Assembly (NCBI GenBank): GCA_016209985.1
Contig: JACQVB010000084.1
Span: 1-60,608, forward strand
Length of the DNA: 60,608 nucleotides
From: Gemmatimonadota bacterium
Lineage (GTDB): Bacteria; Gemmatimonadota; Gemmatimonadetes; Gemmatimonadales; GWC2-71-9
Reading direction: 5' to 3'
Shown here: piece by piece, positions 1 through 60,608 of the stretch
How positions within the stretch are numbered: position 1 is the stretch's first letter
How the letters are laid out: each line of letters begins with the position of its first letter
Notes under the pieces: generated by a model
The model's input: the letters and a program-made list of their open reading frames with translations, nothing else
The model's database searches: none
Told to the model about the DNA's origin: nothing
Made by a program: the position numbers and the translations under genes

Positions 1-254
1 AGATCGAGCTGGCCGAGCAGCGGATCGCGCGGCTCGACGCGCTGATGGTGGACGTGCGCGCCAGTCTCGAGGCGCTGCAGTCGCAGAAGGCGACCATCGA
101 CCATGTGCTGGACAAGGCGAGCCAGCTCACCTTCCTCGCCAAGGAATCCGAGGCGCTCATCGTGGCCCTGCGCGAGGAGCGGGACATGACATCGCGGGTG
201 CGGGAAGGGTTGAAGGAGCTGCGGGATGAGGAGCGGGAAACCAAAGCTGGTTGA
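1..254 (+). CDS. C-terminal end of a coiled-coil protein (5' truncated)
   Basis: An open frame runs from base 3 into the window with no stop until the TGA ending at 254, so the 5' end lies outside the window. The visible 83 residues are almost entirely charged and aliphatic heptad-like sequence (for example LREERDMTSRVREGLKEL). They contain no cysteines and no membrane segment, which fits the helical coiled-coil tail of a cytoplasmic protein. An internal ATG at 45 exists but the frame continues upstream of it. The family cannot be named from this fragment. Confidence 0.5.
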   Translation, partial: IELAEQRIARLDALMVDVRASLEALQSQKATIDHVLDKASQLTFLAKESEALIVALREERDMTSRVREGLKELRDEERETKAG

Positions 255-276
255 ATAAGCCGCACGGCCAGGAGCC

Positions 277-1353
277 ATGACGGATCCCGAAGCGACCGAT
301 TCGCTGATCGTGCTGGTTCTTTTTGCGACCGTTCTGTTACGACTTCTTCTGGTCGGGCTCGTGGTGTGGGCGCTCATTCCCCGCCGGCGGACCTGCCCTC
401 AGTGTTCCGAAATCACCTCGCCGGTCATGGCTCCGCTTGCTCTCAGGCTCCTCCTTCTGGAACGGCGGTGGTGCATGAGCTGCGGATGGGATGGCGTCGC
501 GCGAAAGAGTCCCAGGGCCGCCGGAGCTTCCCGGCCGGCTTCGACCATTCCCACCGCGTCGCTGGTCCTTCTCACCGCGGCGCTCCTCTTCTCGGCTTGC
601 CGCCCCGCGGAAGACCGGGTCGCCCGGATGTTCGCGAGCTCGGCCAATTGGGTCGACCTCACTCATTCCTTCGACGAGCACACCATCTACTGGCCGACCG
701 CCGAGCCCTTCAAGCTCGAGATGGTATCGGAGGGGATGACTCCCGGCGGCTATTACTACTCGGCCGCGAATTTCGCCGCCGCCGAGCACGGAGGCACTCA
801 CATCGACGCGCCGGTTCATTTCGCCAAGGGTCGCCACACCACCGATCAGATTCCCGTCACGCAGCTGATTGGTGCGGCGGTGGTGGTCGACGTCGCGGCC
901 AAGGTGACCTCCAATCCGGACTATCGAGTCGTGGCGGCTGATCTCCAGGAGTTCGAGGCCCGGCACGGCCGGATCGCCGACGGGACCATCGTGCTGTTCC
1001 GGACGGGATGGGGCTCGCGCTGGCCGGAACGGAAAGCGTACCTAGGAACCGAAACGACCGGAGCCGCGGCGGTGCCACAGCTGCATTTTCCCGGTATCGA
1101 TTCCACTGCCGCCCGGTGGCTGGTGGCGGAGCGGAAGGTGGATGCCATCGGCATCGATACACCGAGCATCGATTACGGCCAGTCGTCCACGTTCGACGTC
1201 CATCAGATTCTCTTCGCGGCCGACATTCCCGCGTTCGAGAACGTGGCCAATCTCGACCAGCTTCCGGAAACGGGAGCCTTCGTGGTGGCGCTGCCGATGA
1301 AGATCGCGGGGGGAACCGGTGGGCCGCTCAGGATCGTGGCGGCGATTCCGTAA
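277..1353 (+). CDS. Cyclase-family (kynurenine formamidase-like) hydrolase with N-terminal membrane/zinc-ribbon extension
   Basis: Residues from about 123 form a cyclase/kynurenine formamidase-like domain with the metal-binding motif HGGTHIDAPVHF at 171-182. This superfamily hydrolyses amides or lactones using divalent metal. The first 120 residues are unusual: a membrane segment (about 10-33), a zinc-ribbon-like CxxC pair set (C40/C43 and C66/C69), then a second hydrophobic stretch ending in a lipobox-like LFSAC (104-108). Either this is a fusion of a small membrane zinc-ribbon protein with a secreted lipoprotein cyclase, or translation starts internally at Met67 (base 475), giving a long lipoprotein signal. 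The substrate is not deducible. The gene sits alone between a coiled-coil gene and a convergent small membrane gene. Confidence 0.8.
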   Translation: MTDPEATDSLIVLVLFATVLLRLLLVGLVVWALIPRRRTCPQCSEITSPVMAPLALRLLLLERRWCMSCGWDGVARKSPRAAGASRPASTIPTASLVLLTAALLFSACRPAEDRVARMFASSANWVDLTHSFDEHTIYWPTAEPFKLEMVSEGMTPGGYYYSAANFAAAEHGGTHIDAPVHFAKGRHTTDQIPVTQLIGAAVVVDVAAKVTSNPDYRVVAADLQEFEARHGRIADGTIVLFRTGWGSRWPERKAYLGTETTGAAAVPQLHFPGIDSTAARWLVAERKVDAIGIDTPSIDYGQSSTFDVHQILFAADIPAFENVANLDQLPETGAFVVALPMKIAGGTGGPLRIVAAIP

Positions 1354-1356
1354 CTC

Positions 1357-1608
1357 CTATTTCCCGCTCAGGGTTTTCTCGCGAGCCTCGATGGCATCCT
1401 TGGCGTTCTGGAGGTCTCCGCCATAGAGCTGGCGGTACACCTTGATCGCTTCGATCTTGCGCCCGTTGATGATCAGCTGGTCGATGTCGGGCCGCGTCGC
1501 CGCGGGGCGGGTGCCTCCCTGCTCGAGGCCGGGAGGCGTTTCGCGCCGGCGTCGAAGTGCGACAATGACGAAAATCACGATGACGACCGCCAGAATCCAT
1601 TTGCTCAT
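1357..1608 (-). CDS. Small membrane protein with ribosomal L7/L12-like C-terminal domain
   Basis: This 83-residue protein has one N-terminal membrane helix (about residues 3-18), an arginine cluster, a proline/threonine linker, and a C-terminal segment (IEAIKVYRQLYGGDLQNAKD) that resembles the helix-turn-helix of the ribosomal protein L7/L12 C-terminal domain. Membrane-anchored L7/L12-like proteins of this size are common and uncharacterised. It is not the ribosomal protein itself, because the N-terminal dimerisation domain is replaced by a membrane anchor. It converges on the cyclase gene with only 3 bases between stop codons. Confidence 0.7.
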   Translation of the reverse strand: MSKWILAVVIVIFVIVALRRRRETPPGLEQGGTRPAATRPDIDQLIINGRKIEAIKVYRQLYGGDLQNAKDAIEAREKTLSGK

Positions 1609-1655
1609 ATGGTCCTCGTTAACGGGTTGCGAGCCCTTGCAACCTCGGTGACCCT

Positions 1656-2480
1656 TCAGTGTGACATTGCGTGCAGTAGCGCGTCGATGCCCAGCGCGTA
1701 TCCGTCGTGGGCGAACTTGTAGAAGAATTCGATGTCCTCGGTCTCCCGCTCCCAGGCGTCACCGATATCCGTGTTGAAGCTCATTAGCACCATGATCCGG
1801 CCGCGAGCGTCGCGAATGGCGCGCAGATGCGGCGTGGCGCTCTCTTCGCCCCGCTCGGACGTCGTGGTTCCCCCACTGCGGCGCCAGAACTGGATGCTGG
1901 TGATCTGCGGCATCCGGGTCAGCTCGTAAAGCGTGCTGAATAACGGGTCGGTGAGCGGGACTTCGACGATGGGATATTCGCGCGGCGGAAGCACCTTTCC
2001 GATCTCAGCAGACCATTGTTGCCAGGCCCATTCACCCCAGAAGTCGTCAACCCACAGGAATCCGCCCTTGAGCAGATAGCTGCGGAGCCGGGCTGCCTCC
2101 TCCAGGCTGAACCGCACAGTCCCCACGTCGGTCGCCATGAGAAAGGGACACTGGAACAGGGCGTCATCCGCGGGTCGCACCACGTAATAGTTGGGCAGCT
2201 CCGATTTCTCGAAGTTCACGCCCGCCGTGGTCAGCTCGGCCACCCGCGTCATAAAATTGATCTCGGCGTAGGGGTAGTCGGTAACCCAGCCGATGCCGCC
2301 CATCTCGCGCCTGTCGCTCTCGTACATGAGCCGGCAGAACGTGAGCCCGCGGTCAAACGAGCCTTCCGGAGCGAACCGGGGCGGGAACCGGCCCTCGGCG
2401 TGATAACGTTGCCCGCGGAGGGGTGCCGCCGTCGCCAGGAGGGCCAGGGTCAGCATCCCGGCACGAGCGCGCACCGACAT
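1656..2480 (-). CDS. DUF4159 domain-containing secreted protein
   Basis: The 274-residue product has a signal peptide (hydrophobic core about 9-20, cleavage near LRGQ) followed by a DUF4159-type domain. Recognisable segments are GGFLWVDDFWG, FSTLYEL and a C-terminal FNTDIGDAWERE. DUF4159 domains resemble a glutamine amidotransferase/ThuA-like fold and often lie next to MoxR/VWA gene sets; their function is unknown. The ATG shares its A with the TGA of the upstream gene, so the two are probably translationally coupled. A longer open frame upstream of this ATG is a shadow of that upstream gene. Confidence 0.75.
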   Translation of the reverse strand: MSVRARAGMLTLALLATAAPLRGQRYHAEGRFPPRFAPEGSFDRGLTFCRLMYESDRREMGGIGWVTDYPYAEINFMTRVAELTTAGVNFEKSELPNYYVVRPADDALFQCPFLMATDVGTVRFSLEEAARLRSYLLKGGFLWVDDFWGEWAWQQWSAEIGKVLPPREYPIVEVPLTDPLFSTLYELTRMPQITSIQFWRRSGGTTTSERGEESATPHLRAIRDARGRIMVLMSFNTDIGDAWERETEDIEFFYKFAHDGYALGIDALLHAMSH

Positions 2481-2761
2481 CACCACCCGAGCTTGAGCAC
2501 CAGCGCCCAGGACAAGGCGGCCAGGGTCCACCATCCCACACCCCGCAGCGCGAACCGAGAGGCCCGGCGCTGCAGTGCCAGTCCCTCGGGCGCGAAGAGA
2601 TCGGCGCGGCGCCAACCGCCGTCCCAGCGCAAGGTCGCGGTCCAGCAGCTGACGCCGGGCAGGCGGTAACGCTGCATGCGGCGTTCGCAGGCCATCGCGT
2701 AGGCCTGCGCCACGCATCCGGCGACGGCGAGCAGAACGGGAACCAGTCGGACGAGCGTCAT
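2480..2761 (-). CDS. Small two-helix membrane protein upstream of DUF4159 gene
   Basis: This 93-residue ORF has a hydrophobic N-terminus (LVRLVPVLLAVAGCVAQAYA), a central basic/aromatic segment and a C-terminal membrane helix (WWTLAALSWALVLKL). The N-terminal helix could be a signal anchor. It overlaps the start of the DUF4159 gene by one base (TGATG), which supports a real coupled gene. No family was recognised. The frame extends further upstream, but the ATG at 2761 is preferred because the hydrophobic segment starts immediately after it. Confidence 0.5.
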   Translation of the reverse strand: MTLVRLVPVLLAVAGCVAQAYAMACERRMQRYRLPGVSCWTATLRWDGGWRRADLFAPEGLALQRRASRFALRGVGWWTLAALSWALVLKLGW

Positions 2762-2903
2762 GCCTCTCCCAACGATCGGACGCTGCGTGAAGGGCTTTGG
2801 GCATAGTACGCCGTGCGGCACCACCTGTAAACACCGCAGGGTGGCTTGACCCGTTCTTGATGCGAAGGAGTCATCGTCCGCTAGGAACCCTGAAGGGAGA
2901 ATC

Positions 2904-3440
2904 ATGAAGCTGCGCCCCGTCATATGCTGGTCGATTCTCTCCCTCACAGCGGTGCGGGCGATTTCGGGGCAGCAACTGAGCAAGGCGCGCATACGAGACT
3001 CGATTGCAGCCGGGATCCAGCGGTCCGGCTTCGTCAAAGAGATCGCGGTGCGGCACGGCAGGACCGAATACGTGGTCGCGCCCTTTCTCGCCGTCGATGG
3101 AGACACGCTTCGGGTCAAACGCTATGGGCGGGCGGGACGGATCGCGCTGTCCGAGATCGATTCGGTCTGGGCGTGGTCAGTCGCAACCCGTATACAGCAG
3201 GGGGGAGCGGAGCGTGGAGCCTGGGCCGGTGCCGCCCTTGGTGTCCTGATGTTCACCCCGAAGATGCGGGAGCTGGCGGGCTTCGCGTGCGAGACCGGCT
3301 GCAACGAGCTGCTGGTCGACGTTGAAGCTTTCCAGATGGCGGCGGCCCTCGGCGGGGCCATTGGCGCCGCCTTGGGAGGAATCACTGCGGCGGCCACCCG
3401 CCGCTGGGTGTTGATCTACGGCGTTTCGCGCGTGAAGTAG
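2904..3440 (+). CDS. Secreted glycine-zipper hypothetical protein
   Basis: The 178-residue product has a signal peptide (about 1-22, ending AISGQ). A middle domain reads like a short beta-barrel (LAVDGDTLRVKRYGRAGRIA) and the C-terminus is rich in Gly/Ala membrane-zipper motifs (GAWAGAALGVLM, GGAIGAALGGITAAA). Proteins of this layout are common and unnamed in Gemmatimonadota-like genomes. A GAAGGGAGA Shine-Dalgarno lies just upstream of the ATG. It is divergent from the DUF4159 module, so the 142-base gap probably contains promoters for both. Confidence 0.6.
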   Translation: MKLRPVICWSILSLTAVRAISGQQLSKARIRDSIAAGIQRSGFVKEIAVRHGRTEYVVAPFLAVDGDTLRVKRYGRAGRIALSEIDSVWAWSVATRIQQGGAERGAWAGAALGVLMFTPKMRELAGFACETGCNELLVDVEAFQMAAALGGAIGAALGGITAAATRRWVLIYGVSRVK

Positions 3441-3503
3441 TCGCCGCGCCGTCGCCACGCCGGTTTGAGGGCACCGCAGGCCCGCTCGGCGGTACCACAC
3501 CTA

Positions 3504-4409
3504 ATGACCTCGATCACGTCGCCGCAGCATCACCTGGATCCGGCGCGAGACCCCGACCACGCCCGCCGCCACCGCTATTTCACCGGCCTGGGCCGGCGGC
3601 TTCAGATCGTCTGGCGGGAAATCGCGGAGGACGAGGTGCTCGACCGCGCCGCCGCGCTCTCTTTTTATCTAGTGTTCGCGCTGTTTCCGATGCTGCTGTT
3701 TCTCACCGCACTCCTCGGCATGCTGCGGCTGGATCTCATGCAGCTCCTGATGGCCGCTCTGGACGCCGTGGTGCCGACCGACGTCGTGGACCGCGTGGTA
3801 ACCGAGGTCACGCAAAACACCAGCAGCGGCCTTCTCTCCTTCGGGATTGTCGCCACGCTGTGGAGCGCCGCGACCGGGATGTCCGCCCTGATGACCGCCA
3901 TCAACGCGGCATTCGACCTGCCCGACCGCCGACCATGGTGGAAACGGCAGGCCATCGCCATCGCGCTGACGCTGGGAGTTACCGCGGTGCTCCCGTTCGC
4001 GTGCCTGTTGCTGCTTTTCGGAGATCATGTAGGCGAGCTGATGGCGGACATGCTCTACGTGGGTCCCTGGATCGCAACCCTCTGGTCCATCGTCCGGTGG
4101 GTGCTCATCGTCGCGCTGCTCGACCTGGGCATCAGCCTCGTGTATTACCTCTCCCTTGCCAAACGCCCGCATTGGCGCTGGATCACCCCGGGATCCACCT
4201 TCGCCATGGCCTCGTGGCTCGCGATGTCCATGGCCTTGCGTTCCATCCTGCGTGGCGTGATGGCCCTGGGCACGACCTACGGCTCCATCGCTAGCGTCAT
4301 CGCGCTGCTCCTGTGGCTCTACTACACGGGCGCGCTGATACTGCTGGGTGCCGAAATTGACTCCGAGATCGGACGTGACTGGCAAGCGGTGAAGGAAGCG
4401 GTGGAGTAG
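3504..4409 (+). CDS. YihY/virulence factor BrkB family membrane protein
   Basis: The 301-residue protein has a cytoplasmic N-terminus followed by six hydrophobic segments. Characteristic YihY/BrkB sequence is present: DRAAALSFYLVFALFPMLLF at the first helix, a second-helix WSAATGMSALMTAINAAF, and the C-terminal TYGSIASVIALLLWLYYTGA followed by LLGAEID. The family is an inner-membrane protein of uncertain function; older annotation as RNase BN is incorrect. The ATG at 3504 was chosen over an ATG 13 codons upstream because homology starts after it. Confidence 0.9.
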   Translation: MTSITSPQHHLDPARDPDHARRHRYFTGLGRRLQIVWREIAEDEVLDRAAALSFYLVFALFPMLLFLTALLGMLRLDLMQLLMAALDAVVPTDVVDRVVTEVTQNTSSGLLSFGIVATLWSAATGMSALMTAINAAFDLPDRRPWWKRQAIAIALTLGVTAVLPFACLLLLFGDHVGELMADMLYVGPWIATLWSIVRWVLIVALLDLGISLVYYLSLAKRPHWRWITPGSTFAMASWLAMSMALRSILRGVMALGTTYGSIASVIALLLWLYYTGALILLGAEIDSEIGRDWQAVKEAVE

Positions 4410-4606
4410 AGCCCGCGCGACGCATTGAGGCGGGGACGCAACGGTGCGATTGCGATCACCAGAGGTGTACCGCCGATGGCTGACGGCCGATGGCCGAGGG
4501 CGCTTGCTATGCCTCGTCCGCCGTGACGTATCTCCGCTTGGCATATCACTTGCGGCTCGACTCACCGTCTTCGCCTTGCCAGCCACCCCGACATCGGGTT
4601 TCACGA

Positions 4607-5632
4607 ATGCAAGTCTCCTCAGCTCCCGCCACCGAGCGCCGCGCCGTATTTGCCGATTGGCAACCGCAGCGAGTCGCGATCCTTCCCGGTCTCGAGCTGG
4701 GTGACCTGCTGTGCGCCGTCCCGGCGTTCCGCGCGTTGCGCGCCTCGCTGCCTGAGGCCCACATTGCGCTGCTCGGCCTGCTCTGGGCTCGGGAGCTGAT
4801 CGCGCGGTTCCCGCGCTACGTGAACGACTTCGTCCCTTTGCCCGGAGCGGACTCCGATTTCGACCTCGTCATCAGGATGGATGGCCCGGCCGGATCTGCG
4901 ACCGCGGAGGTGGCCGGGAGGCTCGCCCGCAAGGCCGCCGGGTACGTACGTGCCGGGTCAACCGCCACCGATCCCGATTTCTTCGTGCCGTATCCCGAAG
5001 GCGAGCCGGAGATACGACGGCATCTGAAGCTGGTGAGCTGGCTGGGCGCTCAGTCCCAAGGTGAAGCGCTCGAGTTTCCCGTGACCGCCGCCGACCGCGA
5101 GGCGCTCGCGGGGTTGACGGGCGATATGGGCATCGAGCTGGGGCGGTATGTATGTCTCTGCCCCGGCAGCAGGAGCGCCGGGCTCCGGTGGCCGCCGGAC
5201 CGATTCGCCGGCGTCGGCGACTGCCTGGTGCGGAGGGGATTGCAGGTCGTGATCATCGGCCCACGGGCCGATGTGAACCTGACCCGCCAGGTAGCGGGTC
5301 TCATGAAGGAATCCGCGGTCGACCTCGGCGGACGCACCCGCCTGGGAGCCCTCGCGGCTCTCCTCGCGGGCAGCAGCCTGCTGGTGGCCAATGACTCCGC
5401 CGTGGCGCACCTGGCCGAAGCGCTCAAGGTGCCGAGTGTGCTGCTGTTTGCCCCCTCCGAACTACATCGCTGGGGACCGCTGGATCGGAACCAGCACCGT
5501 GTCCTCTCGCCGGCAGCGCGCATGACGCCGAATCAAGTGATGCGCTGCGCCGAGCCATTTCTCGGCCTCGAGTCCCTGCGGTCGTATCGTTCTTCGAGAG
5601 CCCATCAGGTTCACGGCTCCCACTCGGCCTAG
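4607..5632 (+). CDS. Glycosyltransferase family 9 (heptosyltransferase-like)
   Basis: The 341-residue product shows both GT-B halves of the ADP-heptose:LPS heptosyltransferase family. The N-terminal half has LGDLLCAVPAFRALRASLP, and the C-terminal nucleotide-sugar half has CPGSRSAGLRWPPDRFA, a glycine-rich LGGRTRLG segment, and LVANDSAVAHLAEALKVPSV. Such enzymes act at the cytoplasmic face of the inner membrane in lipopolysaccharide core or related glycan assembly. The ATG at 4607 was chosen because the preceding in-frame sequence is low in homology. The gene is monocistronic and converges on a methyltransferase 17 bases away. Confidence 0.9.
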   Translation: MQVSSAPATERRAVFADWQPQRVAILPGLELGDLLCAVPAFRALRASLPEAHIALLGLLWARELIARFPRYVNDFVPLPGADSDFDLVIRMDGPAGSATAEVAGRLARKAAGYVRAGSTATDPDFFVPYPEGEPEIRRHLKLVSWLGAQSQGEALEFPVTAADREALAGLTGDMGIELGRYVCLCPGSRSAGLRWPPDRFAGVGDCLVRRGLQVVIIGPRADVNLTRQVAGLMKESAVDLGGRTRLGALAALLAGSSLLVANDSAVAHLAEALKVPSVLLFAPSELHRWGPLDRNQHRVLSPAARMTPNQVMRCAEPFLGLESLRSYRSSRAHQVHGSHSA

Positions 5633-5649
5633 GTCGCTTCACACACGCT

Positions 5650-6393
5650 TCACAGCTTGGTGATGCGTCCCGCCAACTTCCACCGCACCAGCTTCGGCTC
5701 GTGTTCCGGCCCCCACATCGGTCCGAGGATGTCGAGCAGCTGGGGAATGGGGTCAGTCCCATTCACGCGGGTATACGCGATGACCGCCGACCACGTTTCC
5801 AGATAGGCGCCAAGATCCCGTAGGGTCCAGCGCTCTTCCATGACCGGCCAGGGGAAGGGAACCTCGGAAAAGGGGAAAGGCAGGGTCTGGTACCCGGCTT
5901 CGACGTAACGCCGTTCAGGCGGCCAGAAAGGATGGATGATGGTAGCGTAGAAGCGGTTGAGGATTTCATCGATGGTGAACGACACGCTGCAGAGCCCATA
6001 GCTCCAGATCGCGAGTATTCCCCCGGGGCGCAGCACCCGCCGAGCCTCCTGGTAGAACGCATGCAAATCGAACCAGTGTGCGGCCTGCGCCGCGGTCACC
6101 AGGTCCACGCACGCCGGAGGCAACCCGGTCACGGATTCGGGCCGGACCCGGAGGGCGATGCGCGCGTGCGGCGGCGCGCCCGCGATCTGGGCTGTGCTCG
6201 GATCGGTGGCGAGGACGGACCGGAAATGCCGTACCAGACCCAACGCCGCCTGGCCGTTGCCCGTGCCGCAGTCCCACGCCAACTCGTGACCGGGACACAA
6301 TGCGGCAAGTCGGGCGAACAAGGCCGGCGGATAGGTGGGCCTCGCCGCGGCATACAGCGTCGCGCGTGACGAGAAATGGTCCTGAAACGTCAT
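5650..6393 (-). CDS. Class I SAM-dependent methyltransferase
   Basis: This 247-residue protein has the Rossmann SAM-binding motif I WDCGTGNGQ (about 40-48), motif II acid in LATDPSTAQ, and a DLVTAAQAAHWFD segment typical of the UbiE/Tam-like small-molecule methyltransferases (methyltransferase 11 group). The N-terminus (FQDHFSSRATLYAAARPTYP) matches the usual start of this family. The ATG overlaps the TGA of the upstream AsmA-like gene (ATGA), so the pair is one transcription unit. The substrate is unknown. Confidence 0.9.
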   Translation of the reverse strand: MTFQDHFSSRATLYAAARPTYPPALFARLAALCPGHELAWDCGTGNGQAALGLVRHFRSVLATDPSTAQIAGAPPHARIALRVRPESVTGLPPACVDLVTAAQAAHWFDLHAFYQEARRVLRPGGILAIWSYGLCSVSFTIDEILNRFYATIIHPFWPPERRYVEAGYQTLPFPFSEVPFPWPVMEERWTLRDLGAYLETWSAVIAYTRVNGTDPIPQLLDILGPMWGPEHEPKLVRWKLAGRITKL

Positions 6394-8117
6394 CGGTCCT
6401 TGCTCACGACTTCGTCCTTCTTTTCGCGGCTGACTTTCACTACGTCTACCAGCCCGTCCCTGATTCCGTTCCAGAGGAATGCGGGCAGGGTTTCGTCGGG
6501 GCTGAAGGTGTGGTTCACCCGTCCTTCGCGGACCGGTTTTCCCGGTTCCGGATTCGCCCGGCGGACGCCGAAGCGGTTCACCGCCGCCTCGAACAGTCCG
6601 CGCGCCATACCCGAGATCACCCCGCTTCCACCGAGGACCCCGCTCATTCCCCGGCCGGTCACGTCGAGCGAAAGGTCGTCATAGAGCGGCAGCACCACCC
6701 CGCGCGCCACGCCGTTCCGGACATCCATCCGGAAGCCGATCGAATCCACACGGCCGCTCTTGATCTGGAAGGGGGCGACCCGCTGCAGGAACCGGTTGAT
6801 CTGGGTGACCTCCATCGGGCCGACCCTCCCTCGCACGTTCAGCGCAAAGTTCGGCGCGTCGAGCGGGACCGAGAAAACAGCGTGCAGCTTGGCCTCGTCC
6901 ATGAAGCGGGTGGTGACCGCAAGCCGCATCGGATCGGTGAACCCGGGTTTTGCCGGATCGTGGCGCACGTTCGTCGCGATCGCGTTCAGGGCTTCGAACT
7001 CGAGCACACCCGGCGCCTGGTGCCCGGAACGCAGTTCCCGGTAGATGACCGATCCTCGCCGGATGATCACGCTGTCGACCTGAACGCCGCGATCCAGCTC
7101 CGCGATCCACTGTTGCGGCGTTTGCTTGCGCGTCTCCGTCCGGGTACCCGGCATGCGTCGGTCACTGAGCACGTCCAATCGCGCGGAATCCACCTCGAGG
7201 CGACGCATGCTGAGTCCGTTGCCTTCCGCGAGCTGCCGCAGATCGAGGCCGGCATACGCGACCCGGGCGGCCGAGGCCTGGAGTCGCCAGGAGCGGAAAC
7301 GCAGGTTGCGAGCGCCCGGTTCGGCCGGAGTGGGCCGGAAGGTGAAGTTACGCAGTGCGAGCGTGGAATCGGTGATGCCGATCGCCATGTGCCCGATGCT
7401 GGTCTCGGCGTCGGCAGCGGGACGGAAGTGGACGCTGTCGGCCTGCAACATCACGTCTTCACTGAAGAGCGGCCGCCGCATCGCCTCGGGGTCCGTGGGA
7501 TCGAGATCGAGATGCCGCACCCGCCAATCCAGCAACAGCGAGAGATCGACCCGCGCCCCACTCAGCCGCCGCTGTCCCAGGGCCAGGCGGGTTCGGGGAA
7601 ACATGACCCCACGAATGCGGATGCTGGGGACCGCCTTGGGGAGCTCGATGGTGCGCGTCAAGACGAGGAAGGGGCTGTCGCGAGGCCCGGTTCCGGCCGA
7701 ACGCGACGCGCGGGAGGCCGGAAACTCGAGCCGGACCTCGGCCACGTCACAACCAAAGCGGTGAGCATCGAGGCCGCGCCCGAGCGCCAGCGGGACCACG
7801 GCGACGCCGCTCAGCTCACATTTCCGAAACACCAACGCGAGGCGGGGGCGCGAGTCGGAGTGACCGATCAGCCGGGCGGAATCGGTCGTCACGGCGATGG
7901 AATCGACCCGTACCTGCCGGCGACCCCAGCTGAACTGCGGCTGGCTGAACGTCAGGCGATACACGCCGCCGGAGAGTTTGCTGACTTCCTCGGCGGACCA
8001 TTCGCCGAAGAGTTTTTCCAGGATATGGCGGTCGCGAAGCCAGCTGCCGGCTGCCACCAGGACAGCCAGCAGCACCAGGAACCCCAGCCCGAGGGCGGCT
8101 TCGGTCCGAAGGCGCAT
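6390..8117 (-). CDS. AsmA-like membrane-anchored protein
   Basis: The 575-residue protein has one N-terminal membrane helix (about 8-26) and then a long beta-rich periplasmic region. It contains repeated segments of the type DLSLLLDWRVRHLDLDPT and FALNVRGRVGPMEVTQINRF, and ends in a short basic tail. The last part resembles the AsmA/DUF748 repeat seen in lipid-bridging or outer-membrane biogenesis proteins, so a role in envelope assembly is an inference. No catalytic motif is visible. Its stop overlaps the start of the methyltransferase. Confidence 0.55.
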   Translation of the reverse strand: MRLRTEAALGLGFLVLLAVLVAAGSWLRDRHILEKLFGEWSAEEVSKLSGGVYRLTFSQPQFSWGRRQVRVDSIAVTTDSARLIGHSDSRPRLALVFRKCELSGVAVVPLALGRGLDAHRFGCDVAEVRLEFPASRASRSAGTGPRDSPFLVLTRTIELPKAVPSIRIRGVMFPRTRLALGQRRLSGARVDLSLLLDWRVRHLDLDPTDPEAMRRPLFSEDVMLQADSVHFRPAADAETSIGHMAIGITDSTLALRNFTFRPTPAEPGARNLRFRSWRLQASAARVAYAGLDLRQLAEGNGLSMRRLEVDSARLDVLSDRRMPGTRTETRKQTPQQWIAELDRGVQVDSVIIRRGSVIYRELRSGHQAPGVLEFEALNAIATNVRHDPAKPGFTDPMRLAVTTRFMDEAKLHAVFSVPLDAPNFALNVRGRVGPMEVTQINRFLQRVAPFQIKSGRVDSIGFRMDVRNGVARGVVLPLYDDLSLDVTGRGMSGVLGGSGVISGMARGLFEAAVNRFGVRRANPEPGKPVREGRVNHTFSPDETLPAFLWNGIRDGLVDVVKVSREKKDEVVSKDR

Positions 8118-8173
8118 GAACGGCGGCGCCGCCTCCCCTCAGGCCGGGAAGCGGCGCCGTTGGTCGCGGGGCC

Positions 8174-8434
8174 CTAGCGGGACCGTGAACGCGAGCGACT
8201 GCGAGACGACCGGGACCTGGATCCGCGCCTGGGAACCCGCGCCCCGTTCTTCCTGGCTTCCGAGAGCCCGATGGCGATCGCCTGCTTACGGCTCTTCACC
8301 TTGCCGCCATGACCTTTGGGGCCGCTGCGAAGGGTGCCGTGCTTGCGACGGCGCATCGCGCTCTCGACCGACTTCGATGCGCCTCTGCTGTACCGGCGCC
8401 CGCCTCCGCGCCGCGCCGAGCTTCTGGCTGGCAT
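8174..8434 (-). CDS. DUF6496-type small basic protein with Arg-Ser tail
   Basis: The 86-residue, very basic protein contains the segment VKSRKQAIAIGLSEARK, the core of the DUF6496 family (small proteins of unknown function, often stress-associated and possibly nucleic-acid binding). The C-terminus is an almost pure Arg-Ser repeat (GSRSRSSRSRSRSRSR), resembling the disordered tails of nucleic-acid-condensing proteins. It lies just downstream of a divergently unrelated AsmA-like gene and next to another small gene on the same strand. Confidence 0.7.
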   Translation of the reverse strand: MPARSSARRGGGRRYSRGASKSVESAMRRRKHGTLRSGPKGHGGKVKSRKQAIAIGLSEARKNGARVPRRGSRSRSSRSRSRSRSR

Positions 8435-8447
8435 GTGTTTCTCCCGG

Positions 8448-8600
8448 CTAGATGACTGTTCGACGGCCGCTAATCAGGTTGACCAGCACCATGACGATGG
8501 CGACCACGAGCAGGATGTGAATGAAGCCACCCATGGTATACGACGAAACGAGTCCGATCGCCCAGAGGACGAGCAGGATGACCGCGATGGTCCACAGCAT
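8448..8600 (-). CDS. lmo0937-family small membrane protein
   Basis: The 50-residue protein MLWTIAVILLVLWAIGLVSS... has two membrane helices separated by YTMGGFIHI and a short basic C-terminus (SGRRTVI). It matches the widely distributed lmo0937 family of tiny membrane proteins of unknown role, which are often upregulated in stress. The ATG at 8600 is preceded by a strong GGGGG Shine-Dalgarno. The longer frame upstream is not conserved. Confidence 0.85.
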   Translation of the reverse strand: MLWTIAVILLVLWAIGLVSSYTMGGFIHILLVVAIVMVLVNLISGRRTVI

Positions 8601-8834
8601 GGTTGAGCCCCCTATGTATGCGGGTCCGCTGCTCGTTGTGAGCAGTCGGCCGTACGCATACACTGCAAGCCGAAGGCCAACGACGAGAACGAATGCGTGT
8701 GACGGGGGCGCATCGTGGAATCCGTGCATCAGAGCGGAGGGTGCGGTGCGCTGAATACCCGTTCTCGTGGCTTCCGCATGGCGACAATCGGGGCGATAGG
8801 AGTGTTCTGCGCACTACTTACTGCGCACTGCTGC

Positions 8835-9068
8835 CTATGCGTGATCCACGACCGCCGTTACACCCGATTCCCGCGCGCAGTGGGCGCAACAGTAGAACCT
8901 GCCGTCCGCCTCGATCCCGTGACCGATGATCCGGCACCCACAGTGCTCGCAGGTCGGCGCCAGTTTGTGAATGGCACATTCGAAGCTGTCGAACGTGTAA
9001 GTCCGGCCTGCCATGGTGATCTGAAACGCGCGCTGATAGTCGTTACCGCACAAGTCACATCGAGCCAT
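8835..9068 (-). CDS. Small zinc-binding (Cys/His-rich) protein
   Basis: The 77-residue product carries ten candidate metal ligands: C4, C7, C31, H34, C40, C43, C45, C60, C61 and C64. Typical segments are MARCDLCGND, CAIHKLAPTCEHCGCRIIGH and FYCCAHCA. It belongs to a conserved small zinc-finger family of unknown function found in soil bacteria. The ATG at 9068 was chosen because the conserved MARCDxCGND start is there, with an AAGGAAG Shine-Dalgarno just upstream; a 39-codon upstream extension is not conserved. Confidence 0.75.
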   Translation of the reverse strand: MARCDLCGNDYQRAFQITMAGRTYTFDSFECAIHKLAPTCEHCGCRIIGHGIEADGRFYCCAHCARESGVTAVVDHA

Positions 9069-9259
9069 GGAACTTCCTTGCTGGGGTAAGGTCCTCCACC
9101 GGCTGCAAGACACACGCCACACGCGGACCAAATCGCACCTGGCGAGCGGGCGCCACGCAGGGCGGCCGCCTGTTGCCTCATTCAAGAGCGTGATTCTGTG
9201 GTGGGGACAGCAACAGTTGCGCGGAGAAATCTCACGTTGGTGCTACAGCCGTTTGCCGC

Positions 9260-9649
9260 TCACGGGTCCGGGCTCACGGCCGGAATTCCCGGTCTCACCT
9301 TGAGCACTCGTTCATGGCGAATTTCCACTGTGCCCGGCTTCGAGCCGCGCGGTTTGGAGACGTTCTGTGCCTGGGTACAGGACACCGGCACCACGCCGCC
9401 CGCGCGGGCCTTGGAGTGATACGCGGCGACTGCCGCTGCCCGCTCCAGCGTCTCCCGGTCGGGCTCGGCGTCATCGGGCACCTGGAGAATCACGTGGCTC
9501 CCAGGCATGCCCCGGACGTGAAACCACCAATCGTTGGCCCGTGCGACCTTGAGACTCAGCCGGTCATTGTCCGCGTCCGTCCGTCCGGCGAGCACCTTCC
9601 AGCCGCCCGGAAGGGTGTACTCGAACACTCGCGGCGCCGCCCGAGTCAC
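9260..9649 (-). CDS. Stand-alone NFACT-R (DUF814) RNA-binding domain protein
   Basis: The 129-residue protein is only the NFACT-R domain that forms the C-terminal part of RqcH/NEMF/fibronectin-binding A proteins. It includes the segment DNDRLSLKVARANDWWFHV, then GMPGSHVIL, and a C-terminal VSKPRGSKPGTVEI. The N-terminal NFACT-N and helix-hairpin-helix regions are absent, so it cannot be RqcH itself. The domain binds RNA, and stand-alone versions are known but uncharacterised. Its ATG overlaps the stop of the GNAT gene (ATGA). Confidence 0.85.
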   Translation of the reverse strand: MTRAAPRVFEYTLPGGWKVLAGRTDADNDRLSLKVARANDWWFHVRGMPGSHVILQVPDDAEPDRETLERAAAVAAYHSKARAGGVVPVSCTQAQNVSKPRGSKPGTVEIRHERVLKVRPGIPAVSPDP

Positions 9650-10503
9650 GGTTTGAACTCGCGCACTTCCCCATACGCGGCAAAACCGAGATTGGTGTAG
9701 ATCCCCGCACCCGCGGCCGTGGCCTGCAACACGGCCGTGCGGCGCCCCGAGGTTCCGGCTTCGATCAGCGCGTGCCTCGTCATCGCCGTGCCGAAACCCC
9801 GCTTCCGAAACCGCTCGCGGGTGGCGACTCCATAGACCCCGGCTACCTCGCCGGTCACAGTAAGCTCGGCACTCGCGACCGGCTCGCCGCTCAGATAGCC
9901 GACATAGAACCGCTGCGGCGAATTCAGCGCGAGCAGGGCGGAAGACGCGTCGACATAGAATTGGATAATATCGGAGGCGGCGCTTGCCCCCTCCGAAATG
10001 ACGCGCGCAAAATCTGTGAGCTGCGCAGCGTCTGCCGCGCGGCGAACCTCCAGGCCGTCAGGGGGAACTACGCCCGCAGTGACCCGCGCGAGGTCGGCGG
10101 ACATGGTGAGCTCGGTCTCGGCGTGCACCAGCCCCGCCTCGCTCAGTAGTGCCACGAGATTGCCGGGCCGGTCGGCAGGCCCCGACCACCAGGAGAATGG
10201 GCGGCCGGACTGCCGGAATCGCTTGATGGTCGATGCGACGCGGCGCTGCGCGTTGAGGTCGGTCAGCCGGGCGCGGCAGATGATATTGAAGGTGTCACAC
10301 AGCAGGCCGGAATCGGCCACCACCAGCTCCGGCGTATCGATCACGGTGGCCCCGGCGAGGGTTCGGAGCGCCCAGGTCGCGTGCGTCGCGAAATTTGCGT
10401 CGGCCGCGTCCGCGAGAATCACTACCCCAGCCGGTTGGGTGGGAGCGGATAGGGCAGCGTGCCGAGCAGTGCCTCGCCGGTAAACGCTGCCTGGCGAGAG
10501 CAT
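9646..10503 (-). CDS. GNAT family N-acetyltransferase
   Basis: The C-terminal 130 residues form a GNAT fold. The acetyl-CoA binding segment is VATRERFRKRGFGTAMTRHA and the following strand is AVLQATAAGAGIYTNLGFAA. The N-terminal half is a second, degenerate GNAT-like domain (LVVADSGLLCDTFNIICRAR), as in two-domain GNATs. The substrate is unknown. The start is uncertain: ATG at 10503 is used, but homology begins about 27 residues later, near an in-frame GTG. Translation is coupled to the downstream NFACT-R gene. Confidence 0.8.
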   Translation of the reverse strand: MLSPGSVYRRGTARHAALSAPTQPAGVVILADAADANFATHATWALRTLAGATVIDTPELVVADSGLLCDTFNIICRARLTDLNAQRRVASTIKRFRQSGRPFSWWSGPADRPGNLVALLSEAGLVHAETELTMSADLARVTAGVVPPDGLEVRRAADAAQLTDFARVISEGASAASDIIQFYVDASSALLALNSPQRFYVGYLSGEPVASAELTVTGEVAGVYGVATRERFRKRGFGTAMTRHALIEAGTSGRRTAVLQATAAGAGIYTNLGFAAYGEVREFKP

Positions 10504-10639
10504 GCCGCGATCAGCACCCCGAAACACGCAATGGCCCCTACCTCGAGCCGGAGCAGAACATTCGATCGCCAACGCATCGGCACGAATTATAGCCGCGAAT
10601 CAGAAACCGGCGAGGAGTACAACGCCGGCGCGCAGCCGG

Positions 10640-10957
10640 TCAGGCGATGTAGCGGGCCACTCCGAGGACCAACGCCGCGGTCGAGGCTAGAACCGCGCTG
10701 GTATAGGCTGGTCCGAGGACGGAATTCAGGTCGGGACGCATATAGGCGAGCGCCGCGGCGGCGAAGGTGATCGATCCCAGCAACAACCCGACGCCTCCCA
10801 CCCAGCGCGCAAACCCTTCGGGATTCTTCAGTCGGCGCAAGTCGAACAGACCGATCAAATGCCATTCGCGGCGAAAACGGATGCGATAACCCAGGACCCA
10901 CAGCACGACCGCTGCGAGCAGCAGGGCGGCGACCAGTTGGAGTTGTGGTGTCAGCAT
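10640..10957 (-). CDS. DUF3784-like small membrane protein
   Basis: The 105-residue protein has three hydrophobic helices (about 7-24, 52-72 and 85-103). The first helix is followed by RIRFRREWHLIGLFD, the position at which DUF3784-type membrane proteins carry a basic cytoplasmic loop before GFARWVGGVGLLLG. The function is unknown. The family assignment rests on overall pattern and is tentative. Confidence 0.5.
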   Translation of the reverse strand: MLTPQLQLVAALLLAAVVLWVLGYRIRFRREWHLIGLFDLRRLKNPEGFARWVGGVGLLLGSITFAAAALAYMRPDLNSVLGPAYTSAVLASTAALVLGVARYIA

Positions 10958-11190
10958 TCAGAATCCCCGTTCGTGGCAATAGCGCCGACGTGAGAAACCT
11001 GCAGGCGGGCCGGTGGAACCTCAATCGGATTCTGGTGACGGGCCGCGTCGGACGGATGATGACACGGGCTCCACTAGGAGCGTGACGCGGTTGAGCTCAC
11101 GGTTCCTGCCTGGACCGGTTCAGGTTTTCTTCACACATCCCTTAACCTTGGGACGTATCCTATGAGCGGTCATTCCCACGAGTTCACAGC

Positions 11191-13338
11191 GTGCGCAATC
11201 GTGTTACCAGGGCTGGGGCGGCTCTCGTCCTCGCCGTAGCGGCCACCACGCCGCGCTACCTGCTGGCGCAGCGGCTCGACGTGCAGGTCCTCCTGTGGCA
11301 GGTCGTCCCGCAGGCAGACAGCTTCTCGGCGAAAGAAGGAAAACCGCCGGTATTCAAGGCGTACCGGCACGATCCGGTGACTCGTGAGCCGCTGCTCATC
11401 GGATACGCCTTCGAAACCAACGACATCCCCCCCGAAGTCTATGGGTACGGCGGACCGATTCAGGTCCTGGTCGGCATGGACCTCAACGGGACCGTCACCG
11501 GCATCCGGGTGCTCTACTACCGGGAGCCGATCCGGTCGGATCTGGGTGATTTCCTCCAGACCTCCGGGGTCCAGGAGCAGTACCGCGGCAAGCACATTTC
11601 CGACCCGTTCAGGATCTACGGCGACATATCCGGCATCGCCCGGGCGACGATCAGCATCACGGCCATGTCGCAGGGGATCCGTTCGGCGGCCCGAAGAGTC
11701 GCCGGCGTGCTGGCGCCGTCCGCCCTGCTCGGCCCGACCCGCCCCGGTGTCACCGCGACCGTGATGCGTCAGATGCTGGAGGACCTGCTCTTCCCGGAAA
11801 TGGTCACCATCGGGCTGGTACAGCGCATGGATGTCCACGGGCCCGGCTACCTGGGGTTCGAGGTGTTTTTCACGTATGTCGGCACCGAACCACTCGCGCA
11901 GCTGATGCTCGGTTCCGGGGCGTTCGCTCCGGTGGTGCAGGCGACGCGCGCCGGCAATGCCAAGCACCTTTTCCTGATTGGCCTGTACGGCTCGGCGGTG
12001 CACGCGTTCGATCCCACCGGGGTCTCCATCGAGCAGGACGGCCGAACCTTTCCGGTCGCCAAGGACGACTACTACCCGATGGGAGCGCCCTCGCAGGGGA
12101 AGGTTGCACAGCAGGCGTTTGTTATTGGCGCGTTGTTCCTCGACCGCGCGATCGATCTCGATCGACCGTTCACGATCAGTTACGACACGCACGCCCCGGT
12201 CGGCGTGTTCTCAGCGCAGTACCGCTTCCCGCAATACCTCGCGATGCTGGATCAACCGCCACCGGCTGCGGTCGCATCGGTTCCCCCAGCCGCTTCCGCC
12301 GCGGCGAAATCGGCGCCGGTCCCGGCTGCGCCGGCGCCCAAGGCCGCAGTGACCTCGAGCGCCGTCCGGGGCCGGGCCGATTCGGCCCTTGCCGCCGCCG
12401 CAGCCGTGGTGTCGCAGCCGGCGAAACCCGGCGGACCGGGGCAGGCGAGAACGCAGCCGGTTGCGGCTGCGCAGCCGATAGCGGGCATGACCGATTGGAT
12501 CGTGCGGGAGGAAAGCACGGCGCTCTCCCGCTGGTGGCAGCAGATACGCTGGGTCCGAGTCGGCCCGTTGCTCGGTCTCCTGGCGTTGGCACTCTTCGCT
12601 TTTCTGCAGAACGGAACGGCGGCGCGCTGGGTCGTCCTCGCGGCCACGCTGGCGTACCTCGGCTTTGTGGACGGCGGGTTCCTCTCCGTCACCCACATCA
12701 CCGGGGCGATCACGGTCGGGCCGTCGATGTTTCTCCGGGACCTGCCGCTCCTGGTGATGATCGTCTTTGCGGTGGTGACGACGCTCCTGTGGGGTCGGGT
12801 GCTCTGCGGGCTTCTCTGCCCCTTCGGCGCGCTGCAGGATTTCCTGGAGCGATTCGTGCCGCAGCGGTTCCGGTGGAGGGTGCCCCAAGGCATTCACCAG
12901 CCGGCCGTCTACGTGAAATACGGGCTGCTCGCGCTGATCCTGGTTCTCGCGGTGGCGAGTCCCGCCCTGGTCATCTACCAATATGTGGAGCCGTTCGGGA
13001 CGATCTTCTTCCTGGGCCATTCGCTGATACTGTGGACCATCGCGGTCGCCATTCTCGCGGCGTGCGCGGTGATCCCCCGCTTCTATTGCCGCTACGTCTG
13101 TCCGCTGGGCGCCGCACTGGGGCTCACTTCTCTGATATCGATCTTCCGGATCAAGCGGGTCGATCCGTGCGCGTCCTGTGTCATTTGCGAGAAGAGCTGC
13201 CCGACCACCGCCATCCGTAAGGAGCGTATCGATTTCACGGAGTGCGTACGGTGCGGGGCGTGCGAGCGCAAGCTGGAAAGTCGCGCGGGCGTCTGCCGTA
13301 AGCTGGACCGTCCTCTCCCGGTGCTGACCGATGTCTGA
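11191..13338 (+). CDS. NosR-like FMN-binding / polyferredoxin membrane protein
   Basis: The 715-residue protein has a signal peptide and a periplasmic FMN-binding domain. The candidate ApbE flavinylation site is Thr153 (sequence ARATIS). A Pro/Ala-rich linker (about 355-435) follows, then several membrane helices carrying the cysteine motifs CGLLCPFG and CRYVCPLG, and finally two cytoplasmic iron-sulfur motifs: CASCVICEKSCP (660-670) and CVRCGAC with a distant Cys702. This is the layout of NosR/NirI-type electron carriers moving electrons from quinol to the periplasm. The second cluster lacks the usual CP ligand. The GTG start is set by the signal peptide. The next gene, apbE, overlaps by 8 bases. 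No nosZ is present in the window. Confidence 0.85.
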   Translation: MRNRVTRAGAALVLAVAATTPRYLLAQRLDVQVLLWQVVPQADSFSAKEGKPPVFKAYRHDPVTREPLLIGYAFETNDIPPEVYGYGGPIQVLVGMDLNGTVTGIRVLYYREPIRSDLGDFLQTSGVQEQYRGKHISDPFRIYGDISGIARATISITAMSQGIRSAARRVAGVLAPSALLGPTRPGVTATVMRQMLEDLLFPEMVTIGLVQRMDVHGPGYLGFEVFFTYVGTEPLAQLMLGSGAFAPVVQATRAGNAKHLFLIGLYGSAVHAFDPTGVSIEQDGRTFPVAKDDYYPMGAPSQGKVAQQAFVIGALFLDRAIDLDRPFTISYDTHAPVGVFSAQYRFPQYLAMLDQPPPAAVASVPPAASAAAKSAPVPAAPAPKAAVTSSAVRGRADSALAAAAAVVSQPAKPGGPGQARTQPVAAAQPIAGMTDWIVREESTALSRWWQQIRWVRVGPLLGLLALALFAFLQNGTAARWVVLAATLAYLGFVDGGFLSVTHITGAITVGPSMFLRDLPLLVMIVFAVVTTLLWGRVLCGLLCPFGALQDFLERFVPQRFRWRVPQGIHQPAVYVKYGLLALILVLAVASPALVIYQYVEPFGTIFFLGHSLILWTIAVAILAACAVIPRFYCRYVCPLGAALGLTSLISIFRIKRVDPCASCVICEKSCPTTAIRKERIDFTECVRCGACERKLESRAGVCRKLDRPLPVLTDV

Positions 13339-14350
13339 GATCACCCGCAAGGAATTCCTGCGAATTACCGCCGTGGCCGGCGTGTCGGTGGCCTTGGGCG
13401 GCTCGCTCACCAGCGCGCTGGTAAAGGGCGCCGGGCTGCATCGGATCCGGGAGACGCGCACCCGGATCGGAACCATCGTCACCATCACGGTGGTGCATCC
13501 CGATGCGGCGGCCGCGCGGCACATGGTAACCGAAGCGTTTGACGAAATGGAACGGCTGGAGGATATCCTGAGCCGGCATCGCGCGGAAACGCCGCTCGCC
13601 AGGCTGAATCGCGAGGGACAGATTTTCGACGCGCCGGTCGAGCTGCAGCAGGTGGTTCGCGCCTCACTGGATTATTCCGCCACCACCGGTGGCGCGTTCG
13701 ACATCACCGTGGCGCCGCTGGTCAATCTCTATCGGTCGCGATTCGCGGCGGCCGGCCGGCCGCCAGCCGAGTCGGAGGTGGAGCAGGCCCGCGAGCTGGT
13801 CGGGCACCAGCGGGTGCTCGTGGACGGGTCGTCGATCAGGTTCGCCACGCGGGGAATGGCCATCACCCTCGACGGGATCGCCAAGGGCTACGTGGTGGAT
13901 CGCACGGTCGAGCAGCTCAAAGCCCAAGGCGCCGAGCGGGTGCTGGTGGCCGCGAGCGGCGACATGAGCTCGGTCAATCAGGGCTGGCCGGACGACGGCT
14001 GGGAGATTGGCGTTCAGAATCCACGGGACCAGGCGGGACTCATCGGCCTGCTGCGGATTCACGGACAATCGCTGGCTACCTCGGGCGATTATCAGGAGTA
14101 TTTCACCCCCGACAAGCGCTTCCACCACATCATCGATCCGCGCAGCGGGACATCTCCGGAACGCACCAGTGCCGTCACGGTCGTGGCGCCCAAGGCCATG
14201 GATGCCGACGCCCTGGCGACCGGGGTGTTCGTGCTCGGTCCGGCCGATGGGCTGGTACTGCTCGATCGCCTCACGGAAGTGGAAGGGATGATCGTGGACA
14301 AGGAGCTGCGGGTGGTGCGGTCGAACGGAATGAACCGGTACAGCGCCTAG
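13331..14350 (+). CDS. apbE: ApbE-type FAD:protein FMN transferase
   Basis: The 339-residue product starts with a Tat-like signal (TRKEFLRITAVAGVSVALGG, an RK rather than RR form) and continues into an ApbE domain: segments LSRHRAETPLARLNR, TTGGAFDITVAPL, DGIAKGYVVD, an ASGDMS acidic loop and the metal-binding AKAMDADALATGVFVLGP. ApbE attaches FMN through a phosphoester to Ser/Thr in NqrC, RnfG or NosR-type proteins in the periplasm. The 8-base overlap with the NosR-like gene makes that protein the obvious substrate. The stop overlaps the convergent downstream gene by 4 bases. Confidence 0.9.
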   Translation: MSEITRKEFLRITAVAGVSVALGGSLTSALVKGAGLHRIRETRTRIGTIVTITVVHPDAAAARHMVTEAFDEMERLEDILSRHRAETPLARLNREGQIFDAPVELQQVVRASLDYSATTGGAFDITVAPLVNLYRSRFAAAGRPPAESEVEQARELVGHQRVLVDGSSIRFATRGMAITLDGIAKGYVVDRTVEQLKAQGAERVLVAASGDMSSVNQGWPDDGWEIGVQNPRDQAGLIGLLRIHGQSLATSGDYQEYFTPDKRFHHIIDPRSGTSPERTSAVTVVAPKAMDADALATGVFVLGPADGLVLLDRLTEVEGMIVDKELRVVRSNGMNRYSA

Positions 14351-14889
14351 TTTCCCTGGCGCACGGTGTTCCGCAGCAGCTCCGAGAGTGTCCCGCGGTT
14401 CGCGAAATCCCAGGTACCGAGGAAATGAACGTCGTCCACCAGGAATCGGGTGGCCGACTCCTTGACCACGATCACGTCGTCGTTCCAGCGGAACAACCCC
14501 TGCCTGGTGTCGCCCGGGGCCTCGAAACTTACGTGCACCACGAGGTGATCTCCGGCCGGCTGCGCCGTGCCGACGTCGAAGCGCCGCGGCCCCTCAAAGA
14601 GACTGGAAAAGAGATCCTCGTCGACCAGCGGCGGCTTTTCGTCCGGGTGTTCCCTTCGAGCGCGGGCCTGGTAGGCGGAGGCTTCGTGAAAGCGGCGGCG
14701 GAGTCGTTCACTCACGAGGGGTGAGAGCCGGGCAAGCTCGGTCGAGTCCGGTAAGCCGTGGCGGTGGAAGTCGTAAACCGTGTTGTAGAAGCGATCCACG
14801 GCAAACCGGGCGTTGTTCTCGTCTGACAGCATGGCGGGACACCACGTGGCCCAGACGAACAGGGCGGCGAGCCAGATGTAGCTCCTCAC
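14347..14889 (-). CDS. Secreted hypothetical protein
   Basis: The 180-residue protein has an N-terminal hydrophobic signal (SYIWLAALFVWATWCPAM). A mixed alpha/beta domain follows, with FYNTVYDFHRHGLPDS near residue 35 and HVSFEAPG in the middle; the layout resembles DUF3828-type periplasmic proteins. No catalytic residues are recognisable. The start is a GTG at 14889, downstream of an unusual set of hairpins. The stop overlaps apbE convergently by 4 bases. Confidence 0.55.
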   Translation of the reverse strand: MRSYIWLAALFVWATWCPAMLSDENNARFAVDRFYNTVYDFHRHGLPDSTELARLSPLVSERLRRRFHEASAYQARARREHPDEKPPLVDEDLFSSLFEGPRRFDVGTAQPAGDHLVVHVSFEAPGDTRQGLFRWNDDVIVVKESATRFLVDDVHFLGTWDFANRGTLSELLRNTVRQGN

Positions 14890-14928
14890 GACGACAATTT
14901 CATCCCGCGCAGGAGATTCTGAAAGCTA

Positions 14929-14985
14929 CCGCGGCATAAGGTCGCTTTACGCGACAGATAGCCGAGCCGCGGCTTTATGCCGCGG
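14929..14985 (-). ncRNA. Nested, mutually exclusive hairpins upstream of secreted hypothetical gene
   Basis: The arms at 14929-14939 and 14975-14985 are a perfect 11-base inverted repeat (CCGCGGCATAA). Inside lies a second perfect hairpin, GTCGC-tttac-GCGAC (14941-14955). In addition CCGCGGC-ataaa-GCCGCGG at 14967-14985 can form a compact alternative hairpin that uses one arm of the outer stem. Competing stems between a stop (15005) and a start (14889) resemble an attenuator, but no ligand-sensing family is recognised. No U-tract follows, so a plain terminator is less likely. Confidence 0.35.
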
Positions 14986-15004
14986 ATCGGCCGCGCTCCA
15001 ATTA

Positions 15005-15727
15005 TCACGGAAGCTTTAGGGCCCGCCACCGCCCACCGGCGCCGCCATCGTCCATCAGCTCGACGAAGAGCACCACCCGCCGGTTGCGGTAACTGGGTCG
15101 CAAATGCTTTCCGATATCGATCTCACCTTCGCGCACCGCGGCGCCCGCCGCGTCGCGGACCTCGTCTACCCCTCGGCGGAGCACCTCGGCCACCGGGAGC
15201 CATCCGGACACCGGGTCTGGCCATTGCCACCCGTTGCGATGGACCACTCGACCGTCGTCGCCGCCGGCCAGCAGACCCACACCGGCGAGAGCACCGATCA
15301 CTCCATCCTCGGTGCCACCGAAGCCCTCGAGGTGCACTCTGTGCTTGCGAGCCAGCAGGCGCGCGTCCTCCCGCGATACGATCTCGCGTTGGCAGCGGCG
15401 CCCGAATTCGACGATCACCGGTGCCACCTCCTCGGCCACACATAAGCCCGGGTCACTCCCGGGCTGATACCAGGCGCGGAGCTCGCGTTGCAGAATCGGC
15501 AACAGGCGCGCGGTCTGCCCACTTCCACCCCGGACCAGCAGCGACGCGCAACCGTTCTTGGTGGTATAAGGAATCCGCGAGTCGAAAAGGAGCTGGTGCC
15601 GGAGGGCCACGACGAGCGTAAGGCCGGGGGGAAGCGCCGCCGCGAACCGCCGGGCGAGCTGGTTGGTCCCGGGTGTGCCGGGCAGGTCGGTATCGTCGAT
15701 TCCGATGTGGATCACGGCTGCGATCAC
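15005..15727 (-). CDS. TiaS-like IDDTD-domain protein
   Basis: The 240-residue protein begins with HIGIDDTDLPGT, followed by IPYTTKNGCASL and GSDPGLCV. These match conserved blocks of the N-terminal domain of archaeal tRNA(Ile2) agmatidine synthase (TiaS), where the IDDTD acids bind metal/ATP and the PYxTKNG block binds phosphate. It is about half the length of TiaS and lacks the OB-fold and zinc-ribbon regions, so tRNA modification cannot be assumed. The GTG at 15727 overlaps the stop of the upstream membrane gene (GTGA). A second GTG lies four codons inside. Confidence 0.6.
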   Translation of the reverse strand: MIAAVIHIGIDDTDLPGTPGTNQLARRFAAALPPGLTLVVALRHQLLFDSRIPYTTKNGCASLLVRGGSGQTARLLPILQRELRAWYQPGSDPGLCVAEEVAPVIVEFGRRCQREIVSREDARLLARKHRVHLEGFGGTEDGVIGALAGVGLLAGGDDGRVVHRNGWQWPDPVSGWLPVAEVLRRGVDEVRDAAGAAVREGEIDIGKHLRPSYRNRRVVLFVELMDDGGAGGRWRALKLP

Positions 15728-16338
15728 CGGGATCGGCTGGTCCGTTCGCGGAAATGAAAGCAGGCGATCGCGCTGATGAGTCCGGCCACGAGTCCGGCGG
15801 CCGCGTAGGTCGCGATGGCCTGGAGCCACCAGCGGTCGAACGGCCGGCCGCCGCCGGGGAGCCCCATCAGCTTGGCGGCCCCGCGCACCCAAAACGCGGC
15901 GGCATTGGCCGCCGCGCATGCCAGCATGATCGCCCCGTAGCGTTGCCATCCCCGCCGGGCGTGGCTGAGCGCAAGATCGAGCAGCGGACCGGTGAGGAGC
16001 AGACTGGTTTGCGCACCCACGCCGGCGAGGCGCACTCCGGCCAGGCCCATCATCGCGGTGGTGGCCAACGCGGCGGCGCCCATCAGCGCGCCCGCTCCCC
16101 GCCGCGGCACGAGTGCCAGCCCCAGAGCCATGGGAAAGGCCACGAGCACGATGTTGCTGCCAGGAATACCAAGGCGGAGCCGGACCGCATTGGTGAGGAG
16201 GGCAGCCGCGGCCCCGGCGGCTCCCAGGGCAGTGAGGTCGAGCCACGACGCCGTGAGCCGTCCGCCGACCCGCCCGATACGCGAGGCGTCGAACAGGCGC
16301 GGGTCGAGTGGCAGAGTCGAGCTTTTCAGGCTGCGCAT
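15724..16338 (-). CDS. Multi-pass membrane protein coupled to TiaS-like gene
   Basis: The 204-residue product has about five membrane helices (TALGAAGAAAALLTNAVRL, NIVLVAFPMALGLALV, ALMGAAALATTAMMGLAGV and two more near the C-terminus) and short loops. It resembles small substrate-binding integral membrane proteins such as ECF S-components in size and helix count, but no signature motif is visible. ATG 16338 was chosen since the 48 codons upstream lack coding character. The stop overlaps the GTG of the TiaS-like gene, so the two probably act together. Confidence 0.5.
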   Translation of the reverse strand: MRSLKSSTLPLDPRLFDASRIGRVGGRLTASWLDLTALGAAGAAAALLTNAVRLRLGIPGSNIVLVAFPMALGLALVPRRGAGALMGAAALATTAMMGLAGVRLAGVGAQTSLLLTGPLLDLALSHARRGWQRYGAIMLACAAANAAAFWVRGAAKLMGLPGGGRPFDRWWLQAIATYAAAGLVAGLISAIACFHFRERTSRSR

Positions 16339-16399
16339 GGAGCTTTGGTTACCGGTCGCGTGGGGAATCGTCGCGTAAGCTGATCCCCTCGCGCAGTCG

Positions 16400-16414
16400 G
16401 GCGCAAGGAGCGCC
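16400..16414 (-). terminator. Stem-loop 3' of ADOP permease gene
   Basis: Ten bases past the permease stop, GGCGC-AAGGA-GCGCC (plus-strand sense) forms a perfect 5-base-pair hairpin. In the permease mRNA the loop reads UCCUU. A similar but weaker hairpin, GCGC-AAGGAG-GCGC, lies just 3' of the YbbP gene at 22674-22687. There is no U-tract, so it is a candidate mRNA end or stabiliser rather than a proven intrinsic terminator. Confidence 0.3.
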
Positions 16415-16423
16415 AGGAACCCC

Positions 16424-18808
16424 TCACTCGATGCGCAGGGCCTCCAGCACGGACACGGCGCTTGCCCGGCGCGCGGGCACATAGCTCGCGAGGAATGCGA
16501 TGGAGACCAGCACCAGGGCCACGGTCGCCAGAGTGAGCGGATCGTTGGGCTGGATGCCGGCCAGCAGGCTTCGGAGGACCGGTGTGATCGCCAGTGAACC
16601 GGCGACGCCGAGCGCCACTCCCACGAGGGCGAGCGTCATGCCCTGCGCGATCACGGTGCGGAGGATCTGGCCGCGTGCCGCGCCGAGTGCCATCTGGATC
16701 CCGATCTCGCGGGTGCGGCGGGCAACGCCGTAGGCGATCACGCCGTACACGCCGATCGCCGCGAGAATCAGCGCGATACCGGCAAATGTCGCCATCAGCG
16801 CCGTCACAAACCGGGGGTAGACGAGCACTCCGCCAACACGATCGTTGAAGGTCTGGAACTCCGAGACGGCGAGATCGGGATCGAGCTCCTGCAGCCGCCG
16901 GCGCGCCGCACTGGTGACGGTCGCCGGCTCCGCCGCCGTTCGGAGAATCAGGAAGGTGGCCCAGCGAGGGGACTGCCGATTGGGCCAGTAGATCTCCGCT
17001 GCGGTCGCCTGATCGGCTTTGAGAGGGCTCACGTCGGCCACCACGCCGACCAGGGTCATTGCCCGATCGTACATCACCACGTTCCGCCCGATCGGATCCT
17101 CGCCGGGCCAATGCCGGCTGGCCATCGTCTGGTTGATCACCGCGACGCCCGGCGCGCCTGCAACGTCCGAGGCGGCGAACCCGCGGCCCCTGACGACGCG
17201 AATGCCCATCGTCGCGAAGTAATTGGGGTCCACATCGTACCAGCGGGCCGTGGGCGGCTCGCCCAACGGCCGTTGGCCGACGATACGGACCTCGCCGGTC
17301 TCGGTCCCGCCGAACATCGGACCCGCCGAGGCGGCCCCGGCCGACACGACGCCCGGGACCGAGCCGGTTTCTTCCACGGCGCGCCGGAACAGGTCCGCCA
17401 CCTGCGCACCAGTCCGGTACTTGGCTTGCGGCGCGAGGAGCCAGGTCATGGTCAGCTTCTCGGTCGTGAACCCCGGGTCCCAGCGGGACATTCGCGTGAA
17501 GCTCTTGAGCAAGAGTCCGGCGCCGGTGAGCAGCACCAATGCCAGCGCGACCTCGGCCACGACCAGGGCGCTGCGCAAATTGAACCTTCGCCCGCCCAGC
17601 GGAGCCTCTTTCCCCCGGAGCGTGTCCCCCGGGTTGGGATGGGATGCCCGGAAGAACGCAATGGCGCCGAAGACGAGACCGGTGAGACAGGAGAGCGCGA
17701 CCGCGAATCCGAACACGCGGCGGTCAATGCTGATCTCGTCCAGGCGCGGAATGCCGCGAGGCGCCAACCGCACGAAGGCATCGAGTGCCCAGAACGAGAA
17801 CCCGAGTCCGATGACCCCTCCGACCGCGGCGAGCACCAGGCTTTCCAGGGCAATCAGCCGCGCGGACGCCCACCGGTCCGCTCCCAGGGCGGCGCGCACC
17901 GCGAGGTCACGACTGCGGTGCGTCAGGCGTGCGAGCAGGAGATTGGCGACATTGGCACACCCGATCAGCAGGACGAATCCCACCGCGCCGAGCAACACGA
18001 GCAGCGCGCGCTCCACGCGGCCAACGACCTGGCTGCGCAGGTCTGCGACGCCGACGGTCCAACCCCGGTTGGTGTCGGGATATTTCTGCGCCAGGCGCGC
18101 CGCCACCTGGTCTAAGTCCTGCTGCACTTCGCGGATACTCGATCCCGGTGCCATGCGAGCGAATACTTGGAAGCCGCGCCACTTCCGATTCTCCCCCAGC
18201 CGCTGGTCGAATGGAAGCGGCGTCCACAGCTGCACCCATTCCAGTTTCGGGACCGCCGTCCTGGCCGGCAGCACGCCCACCACGGTATAGGGTTCGTTGT
18301 CGAGCGTGATGGCGCGCCCCACCAGACTCGAATCGCCGCCGAAGCGCTGTTCCCACAGCCCGTGGCTCAGGACCACGATGTGACTCCCCGCCATGTCGTC
18401 GATCGAGATCAGACGGCCGAGCGCCGGTGCCAGGCCCAGGACGCGGAAGAAATCCGGTGAGACGACGCCACCGTCGATAGTTTCGCTCCCCCGCTCGTCA
18501 CGGCGAAGGAACGGCCAGTCGCGCGCGATCCCCACCGCCTCCAGTGTACGGCTCTCCGCCGCCCAGTCCGCCGCGTTCGGCGGAGAACCGATGCAGAAGC
18601 CGGCCACCGAAGAATGCTGCTCGCAAATCCCGACCAGCCGGTCGGCCGAGGGGAAGGGGAGTGGTCGGAGCAGTATGCCATTGACCGCACTGAAGATTGC
18701 CGTGGTGGCGCCGATGGCGAGCGCCAGAGTGGCGAGTGCCGCGGTGGTGAACGTGGGACTCTTTCGGAGAGCGCGAACGACGTAACGCAGATCACCGGTC
18801 CAGCTCAT
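16424..18808 (-). CDS. ADOP-family ABC permease (MacB/FtsX-like)
   Basis: The 794-residue protein has the ADOP layout: an N-terminal DLRYVVRALRKSPTFTTAAL start, one membrane helix, a large MacB-PCD periplasmic domain, a three-helix FtsX core (LLGAVGFVLLIGCANVANLL, then GRVERALL context), a second periplasmic domain, and a final FtsX half ending YVPARRASAVSVLEALRIE. These orphan permeases are expanded in Acidobacteria and Gemmatimonadota and are thought to work with separate MacB-like ATPases in tripartite export. The gene is complete, in contrast to the decayed copies near 45-47 kb. Confidence 0.95.
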   Translation of the reverse strand: MSWTGDLRYVVRALRKSPTFTTAALATLALAIGATTAIFSAVNGILLRPLPFPSADRLVGICEQHSSVAGFCIGSPPNAADWAAESRTLEAVGIARDWPFLRRDERGSETIDGGVVSPDFFRVLGLAPALGRLISIDDMAGSHIVVLSHGLWEQRFGGDSSLVGRAITLDNEPYTVVGVLPARTAVPKLEWVQLWTPLPFDQRLGENRKWRGFQVFARMAPGSSIREVQQDLDQVAARLAQKYPDTNRGWTVGVADLRSQVVGRVERALLVLLGAVGFVLLIGCANVANLLLARLTHRSRDLAVRAALGADRWASARLIALESLVLAAVGGVIGLGFSFWALDAFVRLAPRGIPRLDEISIDRRVFGFAVALSCLTGLVFGAIAFFRASHPNPGDTLRGKEAPLGGRRFNLRSALVVAEVALALVLLTGAGLLLKSFTRMSRWDPGFTTEKLTMTWLLAPQAKYRTGAQVADLFRRAVEETGSVPGVVSAGAASAGPMFGGTETGEVRIVGQRPLGEPPTARWYDVDPNYFATMGIRVVRGRGFAASDVAGAPGVAVINQTMASRHWPGEDPIGRNVVMYDRAMTLVGVVADVSPLKADQATAAEIYWPNRQSPRWATFLILRTAAEPATVTSAARRRLQELDPDLAVSEFQTFNDRVGGVLVYPRFVTALMATFAGIALILAAIGVYGVIAYGVARRTREIGIQMALGAARGQILRTVIAQGMTLALVGVALGVAGSLAITPVLRSLLAGIQPNDPLTLATVALVLVSIAFLASYVPARRASAVSVLEALRIE

Positions 18809-19006
18809 CGGGTGCCTCGCGAGTCCTCGGGGAATCGAGTGGGGAACGGCGAGATCACCTCCAGTGATCGCATTGATTGTGCCGTGGAGGAATGGAGCAG
18901 AGATCCAGACGCTCCAAGCGCTTAGGAATTACCAGCCGCCCTACCCGTCGATGCGATGTTCGATCGCGGGAATGGCGAGTCCCAGAAACGAACGCGTGAA
19001 GAAAGG

Positions 19007-19261
19007 TTACTCGACCCGGCCGGAGTCCTTCTTTGCGGCGGCCTGCCATTTCCATAGCCAGAACCGCAACCCGATGACCGCTCCGCCCGCTGCCACGAAG
19101 GGCCAGAAGAAAATCGGAACGAGCGCGCCGGTATACCAGGTGACCAGCCAGAAGCAGATCGTGAAGATGGTCGCGCCACTACCGGCCCACCACCCGAGCT
19201 CCCGGCGGCCGGCCCGGGAGCGAAAGAAGTCGGAGAAGGATCTGGGCTCGTTCGAGGTCAC
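19007..19261 (-). CDS. Small two-helix membrane protein
   Basis: An 84-residue reading from GTG 19261 gives a short polar N-terminus (RSFSDFFRSRAGRRELGWWA), two membrane helices (ATIFTICFWLVTWYTGALV and IFFWPFVAAGGAVIGLRFWL) and a basic end. Proteins of this type in related genomes occur as 2TM or DUF-type small membrane proteins. No clear Shine-Dalgarno was found, and a longer frame exists upstream, so the start is uncertain. It lies downstream of the sodium symporter on the same strand. Confidence 0.4.
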   Translation of the reverse strand: MTSNEPRSFSDFFRSRAGRRELGWWAGSGATIFTICFWLVTWYTGALVPIFFWPFVAAGGAVIGLRFWLWKWQAAAKKDSGRVE

Positions 19262-19526
19262 GATATCAGGCGAACGGTGCCTTAAGCTGTGTGGGATCCG
19301 GCGGAGCGCAAGGAGCAGCACCTCCGCGCGGCATCCCTTGCTCGCGCATGTAAAGGAACAGCGGCGATTCCTCAATCCCGCACGCCGGCCCTCGATGGCC
19401 ACGAAGGCCCAGAGGACGAGTGATGAAACGACGACATCCAGGCCGAAAAAGGCGCTGATCCGGCCTTTTGGCTCGCCCTCGCCTCCGGTCGAGCGTGGCG
19501 CCCCGACTGCGTGAGGCCGGTTCTTT

Positions 19527-20888
19527 CTAGAGCAACCCCACGCCCCGCAAGAGAATTATCCCCACCGTTGCCGGAATGACGAACCGGATGAAGGGACTCC
19601 AGGCGGTGGGGATCTTGAGCCACGTTGCGCCCTGATTCGCATCCTCGCGGAAAGGTCGGAATCCCCAGACCCACCCCGCGAACAGCGCGACCAGGATCCC
19701 GCCGACCGGCAGGAAGATGTCGCCCGATATCCAGTCGACCAGTCCGAACAGGTCGCGGCCGGCGACCTTGATGTCGGCCCATGGCCCCTGGGAGAGAATG
19801 ATGGGCACCTGAAGCAGGATCAAGACGGCCGCCGTGATCCAAGTAGACGCCTTGCGTGGTATCCCAGCCAGCTCCGAGACGGTCGCGGCCAGACACTCGA
19901 CCAGAGCGATCGCCGAAGTGAGTCCGGCCAGGAGCACAAGCAGGAAAAAGAGTCCGCCAAAGAACTGTCCAGCTGGCATCTTGTCGAACAGGTTCGGCAT
20001 CGTGGCAAACAGCAGTCCCGGTCCCGAATCGGGCTGCAACCCGAACGCGAACAGGGCAGGGAAGATCACGGCACCGACCAGTAACGCCGCGAAGGTATCG
20101 AAGACCACCACCGTTGCCGCGTTGCCGGGCACGTCACTCTCCCGCGGCTTGAGATAGCTCCCGAATCCGATCCCTCCCGCCATGCCGATGCCGATCGAGA
20201 AGAAGCACTGGCCGAGTGCCGCCAGCACGGCCGCTGCCGAGAGCTTGGAGAAGTCCGGCTTGAGGTACCACGAGAGGCCCGCCATTGCGCCGGGGAACGT
20301 GAGCGAGCGAATCAGCAGAAGGAACAGCAGGATAAAGAGCGCTGGCATCATGATCTTGGAGGCCCGTTCGATCCCCTTCTGCACGCCGGCCGCCACGATG
20401 GCCGCCGTCGCCGCCCCGACCAGCACCGTATAGAAGAAGACGAGACCCGGCCGCGCGATGAACGCCGGAAACGCGGCGGTCACCTGGTCGGTGGACATTC
20501 CTGTGAAATGCCCGCTCCCGATCATCACCAGATACCCTACGATCCAGGCGATCAGCATGAGATAGTAGGTCATGATGAGTGCGGCGGCCGTGATCCCGAG
20601 CCAGCCGATGAGATTCCAGAAGCTTCCCTTCCGGCCGGTGAGGTTGCGCAAGGCCGAGATGGGCATCGCCTGTCCCTTGCGGCCCATGGCGATCTCGGCG
20701 GTGAACAACGGAATGCCGATCAGCATGGCGCAGAGGAGGTACACCAGCACCCAGGCGCCGCCGCCGTTCTGCCCCGCCAGGTAGGAAAAGCGCCAGATGT
20801 TGCCGAGCCCGATGGAGAACCCGGCGGTGGCCATGATGAACCCGAAGCGGCTGCCCCACGATTCGCGTGCCGTCACGATCTCTCCCAT
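19527..20888 (-). CDS. Sodium-dependent neurotransmitter-type (NSS/SNF) transporter
   Basis: The 453-residue protein has about 12 membrane helices. It shows the NSS hallmark near the N-terminus, FSIGLGNIWRFSYLAGQNGGG (the unwound helix 1 that binds Na+ and substrate). Helix 6/8 elements are present as ALGQCFFSIGIGMAGGIGFG. NSS proteins co-transport amino acids or amines with Na+. ATG 20888 was chosen because ARESWGSRFGF is the conserved N-terminus; a longer frame to 20939 exists. The substrate is not predictable. Confidence 0.92.
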   Translation of the reverse strand: MGEIVTARESWGSRFGFIMATAGFSIGLGNIWRFSYLAGQNGGGAWVLVYLLCAMLIGIPLFTAEIAMGRKGQAMPISALRNLTGRKGSFWNLIGWLGITAAALIMTYYLMLIAWIVGYLVMIGSGHFTGMSTDQVTAAFPAFIARPGLVFFYTVLVGAATAAIVAAGVQKGIERASKIMMPALFILLFLLLIRSLTFPGAMAGLSWYLKPDFSKLSAAAVLAALGQCFFSIGIGMAGGIGFGSYLKPRESDVPGNAATVVVFDTFAALLVGAVIFPALFAFGLQPDSGPGLLFATMPNLFDKMPAGQFFGGLFFLLVLLAGLTSAIALVECLAATVSELAGIPRKASTWITAAVLILLQVPIILSQGPWADIKVAGRDLFGLVDWISGDIFLPVGGILVALFAGWVWGFRPFREDANQGATWLKIPTAWSPFIRFVIPATVGIILLRGVGLL

Positions 20889-21085
20889 TGGTTGAGTAGT
20901 GGGGTGTGTCAGAGTCTGCCGTGTCTCAGGCAGTTCCATTGCGCGCGCGTCGTTGCTGCCATATCACGACCGGACCGAGCAACAGCGCGGTCACGCCGGC
21001 ACTCAGTGCCGGCCACCGGGACGGCGGCCTGGAGCAGGGCACGGCGTGGAGAAGAGTGGGCCAGGGGGGCGTCTCCCGCAATGTC

Positions 21086-21292
21086 TTAGCCTCGCCAGGC
21101 CTGACGGCCCTCCCAGGCGATAGGAGGGGTCATGGCGAGCGCGGCCACCGGATCGGCCCACCACCAGCCGAGCACGCCAGTCAGCAGCAGGCCGCCGAAG
21201 GCGGTCGCATCGACGGCCACATCGAGAGCGAGCGCGAAGAAAAAGATGAGCGTGCCTGCACTCGGCGCGGGGCGAGAAAAGTTGGAACGGCA
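21086..21292 (-). pseudogene. Remnant of a cation diffusion facilitator (CDF) transporter
   Basis: Between two in-frame stops, the minus strand encodes a short stretch containing LLLTGVLGWWWADPVAALAM followed by IAWEGRQAW. This is the conserved helix 5-6 region of CDF metal efflux proteins, where WWADP is a signature. No start codon or flanking helices remain, so this is a decayed fragment of about 68 codons. It lies in the same frame as the small gene immediately upstream. Confidence 0.55.
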
Positions 21293-21454
21293 CTAGGAGA
21301 GGTACGCGCGCGCGACTCGTGCGCCGAGGTAAACGCCGAGCGCGGTGCCCACAATACTCAGCAGGAACGCGGTCATGATGCCGATCATGGCGCCGAGCCA
21401 CCAGCCGACGGCACCGCCGACTGTCGCGCCGACAAACGCCAGGACCTTACTCAT
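21293..21454 (-). CDS. 53-residue glycine-rich membrane protein
   Basis: This small ORF encodes a single Gly/Ala-rich hydrophobic protein (FVGATVGGAVGWWLGAMIG then LLSIVGTALGVYLG). It begins 6 bases after the stop of the cysteine synthase-like gene and is on the same strand, so it is probably the last gene of that operon. A weak AGG lies 14 bases before the ATG. The hydrophobic glycine-zipper pattern, rather than homology, is the evidence. Confidence 0.5.
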   Translation of the reverse strand: MSKVLAFVGATVGGAVGWWLGAMIGIMTAFLLSIVGTALGVYLGARVARAYLS

Positions 21455-21460
21455 AGACAT

Positions 21461-22558
21461 TCAGCCTGGTCGCGCAATCGAGAAGAACCCGGCCGGTGCA
21501 CTCACCGGATCGGTCGGATCGAAACAGACGTCGCACACCCGGTTTACCCCACGGAAGCCGAGGAGCCGCACGTGAGGCGAGCGGTGCCCGGGCCTCACCG
21601 GTTCCTCGCGCAGCAGGTCGGTGCTCAGGTACTTCTTGTTGGAGTCGGGGAACACGGTGACGACCACCGCCTGCGCGCCGAGTTCATCCTGTGCCTCCAT
21701 CGCGGCGAGAAAATTGGCGCCGCTCGAGATGCCTACTGCGAGCCCGAGCTCGCCGGCCAGCTTTTTCGCCATCAGGATGGCGTCGCCGTCATCTATCCCG
21801 ATTATCCGGTCGAGCTCCTCCAGGCGCACGATTGGCGGAATGAACTCGTCACTGATGCCCTGGATGCGGTGTTTGCCTACCTTGTGACCGGTGGAGAGGG
21901 TGGGTGAGTTGGCCGGCTCTACCGGGTGCAGCCGGATCGACGGGCGCACGCTGCGCAGGAAGCGTCCGGTGCCCATGATCGTACCGCCGGTGCCGACACC
22001 GGCCACGAATGCGTCGGGGACGAGTCCTTCGTTCTGCAGCTGCGCCCAGATCTCGGGTCCAGTGGTTCTGAGGTGCGCCTCGGAATTTTCCTCGTTGGCG
22101 AACTGGCGGGGGAGGAAGGCGCCGGGCGTGGTCGCTGCCAGGCTTTCCGCGAGGGCGATGCAGCCGAGAAAGCCGCCCTCTTCTTTCGAGGCCAGCCGGA
22201 TTGTCGCGCCGAACGAGCGAATGAGCGCTATCCGCTCCTCGCTCATCCAGTCCGGCATGAAGATCGTCACCGGGTGCCCGAGGGCGCGGCCGACCGCGCA
22301 GAACGAGATACCCGTATTCCCGCTGGTCGCCTCCACGATCAGCCCGCCCGGCTTCAGCTTACCCGACTCCCAGGCGCGGCGAAGGATGTGCAGGGCCATT
22401 CGGTCCTTGATGCTGCCCGTCAGGTTCAAGCTTTCCGCCTTGGCGTACAAGTGGCGTTGCTCACCGTGATCCACGGAGAATTCCACGGCGAGTAACGGAG
22501 TATTTCCGACGAGAACGCGAAGTCCGCGCAGTCGGTCGGCGGCAGAGAGTGTGGTCAA
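21461..22558 (-). CDS. PLP-dependent cysteine synthase family protein
   Basis: The 365-residue product is a type II PLP enzyme. The Schiff-base lysine is K51 in [10 protein letters not shown], the substrate loop is [11 protein letters not shown], and the PLP phosphate loop is [12 protein letters not shown]. Compared with CysK/CysM (about 310 residues) it has a 50-residue C-terminal tail containing the pair CDVC followed by FDPTDP, a feature of a distinct subfamily annotated as cysteine synthase/cystathionine beta-synthase-like. It may make cysteine from O-acetylserine with an alternative sulfur donor; this is inference. Confidence 0.9.
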
Positions 22559-22673
22559 GCGTCTCCCGAGAAATGATACGCCTTCATCCGGATCCGCTTC
22601 CGGTCTGAGAGCAGGTAGTGAGTGGCTGCCGCCTCACGGATCTGCGCTTAAGGTGCGAGCGCCGAGCACGCGG

Positions 22674-22687
22674 GCGCAAGGAGGCGC
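22674..22687 (-). terminator. Stem-loop 3' of YbbP-like permease
   Basis: Sixteen bases past the permease stop, GCGC-AAGGAG-GCGC forms a short hairpin inside a larger imperfect one (GTGCG at 22654 with CGCAC at 22685). It mirrors the hairpin after the ADOP gene at 16400-16414. The transcript loop is CUCCUU. Confidence 0.25.
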
Positions 22688-22702
22688 ACCCCGAAGGCGC
22701 GG

Positions 22703-25261
22703 TTATTCGCTCATCTCCCGTAATACCGCGAGCGGCGTCTTCTGCAACACCTCGCCTGAGTTCGCAAATCCGATCACAGTCGTCAGCAGGCAAACGACGA
22801 CCCACACCAGCCCGAGCTGGAGCGCCGGCAACGTGAAGGGCAGCTCGAACAGCCTGGTGGTCAACGCCCACCCGGCGATCGCTGCCAGCAGGACCCCGGT
22901 GAACGCGGCCAGCGAGCCCCAGGCGAAATACTCGGTGAGCAGGATCTGCCGGATCTGTTTGCCCTTCGCTCCCAAGGTCTTGAGCAACACCGCCTCGCGC
23001 ACCCGCTGGAACCGCGACGCCGCGAGCGCCCCGATCAGAATGATCAGACCACTCGCGACACTGAACAGCGCCATGAACCGGATCGCCAGCGAGACCTTGC
23101 TTAAGACCCCGTCCAGCGTCTTCTGAATCAGCGTGAGATCCACCGCCGAGATGTTGGGATACGTGATGACCAGGTCGCGCTGCACCTCGGCCCGCAGCGT
23201 GGGATCGTCACTGTGGGTGAGCGTGACGAAGGTCTGCGGCGCCTTTTCCAGCACGCCCGGCTGAAACACCACGAAGAAGTTCGGCTCGAACCGCGCCCAG
23301 GTGATCTTCCGCAGACTGGTGATCTGCGTCTCGATCTTCACTCCCTGCACATCCCAGGTGATGCGATCTCCCAATCTGACACCAAGATCGGTGGCCAATT
23401 GATCTTCCAGCGAGATCTCCGGGAGAGTGTCGCCCGCCGACCCGCCGACCCGCCGACCCGCCGACCCGCTCCACCACTTCCCTGTCACTAATTTCTCCGT
23501 CTCCACCAGACCGTCGCGATAGGTATTGCGGTACTCCCGCCGCAATGCCCACCGCGCCGGGAGGTGATCCCCCCTCGGCCGGAATTCGTCCGGCGCCTTG
23601 TCGTTGACTCTCCAGATCCGCGCCGGCACGATCGGCGTGAGCTGGCTGACCTTGATCCCCCGCGAGGCAAGCATCGCCTCGACCCCGCCGCGCTGGTCCG
23701 CCTGGATGTCGAACAGGACCAGGTTGGGTCGCGTGGAGCTGGTGTCCATCGAGAACTGCGCGACCAGATTGGCCTGCACCACGTAGAGCGTGGCGATCAG
23801 GAAGACGCCGAATCCGATCGCCAGGATCACCGCGACGGTCTGATTCTGCGGGCGGAAGAGGTTGGCGACCCCCTGACGAATCACATAGCTCGCCCGGCTG
23901 GGGAAGAACCGTCTCGTCGCCCACATCAACAATTTGGCAGTGACCCACAACACCAGGGTGGTGGCGAGCAGCGATCCGGCAAAAGCGAACCCGATCGATC
24001 GCCGCGGCGCCTGCCAGAGCGAAAGACCCAGGATGCCGGCCAGGAGCGCCGCGTAGGCGAGGAACCGCAACGGATCGCGCGTCGCTTCCCCGGAATCGAA
24101 CTCGTGTCGCAAGGCGCGGAGCGGAGTCGCTTCCTTGAGATCGAGCAACGGAAGCAGGGCGAACAACCCGGCCGTCGCGACGCCGATGCCGAGCCCCGCG
24201 AGCACCGTCCGCCAGTCGATGGAGATCGCCACCGTGAGCGGGAGGAAATCCTCGACCACCGCGGGCAAGGCGATCTGCACCAGAATGCCGAGTATCACAC
24301 CGGCCGCCGCTCCGATGAAGCCCAGGGCCACGGCCTGCATGAGATAGATCGAAAGGACCGTCGGCTGGCGGGCGCCGAGACAGCGGAGCAGGGCAGCGGT
24401 GTCGAGCTTCTCCTTGACGAAGACATTGACCGCGCTGCCCACGCCGATCCCGCCCAGCAGGAGCGCCACCAGTCCCACCAACCCGAGATAGCGCGCCAGC
24501 CGCCCCAGCGCATCGGAGAGGTCCTCCTCCTGCTCGGCCACCGTGTCGTAGCCGACACCGTTCGCCCGGAAGAACGCGTTGTGCTGATTGAGGAAATGCT
24601 GGACTCCCGGCTCCGGCATCGCGAGATACGCGCGGAACTGCGCCCGCGATCCGAAGCGCAGCAGATTGGTCTCGTCCAGAAACTGGGCCGGGAAAAAGAC
24701 CCGCGGGCCGATGGCGGTGCGCAGGCCCACGTCACCCGGCGAGCTGGTGATCACCCCCGCAATCGCGAACGAGCCATCGCCCACGCTCACCGTGTCGCCC
24801 GCCTTCGCATCGAGCTCGATTAGGACCGCGGGATCCACCACGACCGTGCGCCCCGACCGGAAGGTGCTCCACAGCCCGGGCGGATCGGTTTCGATGGTGC
24901 CGTAGTACGGAAAGCCGCCTTCGATCGCCCGCACTTCGAACAGCCGGGTGCGGCCCGTACGTTTGGCGAGGACCATCGAGGCGAAGCTGGTGACCCGGGA
25001 GACCGGGACCTGCTGCCGCGCCAGCGAATCGAGCAGCGCCACCACCGGCTGGGTGAATCCGCTTCGCGCGCGCAACTCCAAGTCCGCACCGAGCAGACTC
25101 CGCGCCTGCTGGTGCACCGAAGCGGTGACGTTGGCGCTGAACGAGTTGATCGCCACCAGCGCCGCGACCCCGAGGCTCACCGAGCTGAGATAGAGCACGA
25201 GACGCCGCCGGCTCCGACGACTCTCGCGCCAGGCCATCGAGATCGCGAAGGGGACTCTCAC
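22703..25261 (-). CDS. YbbP-like ABC transporter permease (FtsX family)
   Basis: The 852-residue permease starts ISMAWRESRRSRRRLVLYLS, has an N-terminal helix, a MacB-like periplasmic domain, a first FtsX block (GLVGLVALLLGGIGVGSAVN), a central helical region, a second periplasmic domain and a final FtsX block (VREAVLLKTLGAKGKQIRQI). This two-FtsX-block layout is that of YbbP, the partner of ATPase YbbA. Its ATG overlaps the YbbA stop (ATGA). An 8-base tandem repeat (CCGACCCG x4) sits inside the second periplasmic domain. Confidence 0.92.
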   Translation of the reverse strand: MRVPFAISMAWRESRRSRRRLVLYLSSVSLGVAALVAINSFSANVTASVHQQARSLLGADLELRARSGFTQPVVALLDSLARQQVPVSRVTSFASMVLAKRTGRTRLFEVRAIEGGFPYYGTIETDPPGLWSTFRSGRTVVVDPAVLIELDAKAGDTVSVGDGSFAIAGVITSSPGDVGLRTAIGPRVFFPAQFLDETNLLRFGSRAQFRAYLAMPEPGVQHFLNQHNAFFRANGVGYDTVAEQEEDLSDALGRLARYLGLVGLVALLLGGIGVGSAVNVFVKEKLDTAALLRCLGARQPTVLSIYLMQAVALGFIGAAAGVILGILVQIALPAVVEDFLPLTVAISIDWRTVLAGLGIGVATAGLFALLPLLDLKEATPLRALRHEFDSGEATRDPLRFLAYAALLAGILGLSLWQAPRRSIGFAFAGSLLATTLVLWVTAKLLMWATRRFFPSRASYVIRQGVANLFRPQNQTVAVILAIGFGVFLIATLYVVQANLVAQFSMDTSSTRPNLVLFDIQADQRGGVEAMLASRGIKVSQLTPIVPARIWRVNDKAPDEFRPRGDHLPARWALRREYRNTYRDGLVETEKLVTGKWWSGSAGRRVGGSAGDTLPEISLEDQLATDLGVRLGDRITWDVQGVKIETQITSLRKITWARFEPNFFVVFQPGVLEKAPQTFVTLTHSDDPTLRAEVQRDLVITYPNISAVDLTLIQKTLDGVLSKVSLAIRFMALFSVASGLIILIGALAASRFQRVREAVLLKTLGAKGKQIRQILLTEYFAWGSLAAFTGVLLAAIAGWALTTRLFELPFTLPALQLGLVWVVVCLLTTVIGFANSGEVLQKTPLAVLREMSE
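23437..23468. repeat. 8-bp tandem repeat (CCGACCCG x4) inside permease gene
   Basis: Four perfect consecutive copies of CCGACCCG occupy these bases, with a partial copy before them. They encode part of the low-complexity stretch SGSAGRRVGGSAGD in the YbbP-like protein. Because the unit is not a multiple of three, gain or loss of one copy would shift the frame, the arrangement of a contingency locus. Confidence 0.85.
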
Positions 25262-25953
25262 GCGGGTGGGTTGAGCGTGTCGGATACGACCGAGCCCGCC
25301 TGCAGCCGGACCACCCGGCGCGCCCGGCTCGCCAGCTCCCAGTCGTGCGTCACCAGGACCAGCGTGGTCTTGGCGTCCTGATTCAGCTCTTCCAGCAGAC
25401 GGATGACCGTCCGTCCGGTTTCGCCGTCCAGACTCCCGGTCGGCTCATCCGCCAGCAGGATCTTGGGCGCACTGGCGAAGGCGCGCGCGAGCCCCACCCG
25501 CTGCTGCTCGCCCCCGGAGAGCTGGGTGGGATAGTGATCCATGCGTGCCCCCAACCCCACCCGCGCGAGCAGCTCCATGGCGTTCTCTTCCAGCTCCTTC
25601 ACCTCGTGCGTGTGATTGCCCCGCAGCTCGATCGGAACCATGACGTTTTCCAGGGCGGTGAGCGTGGGGATGAGCTGAAAGGTCTGAAACACGAAGCCCA
25701 CCTTGTCGGCCCGCAGCGTCGCCCGCTGGTCTTCCGTCAGCCGACCGAGGTCCTGGCCATCCAGCCGCACGATTCCTTTAGTCGGGCGGTCCAGACCCGC
25801 CAGCAACCCCAGGAGCGTGGTCTTGCCGCTTCCCGAAGGACCGATAATCGCGACGAATCCCTCAGCCTCGATCGCCAGATTAATTTGCTTAAGCACCGTC
25901 AGCGGCTTCCCGCCGCTCATATACGTCTGCTCGAGATCAATGGCTTCGATCAT
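25258..25953 (-). CDS. YbbA-like ABC transporter ATP-binding protein
   Basis: The 231-residue ATPase has Walker [10 protein letters not shown] (38-46), Q-loop [10 protein letters not shown], signature LSGGEQQR, Walker [10 protein letters not shown] and the H-loop [10 protein letters not shown]. The sequence is of the MacB/LolD/YbbA group, which pair with FtsX-type permeases. It is coupled to the YbbP-like gene (ATGA). Either of two adjacent ATGs (25953 or 25956) may start it. The upper ATG shares a CATG with the start of the divergent esterase gene. Confidence 0.95.
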
Positions 25954-25954
25954 C

Positions 25955-26644
25955 ATGGTTCGAAAGATACTTGCCGTCTTACTGCTGTGTTCCGCGCAGG
26001 CATGCAACCGGAGCGATTCGAACTCCGGCGCGGCCCCCCGGTCCGCCAGCCCGCCGGCCCGCCAGCCCGCCCCGCCCGCCCCAACCGACTCCCGTCCGGT
26101 GGTTCTCTTTTTCGGCACCTCCCTCACCGCCGGGCTCGGGCTCGACCCCGACGAGGCCTATCCGGCCCTCATTCAGCGGAAGATCGACTCGGCCGGTTTG
26201 CAGTACCGCACGGTCAACGCCGGCGTATCGGGCGAGACCTCCGCCGCGGGCGTGCGTCGCATCGACTGGATTCTCCAGCAGGCGGTGGCGGTCCTGGTGC
26301 TCGAGCTGGGCGCGAATGATGTCTTGCGTGGGCTCGAGCTGAGCGAGGCGAAAAAGAACCTGCAGCAGATCATCGACCGCACCCGGGCCAAATACCCCGA
26401 CGCGAAAATCGTCATCGCCGGCATGCAGGCCCCTCCCAACCTGGGTACCCGCTACACCCGGGAATTCCAGCAGATCTTTGTGGAGCTCGCCCGCACCAAT
26501 AAGGCGGCGTTCATCCCCTTCCTCCTCGAGGGCGTCGGCGGGGTGGACTCGCTCAACCAGCGCGATGGCATTCATCCCAACGTGCAGGGGGAGAGGATTG
26601 TGGCAGAGAATGTCTGGGCGGTGCTCCGACCTATTCTTAATTGA
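25955..26644 (+). CDS. TesA-like arylesterase/GDSL hydrolase, lipoprotein
   Basis: The 229-residue product has a lipoprotein signal (ILAVLLLCSAQAC), a Pro/Ala-rich linker and an SGNH-hydrolase domain. Block I is FFGTSLTAGLGL (nucleophile Ser in GTSLT where GDSL usually stands), block III is LGANDVLRG and block V is DGIHPNVQG. E. coli TesA (thioesterase I) is likewise divergent from ybbA-ybbP, which supports the assignment. The ATG at 25955 overlaps the ATG of the YbbA-like gene on the other strand, so no separate leader exists for either. Confidence 0.88.
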   Translation: MVRKILAVLLLCSAQACNRSDSNSGAAPRSASPPARQPAPPAPTDSRPVVLFFGTSLTAGLGLDPDEAYPALIQRKIDSAGLQYRTVNAGVSGETSAAGVRRIDWILQQAVAVLVLELGANDVLRGLELSEAKKNLQQIIDRTRAKYPDAKIVIAGMQAPPNLGTRYTREFQQIFVELARTNKAAFIPFLLEGVGGVDSLNQRDGIHPNVQGERIVAENVWAVLRPILN

Positions 26645-26645
26645 T

Positions 26646-26800
26646 AAAAAATGAAGGGGCGGCCGATCTGCCGCACGTCGTCTCGAGACGGCATTAGTCG
26701 CGCCGGACTAGATTCCTCACGCTCGTAGATCGGCAGATCCCTCCCCCTCGTCCTCGCTGCGCGAGGCCTTGGGGTCGGGATGACGGCCGCCCTTTTTAAT
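26646..26800. repeat. Intergenic element with nested inverted repeats
   Basis: The segment between the esterase and fumarylacetoacetase genes holds GATCTGCCG (26665-26673) and its exact complement CGGCAGATC (26731-26739), a central CGTCTCGAGACG palindrome, and outer arms resembling GAAGGGGCGGCC (26653-26664) and GGCCGCCCTTTTT (26785-26797). The layout recalls small dispersed intergenic repeats; only one copy is seen in this window. Confidence 0.4.
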
Positions 26801-26812
26801 GTAAGCACCCAC

Positions 26813-27445
26813 ATGGAGGGTTCATTGCAGCGTCCAGGGAAGATTATTTGTGTTGGGCGGAACTATGCGGCGCACGCCAAGGAGCTCGGCAACGTCGTCC
26901 CCGACAAACCGCTGCTCTTCTTCAAACCCCCCTCATCCATCATCGACAACGGCGAAACCATCATCCTCCCGCCGCCCTCACTTACGAAGCAGGTCGAGCA
27001 CGAGGCGGAGGTCGGGGTGGTGATCGGCGCCAGGCTTCGCAACGTGGACGGAAAAGCCGCGCGCAACGGGATCGCGGGCATTACCTGCGTCAACGACGTC
27101 ACGGCGCGCGATCTCCAGAAGACCGACGGTCATTGGGTTCGGGCCAAGGGCTTCGATACCTTCTGCCCCTGGGGGCCGAAGATCGTCCCGTTTCCGAGTG
27201 ACGATCAGCTTGCGAAGACCGAAGTAACTTGCCGAGTGAACGGCTCGCTACGCCAGCACGGCCACGTGGCCGACATGGTGTTCAGCATTCCGTTCCTCGT
27301 CTCCTACGTCTCCCAGGTCATGACGCTCGAGCCCGGGGACCTGATCGCGACTGGGACACCCGAGGGCGTAGGTCCGCTCAAGTCGGGTGACGTGGTCGAA
27401 GTGGAAGTGACGGGGGTGGGAGTGCTGCGGAATCCGGTGAGATAA
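26813..27445 (+). CDS. Fumarylacetoacetate hydrolase (FAH) family protein
   Basis: The 210-residue protein has the FAH-fold motif KIICVGRNYAAHAKELGN at the N-terminus and the metal ligands in EHEAEVGVVIG. It also has the catalytic segment VNDVTARDLQ and the substrate-pocket end LEPGDLIATGTPEGVG. Family members hydrolyse or decarboxylate beta-diketo or 2-hydroxy-diene acids. ATG 26813 is preferred over 26780 because the upstream ATG lies in the repeat element. It converges on the aminotransferase gene, with a shared hairpin between them. Confidence 0.9.
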   Translation: MEGSLQRPGKIICVGRNYAAHAKELGNVVPDKPLLFFKPPSSIIDNGETIILPPPSLTKQVEHEAEVGVVIGARLRNVDGKAARNGIAGITCVNDVTARDLQKTDGHWVRAKGFDTFCPWGPKIVPFPSDDQLAKTEVTCRVNGSLRQHGHVADMVFSIPFLVSYVSQVMTLEPGDLIATGTPEGVGPLKSGDVVEVEVTGVGVLRNPVR

Positions 27446-27506
27446 GGCGGTAAAGGACGGTAGAAGGCGGTATGTCTTGCCGCCCTCTACCGCCTGCTAC
27501 CGCCTT
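27444..27506. terminator. Bidirectional terminator hairpin built of GGCGGTA repeats
   Basis: Two 29-base arms (27444-27472 and 27478-27506) are complementary with few mismatches and are joined by a 5-base loop (tgtct). Each arm consists of short iterated units of the type AAGGCGGTA. It occupies the whole gap between the convergent FAH and aminotransferase genes, including both stop codons, so it can terminate either. A run of TTT follows on one strand. Confidence 0.65.
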
Positions 27507-28825
27507 TAGCCGGCCTTCGCTGCCGCCACGGGCGGGTTTGCCGCCAGGCTCACCACCGCATCGACCGCCTTATCGATATCCTGCATCGATACGTAGATGT
27601 GTGGGGCGAAGCGGAGACCGGCAAAATCGCCGCCACTCACCGCGCAGGTGATCTGATTCTTCTCGTAGAGCACTTTTGCACCTTCCGCATTGTCCATCTT
27701 GGGCAGCGCGAAAATTACGATCCCGGCGCTCATCGAGGAGTCCACCGGCGTGTGGAACTTGATCCCGGGCACCCGCTGTTGCAGCCCGCTCTTGAGCCGG
27801 GTCGCCAGCTCGCGCACCCGCGCGTCGATCCGCTCGCGCCCAATGGTGGCGTGGAAGTCGGCCGCCTTGCCGAGCGCCGACACGGCGCCGTCGTCGCGCT
27901 GGCCCAGGGTCTCGAATTTCCGCGCGCCGTGGTCCTTAGCACTCTGCCAGCCGATGCCCACCATCTGGGGCCACAGTGCTGCCTGCCGTTCTTTCCGCAC
28001 GAAGAGCACGCCGGTCTCGCGCGGTCCCATGAACCATTTGTGCGCGCTGCCGGCGTAGAAGTCGCATCCGATATCGCGGAGGTTCACCACGACCGAGCCG
28101 AAGCTCTGCGCCCCGTCGAGCAGGGTGAGAATCCCGCGCTGCCGCGCCGCCGCGCACAGCTCTCGGGCGGGCAGGGCCACGCCGGACGAGCTGGAGATGT
28201 GCGTGATCGAGAGGACCTTGGTCCGCGGCGTCAATGCCGCGAGGAACGGCGCCGCGAGATCGGACGGCTGCGCCGCCGCGGGCGGGGTCTTCACCTTCTT
28301 GACGGTGAACCCGTACCGCTCGGCCCGCACCTCCCAGGCGACGTTGTTGGTCGGATGATTCTGGTCCCAGATCACCACTTCGTCGCCCGGTCCAAGATTG
28401 ATCCCGTTCACCACCGTGTTGTTGCCCTCGGTGGTGTTGCGGGTGATGGCGATCTCGTCGGGATCGGCGCCCAGATGTTGCGCCAGGGCGGTCCGCGCGT
28501 ACTCCCGCAGCCCGGAGAACTTGCCGCGATTCTGCTGCGACATCTCGCGGTCGATCTCCCGGGTGAGGTCGGCCACCGTGTCGCTCACCAGGTAGGGCGA
28601 CGGGGCCAGATTGGCCGCGTTCAGATAGATGAAGCCGGCGCGCAGGGGAAACTGATCGCGCACCGCCTTCCAGTACGCCTCGTCCTCACCGACCAGCGAG
28701 AGGTGCGGCAGGCGCGGGCGCACCCGTTCCGTCGCGCCCAGCGCGGTGGCGGGCGCCAGCGATGCCGCAGCCACTCCGCCCGCCAGTCGTGCAAGAAAGT
28801 CTCTCCGTGCCAGTTCAGTGCTCAT
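27506..28825 (-). CDS. Tat-exported class V aminotransferase-fold PLP enzyme
   Basis: The 439-residue protein has a twin-arginine signal (ARRDFLARLAGG, then ASLAPATALG) and a class V fold-type I PLP domain. The N-terminal segment is YLNAANLAPSP. The PLP aspartate is D237 in LLDGAQ, and the Schiff-base lysine is K263 in GSAHKWFMG. The closest families are isopenicillin N epimerase-like and cysteine desulfurase-like proteins. Export of a PLP enzyme is unusual. It is the last gene of the LVIVD cluster on the minus strand, and its first 28 codons have been duplicated onto the neighbouring propeller gene. Confidence 0.88.
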   Translation of the reverse strand: MSTELARRDFLARLAGGVAAASLAPATALGATERVRPRLPHLSLVGEDEAYWKAVRDQFPLRAGFIYLNAANLAPSPYLVSDTVADLTREIDREMSQQNRGKFSGLREYARTALAQHLGADPDEIAITRNTTEGNNTVVNGINLGPGDEVVIWDQNHPTNNVAWEVRAERYGFTVKKVKTPPAAAQPSDLAAPFLAALTPRTKVLSITHISSSSGVALPARELCAAARQRGILTLLDGAQSFGSVVVNLRDIGCDFYAGSAHKWFMGPRETGVLFVRKERQAALWPQMVGIGWQSAKDHGARKFETLGQRDDGAVSALGKAADFHATIGRERIDARVRELATRLKSGLQQRVPGIKFHTPVDSSMSAGIVIFALPKMDNAEGAKVLYEKNQITCAVSGGDFAGLRFAPHIYVSMQDIDKAVDAVVSLAANPPVAAAKAG

Positions 28826-29058
28826 GGCAGTCTCCTAGTGAACAATGAGGAGCCGTGTGAGAAGAGTGGCGGCGAGCGTTGAGCCGAGTGCGCGAGTGGA
28901 GATGGGCGAGACGCGAGCCTCACGGCCGGCACATCTGCGTCGCGCCGTTTGGGTTGCTCGATTGACGGTGCCGGTCGAGGGCTCGCGTCGAGAACATCCG
29001 GAACTCGCGTACTCGGCTCCACGCTCGCTATCACTCCTCCAATTACGACGTAACCTTC
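28758..29058 (-). repeat. Direct repeat copy R1: aminotransferase signal sequence plus spacer
   Basis: This segment is a diverged direct repeat of 30440-30716. It contains the 5' end of the aminotransferase gene (signal peptide), its CTAGGAGAC Shine-Dalgarno, and a spacer carrying the long hairpin 28864-29036. A 16-base stretch (acgacgtaaccttctt) at its edge is itself tandemly duplicated, adding a second copy of the last four propeller codons after the stop. Confidence 0.8.
28864..29036 (-). ncRNA. Long imperfect hairpin element, copy 1
   Basis: The arms 28872-28897 and 29003-29028 pair over 26 bases with one wobble and one mismatch. Outer GAGTG/CACTC and inner GACGCGAGCC/GGCTCGCGTC and CCGGCAC/GTGCCGG extend the stem to a single rod of about 170 bases. 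The element lies in the spacer between the propeller gene and the aminotransferase gene. Its outer stem sequence differs from copy 2 yet remains paired, which supports selection or correction for structure. Confidence 0.55.
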
Positions 29059-30501
29059 TTACGACGTAACCTTCTTCTTCAACCCGTCCGGCCCATGGTC
29101 CCAATCCTGGACCGACGAAATATTCGGCAGTCCCCATTGATGCCCGTTCCACCCGTCAAAGCCTTCCATCTTGAACGCCCAGAACCCGGTGATGAAATCG
29201 CTGGCCACGATGAGGCCGTCCGCGTTCCGGATCTGTGGGCTCCATACCCCGAAGGTGCCGCCGCCGGTGAGCGTGCCGTCGGGCCCGTCGTGCGTATCGT
29301 AGTAGGCGACGGTATAGGGGTTGGTCGGGTCCATCATGTTGAAGACGTAGAGTCCGTCATCGTAGGCGCCGACGAACACGTAGGGCCAGCGCACTTCCAT
29401 GTTGTGCGAGAAGTTCTTCCAGTTCGCGGTCCAGGCGCCGATCGGCCGCGAAATGGTCTTCACCGTGCCATCGAGCGCCGGCTTGAGATCGAAGATGCGC
29501 AGCGGGGAGAGTCGGTACTCGACCTCGGTCACGGCGTAGCGCCCCGTGGGATCCGGGGTGAAGGTATGCCCGTTGCCCACCCCCGAGATCCCCGTCATGG
29601 AGGCGAGCAGCTTGGGATTCTGGAGGTCGGTCACGTCGTACACGTAGTAGCCGTTGGTACCGGCACCGTAGAACCGGTCCGTTTGGGTTGCCGGATCGAA
29701 CCCCACGTACATGTCGTGGTACGCCCGAGGCCGCACGCCCGCCGCTTCCGCCGGAACGGGGATCCTGGCAATCAGGCCCTCCCGGCCGCCGGTGGCGACC
29801 ACCCGGTCGATGTCGTACACACCGGCAAACGGTCCCTGAACGGTGGCGAACATCAGGGCCAGCCCAGTGGAATGCTTGTAGGTGTAGTTCTCGTGTGACC
29901 CGCCGGGATATTGCGGCTCGCGAATCCGCGCCACCTCACGGACCTTCGACGTGTCGGGAAGACCGGTCACATCGAACACGATGGCATTGATGTCCACATC
30001 GGGACCGCCTTCCGCGAACTGAAAACTCTGCAGGAAGTAGTACCGACCCTTGCTCTTGGCGTACATCGGTCCCAGCGCCTGCGAGCCGCGATGTAATTCG
30101 GGATTCTCCATCACCCAGTCATAGATAATCTTCGGCTTGGCGGGGTCTTTGATGTTGATGATCCAGAAGCCGGTCGGGGAGAATCGGTGACAGACGTACA
30201 CGTAAGGGCGGGACAGCTCCTGCTCCATCGTGATGTCGGCGGTGCGCGAACCCAGCATCGCGATGGCGTCGTTGCTCGATGCGGGCCGGAGCGCGGCGTT
30301 GGGGTTGGCGGTTCGCGATCCCGAGAGTTGCGGCGCCGCACCGCCCAGGGGCAGGTGCGCCACGACGGTCATGTTCCGGCTTCCCTGCTGGCCCGGAGGG
30401 AACTGGGCCATGGCATTCGTCGTCGCGAGCGCCAGCGAGGCCACTGCCACCCCGCCCGCCAACCGTGCGAGAGAGTCTCTCCGTGCCAGTTTAGTGCTCA
30501 T
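29059..30501 (-). CDS. LVIVD-type beta-propeller protein, paralog 1 (chimeric signal peptide)
   Basis: The 480-residue secreted protein is about 75% similar to paralog 2 over its mature part. Repeated propeller blades carry VYDVTDLQNPKLLASMTG and IFDLKPALDG segments typical of LVIVD repeats. Conserved His/Asp motifs are YHDMYVGFD, SHNMEVRWPYVFVGAYDD and GFDGWNGHQWG. Residues 1-28 do not resemble other propellers; they match residues 1-28 of the downstream aminotransferase (23 of 28 identical), with the Tat-motif F changed to S (RRDSLARL). The Shine-Dalgarno AGGAG precedes the ATG. Function is unknown; the fold resembles selenium-binding protein/methanethiol oxidase propellers. Confidence 0.85.
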   Translation of the reverse strand: MSTKLARRDSLARLAGGVAVASLALATTNAMAQFPPGQQGSRNMTVVAHLPLGGAAPQLSGSRTANPNAALRPASSNDAIAMLGSRTADITMEQELSRPYVYVCHRFSPTGFWIINIKDPAKPKIIYDWVMENPELHRGSQALGPMYAKSKGRYYFLQSFQFAEGGPDVDINAIVFDVTGLPDTSKVREVARIREPQYPGGSHENYTYKHSTGLALMFATVQGPFAGVYDIDRVVATGGREGLIARIPVPAEAAGVRPRAYHDMYVGFDPATQTDRFYGAGTNGYYVYDVTDLQNPKLLASMTGISGVGNGHTFTPDPTGRYAVTEVEYRLSPLRIFDLKPALDGTVKTISRPIGAWTANWKNFSHNMEVRWPYVFVGAYDDGLYVFNMMDPTNPYTVAYYDTHDGPDGTLTGGGTFGVWSPQIRNADGLIVASDFITGFWAFKMEGFDGWNGHQWGLPNISSVQDWDHGPDGLKKKVTS

Positions 30502-30716
30502 GGCGGTCTCCTAGTGGAACCGGGGCGCATGGGAGCGCGACGGCGAATCGTACAGCCGAGTGCGCGAGTGGAGGATGGGCGAGACGCGAGCCTCACGGCC
30601 GGCACATCTGCGTCGAGCTGTTGCATCGCTCGATCGACCGTGCCGGTCGAGTGGCTCGCGTCGAGAACATCCGGAACTCGCGTACCCGGCTGTACGATTC
30701 GCCGTCATCGTTCTAA
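30440..30716 (-). repeat. Direct repeat copy R2: signal sequence plus spacer
   Basis: This segment is the second diverged copy of 28758-29058. It includes the 5' end (signal-peptide codons) of propeller paralog 1, the CTAGGAGACC Shine-Dalgarno, and the spacer hairpin 30539-30706. Near-identical blocks include GCGAGACGCGAGCCTCACGG and TCGAGAACATCCGGAACTCG. The repeats flank paralog 1, as expected for a tandem duplication. Confidence 0.8.
30539..30706 (-). ncRNA. Long imperfect hairpin element, copy 2
   Basis: Two 31-base arms (30539-30569 and 30676-30706) pair with one mismatch and one wobble. The inner stem GACGCGAGCC/GGCTCGCGTC and CCGGCAC/GTGCCGG is shared with copy 1. In the outer stem copy 1 has TTGAGCC/GGCTCCA where copy 2 has TACAGCC/GGCTGTA, so changes on one arm are matched on the other. 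It lies between propeller paralogs 2 and 1 on their transcript. Confidence 0.55.
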
Positions 30717-32126
30717 TTACGACGTAACCTTCTTCTTCAACCCATCCGGCCCGTTATCCCAATCCTGGGCCGACGAAATGTTCGGCAGCCCCCATTGATG
30801 CCCGTTCCAGCCGTCGAACCCTTCCATCTTGAAGGCCCAGAATCCGGTGACGAAATCGCTGGCGACGATGAGACCGTCAGCGTTCCGGATCTGGGGGCTC
30901 CATACCCCGAAGGCCTTCTCCTGCGTCGGCTTGCCGTCCGGCCCGTCATGCGTGTCGTAATAGCCGACGGTGTAGGGGTTGGTCGGGTCCATCATGTTGA
31001 AGACGTGCATGCCGTCGTCATAGGCGCCGACGAACACGTAGGGCCAACGCACTTCCATGTTGTGCGAGTAGTTCTTCCAGTTGGCGGTCCACGCGCCCAC
31101 CGGCCGTGAGATCGTCTTGACCGTGCCGTCCAATCCCGGCTTGAGGTCGAAGACTCGCAGCGGCGAGAACCGGTATTCCACTTCGGTCACCGCATAGCGT
31201 CCGGTCGGATCGACCACGAACGTGTGGCCATACTGCACTCCGGAGATGCCGGTGATCGAGGTGAGCAACTTGGGGTTCTTGACGTCGGTGACGTCGTAGA
31301 CGTAGTAGCCGCCCGCGCCCGCGCCGTAGAAACGGTCGGTCTGGGACACGGGATCGAACCCGACGTACATGTCGTGGTAGCCGCGCAGCGCGGTGGCACC
31401 TGCGGGATTGGCTTCGGTCGGGAGCGGGACGTCGCCCACCAGGCCCGACTTTCCACCCGACGCCACGACCTGATCTACATCATAGATGTGCGAGATGGGA
31501 GCGCCGGTCACGGCGGTGAACATCAGCGCCGCACCGCTTGAATGCTTGTAGGTGTAGTTCTCGTGGTACCCGCCGGGGTGGCCGGGATCCATGATGCGGG
31601 CGACCTCCTTGACCTTCGAGGTGTCGGGCAGCCCGGTCACGTCGAAGACGATGGCGCCCAGGTCCACGTGTGGTCCGCCCGCCTGGAACTGGAAGGTCTG
31701 CAGGAAGTAGTAGCGGCCTTTGCTCTTCACGTACATCGGGCCCAACGCGCCGGAGCCCCTTCCCAGCTCGGCCTGCTCGATTTTCCAGTCGTAGATGATC
31801 TTGGGCTTGCCGGGCTCCTTGATGCTGATGATCCAGAAGCCGGTCGGCGCAAACCGATGACAGATGTAGACATAGGGACGGGACAGCTCCTGCTCCATCG
31901 TGATGTCGGCCGTGCGGGTGCCGAGCATGTCGACCGCCTCGTTGGTCACCATCCGGCCGGCCGCCAGGTTCGTGGACCCGGTCATGAGCGGCTCGGCGCC
32001 GCCAAGCGGCATGTGCGCCACGATCGAGATGTTGCGGCTGCCCTGCTGGCCGGGGGAATACTGCGCGACTGCGGCCGAAGCCGTGAGCGTCGCGGCCACA
32101 CTGAGTGCCACGATTCTGGTTCTCAT
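30717..32126 (-). CDS. LVIVD-type beta-propeller protein, paralog 2
   Basis: The 469-residue protein has an ordinary Sec signal (RIVALSVAATLTASAAVAQ). The mature part has blades with YVYDVTDVKNPKLLTSITG, the conserved EQELSRPYVYICHRF, HENYTYKHSSG, YHDMYVGFD and SHNMEVRWPYVF, and the C-terminal WNGHQWGLPNISS. ATG 32126 follows a GGAGG Shine-Dalgarno, so the longer frame upstream is not used. It is probably the ancestral copy, since its signal peptide is its own. It is divergent from the membrane iron-sulfur protein gene, with 158 bases between starts. Confidence 0.88.
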   Translation of the reverse strand: MRTRIVALSVAATLTASAAVAQYSPGQQGSRNISIVAHMPLGGAEPLMTGSTNLAAGRMVTNEAVDMLGTRTADITMEQELSRPYVYICHRFAPTGFWIISIKEPGKPKIIYDWKIEQAELGRGSGALGPMYVKSKGRYYFLQTFQFQAGGPHVDLGAIVFDVTGLPDTSKVKEVARIMDPGHPGGYHENYTYKHSSGAALMFTAVTGAPISHIYDVDQVVASGGKSGLVGDVPLPTEANPAGATALRGYHDMYVGFDPVSQTDRFYGAGAGGYYVYDVTDVKNPKLLTSITGISGVQYGHTFVVDPTGRYAVTEVEYRFSPLRVFDLKPGLDGTVKTISRPVGAWTANWKNYSHNMEVRWPYVFVGAYDDGMHVFNMMDPTNPYTVGYYDTHDGPDGKPTQEKAFGVWSPQIRNADGLIVASDFVTGFWAFKMEGFDGWNGHQWGLPNISSAQDWDNGPDGLKKKVTS

Positions 32127-32284
32127 CGAGCCTCCAATTTCTTCACGATTAGAGATAGTTGAGCCTCTTCGACAAGCCGCCACAGGACAGCGAACCCGCG
32201 CCAATATGCGCCGCCGATCCAGGTCGCGCAAAGGTCCGTGACATATCGCGCCTCTACCCGTACCATAACGTAGGCGTCCGAGCC

Positions 32285-34363
32285 ATGACCGTCGATCCCG
32301 TGACCCGCGAGATATTCTGGAACGTCTCTCCCGCCGGAGAGCTCGTATTCTATTTCCTGGGCGCGCTCTCTCTGGGATGCTTTGGCTACGGGATGTACCG
32401 GCACCTGAAGCGGATCCTGAGCGGAAAGCCGACACCTCTGTCCTGGCCAACGATCCGGGCCGCGCTGGCGAAGAGAGTCGTCACGATCCTGCTGAATGTC
32501 AGCGTCGTTCGCCGGCATCGATTCGCCGGGGTCATGCATCTGGCCATCATGTGGGGATTCGCGGCGCTGTTCGTCGGCACCGTCCTCGTCGCCATCGAAT
32601 ACGACGTCTTTCAGAAGATCCTCGGCAGAACGCAGGGCTTCTTCGCCGGCTCCTTCTTTCTGGGATACGAACTCGCGCTCGACACCCTGGGCGCGTTGTT
32701 TTGCGCCGGCCTCCTGGCGGCACTGGTGCGCCGCTATGTCCTTAAGCGCCCGCCGCTCACCCGGGAACCCGCGGACCTGCTCCTCTCGGGATGGCTGTTG
32801 CTAATCGGGCTTACCGGGTTTCTGGTGGAAGGCATGCGCCTGGCGGGGACCTCCCATCCGCTTCCATACTCGCCCCGCTGGTCACCGGTGGGCCTCGCCA
32901 TCTCCGGCCTGTGGGCACACGTCGGCGCCGGGACCGTTCAGGCCTGGCATCTGTACGGCTGGTGGTTTCACGCCGTCCTGGCGCTCGGCTGGATTGCCGC
33001 GCTCCCCCGCGCGCCCAAAGTTCTGCACCTCCTGACCGCGGGAGTGAACGTGCTGCTGCGGGATCTTCGTCCCCGGGGGCGTCTCGCTCCCATCGACATC
33101 GAGGCCGCCTTCGAGAGTGGTCTGCCGGTGGGCGTGAGCACGATCGCGGACCTCACCCGGAAAGACCTGCTCGACCTGGCCAGCTGCACCGAGTGCGGGC
33201 GATGCGAGACGGCCTGCCCCGCGCACAGCTCCGGAAAAGCCTTGTCCCCCCGCGCCATCGTGCTCAAACTCCGCGATCAGGCCGGCCGCGAAATGCCGCT
33301 GTTCGGCAGAGGCGAGCCGCGCGGGCGCATCATGGATTCCACGATCGGGCCGGAGGAGATCTGGGCCTGCACCACATGCCTGGCGTGCGTCGAAGCGTGT
33401 CCCGTGGGCATCGATCCGCTTGCCAAGATCCTGGAGCTCCGCCGCAACGAGGTCATGAGCGACGACCGCTATCCGGAAACCTTCGGGGACGTTTTCACCG
33501 GTCTCAAGAAGCGCGGGAATCCCTGGAACCAGCATCCCTCGAGCCGCCTCGATTGGGCCCGGGGCCTGTCGGTCCGAACGATGGCGGAGGTGAAAGCAGC
33601 CGGCGAAACCGTGGAGTACCTCCTCTGGGTCGGATGCTCGGCGGCCTTCGAGCCGCGCAACCAGCGAATCGCCCGCAGCCTGGTCCGCATCCTTGAGAAA
33701 GCCCAGGTCTCCTTCGCGGTGCTGGGCGAAGAGGAGAGCTGCACCGGGGACCCTGCGCGCCGGATGGGAAACGAATTCCTCTTCCAGATCCAGGCGCAAC
33801 GGAACGTCGAAACCTTCAAGCCGTATGCGTTCCGCCGGATCCTCACGCTCTGCCCGCACTGCTTCCATTGCCTCGGCACGGAGTACCCCGACTTCGGCGG
33901 GAGTTACACGGTGGTTCACCACACGCAGTTGATTCGCGAACTGCTGCGGGACGGGAAGCTGAAGTTGTCGACCGCGCTGCGAGGGACCGTTGCCTACCAC
34001 GACTCCTGCTACCTGGGCCGTCATCATGGCGAGTTCGACGCCCCGCGTGAGGTCCTCCGGAACATTCCCGGTCTGGAGATCGTGGAGATGACGCAGAGCC
34101 GCGAGACCGGAATGTGTTGCGGAGCCGGCGGCGGATTGATGTGGATCGAGGAGGAACCTGGCCGGCGCGTGAATGAAAGACGAGTCGATCAGCTACAGGC
34201 GGCGCTTGGCACCGGTCAGGTGGCGGGACAACCCGGTGTGCTGGCTACCGCCTGTCCCTTCTGCATGACGATGATGGAAGACGGGCTCGCGTCGCGCCAG
34301 GCGCCGGTTCAGGATAAGGACATCGCAGAGCTGGTGGCCGAGGCCGCGGGCTTGAGCGTCTGA
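32285..34363 (+). CDS. Membrane CCG-domain iron-sulfur oxidoreductase (EMO/HdrD-like)
   Basis: The 692-residue protein has a NarI-like membrane domain of about five helices at the N-terminus. Two 4Fe-4S motifs follow (CTECGRCETACPAH and CTTCLACVEACPVG), then two CCG domains (CPHCFHCLG and CCGAGGG plus a C-terminal ACPFC). This is the layout of DUF224 membrane oxidoreductases such as ETF:menaquinone oxidoreductase (EMO), which pass electrons between ETF or disulfides and quinone. ATG 32285 is preferred since homology starts there. EtfAB in this window (51-53 kb) is a plausible partner. It is divergent from propeller paralog 2 and upstream of paralog 3. Confidence 0.88.
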   Translation: MTVDPVTREIFWNVSPAGELVFYFLGALSLGCFGYGMYRHLKRILSGKPTPLSWPTIRAALAKRVVTILLNVSVVRRHRFAGVMHLAIMWGFAALFVGTVLVAIEYDVFQKILGRTQGFFAGSFFLGYELALDTLGALFCAGLLAALVRRYVLKRPPLTREPADLLLSGWLLLIGLTGFLVEGMRLAGTSHPLPYSPRWSPVGLAISGLWAHVGAGTVQAWHLYGWWFHAVLALGWIAALPRAPKVLHLLTAGVNVLLRDLRPRGRLAPIDIEAAFESGLPVGVSTIADLTRKDLLDLASCTECGRCETACPAHSSGKALSPRAIVLKLRDQAGREMPLFGRGEPRGRIMDSTIGPEEIWACTTCLACVEACPVGIDPLAKILELRRNEVMSDDRYPETFGDVFTGLKKRGNPWNQHPSSRLDWARGLSVRTMAEVKAAGETVEYLLWVGCSAAFEPRNQRIARSLVRILEKAQVSFAVLGEEESCTGDPARRMGNEFLFQIQAQRNVETFKPYAFRRILTLCPHCFHCLGTEYPDFGGSYTVVHHTQLIRELLRDGKLKLSTALRGTVAYHDSCYLGRHHGEFDAPREVLRNIPGLEIVEMTQSRETGMCCGAGGGLMWIEEEPGRRVNERRVDQLQAALGTGQVAGQPGVLATACPFCMTMMEDGLASRQAPVQDKDIAELVAEAAGLSV

Positions 34364-34397
34364 CCCTTCAGTCTCGCTCGTTCGAGAGGAGTTCCCG

Positions 34398-35835
34398 ATG
34401 AGCATCACCCCCCCGTTCGTGCGGCGCATACCGTTGCTGGCCGCGGTCCTACTTCCCGCTGCCATAGCCACGCCGATGCTTCAGGCGCAGCGCGCTCCCG
34501 GGGAACAGGCCAGCGCCAATCTTCACGTGCTCTCGCACATCCCGGTGGCCCGGGGACTGACCACGGGCTATCAGGACATCCTCGACATCGACGTCGAGCA
34601 GGAGCTCATGCGACCCTACGTCTACATCGCCCATTACGTCGACTACGACGGTTTCGACATCATCAGCATCAAGGACCCCCGGCGGGCACAGATCATCTAC
34701 CAGTGGCAGATCGAAAACATGGATCTGCGGCGAGGTGGCGGGGCCTCCGGGCTCTACAACCCCCGGGTGTTCAAGCTGAAGGGCCGGTACTATTGTGGCC
34801 GTGTGCGCTCAATTCGGGGCCGGTAAGCCCGACTCGGATCTCGGCGCCATCATCTTCGATGTCACCGGGCTACCCGACACGTCCACGGTGAGAGAGGTCG
34901 GCCGGATCCGGGCCCTGGACACGCCGGGCGGGTTCCACAATCTCTTCACCTACAAGCACTCCGATGGACGAGTCATGCTGTTCACCACCACCACCAGCCC
35001 GCGCGCCAACATTTACGACCTGGAGAAGTTCCTCGGCGGCGATCCGAAGCAGGGGTTCATCGGGCAAATCCCGCGGCCTGAAGTGGCCGGATATGGAAAC
35101 ACGCGGTCCGGGTACCACGACATGTACGTGGCGTACGATCCAGCCAACAAGCGCGATGTCTTCTACGGCGCCGGCCTTGGGGCCGGCTACTTCGTGTACG
35201 ACGTCACCCGCCCGGAGGCGCCCAAGCTGCTGACCTCGCTGACCGGTGTGGCGGGAATGGCATCGGGCCACGCCTTTCAGGCGACGCCCGACGGCCGGTA
35301 CGCGGTCGCCCAGATGGAGTATCAGTACGCCCCGATCCGCATCTTCGATTTGAAGCCCGGGTTGGATGGAGCCGTGAAGACCATCTCGCGGCCGATCGGC
35401 GCGTGGGCAGCCAAGCCCGACGGCTGGAAGAACGCATCGCACAACCACCAGATCCGGTGGCCCTATGTCTTCGTCGCCTCGTTCGACGACGGGCTCCAGG
35501 TGCTCAACATCATGGATCCGACCAACCCCTACACCGTGGGCGACTGGGACACCAATGACGGTCCCGATCTGCAGGGCATCAACCTGTCGACCGGCGAGCG
35601 CGCGGAACCCATGGGACCGGGCAACATTTACAACGGAGCCTGGGGAGTTCAGGTGCGGAACGCGGACGGGCTGATCCTCATCGCCGACTTCAAGACCGGG
35701 TTCTGGGCGTTCAAGATGGACGGTTTCGATGGCTGGAACGGACACCAGTGGGGCGTGCCTAACATCTCCAGTGCCCAGGACTGGGACAACGGGCCGGATG
35801 GTGCACCCCAACCGGCGAAGGTGAGCGTGCGATGA
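34398..35835 (+). pseudogene. LVIVD-type beta-propeller protein, paralog 3 (frameshifted)
   Basis: Two overlapping frames together encode one propeller. The first (34398-34826) carries a signal peptide and reads up to LKGRYYC, then runs out of homology. The second (from GTG 34795 to 35835) resumes at AVCAQFGAG. A single extra T at about 34793-34794 (tactaTTgtggcc) explains the break; removing it gives a continuous GRYYVAVCAQ. The remainder is well conserved (YHDMYVAYD, IRWPYVFVASFDDGLQ, WNGHQWGVPNISS). This is either a true frameshift mutation or a sequencing error. It is coupled to the TauE/SafE gene by an ATGA overlap. Confidence 0.8.
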
Positions 35836-36743
35836 GTGTCCGGACGGGGTTATTCGTCGCGCTGGGCGTATTCACGGCGTACTACGCGGTGACCCTGCTG
35901 GCCGGGGTGATCAAGGCCCGGCGCGCGAAGGGCGCCGGCAGCGTTCCGGCGAAGCCGACCCCCGGCAGAGTGGCGGTTGGCTTCGTCACCGACTTCTTCG
36001 ATGCGTTGGGTATCGGGGACTATGCCACCACCACGGCCATGTTCCGATTCTGGCGTATGGTACCCGACGAGTGGATCCCGGGAACCTTGACGGTCGGGCA
36101 CACGCTGCCCGTCATCGCGGAAGCCTACATCTTCACTAACATCGTGCCGGTTGACTCCCGTACGCTGATCCTGCTGATCGGCGCGTCCGTCGCGGGAGCC
36201 TGGCTCGGCGCCGGGATCGTTGCCGGCCTGCCCCGGCGCGCCATCCAGCTCGGCATGGGAACCGCGCTGCTGGTCGCCGCGACCTTCATGCTCCTCACGC
36301 AATTCGGGGCGTTGCCGGGTGGAGGTCAGGCCCTCGGGCTGACCGGCACGCGGCTGGCTGCGGGGCTGGTCGGCAACTTTGCGCTCGGTTCACTGATGAC
36401 CTTGGGGATCGGGCTCTATGCGCCGTGCATGGTGATGGTCAGTCTGCTGGGCATGAACCCACTGGCGGCCTTCCCGATCATGATGGGCTCGTGCGCGTTC
36501 CTGATGCCGGTGGCCAGCGCCCGGTTCGTTCAGAAAAACAGCTACGACCTTCGTGCGTCGGTGGGCCTGGCGCTGGGGGGAATTCCGGGGGTGCTGCTGG
36601 CGGCGTTCATCGTCAAGTCGCTCCCGTTGACCGCCGTGCGGTGGCTGGTCGTGGGCGTGGTGCTCTACGTTGCGCTGGGCCTGCTGCGGGCGGCGACGCG
36701 CGAGGGCCGAGGCGCACCCGAGCCGGAAGTGGCAGCCGTATAG
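35832..36743 (+). CDS. TauE/SafE family (sulfite exporter-like) permease
   Basis: The 303-residue integral membrane protein has 7-8 helices in two related halves. The first half has the segment VGFVTDFFDALGIGDYATTT and the second has NFALGSLMTLGIGLYAPCM, the internally repeated hydrophilic/glycine pattern of TauE/SafE permeases, which export sulfite or organosulfonates. The GIGDYATTT start differs from the commoner GxGGG form. Coupling to the propeller paralog by ATGA links it to that cluster. Confidence 0.88.
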   Translation: MSVRTGLFVALGVFTAYYAVTLLAGVIKARRAKGAGSVPAKPTPGRVAVGFVTDFFDALGIGDYATTTAMFRFWRMVPDEWIPGTLTVGHTLPVIAEAYIFTNIVPVDSRTLILLIGASVAGAWLGAGIVAGLPRRAIQLGMGTALLVAATFMLLTQFGALPGGGQALGLTGTRLAAGLVGNFALGSLMTLGIGLYAPCMVMVSLLGMNPLAAFPIMMGSCAFLMPVASARFVQKNSYDLRASVGLALGGIPGVLLAAFIVKSLPLTAVRWLVVGVVLYVALGLLRAATREGRGAPEPEVAAV

Positions 36744-36814
36744 CGCGCGCAGCGACTAGGACCGGTGCGAGGTGCGCTCACCTCTCGTCTTCCCAGCGTC
36801 TAGATTGGTGGGTG

Positions 36815-37768
36815 ATGAACCAGGTCTCGATCGACTCTCTCCAGGCCGCGTTCGCTACGGAGCGGTATGTGGCGGACCGCGATCTCGCGACCGCGGTTTA
36901 TCTCTCGCTCACGCTCGCCCGGCCGCTCTTGCTGGAAGGCGAAGCCGGGGTAGGCAAAACCGAGGTCGGGCGGACGCTTGCCGCAGTGCTCCAGACCGAA
37001 CTGATCCGGCTCCAGTGCTACGAGGGTCTGGACATCAACACCGCGGTCTACGAATGGGATTACCCTCGCCAGATGTTGGAAATCCGCTTGCTGGAGGCAA
37101 GGGGGGAAGCGAAGTCGGCGGCGACACGCGACATCTTCAGCGAGGAGTTTCTCATTCGCCGCCCCCTGCTTCGGGCATTGACTGATTCCCGTCCCGAGCC
37201 ACCGGTCCTGCTGATCGATGAGATCGACCGGGCCGATGAGGAGTTCGAGGCGTTTCTGCTGGAAATCCTGGCCGACTTCGCCATCACCATTCCGGAGATC
37301 GGCACCATCCGCGCAGAACGGCCCCCCCGCGTGGTCGTCACCAGCAACCGGACCCGGGAGGTGCACGACGCGCTCAAGCGGCGCTGTCTCTACCATTGGA
37401 TCGACTATCCCAGTCCGGAGCGCGAGCTGGCCATCCTGGGCCGCCGGATGCCCCACCTGCCGGATGCGCTCGCGCGCGAAGTGGTGACGTTCGTCCAGCG
37501 CCTGCGCGCCGCCGATCTGACCAAGGTCCCCGGAATCGCAGAGACCATCGACTGGGCCGCCGCCCTGGTGGCGCTCGGCGCCCAACGACTGGACGCGGAA
37601 CAGATCGAGCGGAGCCTGGGAGCGCTCCTCAAATACCAGGAGGACGTCACCGCGTTGCGTGGGGGTGGCGCCGCGAAGTTGCTCGATGAGGTACGAGCGA
37701 TGGAGAGCAGGTCGACGGGCCGTTCTGCCCCGAGCGCAGCGACGGGGCGGACGGGGGGACCGGGATGA
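36815..37768 (+). CDS. MoxR-family AAA+ ATPase (CoxD-like)
   Basis: The 317-residue ATPase has Walker A LLLEGEAGVGKTEVG, Walker B PVLLIDEIDRADEEFE, sensor 1 VVTSNRTRE and arginine-finger region DALKRRCLYHWIDYP. It matches the MoxR group that, together with a VWA protein, inserts the sulfurated Mo-Cu or similar cofactor into CO dehydrogenase-type enzymes (CoxD). ATG 36815 was chosen since conserved sequence starts at SIDSLQAAF. It opens a unit of eight cox-type genes and overlaps the next gene (ATGA). Confidence 0.9.
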   Translation: MNQVSIDSLQAAFATERYVADRDLATAVYLSLTLARPLLLEGEAGVGKTEVGRTLAAVLQTELIRLQCYEGLDINTAVYEWDYPRQMLEIRLLEARGEAKSAATRDIFSEEFLIRRPLLRALTDSRPEPPVLLIDEIDRADEEFEAFLLEILADFAITIPEIGTIRAERPPRVVVTSNRTREVHDALKRRCLYHWIDYPSPERELAILGRRMPHLPDALAREVVTFVQRLRAADLTKVPGIAETIDWAAALVALGAQRLDAEQIERSLGALLKYQEDVTALRGGGAAKLLDEVRAMESRSTGRSAPSAATGRTGGPG

Positions 37769-38949
37769 CACAGCGGAGCGGCAATACGGCATCACTGGGC
37801 GAAATGCCGATCGACGGTCGGGTCCTGGCCGCCAATGTGGTGCAGTTTGGCCGGATGCTGCGGCGGGCCGGGCTCTCGATCGATGCCGGTCAGACGCGGC
37901 AGTTTGCCCATGTCCTCAGCTTGCTCGGGTTCCAACGCCGCGGCGACGTGAAGGCCGCGGGCCGAACTCTCTTCGTGCGTCGTCGGGAGGAACGGGAGAC
38001 CTACGACGCGGCGTTCGATCTCTTCTGGCGCCGCAGCAGCGTGGTCGGCGGCACCTCCCCTGAGCTGCCGCGGATCCGCCAACAGGAAGACCCACACGCC
38101 GATGTGACTTTCGGATCGGAGACGGGGCCGGGAACCGACGTGACCCAGGTGGTGGATTCGGTGCACCCGGTGTCCGCCAGCCCCCATGAGCGGCTTCGTA
38201 CCGCCGACTTCGCCGAGCTGACGGCGGAAGAGGCGCGCGATGCCTCAAGCATGCTCTCGGCCTTGAGACCCCGGCTGGCGCGCCGGCCCTCCCGCCGCCG
38301 GCGGTTGGAGCGGGCCGGCGAACGCCTGGCTACCCGGCTGATGACTCGCCGCTCGCTGGGCAGCGGTGGCGAAGTGTTGCTCTGGCGCTGGCTCCGTCGC
38401 ACGACTCGTCCTCGCCCCATCGTCCTGGTCTGCGACATCAGCGGGTCGATGGAGCGCTACAGTCGGTTTCTCCTCCGGTTCGGTCATGCGCTCGCCCGTT
38501 CGGGTGCACCGGTCGAAGTCTTCGTGTTCGGGACGCGGCTCACCCGGATCACCCGTGAGCTTCGCCTGCGAGACCCGGACGCGGCGCTCCGCCGGGTGGC
38601 GGACCGGGTGGTGGACTGGAGCGGCGGAACTCGGATCGGCGCGAGCCTCCACGCGCTCAACCGCTACTGGGTGCGTCGCACCGTTCGGAGCGGCGCCATC
38701 GTGCTATTGATCTCCGACGGTTGGGAGCGCGACGAACCGGCACGCCTGGCCCGCGAGATGGCCGTTCTCCAGCGCTCCTGCTATCGCCTGATCTGGCTCG
38801 ACCCGCTGGCGAGTCGGCCCGCCTTCGAGCCGGCAACGCAAGGTCTGCTCGCGGCTCTCCCGTTCGTGGACGACTTTCTTCCCTGTGCCAACGTCGCGTC
38901 GCTGGAAGACCTGGCTTCCCGGTTGGGAGCCCTGCCGCCACGGCCATGA
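37765..38949 (+). CDS. VWA domain protein, CoxE family
   Basis: The 394-residue protein has a C-terminal von Willebrand A domain with a MIDAS motif DISGSMERYS. A basic arginine-rich region (LARRPSRRRRLERAG) precedes it, and the rest of the VWA domain includes VDWSGGTRIGASLHALNRYW. CoxE works with the MoxR ATPase CoxD in maturation of aerobic CO dehydrogenases. The gene overlaps its neighbours on both sides (ATGA at 37765 and 38946). Confidence 0.9.
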   Translation: MTQRSGNTASLGEMPIDGRVLAANVVQFGRMLRRAGLSIDAGQTRQFAHVLSLLGFQRRGDVKAAGRTLFVRRREERETYDAAFDLFWRRSSVVGGTSPELPRIRQQEDPHADVTFGSETGPGTDVTQVVDSVHPVSASPHERLRTADFAELTAEEARDASSMLSALRPRLARRPSRRRRLERAGERLATRLMTRRSLGSGGEVLLWRWLRRTTRPRPIVLVCDISGSMERYSRFLLRFGHALARSGAPVEVFVFGTRLTRITRELRLRDPDAALRRVADRVVDWSGGTRIGASLHALNRYWVRRTVRSGAIVLLISDGWERDEPARLAREMAVLQRSCYRLIWLDPLASRPAFEPATQGLLAALPFVDDFLPCANVASLEDLASRLGALPPRP

Positions 38950-40055
38950 AACACTGGCTCGAAACCCGTGCCGTGCTGGATCGTCTCTCTGAGGCGCGGC
39001 GCGCGGGGTCGCGCGCGGCGTTGGCTACCATCGTTCGCGTCAAAGGCTCGGCGTATCGCCATGAGGGTGCCAAGCTGCTCGTGGTGGAAGACGGGCGTAC
39101 GGCCGGGAACGTGTCCGGCGGCTGCCTGGAGCAGGACGTCCGCGAGGTCGCGCTGCAGGTTATTCGATCGGGCCACTCCGAGGTGCGGAACTACTGCTCC
39201 GGCTCGGACGAGATCGCAGCGTGGGATTTGGGCATGGGGTGCGATGGTCAGGTCGATCTTCTGATCGAACCGGTGCTGGAAGACCGGTCCGAGGTGCGCG
39301 CGCGGCTCGACCAGCGCGCTCCTTTTGCAGTGTGTACCGCGCTGCCTGCGGCAGCGCTATCCCGAGCGCCCGAGGCCGGGCGCCGGCTGCTGGTCGATGC
39401 TATCTCCGCCGCGGGCGATCTGGGCTCGCGCGACCTGAACGCCCAGGCAACCGCCAGGGCGCGAGAGTTCCTGGGCGAGGAGCGCTCCGGCATCACCGAG
39501 TTGGGCGACCGCTCGGTCTTCATCGAAAGCCTGATGCCTCCACCCCAACTTGTCCTCTTCGGTGCCGGTGACGACGCCCGTCCGCTGGCGCAGTTTGCCT
39601 CGGATGTTGGATTCCGCGTGATAGTGGTGGACAAACGCCCCGCGTATCTCACCGTCGAACGCTTTCCGGCGGCGGCTGCGCTGGTGGATAGCCGGGCCGA
39701 CGCTCTCGAGCGTCGCCTCACCCTGGACCCAACCTGTTACACCGTGGTGATGACTCACAGCTTCTTCGATGATCAGGCCTTCGTCCGGCTCCTCCTCCCA
39801 AGCGCCGTCTCTTACATCGGCATGCTCGGCCCTCGGCAGCGCACCGAGCGCATCTTGCAGATCCTCGGTCGGGAGCGCCCGCTTGACCCATCGCAGCGAG
39901 ACCGGATTTACGGCCCGGTCGGCCTGGACATCGGCACCGACGGCGCGGAGCAGGTGGCCTTGAGTGTGCTCAGCGAGATCCTGTCGGTTCGTTCGGGCCG
40001 TCGTGCGCGATCTCTCCGCGATCGTGAGGTTCCCATCCATGCCGACGACGAGTAA
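38946..40055 (+). CDS. XdhC/CoxI family molybdoenzyme maturation protein
   Basis: The 369-residue protein has the N-terminal XdhC/CoxI domain (GSAYRHEGAKLLVVEDGR, NVSGGCLEQDV, LGMGCDGQVD) and a C-terminal Rossmann-type domain (LVLFGAGDDARPLAQFASDVG). It ends with YIGMLGPRQRTERIL. XdhC proteins bind molybdopterin cofactor and help with its sulfuration and insertion. The conserved cysteine in SGGCLEQ is present. ATG 38946 overlaps the CoxE stop (ATGA). Confidence 0.9.
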   Translation: MKHWLETRAVLDRLSEARRAGSRAALATIVRVKGSAYRHEGAKLLVVEDGRTAGNVSGGCLEQDVREVALQVIRSGHSEVRNYCSGSDEIAAWDLGMGCDGQVDLLIEPVLEDRSEVRARLDQRAPFAVCTALPAAALSRAPEAGRRLLVDAISAAGDLGSRDLNAQATARAREFLGEERSGITELGDRSVFIESLMPPPQLVLFGAGDDARPLAQFASDVGFRVIVVDKRPAYLTVERFPAAAALVDSRADALERRLTLDPTCYTVVMTHSFFDDQAFVRLLLPSAVSYIGMLGPRQRTERILQILGRERPLDPSQRDRIYGPVGLDIGTDGAEQVALSVLSEILSVRSGRRARSLRDREVPIHADDE

Positions 40056-40686
40056 GCCCCTGGCCGCCGCGGCTGTCATCCTCGCCGCGGGCGCCTCCCG
40101 GCGCATGGGTCGCAACAAGATGCTCCTCCAGGTGCAGGGTGAGACACTGCTGCGGCGCGCCGCCCGCCGCGCGCTGGACGCCGGCCTCGCTCCCGTGGTA
40201 GTGGTCCTCGGCTACGAGGCGGAGCTGGCCCGTGCCGCGCTCGCCGGGCTGGCGTGCGACACCGCGTTCAATCGGGACTTCACCGGCCCCACCAGTAGCT
40301 CGCTGCACCGGGGACTGGAACGCCTTGGCGGCGACACCGAGGCCGCCGTGGTGATCCTCGCTGATATGGTCCTGGTTTCAGGGGACATGCTGTCGGCGCT
40401 GGTGGCCCGAGCCGGAACCACCACGGCGCCGCTGGTGGTTTCTCGTTACGGCGACGTGACCGCCCCTCCGCTCCTCTTTCGGCGGGAGCTGTTCGGGGAG
40501 CTGCTGGCGTGGAACGGTGAAGGATGCGGCAAGGCCGTCGTCCAGCGCCATCGGGACCAGGCGCTCTACCTCGATTGGCCTCCCGCAGTGCTTACCGACA
40601 TTGATACGCCGGAAGATCTGCGAGCCGCCCAGGCACTGATCGGCTCCGAGACCTTGAGAGAAACCGAGACTGGCCCGGCTGCCTGA
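40039..40686 (+). CDS. MocA/MobA-like molybdopterin nucleotidyltransferase
   Basis: The 215-residue protein has the NTP-transferase signature [19 protein letters not shown], the central [16 protein letters not shown] and the metal-binding LADMVLVS (in place of the usual LxDMP). It resembles MocA, which cytidylylates molybdopterin for xanthine and CO dehydrogenases. ATG 40039 overlaps the XdhC gene by 17 bases. A gap of 131 bases then precedes the catalytic subunit genes. Confidence 0.85.
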
Positions 40687-40817
40687 GTCGATGTGAACGC
40701 GATTTCAGACTCAAGACACTGGCTGCTGGTCGCATTGCGGAGCGTCGGACCGCGGGCATATTTGTTCCCGGTTCTCACGCCTCCAGCCGACCGGACTCTT
40801 CTCCAAGGATTCCACCT

Positions 40818-41309
40818 ATGAAGCAGTCCATCACCCTCACCGTGAACGGGACCGACCGCGCGGTCAACGTGGAGTCGCGAGCCCTCCTGGCCTACGTTCT
40901 GCGTGACCAACTCGACCTGACCGGTACCCACGTCGGATGTGACACCAGCCAGTGCGGTGCTTGCACCGTCTTGCTGGACGGCCACGCCGTAAAGAGCTGT
41001 ACCCTGCTCGCAGTACAGGTCGAGGGTCGCGCGATCACCACGATCGAGGGATTGAGCGCAGACGGGCTTCATCCGGTACAGCAGGCCTTCTGGGAAAAGC
41101 ACGGCCTCCAGTGTGGGTTCTGCACGCCGGGCATGATCCTGACCGCGGTGGACCTGTTGTCTCAGAACCCCGACCCGAGCGAAGCAGAAATCCGTCACGG
41201 TCTCGAAGGCAATTATTGCCGCTGCACCGGCTACCAGAACATCGTCGCCGCCATCGGTGCCGCTGCCGCTGCCCTGCGCAGCGGCAAGCGCGCCGGCGCC
41301 GCGGCCTGA
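40818..41309 (+). CDS. Small 2Fe-2S subunit, CO dehydrogenase-like (CoxS-like)
   Basis: The 163-residue subunit has both [2Fe-2S] domains of the molybdenum hydroxylase small subunit: [15 protein letters not shown] with downstream VKSC for the plant-type cluster, and QCGFCTPGM with [12 protein letters not shown] for the second. It shuttles electrons between the molybdenum and FAD subunits. An Ala-rich tail ends the protein. It starts the catalytic block S-L-M-G. Confidence 0.95.
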
Positions 41310-41320
41310 GGGGGGACGCT

Positions 41321-43678
41321 ATGGGCACGCTTTTTGGTTCCGGTATCAAGCGTCGAGAAGATCCCCGCCTCATCACCGGCCATGCCACCTACACCGACGA
41401 TGTCAAGCTGCCGGGGCTCACCTACGCCGCCATTCTGCGCAGCACCTACGCCCACGCGCGCCTGAAGAAGGTGAACGTCGCCCGCGCGAAGAAGGCGCCC
41501 GGCGTGGTGGCGGTCTACACCGGAGCCGACGTCAAGGAGCGCGTGAACCCGGTGCCCTGTGCCTGGAATGTCCCGAACTGCGATCTCAAGACCCCCCCGC
41601 ATCCCTTGCTGGCCCACGAGAAGGTGCGATACGCAGGAGACGGAATCGCGATGGTGGTCGCCGAGTCGCGCGAGGAGGCCAGGGACGCCCTCGATCTGAT
41701 CGACGTGGAGTACGAGCCGCTGCCTGCGGTGGTCGATCCCGAGATGGCGGCCCAGCCCAAGGCGCCGCAACTCCACGCCGAAGTCCCGTCCAACGTAGCG
41801 TTCACCTGGAACGTCGCGGGCGGCGACGCCGACAAGGCGTTCGCCGAAGCCGCGGTCAAGGTCGACCTTCGGATCGTCCAGCAGCGGCTCCAGCCCACGG
41901 CGATGGAGCCCCGCGCCGCGGTCGCCAGCTTCAACCCCGGCGCCGGTCAACTGACCCTCTGGGTCACCAGCCAGAACCCGCACATTCACCGCTTCCTGTG
42001 CTCGGTCATGCTCAAGGTGCCGGAGCACAGGATCCGGGTGATTGCGCCCGAGGTGGGCGGCGGCTTCGGCAGCAAGATTCCGGCCTACGCGGACGAGGCG
42101 CTGGTGTGCTTTGCGGCGATGGACCTGAAGCGGCCGGTCAAGTGGACCGAAGACCGCTCGGAGAACTACAAGGCAACGATCCACGGCCGGGATCACGTCG
42201 AGTATGTCGAGCTGTGCGGGACCAAAGATGGCGCCATCACCGGACTCCGCGCCAAGGTCTATGCCGGCCTGGGCGGCTACGCCTCTACCGCCGCGCCGGG
42301 AATTCCGACCATCCTGCACGGGCTCATGTATTCCGGCCCGTACACGATTCCCAACGTCAAGGGCACCGTCTATGGCGTGTACACCACCACCACGCCGGTG
42401 GACGCCTATCGCGGCGCCGGCCGCCCGGAGGCGACCTACCTGCTCGAGCGGCTGGTCAACCTCTATGCGCGGAAGATCGGCATGGATCCGGTCGAGCTGC
42501 GACGGAAGAACCTGATCGCCAAGGACAAGTTCCCCTACACCGTCGCGACCGGCATCACCTACGACTCGGGTGACTACCAGGCGGCACTCGATAAAGCCCT
42601 TTCGATCCTCGACTACCAGGCGTTTCGCGCCGAGCAGGCCAAGGCGCGCAAGCAAGGCCGCTACCTCGGCGTGGGCGTGACCACCTACTGCGAGATCTGC
42701 GGGCTCGGTCCCTCGCAGGTCGCCGGCGCCGTTGGCTTCGGCGGCGGGCTCTACGACAGCGCCATCGTGCGGGTCTATCCCACCGGCGTGGTGCGGGCCT
42801 ACATCGGGGGTAAGCCCCATGGGCAGGGCGAGGAAACCACCTTCGCCCAGATCGTTGCCGATGAGTTTGGCATTCCCATCGAGAATGTGGAGATCGTGGC
42901 GGGCGATACCGAGGCGACGCCCCAGGGGTGGGGTACCTATGGGAGTCGTACCACTGCCGTCTGCGGAAGCGCCGTGAAGATCGCCGCCCAACGGGTCAAG
43001 GAAAAAGCCAAGAAGCTGGCGGCACACCTGTTGGAGGCGAACGAGGCCGACCTGGAGTGGCGGGACGGAAAATTCGTGGTGCGGGGCTCGCCGGATCAGG
43101 CGAAGAGTTTCGCTGACCTCGCCCTCATGGCCAACGTCGCCTGGAACATGCCGGCCGGGACCGAGCCGGGACTGGAAGCGACCGCCTTCTTCGACCCATC
43201 GAATTTTGTCTTCCCCTTCGGCGCGCATATCTGCACGGTCGAAGTGGTCGTGGAGACCGGCCAGGTAAAGATCCTGCGCTACATCGCGGTGGACGACTGC
43301 GGCCCGCAGATCAATCCCATGATCGTCGAAGGACAGGTGCATGGAGGTGTGGTCCAGGGTGTGGGCGAAGCGCTGCAGGAGATCGCTGTCTACGATGAGG
43401 ACGGCCAGCTCTTGACTGGCACCATGATGGACTACGCGGTCCCCAAGGCCTCGCAGATGCCCAAGATCGAGACCGCGCACACCGTGACGCCTACCCCAGT
43501 CAACCCGCTCGGAGTCAAGGGCATCGGGGAAACCGGAACCATCGCGTCGCCGCCGACCGTGGTGAACGCCGTGCTGGACGCGCTGGCACCCCTTGGAGTC
43601 GTACATCTCGACAAGCCGCTCACGCCGGCCCGGGTCTGGGCCGCGATCCAGAATGGCAAGAAGGGAGGCGCCCGGTGA
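41321..43678 (+). CDS. Molybdenum hydroxylase large subunit, form II CO dehydrogenase-like (CoxL-like)
   Basis: The 785-residue subunit covers the whole large-subunit fold. The active-site loop reads AYRGAGR, which is the form II signature, instead of the AYXCSFR loop of true (form I) CO dehydrogenase. The catalytic glutamate is present in GVKGIGETG. GGGFGSKI and GQGEETTFAQI are molybdopterin-contact segments. Form II enzymes act on various substrates and CO activity is often unproven. ATG 41321 follows a GGGGGG Shine-Dalgarno; the larger frame upstream overlaps the small subunit gene and is rejected. Confidence 0.93.
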   Translation: MGTLFGSGIKRREDPRLITGHATYTDDVKLPGLTYAAILRSTYAHARLKKVNVARAKKAPGVVAVYTGADVKERVNPVPCAWNVPNCDLKTPPHPLLAHEKVRYAGDGIAMVVAESREEARDALDLIDVEYEPLPAVVDPEMAAQPKAPQLHAEVPSNVAFTWNVAGGDADKAFAEAAVKVDLRIVQQRLQPTAMEPRAAVASFNPGAGQLTLWVTSQNPHIHRFLCSVMLKVPEHRIRVIAPEVGGGFGSKIPAYADEALVCFAAMDLKRPVKWTEDRSENYKATIHGRDHVEYVELCGTKDGAITGLRAKVYAGLGGYASTAAPGIPTILHGLMYSGPYTIPNVKGTVYGVYTTTTPVDAYRGAGRPEATYLLERLVNLYARKIGMDPVELRRKNLIAKDKFPYTVATGITYDSGDYQAALDKALSILDYQAFRAEQAKARKQGRYLGVGVTTYCEICGLGPSQVAGAVGFGGGLYDSAIVRVYPTGVVRAYIGGKPHGQGEETTFAQIVADEFGIPIENVEIVAGDTEATPQGWGTYGSRTTAVCGSAVKIAAQRVKEKAKKLAAHLLEANEADLEWRDGKFVVRGSPDQAKSFADLALMANVAWNMPAGTEPGLEATAFFDPSNFVFPFGAHICTVEVVVETGQVKILRYIAVDDCGPQINPMIVEGQVHGGVVQGVGEALQEIAVYDEDGQLLTGTMMDYAVPKASQMPKIETAHTVTPTPVNPLGVKGIGETGTIASPPTVVNAVLDALAPLGVVHLDKPLTPARVWAAIQNGKKGGAR

Positions 43679-44529
43679 TTCCCGCTGCCTTCGAATACAC
43701 CCGTGCGCGGTCCGTCGCGGACGCGCTCAAAGCCCTGGGCGCCCGGAACACCAAGGTGCTTTGCGGGGGCCAGAGCCTCATTCCGCTCCTCCGGTTCCGC
43801 CTGGCCGAGCCCAAACGGTTGGTGGGCATCGGACATCTCTCGCAACTCAAAGGAATCACCCGCACCAAGGGCGGAGTGCGGATCGGCGCGGCGACCACCT
43901 ATCGGGAGCTGCTGGAGTCCAAGGTGCTGCAAAGTGATTTCCCATTGATCGGGGAGGTCACCGCGCACATCGGTGACCTACAGGTTCGCAACGTGGGCAC
44001 CATCGGCGGCGGCCTGGCCCACGCCGATCCGGCGGCCGACATGCCGGCGGTCATGCTGGCACTAGATGCCAAGTTCCAGCTGCAGTCCGCTAAGGGGAAG
44101 CGGACCGTGGCCGCACGGGAATTCTTCCGTGGGCCGTTCAGTACGGCCATGAAGCCGACGGAGCTGCTCACCGAGATTCAGCTTCCCGCACTCCCGGCCA
44201 ACGCGGGGACGGCCTACGCTGACTTTGAGCAATTGGCGTCCGGGTACGCGCTGGTCGGCGCGGCGGCGGTGGTGGCGCGCTCGCAGGGGAGTGTGACTCA
44301 GGCCACGCTCGCGTTCACCGGCTTGTCTGACACGCCATTCCTCGCCAAGAGTGCTGGAGAACTGATCGGAACCAAGGGTGACGCGCAAGCGATCACCCGG
44401 GTGGCAGAGGGGGCGGTCGAGGGCGTCGAGGCGAACGACGACATCCACGCCTCCTCGGCCTATCGGCTGCATCTGGCCAAAGTGGCGGCGAGGCGCGCAC
44501 TCACGGAGGCGGTCGAGCGGGCGAAGTAA
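43675..44529 (+). CDS. FAD-binding medium subunit, CO dehydrogenase-like (CoxM-like)
   Basis: The 284-residue subunit has the FAD-binding motifs of the molybdenum hydroxylase medium subunit: LCGGQSLIPLLRFRLAEP at the N-terminus and NVGTIGGGLAHADPAAD in the middle. The C-terminal CO dehydrogenase flavoprotein domain reads TAYADFEQLASGYALVGAAA. A GTG start overlaps the CoxL-like stop (GTGA). It carries electrons from the small subunit to the quinone or another acceptor. Confidence 0.93.
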   Translation: MIPAAFEYTRARSVADALKALGARNTKVLCGGQSLIPLLRFRLAEPKRLVGIGHLSQLKGITRTKGGVRIGAATTYRELLESKVLQSDFPLIGEVTAHIGDLQVRNVGTIGGGLAHADPAADMPAVMLALDAKFQLQSAKGKRTVAAREFFRGPFSTAMKPTELLTEIQLPALPANAGTAYADFEQLASGYALVGAAAVVARSQGSVTQATLAFTGLSDTPFLAKSAGELIGTKGDAQAITRVAEGAVEGVEANDDIHASSAYRLHLAKVAARRALTEAVERAK

Positions 44530-44548
44530 GAGGGGAGAGCAACGCCGA

Positions 44549-45004
44549 GTGCGTGTCGAGTTTTCCGGGGCGCCTGAGATCGCCGCGCCGGTCGAGCTGG
44601 TCTGGGAGCGGCTGATGGATCACAAGTTCGTGGCGTCCTGCGCCCCGGCCGTGGAATCGGTGGAGGCGGTGGACGACACGCACTTCAAGGTCGTCTCCGC
44701 GTTTGGCGTGGGCAGCGTCAAGCTCCAGTTTGCGTTGAACGTGGAGTTGTCCGACATCCAGCCACCCCGAAGCGCGCGGATGTCGGTGCAGGGCAACGCG
44801 CCGGGATCGGCGATGCATGCCGAGAGTACGGTAGAGTTGGAACCGCTGGGGCCCGATCGCACCCGTCTCAAGTGGACCGCCAGTTCCGACGTGCACGGCA
44901 GGGTCGCCACCGTGGGCGCGCGGCTGCTCAAGGGCGCAGCGAAGAAGATCACCGAAGGATTCTGGAAGAAGTTTGCCCGACGGGTCGGGACGGCCCGGAA
45001 ATAG
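44549..45004 (+). CDS. CoxG/SRPBCC family protein
   Basis: The 151-residue protein shows the CoxG fold: FSGAPEIAAPVELVWERLMD, a central VEAVDDTHFKVVS strand and a C-terminal helix with GAAKKITEGFWKKFA. CoxG is thought to anchor or help mature CO dehydrogenase and belongs to the SRPBCC ligand-binding superfamily. The GTG start is preceded by AGGGGAGAG. It is the last gene of the cox-type cluster. Confidence 0.88.
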   Translation: MRVEFSGAPEIAAPVELVWERLMDHKFVASCAPAVESVEAVDDTHFKVVSAFGVGSVKLQFALNVELSDIQPPRSARMSVQGNAPGSAMHAESTVELEPLGPDRTRLKWTASSDVHGRVATVGARLLKGAAKKITEGFWKKFARRVGTARK

Positions 45005-45273
45005 CCCGCGCGCCGTCCTCCGCCGGGAGGGGGACTGCGCCGTGCCGCTGCATCGCCCTGCCGCAGCGCGCTCTGGATCAAATCCTCGATTCACACGGGC
45101 TCGTCGCGCGAGTCGACGCCGCCGGTATCACTTACATCGAGAAGCAGGAGCCCGCCGATGCCGACCAGACCCCCATAGAGCGTCCAAGCAGGTACTTCAG
45201 CGTGAAGGTTTTTTGACCGTTCCGATGGACGCCTTGCCGGAGTAGTCAACCGCGGTCGGTACTGTCTCTCCCC
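45005..45273. other. Non-coding gap after cox-type cluster
   Basis: This gap lies between CoxG and the ADOP pseudogene. Short frames cross it but no recognised protein or hairpin terminator was seen. One minus-strand frame encodes a short hydrophobic run (GGLVGIGGLLLLDV), perhaps a decayed membrane protein; it is not supported further. Confidence 0.3.
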
Positions 45274-47290
45274 CTACTCCGCCCTGAGTACTACGGCCGG
45301 ATCGATCTTCGTGGCCCGCCGCGCGGGCACGTAAGCGGCCAGCAGACCGACACCGAGCAGTACTATGCACGCGCCGAGCAGGGCGACCGGATCGGTTGGG
45401 CTGACTTCGAACAGCAGCGAGGCGAGTAAACGCGACGTCGCGAGCGCGATGGCCAACCCGACGATGGCGCCAAGTCCCAACACGATCATCGCCTGCCCAA
45501 GCACGTCTTGGCGTAGCCGGCCCGGCGTGGCGCCGAGTGCCGCCCGGACCCCCATCTCGCGGGTCCGTTCCCGGATGGATGAGGCCATGACCCCAAACAA
45601 GCCGATGGCGGCGAGTAGAAGCGCAACCGCTCCGAAGCCCGAGAGCGGCAACGTCGATAGCTGTGGGAGGGCACGCTGCCTGCCCAGATAGTCATCCATC
45701 TTCTGTACGCGCGCGATGTCCGCGGAGGGATCGACTTCGCGAAGGGCGCGACGCATCGCCGGCACGATGTCCCCGGGCGCCCCGGTCGTTCGCACCGCAA
45801 CCATGCGCAGCCCCGCCCAGGTCTGGCGCCAGGGGAGATACACGGTCCGGGGAGTGTCGCGGAGAGTTCGAATCCGGATGTCTCCCGCCGCACCCACAAC
45901 CGTCCGCCAAGCTATCGCGCTAGTATCGCCCGCAAGGCGAATGCGTTCTCCCAGGGGGTCTTTGCCCGGCCAGAGGACTCTTGCCATTCCTTCACTCACC
46001 ACCGCGACCTGTAGCGCCTTTTCGCGATCGGCCTCCACGAACCCACGGCCCTGGAGGATCGATTCGTGTCCCGACCGGGCATCGGGACGGAGGAGCGACA
46101 TCACGTCTCTTCGTGCCAGGGCAAGGATGGGGACCGAGCTGACCAATATCAAAACGAGCGCCGTGGCCGCGGCAGCAACACCGAAAGGGATATCAGAAGC
46201 TCGGATCACGTCCGTTTGCGGAAGCCCGGGTGGAGCAAAGACCAGCAGCACCCGAATCAGGCCCCATGCACAGAGGAAACCGAGCGCGCCGGCTGTGAGG
46301 ACCAACATGCTGGTCTCGGTTAGCTGCTGGCGAGCGATGTCCCCGATCTCCGCACCCAGCGACCGTCTGACCGCGATCTCATGGGACCGTGCCGACACCC
46401 GCAGGAGGAAGAGGTTGCCAACGTTGACACAAGCAATGATCACCAGCAGGGTGACCGCCCCCATCAAGACGCGAAGCGCGGGTCGGACGTCACCGACCAC
46501 AGCTAGCTCGAACGTCGTTACCTGGGCCTGGTCCAGCGGCGGTAGGTTGGTGTTACGGCGCCACGCTCGCTCGCGGTCGATCCGCCGCATGATCGTCCAG
46601 AACTCGGCGCGTGCGGCTGCCAAGGTTGTTTCGGGAGCGAGGCGCGCAATCGCATCCCAGTCATTCAGCGTGTCCGCATCCTGATTACTGATCCAGAAGT
46701 CTGTCCCTTGGGGAAACCCGAGGCCCGCCGGAGCCACGCCGACGATCCGATAGCGCCATTGCGTGTATGGCAGCGTGAGCTGGCGGCCGATGACAGAGTC
46801 GCCGGCGAATTGCTGCTGCCACACCTCGTGGCTGATGACGATGACCCGGTCGGCGCCGACCACGTCATCCCTCCGGTCGAAGCATCCGGCCAAGTGCCGG
46901 GTGGGGATGGAGGACGTCAAAGAACCTGCCGGTCACCACTGCCTGATTGAGCCACAGCCAACGGTCGCCGTCTGTAAGCGGGAAGCTGGCCGTGCCACCG
47001 TGCCACACGCCCGCGACGTTGCGAATCGTCCGGCTGGTGGCCCGCAACTGGTCGAGCTCGCGGGGCGAGATCCCGAAGTCAACGCCCCCCGTGAGCGTGC
47101 GTGGCAGGATGAGCCGGTCCTGATCCGGGACCGGCAGCGGCCGGAGGAGCACCCGGTCGAACACCGTGAACATGGCTGAAGCCATCCCAATACCCAGAGC
47201 GAGGATCAGGATCGCGGTGATGGTGAAGGCGGGAGCGCGCTGCAGCGAGCGAATCGCGTGCGAGAGGTCACGGCGGAGTGCGCCGAGCAA
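45274..47290 (-). pseudogene. ADOP-family ABC permease, frameshifted and internally deleted
   Basis: Translation from a TTG at 47290 (Shine-Dalgarno AGGGAGG) gives a normal ADOP N-terminus (LSHAIRSLQRAPAFTITAIL, LRPLPVPDQDRL). It breaks at about 46867, where one extra G (GAGGGATGAC) shifts frame. The second part resumes at DDVVGADRVIVISHEVWQQ and runs to the C-terminal LLAAYVPARRATKIDPAVVL. Between LLRPDARSGHES and GRGFVEADREK about 150 residues of the second periplasmic domain are missing. The gene is therefore a pseudogene. Confidence 0.8.
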
Positions 47291-47316
47291 GTTTCCGTCC
47301 TCCCTGGAAAGAGCGT

Positions 47317-47580
47317 TTACTCGGCCCGGAGCGCCTGAACCGGATCGATCTTGGTGGCCCGCCGCGCTGGCACGTAGGGCGCAACTAATGCCACTGATAA
47401 CAGGAGAACGGAAACACCAACCAGGGTGGTGGGATCGGTTGGGCTGATCTCGAACAACATGGACCGCAGCAGTCTCGCGTCTGCCAGAGCGCCGACGAGT
47501 CCGACTGCAGCCCCGATGGCAGCGACGGTGAGCGCCTGGCCGAGCACCATTTGCCGAAGCCGATTCGGCGTGGCCCCGAG
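47317..47580 (-). pseudogene. C-terminal fragment of a second ADOP permease
   Basis: Eighty-seven codons encode a typical ADOP C-terminus (LGATPNRLRQMVLGQALTVA ... VPARRATKIDPVQALRAE). Upstream of codon 1 of this fragment the sequence is unrelated and the rest of the gene is absent. The fragment lies immediately upstream of the other ADOP pseudogene in the same orientation, so a tandem pair has been lost in stages. Confidence 0.75.
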
Positions 47581-47618
47581 AGGCCGCGCTCGGGTGCGCC
47601 TGTAAACACCGCGCCACG

Positions 47619-47759
47619 ATGGATGCCATGCTGGCCAAGTTCCCGGATGTGGAATGGGACGGGGCCGGCCCGCCGGGTCTCGGCGAAGAGCTGGAGGCGG
47701 CGGGGAGGGTGTGTGAGGCGGTGGAGGGGTTGCTGGAGGGGCGGGGGGATCCGCGTTGA
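47619..47759 (+). CDS. Small ORF in decayed region
   Basis: An acidic 46-residue ORF (MDAMLAKFPDVEWDGAGPPG ...) starts with ATG inside the unrelated sequence that replaced the ADOP gene. It has a helical charged C-terminus and resembles the end of a larger protein. There is no clear Shine-Dalgarno and no family match, so it may be a fragment. Confidence 0.2.
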   Translation: MDAMLAKFPDVEWDGAGPPGLGEELEAAGRVCEAVEGLLEGRGDPR

Positions 47760-47851
47760 TCGGTGCTGATCGCATGTTGAAGGGGCGTTGAGGCTCTCGG
47801 CACACTTTAGTCTCATTCACGCGCCGTGCTCCTCAGCCTGGGATTGAATGC

Positions 47852-48430
47852 TTGCCGCCCTCCAAGATTACCGGCCTGTGGGACGACGGGTATGCTCTCG
47901 ATTTACACACGAGGGGAGCAGGCTTCCTGGGCTACGACCAGTACGGTCATGCTCTGTTCGACACGCACTACACCGAGCTCGGTGATCTCCTATACAAGCT
48001 CAAGTATGGTGGCGACAGTTCCGGAGCCGACCGTCTCGCGGCCGTTGCCGCCGAGTTCGTCCGCGGCTGGAAAGTGAATCCCGAGGTTATCGTGCCGGTG
48101 CCACCGAGCCGGGTCCGCGTGGCACAGCCACTCGTCGAAGTCGCCCAGCGATCGGCAACGGAGCTAAATTTGACTTTGGACACCGAGTCAGTGAAAAAGA
48201 CGCGCGACACACCGCAGCTCAAGAGCGTCATCGACAGTGCTGAAAGGCGTAAACTGCTGAATGGTGCGTTTTCGCTTCAAGGTACGGCCTTGAATGGGCG
48301 TCGAGTGTTGCTCTTCGACGACCTCTTCCGTTCGGGTGCGACCATGAACGCGGTCACGAAGACGCTGAAGGAGTCTGGCGTGGCTGTCGTCTTTGCGCTG
48401 GCGCTAACACGCACGAGGAGCCGGTCGTGA
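47852..48430 (+). CDS. ComF-like phosphoribosyltransferase
   Basis: The 192-residue protein has the type I PRTase signature RRVLLFDDLFRSGATMNAVT (PRPP-binding loop). The N-terminal flexible hood is VIVPVPPSRVRVAQPLVEVA, and the ComF-type zinc cysteines are absent. It has an unusual N-terminal DDGYALDLHTRGAGFLGYDQ block. Codon use is less GC-rich than in the flanking genes. The following gene, a SLOG-domain protein, begins in a GTGA overlap, so the two form one unit. The phosphoribosyl acceptor is not known. Confidence 0.75.
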   Translation: MPPSKITGLWDDGYALDLHTRGAGFLGYDQYGHALFDTHYTELGDLLYKLKYGGDSSGADRLAAVAAEFVRGWKVNPEVIVPVPPSRVRVAQPLVEVAQRSATELNLTLDTESVKKTRDTPQLKSVIDSAERRKLLNGAFSLQGTALNGRRVLLFDDLFRSGATMNAVTKTLKESGVAVVFALALTRTRSRS

Positions 48431-49080
48431 AGGCTGTTTTCATTGGGGGCTCCCGTAAGGTTGCTCGGCTCAACGAACGGATCCGCCAGCGCCTGGGCGC
48501 GATTATCGAGCGCGAGCTCCGGGTGTACATGGGGGATGCTCCAGGTGCGGACAAGGCGGTCCAGCAGTTCTTCGCCGACCGGCACTACGAGCACGTCATC
48601 GTCTACTGCGTCGAGGGACGGTACCGGAACAATGTGGGTCATTGGCCGATCAGGCCGGTAGAGCCGCCGCCGCAGGCACGCGGCTTCGAGTACTACGCGT
48701 CCAAGGACATCCAGATGGCGGCCGACGCGTCTTTCGGGATGATGCTGTGGGATGGAAACAGTCGGGGAACCTTGGCGAACATCCGGAACCTGCTTGCTCA
48801 TGGCAAGCCGGTCGCGGTTTACTTGAGCCCGCGTCGCGAGTTTCAGGATCTCAAGCGGGAGTCGGACCTGGACCAGTTGCTGTCGTCGGTCGCGGGAAAG
48901 GACGGCGAGAGTGAGTCAAGAGTCGCTCCGCATCAAGCAGAAGTCCCGCCCGGCCGACGTCGGCGCAGGAAAAGCACCGCAGGTAGCAGTCCGACAGTGC
49001 GATCCTCAGAGTCGAAACAGATAGCTGAACTTCAGGAAGAAACCGTCGCTGGTCCGCGTGAGATCGCGGAAGCCGAATGA
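48427..49080 (+). CDS. SLOG-domain (YspA/DUF2493-like) protein
   Basis: The 217-residue protein is a Rossmann-like SLOG protein. It begins VFIGGSRKVARLNERI, has GDAPGADKAVQQFF where nucleotide-binding SLOG proteins carry GGAxGAD, and then MMLWDGNSRGTLANIRNL followed by KPVAVYLSPR. This is the cpYpsA/YspA branch, linked by comparative work to nucleotide signalling or conflict systems. The C-terminal 60 residues are low complexity and overlap the end of the convergent DUF5916 gene. It is translationally coupled to the PRTase. Confidence 0.7.
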   Translation: MKAVFIGGSRKVARLNERIRQRLGAIIERELRVYMGDAPGADKAVQQFFADRHYEHVIVYCVEGRYRNNVGHWPIRPVEPPPQARGFEYYASKDIQMAADASFGMMLWDGNSRGTLANIRNLLAHGKPVAVYLSPRREFQDLKRESDLDQLLSSVAGKDGESESRVAPHQAEVPPGRRRRRKSTAGSSPTVRSSESKQIAELQEETVAGPREIAEAE

Positions 49081-51363
49081 GCGGAGCTCGGTGAGGCTGC
49101 TGCCGTAGCCGGCGAAGAGCACCGTGCCGGGGTTCGGCTGATAGGAGAACAGGAAGTCGCCTCGCAGGTCGTTCGACCGCCGGCTCAAGGCGCGCTCGTA
49201 GGCTCCGGTCGCGTGGTTGAGGATGAGGATCGGATAGCCGGTCCGCCCGTCATCCCGAAGCGCATCCTGCCATCGCGCGTCGTACTGCGCCACCAGGCGG
49301 AGAAAGATCGACCGCGACAGCTGGTATTCGATCTTCACGCGAGGAATGTTGCGGGTAGCAACCGTACTCCGGTCGCTCCACCGCACATACTGTTGCCGGA
49401 CGTACCGCGCCTCGATGCGGATCTTCTCGGTCGGACGCGCGTTCACGATGAAGGTGCTGAGCCAGATGGCCGCCTGCGCCCACTCGATGAAGTTGTCGTC
49501 GTAGCCCACCAGAATGTTCGCGCTGGCGTCGAAACGCGCGAAACGCGGTGTGCTGAAGCCAAAACCGAGATCGAGATTGCGCAGCAACTGGTTGCCGGCC
49601 GTGAACGGAACGGTATCGGTGGCGGCGGCCGTCCGGCGCTCCAGCCGGTAATCCCGGTAGGCCGATGGCGGATAATAGAAGTGTTCGAGGAATACAAAGG
49701 GCCCTAACCGCCAGCCGCCGCGCCAGGTGAAGTTGAGGTTGTGATGCCACTTCACCTCGTCGGCGTTCCTGCCGCCGAAGAAATTCTCGTAGTCCCACAG
49801 CCCGTCCAGCGAGATGGCATAGCTGACGCTTTCAAGGATCGAGCCCGGCTTCCCGTAACGGGTGAAGCGGTTGGTGATATTGCTCTGGAAGATCGAGCCG
49901 CGAGTAATGAACCCCGAGGCGGGGAGGAATTCCGGATGCACGCCGAACGCGCGGATCTGCAAGTTGTAAGACCGGCCGGTGCGGTCGAAGACCAGGTCGT
50001 ACAGAGGCCGCAGCTTCTCGGAGTACCCATTCATACGGGTCACGCTGCCGGCGCCCTGGACCTGGAGGTAGTACAGTCTGCCGAATACCACGCGTGAATC
50101 GAGGCCGCCCACCCGATTGAATGTGGAGCCGTCAATCTTGTCGGTGTAGACCGCGCCGACCCAGGATTTGCTGCCGAGATCGCGCCGGACGCGGAGCAGG
50201 TTATAGATCGGATTATCCCCGGTCGGCGAACTGGTCGCGTCGTCGATCGCTGATACGAAGCCGACGTCGGTGCCGGACAGCTTCCCCGTCAGTTTCGCGG
50301 CGGCCACGGGTTTCACGATCCGACGCGTGTAGATCATCTGCCGAGGCGTCTGCAGCTGCTCGATACCTTCCAGGAAGAATGGCCGCTTCTCCGCGAACAA
50401 CAGAGCGTTGCGGGGCAGCGCCTGCACCTGCGCCACGTCGGCTTCTACCTGCGAGAAGTCCGGCTTTGCGGTCAACGTCATCCCCAGGTTGGGCGTGAGA
50501 CCCCATCGCAGGTTGCCACCCACTTCGGGCAATGGCGTCTGGTAGTCCCACCCGGTCGCTGCCGGGGCACCGTTCGCCTTCCAGGTAACGACCGGCGTCA
50601 CGTCGACCACGAGACCGCGTCGCAGTTCGGTCAGCCGGACGAGGGTGCCGCTCTGTGCCAGGAACGAGTTGTTGCCGAGGCGTGCACGGGTCCACGTCTG
50701 CTCGTGCCCCGAGTGCTGCACCTTTCGGATCACATTGAAGCCCCAGTCCTGCACCCGCTGGTCCTGGAACCGCAACGACTTGAAGGGAATCCGGATCTCG
50801 ACGGCATAGCCGTAGTCAGTGACCCGGCCCTTCGACTCGTACACGAAGTCCGGGGTCAGGTCGAGCCCGGAGAGATCCTGCTGCTCTCCGAAGCCGCCAC
50901 GCTGCGCCGCGCCGCCCTCACTGCGCACGCCGTCGGATTGCACACCGAACGGATTCACCGCGAAGACCAGGGCGCGCCGACGGTCGTTGTACGTGTCCAG
51001 CAGGAGCTGGACATAGTCCTCGCCGTCGATCTTGTCGCGATCAGCCAGCCGGGGATTCACCGGGCCGTGCGGCTCAAACGCACGGATGCCGAAGTGAATG
51101 GCGTGATTATCGTACCAGACCAGGACTTCGGTCGAATCTTCCGCCGGCCGTCCATCCACCGGGCGATACTCAGAGAATCCGATCAACCGCGACGCATTCC
51201 TCCAAGCCGGTTCGTCCAGCACGCCGTCCACCCGCAGCTCGGCTTCGAGCTTGGGCACCGCCACTTGGATCTGGTCATGCCAGCCGCTGTAGCCGCCGGG
51301 CGGCGGAGGTGCCGTGCCGGGGCTGCCCAAGATCTGAAGCGCGAGGATCAGATGCGGTTCCAT
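49006..51363 (-). CDS. DUF5916 outer-membrane beta-barrel with CBM9-like N-domain
   Basis: The 785-residue protein has a CBM9-like domain at the N-terminus (VDGVLDEPAWRNASRLIGF, the usual DEPxW pattern, then GEDYVQLLLDTYNDRR). A long aromatic-rich C-terminal barrel follows (RGGWRLGPFVFLEHFYYPPS, YVRQQYVRW) and ends in the beta-signal FFLKFSYLFRL. DUF5916 proteins are common in Gemmatimonadota and Bacteroidota, and their role is unknown. It follows etfA by 22 bases and is probably in the same operon. Confidence 0.88.
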   Translation of the reverse strand: MEPHLILALQILGSPGTAPPPPGGYSGWHDQIQVAVPKLEAELRVDGVLDEPAWRNASRLIGFSEYRPVDGRPAEDSTEVLVWYDNHAIHFGIRAFEPHGPVNPRLADRDKIDGEDYVQLLLDTYNDRRRALVFAVNPFGVQSDGVRSEGGAAQRGGFGEQQDLSGLDLTPDFVYESKGRVTDYGYAVEIRIPFKSLRFQDQRVQDWGFNVIRKVQHSGHEQTWTRARLGNNSFLAQSGTLVRLTELRRGLVVDVTPVVTWKANGAPAATGWDYQTPLPEVGGNLRWGLTPNLGMTLTAKPDFSQVEADVAQVQALPRNALLFAEKRPFFLEGIEQLQTPRQMIYTRRIVKPVAAAKLTGKLSGTDVGFVSAIDDATSSPTGDNPIYNLLRVRRDLGSKSWVGAVYTDKIDGSTFNRVGGLDSRVVFGRLYYLQVQGAGSVTRMNGYSEKLRPLYDLVFDRTGRSYNLQIRAFGVHPEFLPASGFITRGSIFQSNITNRFTRYGKPGSILESVSYAISLDGLWDYENFFGGRNADEVKWHHNLNFTWRGGWRLGPFVFLEHFYYPPSAYRDYRLERRTAAATDTVPFTAGNQLLRNLDLGFGFSTPRFARFDASANILVGYDDNFIEWAQAAIWLSTFIVNARPTEKIRIEARYVRQQYVRWSDRSTVATRNIPRVKIEYQLSRSIFLRLVAQYDARWQDALRDDGRTGYPILILNHATGAYERALSRRSNDLRGDFLFSYQPNPGTVLFAGYGSSLTELRSFGFRDLTRTSDGFFLKFSYLFRL

Positions 51364-51385
51364 ATCTCTCTCGTCGAGGTCCGGC

Positions 51386-52357
51386 CTATGTCTTGATCCT
51401 TCTGATCTCTTCGATCAATGCCGGCAACACCTCGTGCAAGTCCCCGACCACCCCATGCGTGGCCCGCCGAAAGAACGGGGCCTCCCGATCCTGGTTGATG
51501 ACCAGGATGTTCTTCGATCCCTTGCAGCCTACGTAGTGCTGGATTGCGCCGCTGATCCCGCAGGCGATGTAGAGGTCCGGCGCGATCCGGTTCCCCGTGA
51601 GCCCGATCTGCTGGGCGTGCGTTCTCCATCCGTTGTTGGTGGCGACGCGCGATCCACCCACGGCGGCTCCCAGCAGACTGGCCAGCTCCTCCAGGACTCG
51701 AAAACCGTCGGCACTTCCGACCCCCCGGCCGCCGCCCACCACAACGGAGGCGGTCCGCAAGCTGACGCCCTCTGGGTGGGTCTCCTCCCGCGCGACGACC
51801 CGGACGCGGAAATCTTTCTCCTCCAGCACCGGGGAAAATGTCTCCAGCGACGCTTCCATCTGGGTCTCGATTTCTCTCACCTCCACCGCGTGCGGAGCGA
51901 CGGTGAGCAATGGCGGGACCGCGTGCAAAGCGGCCTCTTCCAGCAGACTCCCGCCCCATCGCTGCCGCACGACGACGGGGGGTGAGCCGGGCGCCCACCC
52001 GATGCAGTTCGCCGCCATCGGCAGATTCTTCACCGCGGCGACCCGGGCGAGGATCTCGTTGCCCCGGTCCGTCGCAGCGGCCAGCACGAACTGCGGCCGG
52101 GCACGGTCCATCAGTTGCGCGAGGGCTTTCGCCCAGGCTTCTGGAGCGTAGTCGTCCAGCCGAGGATGCTCGACGCGATGAATGCGGGAAACGCCGTGGC
52201 GTTGCAGTACACCCGGGAGATCGCCGGCCTCACGCTCGAACGCTACCGCTTCCAGAGGCATGCCCTGACCCGCGGCCAGTTCCCGGGCGAACGTCAGCGC
52301 CTGCAGGCAAAGCGGGCTGATGGGGTTCCGCTCGCCCTCGATGAACGCCAGGATCAT
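51386..52357 (-). CDS. etfA: Electron transfer flavoprotein subunit alpha
   Basis: The 323-residue protein has the FAD-binding C-terminal domain of EtfA: VVVGGGRGVGSADGFRVLEE, GGSRVATNNGWRTHAQQIGL, and the FAD signature LYIACGISGAIQHYVGCKGS followed by ILVINQDREAPFF. The N-terminal domain is typical. It pairs with EtfB, whose stop overlaps its ATG (ATGA). Electrons come from the flavin dehydrogenase at 53142 and leave to a quinone-linked acceptor. Confidence 0.93.
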   Translation of the reverse strand: MILAFIEGERNPISPLCLQALTFARELAAGQGMPLEAVAFEREAGDLPGVLQRHGVSRIHRVEHPRLDDYAPEAWAKALAQLMDRARPQFVLAAATDRGNEILARVAAVKNLPMAANCIGWAPGSPPVVVRQRWGGSLLEEAALHAVPPLLTVAPHAVEVREIETQMEASLETFSPVLEEKDFRVRVVAREETHPEGVSLRTASVVVGGGRGVGSADGFRVLEELASLLGAAVGGSRVATNNGWRTHAQQIGLTGNRIAPDLYIACGISGAIQHYVGCKGSKNILVINQDREAPFFRRATHGVVGDLHEVLPALIEEIRRIKT

Positions 52358-53124
52358 GCCTGCAGCACTCCGAGCTCCTTGAGGACCTCAATCACGCGGG
52401 GCACCGCCGCCTTTCCCTCGCCCAGCATCTCGGCCGATGTGCCGCGATCCGGCGGGAGCCTGAGCCGGAGCAGTTCCAGCCCGACCGGGTCGCGCTCGGG
52501 CCGGGACCGCTCGATCGGTTTCTTTCGCGCCGCCATGAGCGAACGGAAAGAGGGATGCCGGGGCGAATTCAACCCCTCTCTGACGGTCAACAGGGCCGGT
52601 AACCCCACTTCATAGACCTCCCACCCAGTGGCGATTTCTCGCCGGGCGAGGACCTTGTTTGCTTGCGCCTCGAGCCGTTTGACGCCCGTGATGCAGGGAA
52701 GATCCAGGGCCTGGGCCACCCGGATCCCGACCTGGAAGCCGCCGGCGTCGGCCGATTCGTTCCCGAACAGGAACAAGTCGAACCGGCTTCCCTGGCGTTC
52801 GGCCGCCCGGATCGCTGCCACGATCGCCGCGGCGGTCTGTGCCGGATCCCAGTCGTCCCCCTCGGTCTCCAGGAGGATGCCGCGGTCGGCGCCCACGGCC
52901 ATCGAATCCCGGAGCTGCTCCTCCGCGTCGGCCGGTCCCAGCGTGAGCACCGTCGCGCTTCCGCCCAACTTTTCGATCAGCCGGACCGCTTCCTCGACGG
53001 CGCACTCCTCGTGTGGGCCGATGGTGAAGCCCAGCTTCCGGGTTTCGATCGCCTGGTCCCCCGCTGCCAACTCGATCCGCGCTCCGGGATCCGGGACGCG
53101 CTTGACGCACACCAGCACGTTCAT
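52354..53124 (-). CDS. etfB: Electron transfer flavoprotein subunit beta
   Basis: The 256-residue protein begins NVLVCVKRVPDPGARIEL, the normal EtfB start, and has the AMP-binding segment LTLGPADAEEQLRDSMAVGA and LFLFGNESADAGGFQVG. ATG 53124 was chosen; a longer frame upstream is an overlap of the dehydrogenase. It is 17 bases after the GcvT-domain dehydrogenase stop and overlaps etfA by 4 bases. Confidence 0.93.
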   Translation of the reverse strand: MNVLVCVKRVPDPGARIELAAGDQAIETRKLGFTIGPHEECAVEEAVRLIEKLGGSATVLTLGPADAEEQLRDSMAVGADRGILLETEGDDWDPAQTAAAIVAAIRAAERQGSRFDLFLFGNESADAGGFQVGIRVAQALDLPCITGVKRLEAQANKVLARREIATGWEVYEVGLPALLTVREGLNSPRHPSFRSLMAARKKPIERSRPERDPVGLELLRLRLPPDRGTSAEMLGEGKAAVPRVIEVLKELGVLQA

Positions 53125-53141
53125 CTCGGCGAACCCTCGCC

Positions 53142-55658
53142 CTACCCCTTCATCCGCTCGTTGGTGGAATCGAAGAGAGGAGTGCTTCCCGCAACGGCCA
53201 CGGTCACCGGGTAGTGCTCGCCGAAATATTCGACCTTGAGCTGAGTCCCCACGCGCGCGTACTCCGGCGGCAGGTAGGCCATGAGTAGATACTTGCCGAG
53301 CGATGGTCCGGAGCCGGCGCTGGTGACGTAGGAACGCCGGCCCTTGTGATCGGTGATGGGCTCTCCCGCGGTGGTCAGGATCGGCTCGTGGCCCAGCATG
53401 TAGCGCCGCTCGCCAGACGAGGAGACGTTGTTTTCGACGACGAGGGTGCAGAGAATCGCGGCCGGCGCCTCTGCCCGAGCTTTCAGGTAAGCCTCCTTCC
53501 CTATGAACTCCTGCGCCTTGACGTTGGGACGGGCCAGGTCCGCCTCGACCGGGTTGTACTCGGTGTCGAGCTCGTGCCCGTAGAGACGGTAGCCCTTCTC
53601 CAGCCGAGCGGTGGTGGCGTACACGCCGATGCCCACCGGGAGCAGGCCGTGCTCCTGTCCGGCGGTCCACAGCAGGTCCCACAGTTCCGCTCCCTGCTCC
53701 ATCGGCGCGTAAAGCTCCCAGCCCAGCTCCCCGACGTAGGAGATGCGCAGCGCCCAGACCGGCACTGAGCCGACGTCGATCTGCTTCGCGGAGGCGTAGG
53801 GGAATGCTTCACTGGACACGTCGTCCTGGGTGACCGACTGTAGAACCAGGCGCGCCTTGGGTCCCCAGAGGCCGACGGTGCACAGCGCGGACGTGAGGTC
53901 GTGCAGCTCAACCGAACGGTCCGCCGGCAGGTTGTCGCGGAACCACCTGCCGTCGATCCCTCCTTGGCTGCCTCCGGTGACGATCCGGTAGGAGTGCTCG
54001 GTCATGCGGGTGATTGTCAGATCCGACTTGAACCCGCCCGCCCGGTTGAGCAAGGGTGTGTACACGGCCTTGCCGGGGGGCACATCCATCTGCCCGACCG
54101 TCAACTTCTGGATGTACTCCAGCACGCCTGGGCCCCTGATGTCAAAGATGGCGAAGGCGGAAAGGTCGACCATCCCCACGCGATCCCTCATGGCGAGGTG
54201 CTCGGCATTGATGATGGGTGACCACCAGCGCGCATCCCACTCGTTGGGGCGAGGCTGAACGCGATCGCCGTAGTGCTCCAGCAACCGACTGTTGGATTCG
54301 TACCAGTGAGGCCGCTCCCACCCGGCGAGCTCGAAGAAGACGGCACCCAGATCCTTTTCCCGGCTGTGGAAGGGACTCAGCCGGTGGTTACGCGAAGACG
54401 TCCACTGTTCCCGCGGATGAACGATGCCGTAGGTCCGGTTGTAGATCTCGGATGTGCGGGCCCGAACGTGACGTCTGGTCCGGGCGTAGGGCTGGAAGCG
54501 GGCGACGTCAACCTCGTTGGGATCCAGTTCGGGCTCTCCCGTGGTCATCCATTCCGCGACCATCCGGCCCACCCCGGGGGCTTCCTTGATCCAGACCGCG
54601 GCGGCAGACCAGAGCCCCTTGACCTCGGGGGTCTCTCCGGCGATCGGCCCGCCATCCGGGGTGAGAGACAGGAGACCGTTGATGGCGTACTGAATACCCG
54701 CGTTCTCGTCGTCGAGCAGATCGGGCAGGAGTTCCAGGGCCTGGGCCATTTGCGGCTCGAAATCCTCCTTGGTGAACGGCAGCTCGGTGGGCGAGAGCTT
54801 GGAGGTTTCGATCGAAGGGATGTCGTCCGGCTCCATAAGAATCGGCCGGTGGGCGTAGGAGCCGATTTCCATCTCGCCCCCGTTTTGCCGCTCGTACATC
54901 ATGGTGGTCATGTCGCGAATGATCGGGTAACCGATCTCCCCCGTGGTCTTCTCGAACGCCTTGATCGGGCCGACGCTGATCATCTGGTGCACCGCCGGCG
55001 ACAGGGGGATCGCGGCGCCCGCCATCCGCGCCAGGCGCGGACTCCAGATGCCACAGGCGATGACGACATACTCGGTCTGGATCTCGCCCCTCGAGGTGCG
55101 GACGGCCCGGACGCGGCCGCCCGTAACGACGATGCCCTGGACTTCGGTATTAGCAGATAGGGTCAGGGCGCCCATCTGCTGCGCCGATTCGCGCATGAGC
55201 GTGCCGGCGCGCAGCGAGTCTACCACCCCCACGGTCGGGACCCAGAACGCACCGCGGATCAGCCGGGTATTGACGAAAGGCATCAGCGACTTCACCCGTT
55301 CCGGGGAAACGACCTCGCCCGATTCCCCCCAGCACTTGGCCGAGGCGACCCGCCGGTGCAATTCCTGAAAGTTCTCCGGTGTCCGCGCCAGCTCCAGGCC
55401 GCCGCTTTCGCGAAACACGCCCAGCTCCTGGTACTGCCGCAGGCTGTCGCGGGTGATTTGCGTCATGATCTTCGAGTGATCGACCGGGTAAATGAAATTC
55501 GACGCGTGGCCGGTGGACCCGCCCGGGTTGGGTAGCGGTCCCTTGTCGATCAGCACCAGATCCTTCCACGAGAGGCGCGCCAGATGATAGGCGACGCAAT
55601 TCCCGACGATTCCGGCTCCGATGATGACCACCCTCGCGTGACTCGGCAAACCACTCAT
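53142..55658 (-). CDS. FAD-dependent dimethylglycine/sarcosine dehydrogenase-like protein with GcvT domain
   Basis: The 838-residue protein has a DAO-type FAD domain at the N-terminus (VVIIGAGIVGNCVAYHLA, 10-27) and a C-terminal GcvT (tetrahydrofolate-binding) domain from about residue 440 (FDIRGPGVLEYIQKL, LGWELYAPMEQGAELWDLL). His51 in GGSTGHAS lies where dimethylglycine dehydrogenase carries the histidine for covalent FAD. These enzymes demethylate N-methylated glycines and reduce ETF; here EtfB and EtfA follow directly. The exact substrate is unproven. ATG 55658 was chosen after a GGAGG Shine-Dalgarno. Confidence 0.88.
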   Translation of the reverse strand: MSGLPSHARVVIIGAGIVGNCVAYHLARLSWKDLVLIDKGPLPNPGGSTGHASNFIYPVDHSKIMTQITRDSLRQYQELGVFRESGGLELARTPENFQELHRRVASAKCWGESGEVVSPERVKSLMPFVNTRLIRGAFWVPTVGVVDSLRAGTLMRESAQQMGALTLSANTEVQGIVVTGGRVRAVRTSRGEIQTEYVVIACGIWSPRLARMAGAAIPLSPAVHQMISVGPIKAFEKTTGEIGYPIIRDMTTMMYERQNGGEMEIGSYAHRPILMEPDDIPSIETSKLSPTELPFTKEDFEPQMAQALELLPDLLDDENAGIQYAINGLLSLTPDGGPIAGETPEVKGLWSAAAVWIKEAPGVGRMVAEWMTTGEPELDPNEVDVARFQPYARTRRHVRARTSEIYNRTYGIVHPREQWTSSRNHRLSPFHSREKDLGAVFFELAGWERPHWYESNSRLLEHYGDRVQPRPNEWDARWWSPIINAEHLAMRDRVGMVDLSAFAIFDIRGPGVLEYIQKLTVGQMDVPPGKAVYTPLLNRAGGFKSDLTITRMTEHSYRIVTGGSQGGIDGRWFRDNLPADRSVELHDLTSALCTVGLWGPKARLVLQSVTQDDVSSEAFPYASAKQIDVGSVPVWALRISYVGELGWELYAPMEQGAELWDLLWTAGQEHGLLPVGIGVYATTARLEKGYRLYGHELDTEYNPVEADLARPNVKAQEFIGKEAYLKARAEAPAAILCTLVVENNVSSSGERRYMLGHEPILTTAGEPITDHKGRRSYVTSAGSGPSLGKYLLMAYLPPEYARVGTQLKVEYFGEHYPVTVAVAGSTPLFDSTNERMKG

Positions 55659-55677
55659 AGGGCACGATCCTCCACTG

Positions 55678-55745
55678 TTTGCAACCCCGACCGCTCGACC
55701 CGCGCATCGCGTACCCGGCGCCGGCCAAGTTCCCGGGTTTGCAAA
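55678..55745. promoter_or_regulatory. Imperfect inverted repeat in divergent region
   Basis: TTTGCAACCC (55678-55687) and GGGTTTGCAAA (55735-55745) are near-complementary arms separated by 47 bases. They lie upstream of the GcvT-domain dehydrogenase start and within the divergent gap to the SusC gene. This is a candidate operator or leader hairpin; no regulator family is indicated. Confidence 0.25.
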
Positions 55746-55802
55746 GACCACGCAAGCCACGACTGTCGGCCGAGTGAAACTGTCCCAGTGCCACGGGCGC
55801 TA

Positions 55803-55832
55803 TTGACAGGCGCCAATCCGCGACGGTATTTG
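55803..55832 (+). promoter_or_regulatory. Candidate promoter for SusC-SusD
   Basis: TTGACA (55803-55808) and TATTTG (55827-55832) are separated by 18 bases, resembling a housekeeping sigma factor promoter. It lies 118 bases before the SusC ATG, and GGAGG precedes the ATG. Confidence 0.4.
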
Positions 55833-55949
55833 AACGTAGGCCCCGACAGGCCGCGGCCCGGTTTCGACCCGTGCCACCCCGGAGGCCCATCCACTTTTTC
55901 GGCGCCGGTCCATTACCGGCGTTCACGCCACACCAAACGGAGGCGCAGC

Positions 55950-58900
55950 ATGCGTTGGAGTCTCGTATGCGCGGCCGCGTTTGCGCTCTTGGCCGCAGAA
56001 CGTGCCAGTGCGCAGACCCGGATCATTACTGGACGCGTCACCGACTCGCTCACCAGCGAGGTGGTGACCTCGGGACAGGTGTCCGTCACGGGCACCACCG
56101 TGGGAAGCACCATCAAGGAAGACGGCACCTTTACCCTCGCCGCTCCGACCCGGGACGTCACCGTGGTCGTCCGGAGCATCGGATTCAAGCGAGTGGACGT
56201 GGCGGTTCCCGCCAGCCAAAGCGCGGTCGACGTGGCACTGGCCCGCGACTACTTCCAGCTCGAGGCGATCGTCGTCACCGGCCAGGCGACCGGCGTGGAG
56301 CGTAAGAACCTCGCCAATGCGGTGGCCTCGGTGGACAATCAAACGCTGGTCAAGTCCTCCACCTCCAGCGTGGAACAAGCGCTCATGGGCAAGGTGGCGG
56401 GCGCCCAGATCCAGGACTACGGCAGCGGGCCTGGCGGGGGCGTGATCGTGACCCTGCGTGGGGCCAACTCGCTCAACAACGCCTACACGCCACTCTACGT
56501 GGTGGACGGCGTGGTGGTGAGCGACGCCAAGATCTCGCCGGGAATCAACCGTCTCACCCGGGCCACCAGTGCGACGCTGATCTCATCCGATCAGGAGTAC
56601 CCGGTCAACCGCATCGGCGATCTCAATCCCAACGAGATCGAGAGCATCGAGGTGCTCAAGGGCGCGTCGGCCTCGGCCATCTACGGATCCAAGGCGTCCA
56701 ACGGCGTCATCCTGATTACTACCAAGAAGGGCCGAGTGGGTACCCCACAGTTCACCGTGTCCCAGCGCTTCGGCACCTCCCGGATCATGCGGAAGGTGGG
56801 TGGCCGAGTCTTTGAGACGGAGGCGGAGGCAATCGCTGCCTTCGGCCCGACGGCGTCCCAGTACTGGACCCCGACGGTGTACGATCACGACGAAGAGCTG
56901 GCCGGTCGGCGGCCGCTGAGTTACGAGACGGCCGCTACGGTCAGTGGGGGCACCGAGACGACCCGCTATTTCGCGTCCGGACTGGTCCGGCACGAGGGGG
57001 CCATCATCCGGGTGGAATACGCCAACAAGCAGTCGCTGCGTTTGAACCTGGATCAGCAGATCGGCCGGCGCTTGAGCCTCAACTTGAGCTCCGAGGCGAT
57101 TCACACCGGGAACGACCGCGGCATCAATGGCAATGGCAACGCCGGCGTCGTCTACTACGATGCGCTGACCAGCACCCCCAGCTTCGTGGACCTGCGAGCC
57201 GTCTGCCCCGATGGATCCCGCCAGATCCGTTGCAAGGGCGGCGTCTATCCCAATAACCCGTACGCCAACAGCAATCCCCTGGCGAGCGTGGAGTATGTCA
57301 AGAACGAGGAGTCGGTCTGGCGGATGATCCTCAGCGGTCGCGCGAACTGGGACGTGATCTCCTCGCCCCAGCATTCGCTTCGCCTGATCGGCATCGGTGG
57401 CGTGGACTACTTCTCCCAGAAGAACGTGGTCTTCTCGCCGCCGTTCATGCAGTTCGAGCCGCTGGACGGCTTCCTCGGTACCTCGGTGTTGTCGAATGGA
57501 GGCAACGCCAATCAGAACGTGACCGGCAGCACGGTCTACACCTACAAACCCGCCAGCGGGGCGTTCTCGGCGACCACCTCCGCCGGCATCCAGTACGAGA
57601 CCAGAAATCTGCAAGTCCAGCGCACGCTGTCCGAGAACCTGGTGGGAGGGCTGCAGATCACCACCGCCGGAACCAACGTGCGACTGGATGAAGAATTCGA
57701 GAAGGTCAACGACCTGGGGTTCTACGGCCAGGAGGAGTTTCTGCTTGGCGACCGACTATTGCTGACCGCCGGTGCCCGGGCAGATCAGAGCAGCAACAAC
57801 AGCGATGCCAGCAAGCTGTACTTCTATCCCAAGGCATCGGCGTCCTACCGGCTTACCACGCCCCTCCTGGCTGTGGACGAGCTCAAGCTCCGGGCCGCCT
57901 TCGGCGCCTCAGGGAACCAGCCCAGCTACCGCCAGAGATTCAGCGAGCTCGCCAGCGTCAACATCGCCGGCGTGCCGGCATTCAACATCTCCAGCACCGT
58001 GGCGGCCAACGACATCCGGCCGGAACGGCAGCGGGAGATCGAAGTCGGGCTCGACGCCACTCTGTTCAAGAGCCGCGCCAACCTGGAGGTCACCGGCTTC
58101 GAGAAGCGCATCAGCGATCTGCTCCTACGCCGGTCAATCGCGCCGGTGATGGGATTCGGCACCCAGGTGTTCAACGGTGGCGTCATGCGGACCCGGGGTC
58201 TCGAGGTTGGGCTCAACATGATACCGATCCAGAGCCAGAAGGTCCAGTGGAACCCGCGAGTCAATTTCTTCATGAGCCGAAGCAAGGTGCTGAGCCTGCC
58301 GGTACCAACCTTCCGGCAGTCGGGCAGCGCCCGGTACGGGACGCTGCAGATCGAGACCGGTAAGTCGCCCACTCAGGTCATCGCGTGGATCCCGTCGGTT
58401 GCCGGGAGCGCGACCAGCCCGCGCACGGACGGCGTGATCGGTGACTACAACCCGGACTACAAGCTGGGCTTCGGCAACGACCTCAAGATCGGCCAGTTCA
58501 ACGTGTATTTCCTGCTGGATCACTACCAGGGCGGCTGGATCCACAACTATACCGAGCTGCTCTACGACTTCTCGTTGAACACCCGGGACTACGAGGATCC
58601 GGTGCCCGCAGGATCTCCGCTGGCGCCTTACGGCACGCAGATGGGAGCGGCCCGGATTGCGGCCGGCCAGAGCAACTGCTCCACTTGCGCCTGGGTGCAA
58701 CCCATGACCTACACCAAGCTGCGGGAAGCGACGCTCTCGTTCGAGCTGCCGGCCAGTTTCGTCCGCAGTCTGTGGAGCGGGGCGCGCTACATGAGGCTTT
58801 CGCTGAGCGGGCGCAATCTGCTGATTCTTACCGGGTATCGAGGACAGGATCCGGAAGTGCTGGCACGCGCCGCGACGGTCTGGACCCAGTGGCGTTCGGA

Positions 58901-58958
58901 CATCTGGCCCCACCCGACCTATCGCACGTTCTGGTTGTCAGTGGACGTGGGGTTCTGA
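55950..58958 (+). CDS. SusC/RagA-type TonB-linked outer-membrane protein
   Basis: The 1002-residue protein has a signal peptide (RWSLVCAAAFALLAAERASAQ) and a carboxypeptidase-like N-domain (ITGRVTDSLTSEVVTSGQVS). It also has a plug with VMGKVAGAQIQDYGSGPGGG-like sequence (SSVEQALMGKVAGAQIQDYG) and IEVLKGASASAIYGSKASNG, and a long barrel. ATG 55950 follows a CGGAGGCGC Shine-Dalgarno. It pairs with the SusD gene 30 bases downstream, as in Bacteroidota and Gemmatimonadota uptake loci for glycans, peptides or other large nutrients. The cargo is unknown. Confidence 0.93.
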   Translation: MRWSLVCAAAFALLAAERASAQTRIITGRVTDSLTSEVVTSGQVSVTGTTVGSTIKEDGTFTLAAPTRDVTVVVRSIGFKRVDVAVPASQSAVDVALARDYFQLEAIVVTGQATGVERKNLANAVASVDNQTLVKSSTSSVEQALMGKVAGAQIQDYGSGPGGGVIVTLRGANSLNNAYTPLYVVDGVVVSDAKISPGINRLTRATSATLISSDQEYPVNRIGDLNPNEIESIEVLKGASASAIYGSKASNGVILITTKKGRVGTPQFTVSQRFGTSRIMRKVGGRVFETEAEAIAAFGPTASQYWTPTVYDHDEELAGRRPLSYETAATVSGGTETTRYFASGLVRHEGAIIRVEYANKQSLRLNLDQQIGRRLSLNLSSEAIHTGNDRGINGNGNAGVVYYDALTSTPSFVDLRAVCPDGSRQIRCKGGVYPNNPYANSNPLASVEYVKNEESVWRMILSGRANWDVISSPQHSLRLIGIGGVDYFSQKNVVFSPPFMQFEPLDGFLGTSVLSNGGNANQNVTGSTVYTYKPASGAFSATTSAGIQYETRNLQVQRTLSENLVGGLQITTAGTNVRLDEEFEKVNDLGFYGQEEFLLGDRLLLTAGARADQSSNNSDASKLYFYPKASASYRLTTPLLAVDELKLRAAFGASGNQPSYRQRFSELASVNIAGVPAFNISSTVAANDIRPERQREIEVGLDATLFKSRANLEVTGFEKRISDLLLRRSIAPVMGFGTQVFNGGVMRTRGLEVGLNMIPIQSQKVQWNPRVNFFMSRSKVLSLPVPTFRQSGSARYGTLQIETGKSPTQVIAWIPSVAGSATSPRTDGVIGDYNPDYKLGFGNDLKIGQFNVYFLLDHYQGGWIHNYTELLYDFSLNTRDYEDPVPAGSPLAPYGTQMGAARIAAGQSNCSTCAWVQPMTYTKLREATLSFELPASFVRSLWSGARYMRLSLSGRNLLILTGYRGQDPEVLARAATVWTQWRSDIWPHPTYRTFWLSVDVGF

Positions 58959-58988
58959 GCCATGAAATACCCAATCGGAGATACCGAC

Positions 58989-60365
58989 ATGATTCGCGCC
59001 GCGACACTCGCTGCGCTGCTGATGCTTCCACTCGCCAGCGCCTGTAAGACGCTCGATGAACCCGACTACTTTGCGGGAAGTCTCAATGCCCTCGAGGGGA
59101 GCGACATCCCTCCCACCACCATCAACACCGCCGCCCAGGCCATGCCCATCCTGACCCGCGGCGTCATGTCCGGCATCGTGACCACCTGGGGGGAGGTGGG
59201 GAGAGAGGGCCACAACCTCGACCCGACCAATCCTGACGGCACCGCGCAGCGGCTGGTGACGGAGAACCGCGCGATCGGGTCCGGGACCTGGAGCAACGCC
59301 TACCAGTCGATGCGCCAGGGCAACGTAGTACTGGGTGCAGTCGACCGCGCGGCACCCGGCATGACGGATGCGCAGAAGGAAGGCATCCGGGGTTGGGTGA
59401 AGACACATCAGGCGATCGCCCTCCTGATCGCCACCAACATCTTTGATCAAGCCGGCGTGGCCATTGATGTCAACGTGAAGGTGGACGACCCGCTGCCGGC
59501 CATCGTGACCAAAGCCGCGGCGTTTGCCCGGATCCTCCAGTTGCTGGATGAAGCGCGAACCCATCTGCTGGCTGCCGGCTCGAGCTTCTCGTTCATCCCT
59601 AGCGCGGGGTTCGCTGGCTTCAATACGCCGGCCGGCTTACTCAAGGTGAATCGGGGCATTCGGGCTCGGGTCAACGTCTACCTGGGCAACTGGACGGCCG
59701 CGCTGACGGACCTCGCTGCGTCGTTCATCGACACGACGGCGGCCCTGAGTCTCGGGGCCTACAACACCTACAGTTCGCTTTCCGGTGACATAACCAATCC
59801 GCTGTTCGACCCAGTGCCCCGCACCCAGGTCGTCAGCCCGTTCTGGCTCGCCGGCGCACAACTCCGCGCCGATGGCACTCCCGATTTGCGGTCCACGCAG
59901 AAGACGGCGCTGATCACGACTCGCGTGCTCAATAACATCACGGTGGATCACAAGTGGAACATCTACAAGAGCGCCGCCGATCCGTTCCCTATCATCAAGA
60001 ATGAGGAACTGATTCTGCTCCGGGCCGAGGCAAACTTGCAGGCGGGCAACCGGGCGGATGCGCTGAAGGACATCAACGTGGTGCGGGTGAAGTCGGGCGG
60101 GCTGGCGCCTCTGGCCAGTGACCCCGGCGCCGGCGGCACGCTGACCGGTGATTTGCTGATCGACGAGATCCTCTACAACCGGCGCTATTCGCTGGTCTGG
60201 GAAGGCGGACACACCTGGATCGACTGGCGGCGCTACGGGCAACTGGCCAAACTGCCCCGAGCCCGCACGGGCGATGTGGTGTTCCCCTATGCTCCGTTGC
60301 CGGACGCCGAATGTATTCCCCGCGATCCCGATCCGGCGGGGTGCACGATTCCGACGCCACTCTAG
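58989..60365 (+). CDS. SusD/RagB-type outer-membrane lipoprotein
   Basis: The 458-residue protein has a lipoprotein signal (LLMLPLASAC) and SusD-type helices. Recognisable stretches are YQSMRQGNVVLGAVDRA, GIRGWVKTHQAIALLIATN and the C-terminal LLRAEANLQAGNRADALKDI with EILYNRRYSLVWEGG. It forms a lid on the SusC barrel and binds cargo outside the cell. ATG 58989 has a GGAG Shine-Dalgarno; an in-frame ATG at 58962, four bases after the SusC stop, is an alternative. Confidence 0.9.
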   Translation: MIRAATLAALLMLPLASACKTLDEPDYFAGSLNALEGSDIPPTTINTAAQAMPILTRGVMSGIVTTWGEVGREGHNLDPTNPDGTAQRLVTENRAIGSGTWSNAYQSMRQGNVVLGAVDRAAPGMTDAQKEGIRGWVKTHQAIALLIATNIFDQAGVAIDVNVKVDDPLPAIVTKAAAFARILQLLDEARTHLLAAGSSFSFIPSAGFAGFNTPAGLLKVNRGIRARVNVYLGNWTAALTDLAASFIDTTAALSLGAYNTYSSLSGDITNPLFDPVPRTQVVSPFWLAGAQLRADGTPDLRSTQKTALITTRVLNNITVDHKWNIYKSAADPFPIIKNEELILLRAEANLQAGNRADALKDINVVRVKSGGLAPLASDPGAGGTLTGDLLIDEILYNRRYSLVWEGGHTWIDWRRYGQLAKLPRARTGDVVFPYAPLPDAECIPRDPDPAGCTIPTPL

Positions 60366-60368
60366 AGA

Positions 60369-60474
60369 CAGTAAGAAGTGAGAAGTAAGAAGTGAGAAGG
60401 TCGCTAACAAGAAACCGGGGTCCCCAACAGGGGCCCCGGTTTTGTTCTGACTTCTGACTTCTGACTTCTCACTG
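60369..60474. repeat. Inverted arms of iterated GAAGTGA heptamers
   Basis: The left arm (60369-60399) is a run of GAAGTAA/GAAGTGA units and the right arm (60451-60474) a run of CTTCTGA units that is its approximate complement. They enclose a GC-rich terminator hairpin. The arrangement resembles the terminator at 27444-27506, which is also built of short iterated units. Confidence 0.6.
60412..60446. terminator. Intrinsic terminator after SusD
   Basis: AAACCGGGG(T)CCCC, a short AACA loop and GGGGCCCCGGTTT form a strong stem, followed on the plus strand by TTTTGTT. It lies between convergent SusD and the propeller paralog 4 and can act on both strands. Confidence 0.8.
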
Positions 60475-60478
60475 TCGT

Positions 60479-60608
60479 TCAGCTGACTTTACCCGCCTTG
60501 GGCGCCCCATCCGGTCCGTTATCCCAGTCTTGTGCCGATGAGATGTTGGGCATTCCCCATTGGTGCCCGTTCCAGCCGTCGAATCCGTCCATCTTGAACG
60601 CCCAGAAC
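60479..60608 (-). CDS. LVIVD-type beta-propeller protein, paralog 4 (C-terminal end only)
   Basis: The minus strand encodes the last 42 residues of a protein ending at the TGA 60481-60479. The visible part is FKMDGFDGWNGHQWGMPNIS followed by SAQDWDNGPDGAPKAGKVS. It matches the C-termini of paralogs 1-3, most closely paralog 3 (GAPQPAKVS). The 5' part lies outside the window, so length and signal peptide are unknown. Confidence 0.85.
   Translation of the reverse strand, partial: FWAFKMDGFDGWNGHQWGMPNISSAQDWDNGPDGAPKAGKVS

Follow-up and report, generated by a model that had tools for sequence, protein, structure and literature searches.

Two long gene-end hairpins copied by one tandem duplication in a Gemmatimonadota genome: likely terminators or mRNA 3'-end barriers with jointly altered arms

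The stretch of DNA analyzed here (the window) comprises 60,608 nucleotides of contig JACQVB010000084.1, part of a Gemmatimonadota genome of 4.64 Mb in 289 contigs. Genes and two long hairpins, referred to here as rods, alternate on its minus strand: a gene for a putative secreted protein (30717..32102, exact start uncertain) ends at 30717 and is followed by rod 2 (30539..30706), a second paralog (30501 to 29059), rod 1 (28861..29039) and a class V aminotransferase-like gene (28825 to 27506). The paralog at 29059..30501 encodes a product of 480 aa with weak choice-of-anchor B/LVIVD-like similarity; it is chimeric at the duplication junction described below and 77% identical to its neighbor over the body. 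LVIVD-repeat was rejected as a name for the paralogs because the score lies under the Pfam cut-off, and it is retained as a likeness only. The aminotransferase-like gene has its leader in common with the paralog that starts at 30501, and a weaker palindrome (AAGGCGGTAAAGGACGG...) lies at its 3' end (27444..27506).

Each rod occupies the space between the stop codon of one gene and the start of the next. Rod 1 (179 nt) begins about 20 nt past the stop at 29059, and rod 2 (168 nt, its 20-bp outer stem perfectly paired) about 11 nt past the stop at 30717. Both are long imperfect palindromes, with self-complementary arm scores of 53 and 74 for rods 1 and 2 and aligned arms of roughly 67-72 nt. Their predicted RNA folds reach -109.3 kcal/mol for rod 1 and -122 kcal/mol for rod 2 (z-scores -8.5 and -11.7), and shuffled sequences never do as well. 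Palindrome search, fold z-scores and shuffles thus confirm the two rods that a preliminary description, made from the letters alone, had placed here. Its remark that they match no recognized RNA family also stands: an Rfam 15 scan of the whole window gave no family above the gathering score, and a tRNA/tmRNA scan found none. The exact core of the inner arm was absent from viral contigs. Like a canonical Rho-independent terminator, both rods present a stable hairpin soon after a stop codon; the T-run that such a terminator carries directly 3' of the hairpin is absent from the sense strand of both.

The rods are repeated together with their surroundings. Paralog 3' ends, rods and downstream leaders recur at one spacing of ~1.66-1.68 kb: the 3' ends are 91% identical over 197 nt and 83% over 300 nt, and the leader, including its ribosome-binding region, is 87% identical over 95 nt. 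The gene at 30501 starts with 30 residues resembling the leader of the aminotransferase-like gene (MSTELARRDFLARLAGGVAAASLAPA versus MSTKLARRDSLARLAGGVAVASLALA), and its body resembles the adjacent paralog. The shared spacing and the chimeric leader show that a single tandem duplication took in the gene end, the rod and the leader downstream of it, making the chimeric gene in the process. The two rods therefore amount to a single comparison, not to two independent instances or to replicated covariation.

That comparison reveals regions of very unequal conservation. On the sense strand, the inner 5' arm of rod 1 (28968..29012) is the same as that of rod 2 at 45/45 sites and the inner 3' arm (28882..28934) at all 53 aligned sites, so that the inner stem sequence is common to both rods, as first described, at 98/98 aligned sites (20/20 of the unpaired ones included), two single-base indels apart. 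The remainder of the rod agrees at 45/68 sites, and all the differences lie in the tip (28935..28967; 25/32 sites the same, one gap) and the outer stem, whose 5' arm (29013..29039) and 3' arm (28861..28881) have diverged to 12/21 and 8/15 identical sites, each with a 6-nt gap. Among fourfold codon sites next door, drawn from the final 60 paralog codons plus the shared leader, 16/42 differ (38%). Fisher values for the inner-outer contrast (~1e-10) are optimistic, since the region borders were set after viewing the alignment. When the copies are compared by structure, 58 Watson-Crick and 2 G-U pairs of the alignable stem are unchanged, a single pair has cleanly changed on both sides (G-C to C-G), and a mismatch gives way to A-T, again with both sides changed. 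The outermost stem is not alignable base by base; it has undergone block replacement, and its two arms have corresponding 6-nt gaps. In either rod the outer 5' and 3' arms are near-identical, and both are unlike those of the other rod. The earlier statement that the outer arms differ together so that pairing is kept is overstated: the pair quoted for copy 1, TTGAGCC/GGCTCCA, contains a T/C mismatch.

How could both arms have changed together? Two answers were first offered, a structured RNA and a DNA hairpin undergoing correction against itself; the second appears to fit better: differences cluster at the stem ends, outer arms match within each rod, and the inner stem has no compensations, which together with its unchanged unpaired bases speaks against the RNA. 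Template switching alters several bases on both arms so that pairing is kept or made perfect (PMC8794818), a signature that it has in common with quasipalindrome correction and that the rods display, their changes being clustered and their arms agreeing within a copy over between copies. Unlike the published cases (PMC8794818), the rods offer one pair of copies and no ancestor from which to read the direction or number of events. Arm-to-arm copying by template switching, combined with recent homogenization, would fit these differences better than scattered compensatory change. For the inner part, the preferred reading is that the copies were recently homogenized and that their ends were later changed in block events. 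Strong selection on the inner sequence itself remains as the alternative, and the zero changes in 98 inner-arm sites could reflect such sequence-specific selection instead of homogenization; homogenization is preferred because selection must also hold every unpaired base, in an element that has no homologue in the same-genus genome. Selection for pairing could also explain why outer arms agree within a rod. Paired arm changes are often taken as proof of a functional RNA. The rod pair is a compact case that fits arm-to-arm copying after duplication, and its paired differences do little to establish a separate new RNA.

Position and architecture place the two rods in a genome-wide set of long hairpins that stand right after stop codons. 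The census of this set covers fetched genome samples, in which two heptad pattern families were searched. When 457 kb of this genome were shuffled in local blocks, 0 palindromes of comparable score arose, versus 32 observed. Control regions totaling 396 kb, which were not picked for rods and whose gene calls come from a simple script instead of an annotation program, contain 29 rods, or 7.3 per 100 kb, against 2.2 per 100 kb in a same-genus genome; sampled relatives mostly have 0-3 rods each in ~10-40 kb per relative, with false hits from N-runs in two genomes. Such hairpins are thus scarcer in the same-genus species and in most relatives. Within the control regions, rods occupy 10/41 convergent gaps, 11/113 codirectional gaps and 2/50 divergent gaps (convergent versus divergent, Fisher p 0.005). 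The 44 rods examined in codirectional gaps, loci fetched for heptad patterns included, start a median of 5 nt past the upstream stop, and 38/44 are closer to that stop than to the next start. That the hairpins follow stops, are in excess between convergent genes and are rare between divergent ones suggests that they mark transcript ends. Across bacteria, inverted repeats occur in excess past the ends of genes, and their arms are better conserved than their spacers (PMC13155455); hairpins without poly-U near stop codons have been found at transcript ends (PMC8355165).

The members of this set share little sequence. Other paralogs of the secreted-protein family often carry a hairpin right after the stop, quite different in sequence, and the same is true of unrelated genes in the control regions; rods are commoner after paralog stops (10/46) than after other stops (36/380, p 0.02). 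What recurs is composition: G exceeds C in the 5' arm of 40/41 rods, a group not chosen for heptads that takes in paralog loci, and this holds on both strands since a palindrome reads alike from both. A larger group gives 89/96 G-first rods, though it is not independent and includes loci fetched for heptad patterns. Gene-directed strand polarity was considered as evidence of transcription and rejected, G-first being a property of the hairpin and not of gene direction. Arms have a period of 7 or 14 in 24/41 rods, and at least five T within the first 8 nt after the rod are found in 4/80. In some gene-end hairpins the tip holds a GC-rich core flanked by A/T, as in a two-way terminator. One such hairpin in the window (60367..60476) follows the paralog stop at 60479 and combines GAGAAGT-type heptad arms with a terminator-like GC-rich core. 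Integron attC sites, which are also hairpins after stops in gene arrays, were considered and set aside, no attC core motif being apparent by eye.

Many members of the set have arms built of heptads. A GAGAAGT-type pattern has 26 matches in this genome and 7 in its same-genus relative, and two other genera yield 8 and 1; of 200 genomes sampled across the phylum, two carry it, both of them already known. An AGGTGYC-type pattern has 99 matches here and 1-4 in four other genera. Pattern matches overlap and so exceed the number of hairpins; a reversed control pattern had 0 matches. Dozens of AGGTGYC heptad hairpins lie right after stops in this genome (for example L084 14102-14178, L089 10010-10086 and L086 19599-19676). 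The AGGTGYC pattern is absent from the same-genus genome, which indicates rapid turnover of heptad families from one species to the next. Unit by unit, the arms of heptad rods mirror each other no better than chance, so that arm copying is not supported as their general explanation and they stand apart from hairpins made by template switching; their arms would probably grow by slippage within each arm. Heptad short tandem repeats between genes are known in cyanobacteria as STRR. The TAACTGA repeats of Beggiatoaceae are 7-nt intergenic tandem units as well (PMC4679880). The heptad set resembles both in having 7-nt tandem units in intergenic DNA and differs in that two facing inverted arrays form a hairpin right after a stop. 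No account of gene-end hairpins with heptad arms, or of five of their repeat sequences, turned up in a body of mainly openly available papers, and the set may be undescribed so far. The two rods themselves have no heptads and have only position and architecture in common with the heptad set.

What, then, are the two rods? A structured non-coding RNA, or a structured mRNA element under selection for RNA pairing, would account for the very stable sense-strand fold, the clean double change and repaired mismatch of the outer stem, and inner arms that stayed constant while adjacent fourfold sites changed. It seems improbable all the same, because unpaired inner sites are conserved like paired ones and the inner stem has no compensatory change. 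Nor are wobble pairs favored: sense-strand mismatches in gene-end hairpins, young and old rods pooled, comprise 32 A/C and 29 G/U, no sign of selection for wobble at the RNA level. The preliminary description had looked to a covariance search for further covarying copies, and none came to light: model R1, built from both rods and run under stricter filters against 61 genomes (60 relatives, the same-genus genome included), found only the two rods. A structured RNA supported by covariation would bring several independent homologues with compensations throughout the stem; the lack of a homologue in any of the 60 relatives, like the lack of an Rfam match, counts against one here. Of the further copies that might occur elsewhere in the genome, one degenerate half-rod was found and no full copy. 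It corresponds to the rod's loop and 5' arm (82% over 62 nt, E 8e-10), has no outer 3' arm, and sits between the stop codon of a peptidase-like gene and a further paralog (G000:C217:12007-12067; L004 1501-1561). Could the rod be a mobile element, a small palindrome of MITE-, ERIC- or REPIN-like kind copied between sites? The diverged half-copy at a second locus and the near-identity of the inner part between diverged flanks would suit one. Such elements occur in many dispersed copies, however, and two full copies in 61 genomes, at homologous places in one duplication and so not two insertions, make this reading unlikely, the more so as the half-copy also adjoins a paralog and may have traveled with the secreted-protein family. 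The rods resemble REP/BIME, ERIC and other stem-loop families in being imperfect intergenic palindromes that are probably transcribed, and differ from these high-copy families of one sequence in that the rod is known from two full copies and a half-copy, and what unites the wider set is position and polarity, not a common sequence (PMC2267715, PMC3733652).

A further reading is a site that acts as DNA, REP/BIME-like in binding a protein or gyrase or in serving as a recombination hotspot that aids paralog expansion, or an mRNA 3'-end stabilizer that is no terminator. Near-absolute identity of the inner arms, unpaired bases included, would suit a bound sequence; the excess of rods after paralog stops and the lack of preference for wobble pairs point the same way. 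We doubt this reading, in that the other gene-end rods share position and arm polarity with these two and no sequence, so that one DNA-binding protein would hardly serve the entire set. The reading we favor, with a probability of about one half (0.52), is that the two rods, products of one duplication, are gene-end hairpins within the wider set, likely U-tract-less two-way terminators or mRNA 3'-end barriers whose arms were altered by template switching. Hairpins of the set would stop or slow RNA polymerase arriving from either side and form a folded mRNA 3' end; most members, having no U-tract, would act as non-canonical two-way terminators. In the rods, the outer stem and tip would have changed in blocks as one arm was copied onto the other during replication, and the inner stem would have been kept, or homogenized between the two copies. 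A transcribed role as gene-end hairpins is still likely, judging from position; putative termination is the best guess for function and mRNA 3'-end protection a close alternative. Against termination, the genes flanking each rod are codirectional and could be cotranscribed, in which case a full stop would be unwanted; Rho is encoded in the genome, so termination here does not depend on hairpins. Against the favored reading as a whole, rods with neither U-tract nor heptad arms may differ in origin from most of the set.

Like intrinsic terminators, especially those without a U-tract (PMC8355165), the hairpins of the set lie just past the stop, are most frequent between convergent genes and would often be usable both ways. 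Unlike them, the rods are far longer than usual at 168-179 nt, U-tracts are rare, and 7-nt tandem repeats make up the arms of many members of the set. A broader version of the favored reading is possible and decidedly more tentative: this genome may use an undescribed class of gene-end hairpins, with inverted 7-nt repeat arms and G-rich 5' arms on both strands, as its main means of two-way, U-tract-free termination, the two rods being old or drifted members renewed by template switching. The heptad-armed, near-invariantly G-first set would offer a testable model for the origin and turnover of long terminators in GC-rich genomes, where U-tracts are rare.

The secreted-protein family to which the paralogs belong, which has no Pfam match above cut-off, occupies ~42 places in this genome and 29 in the same-genus relative, often in tandem rows, and 0-4 places in the other relatives searched. 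Its members in the window lie at 29059-32102, 34356-35835 and 60479-60607. The second of these seems split into two overlapping frames (34356-34826 and 34780-35835), which match query residues 25-155 and 161-473, by a frameshift or an assembly error. At the end of contig G000:C101 (L045 9643-10162), a 520-bp palindrome holds paralog fragments in opposite orientation, either an assembly fold-back or a true inverted duplication.
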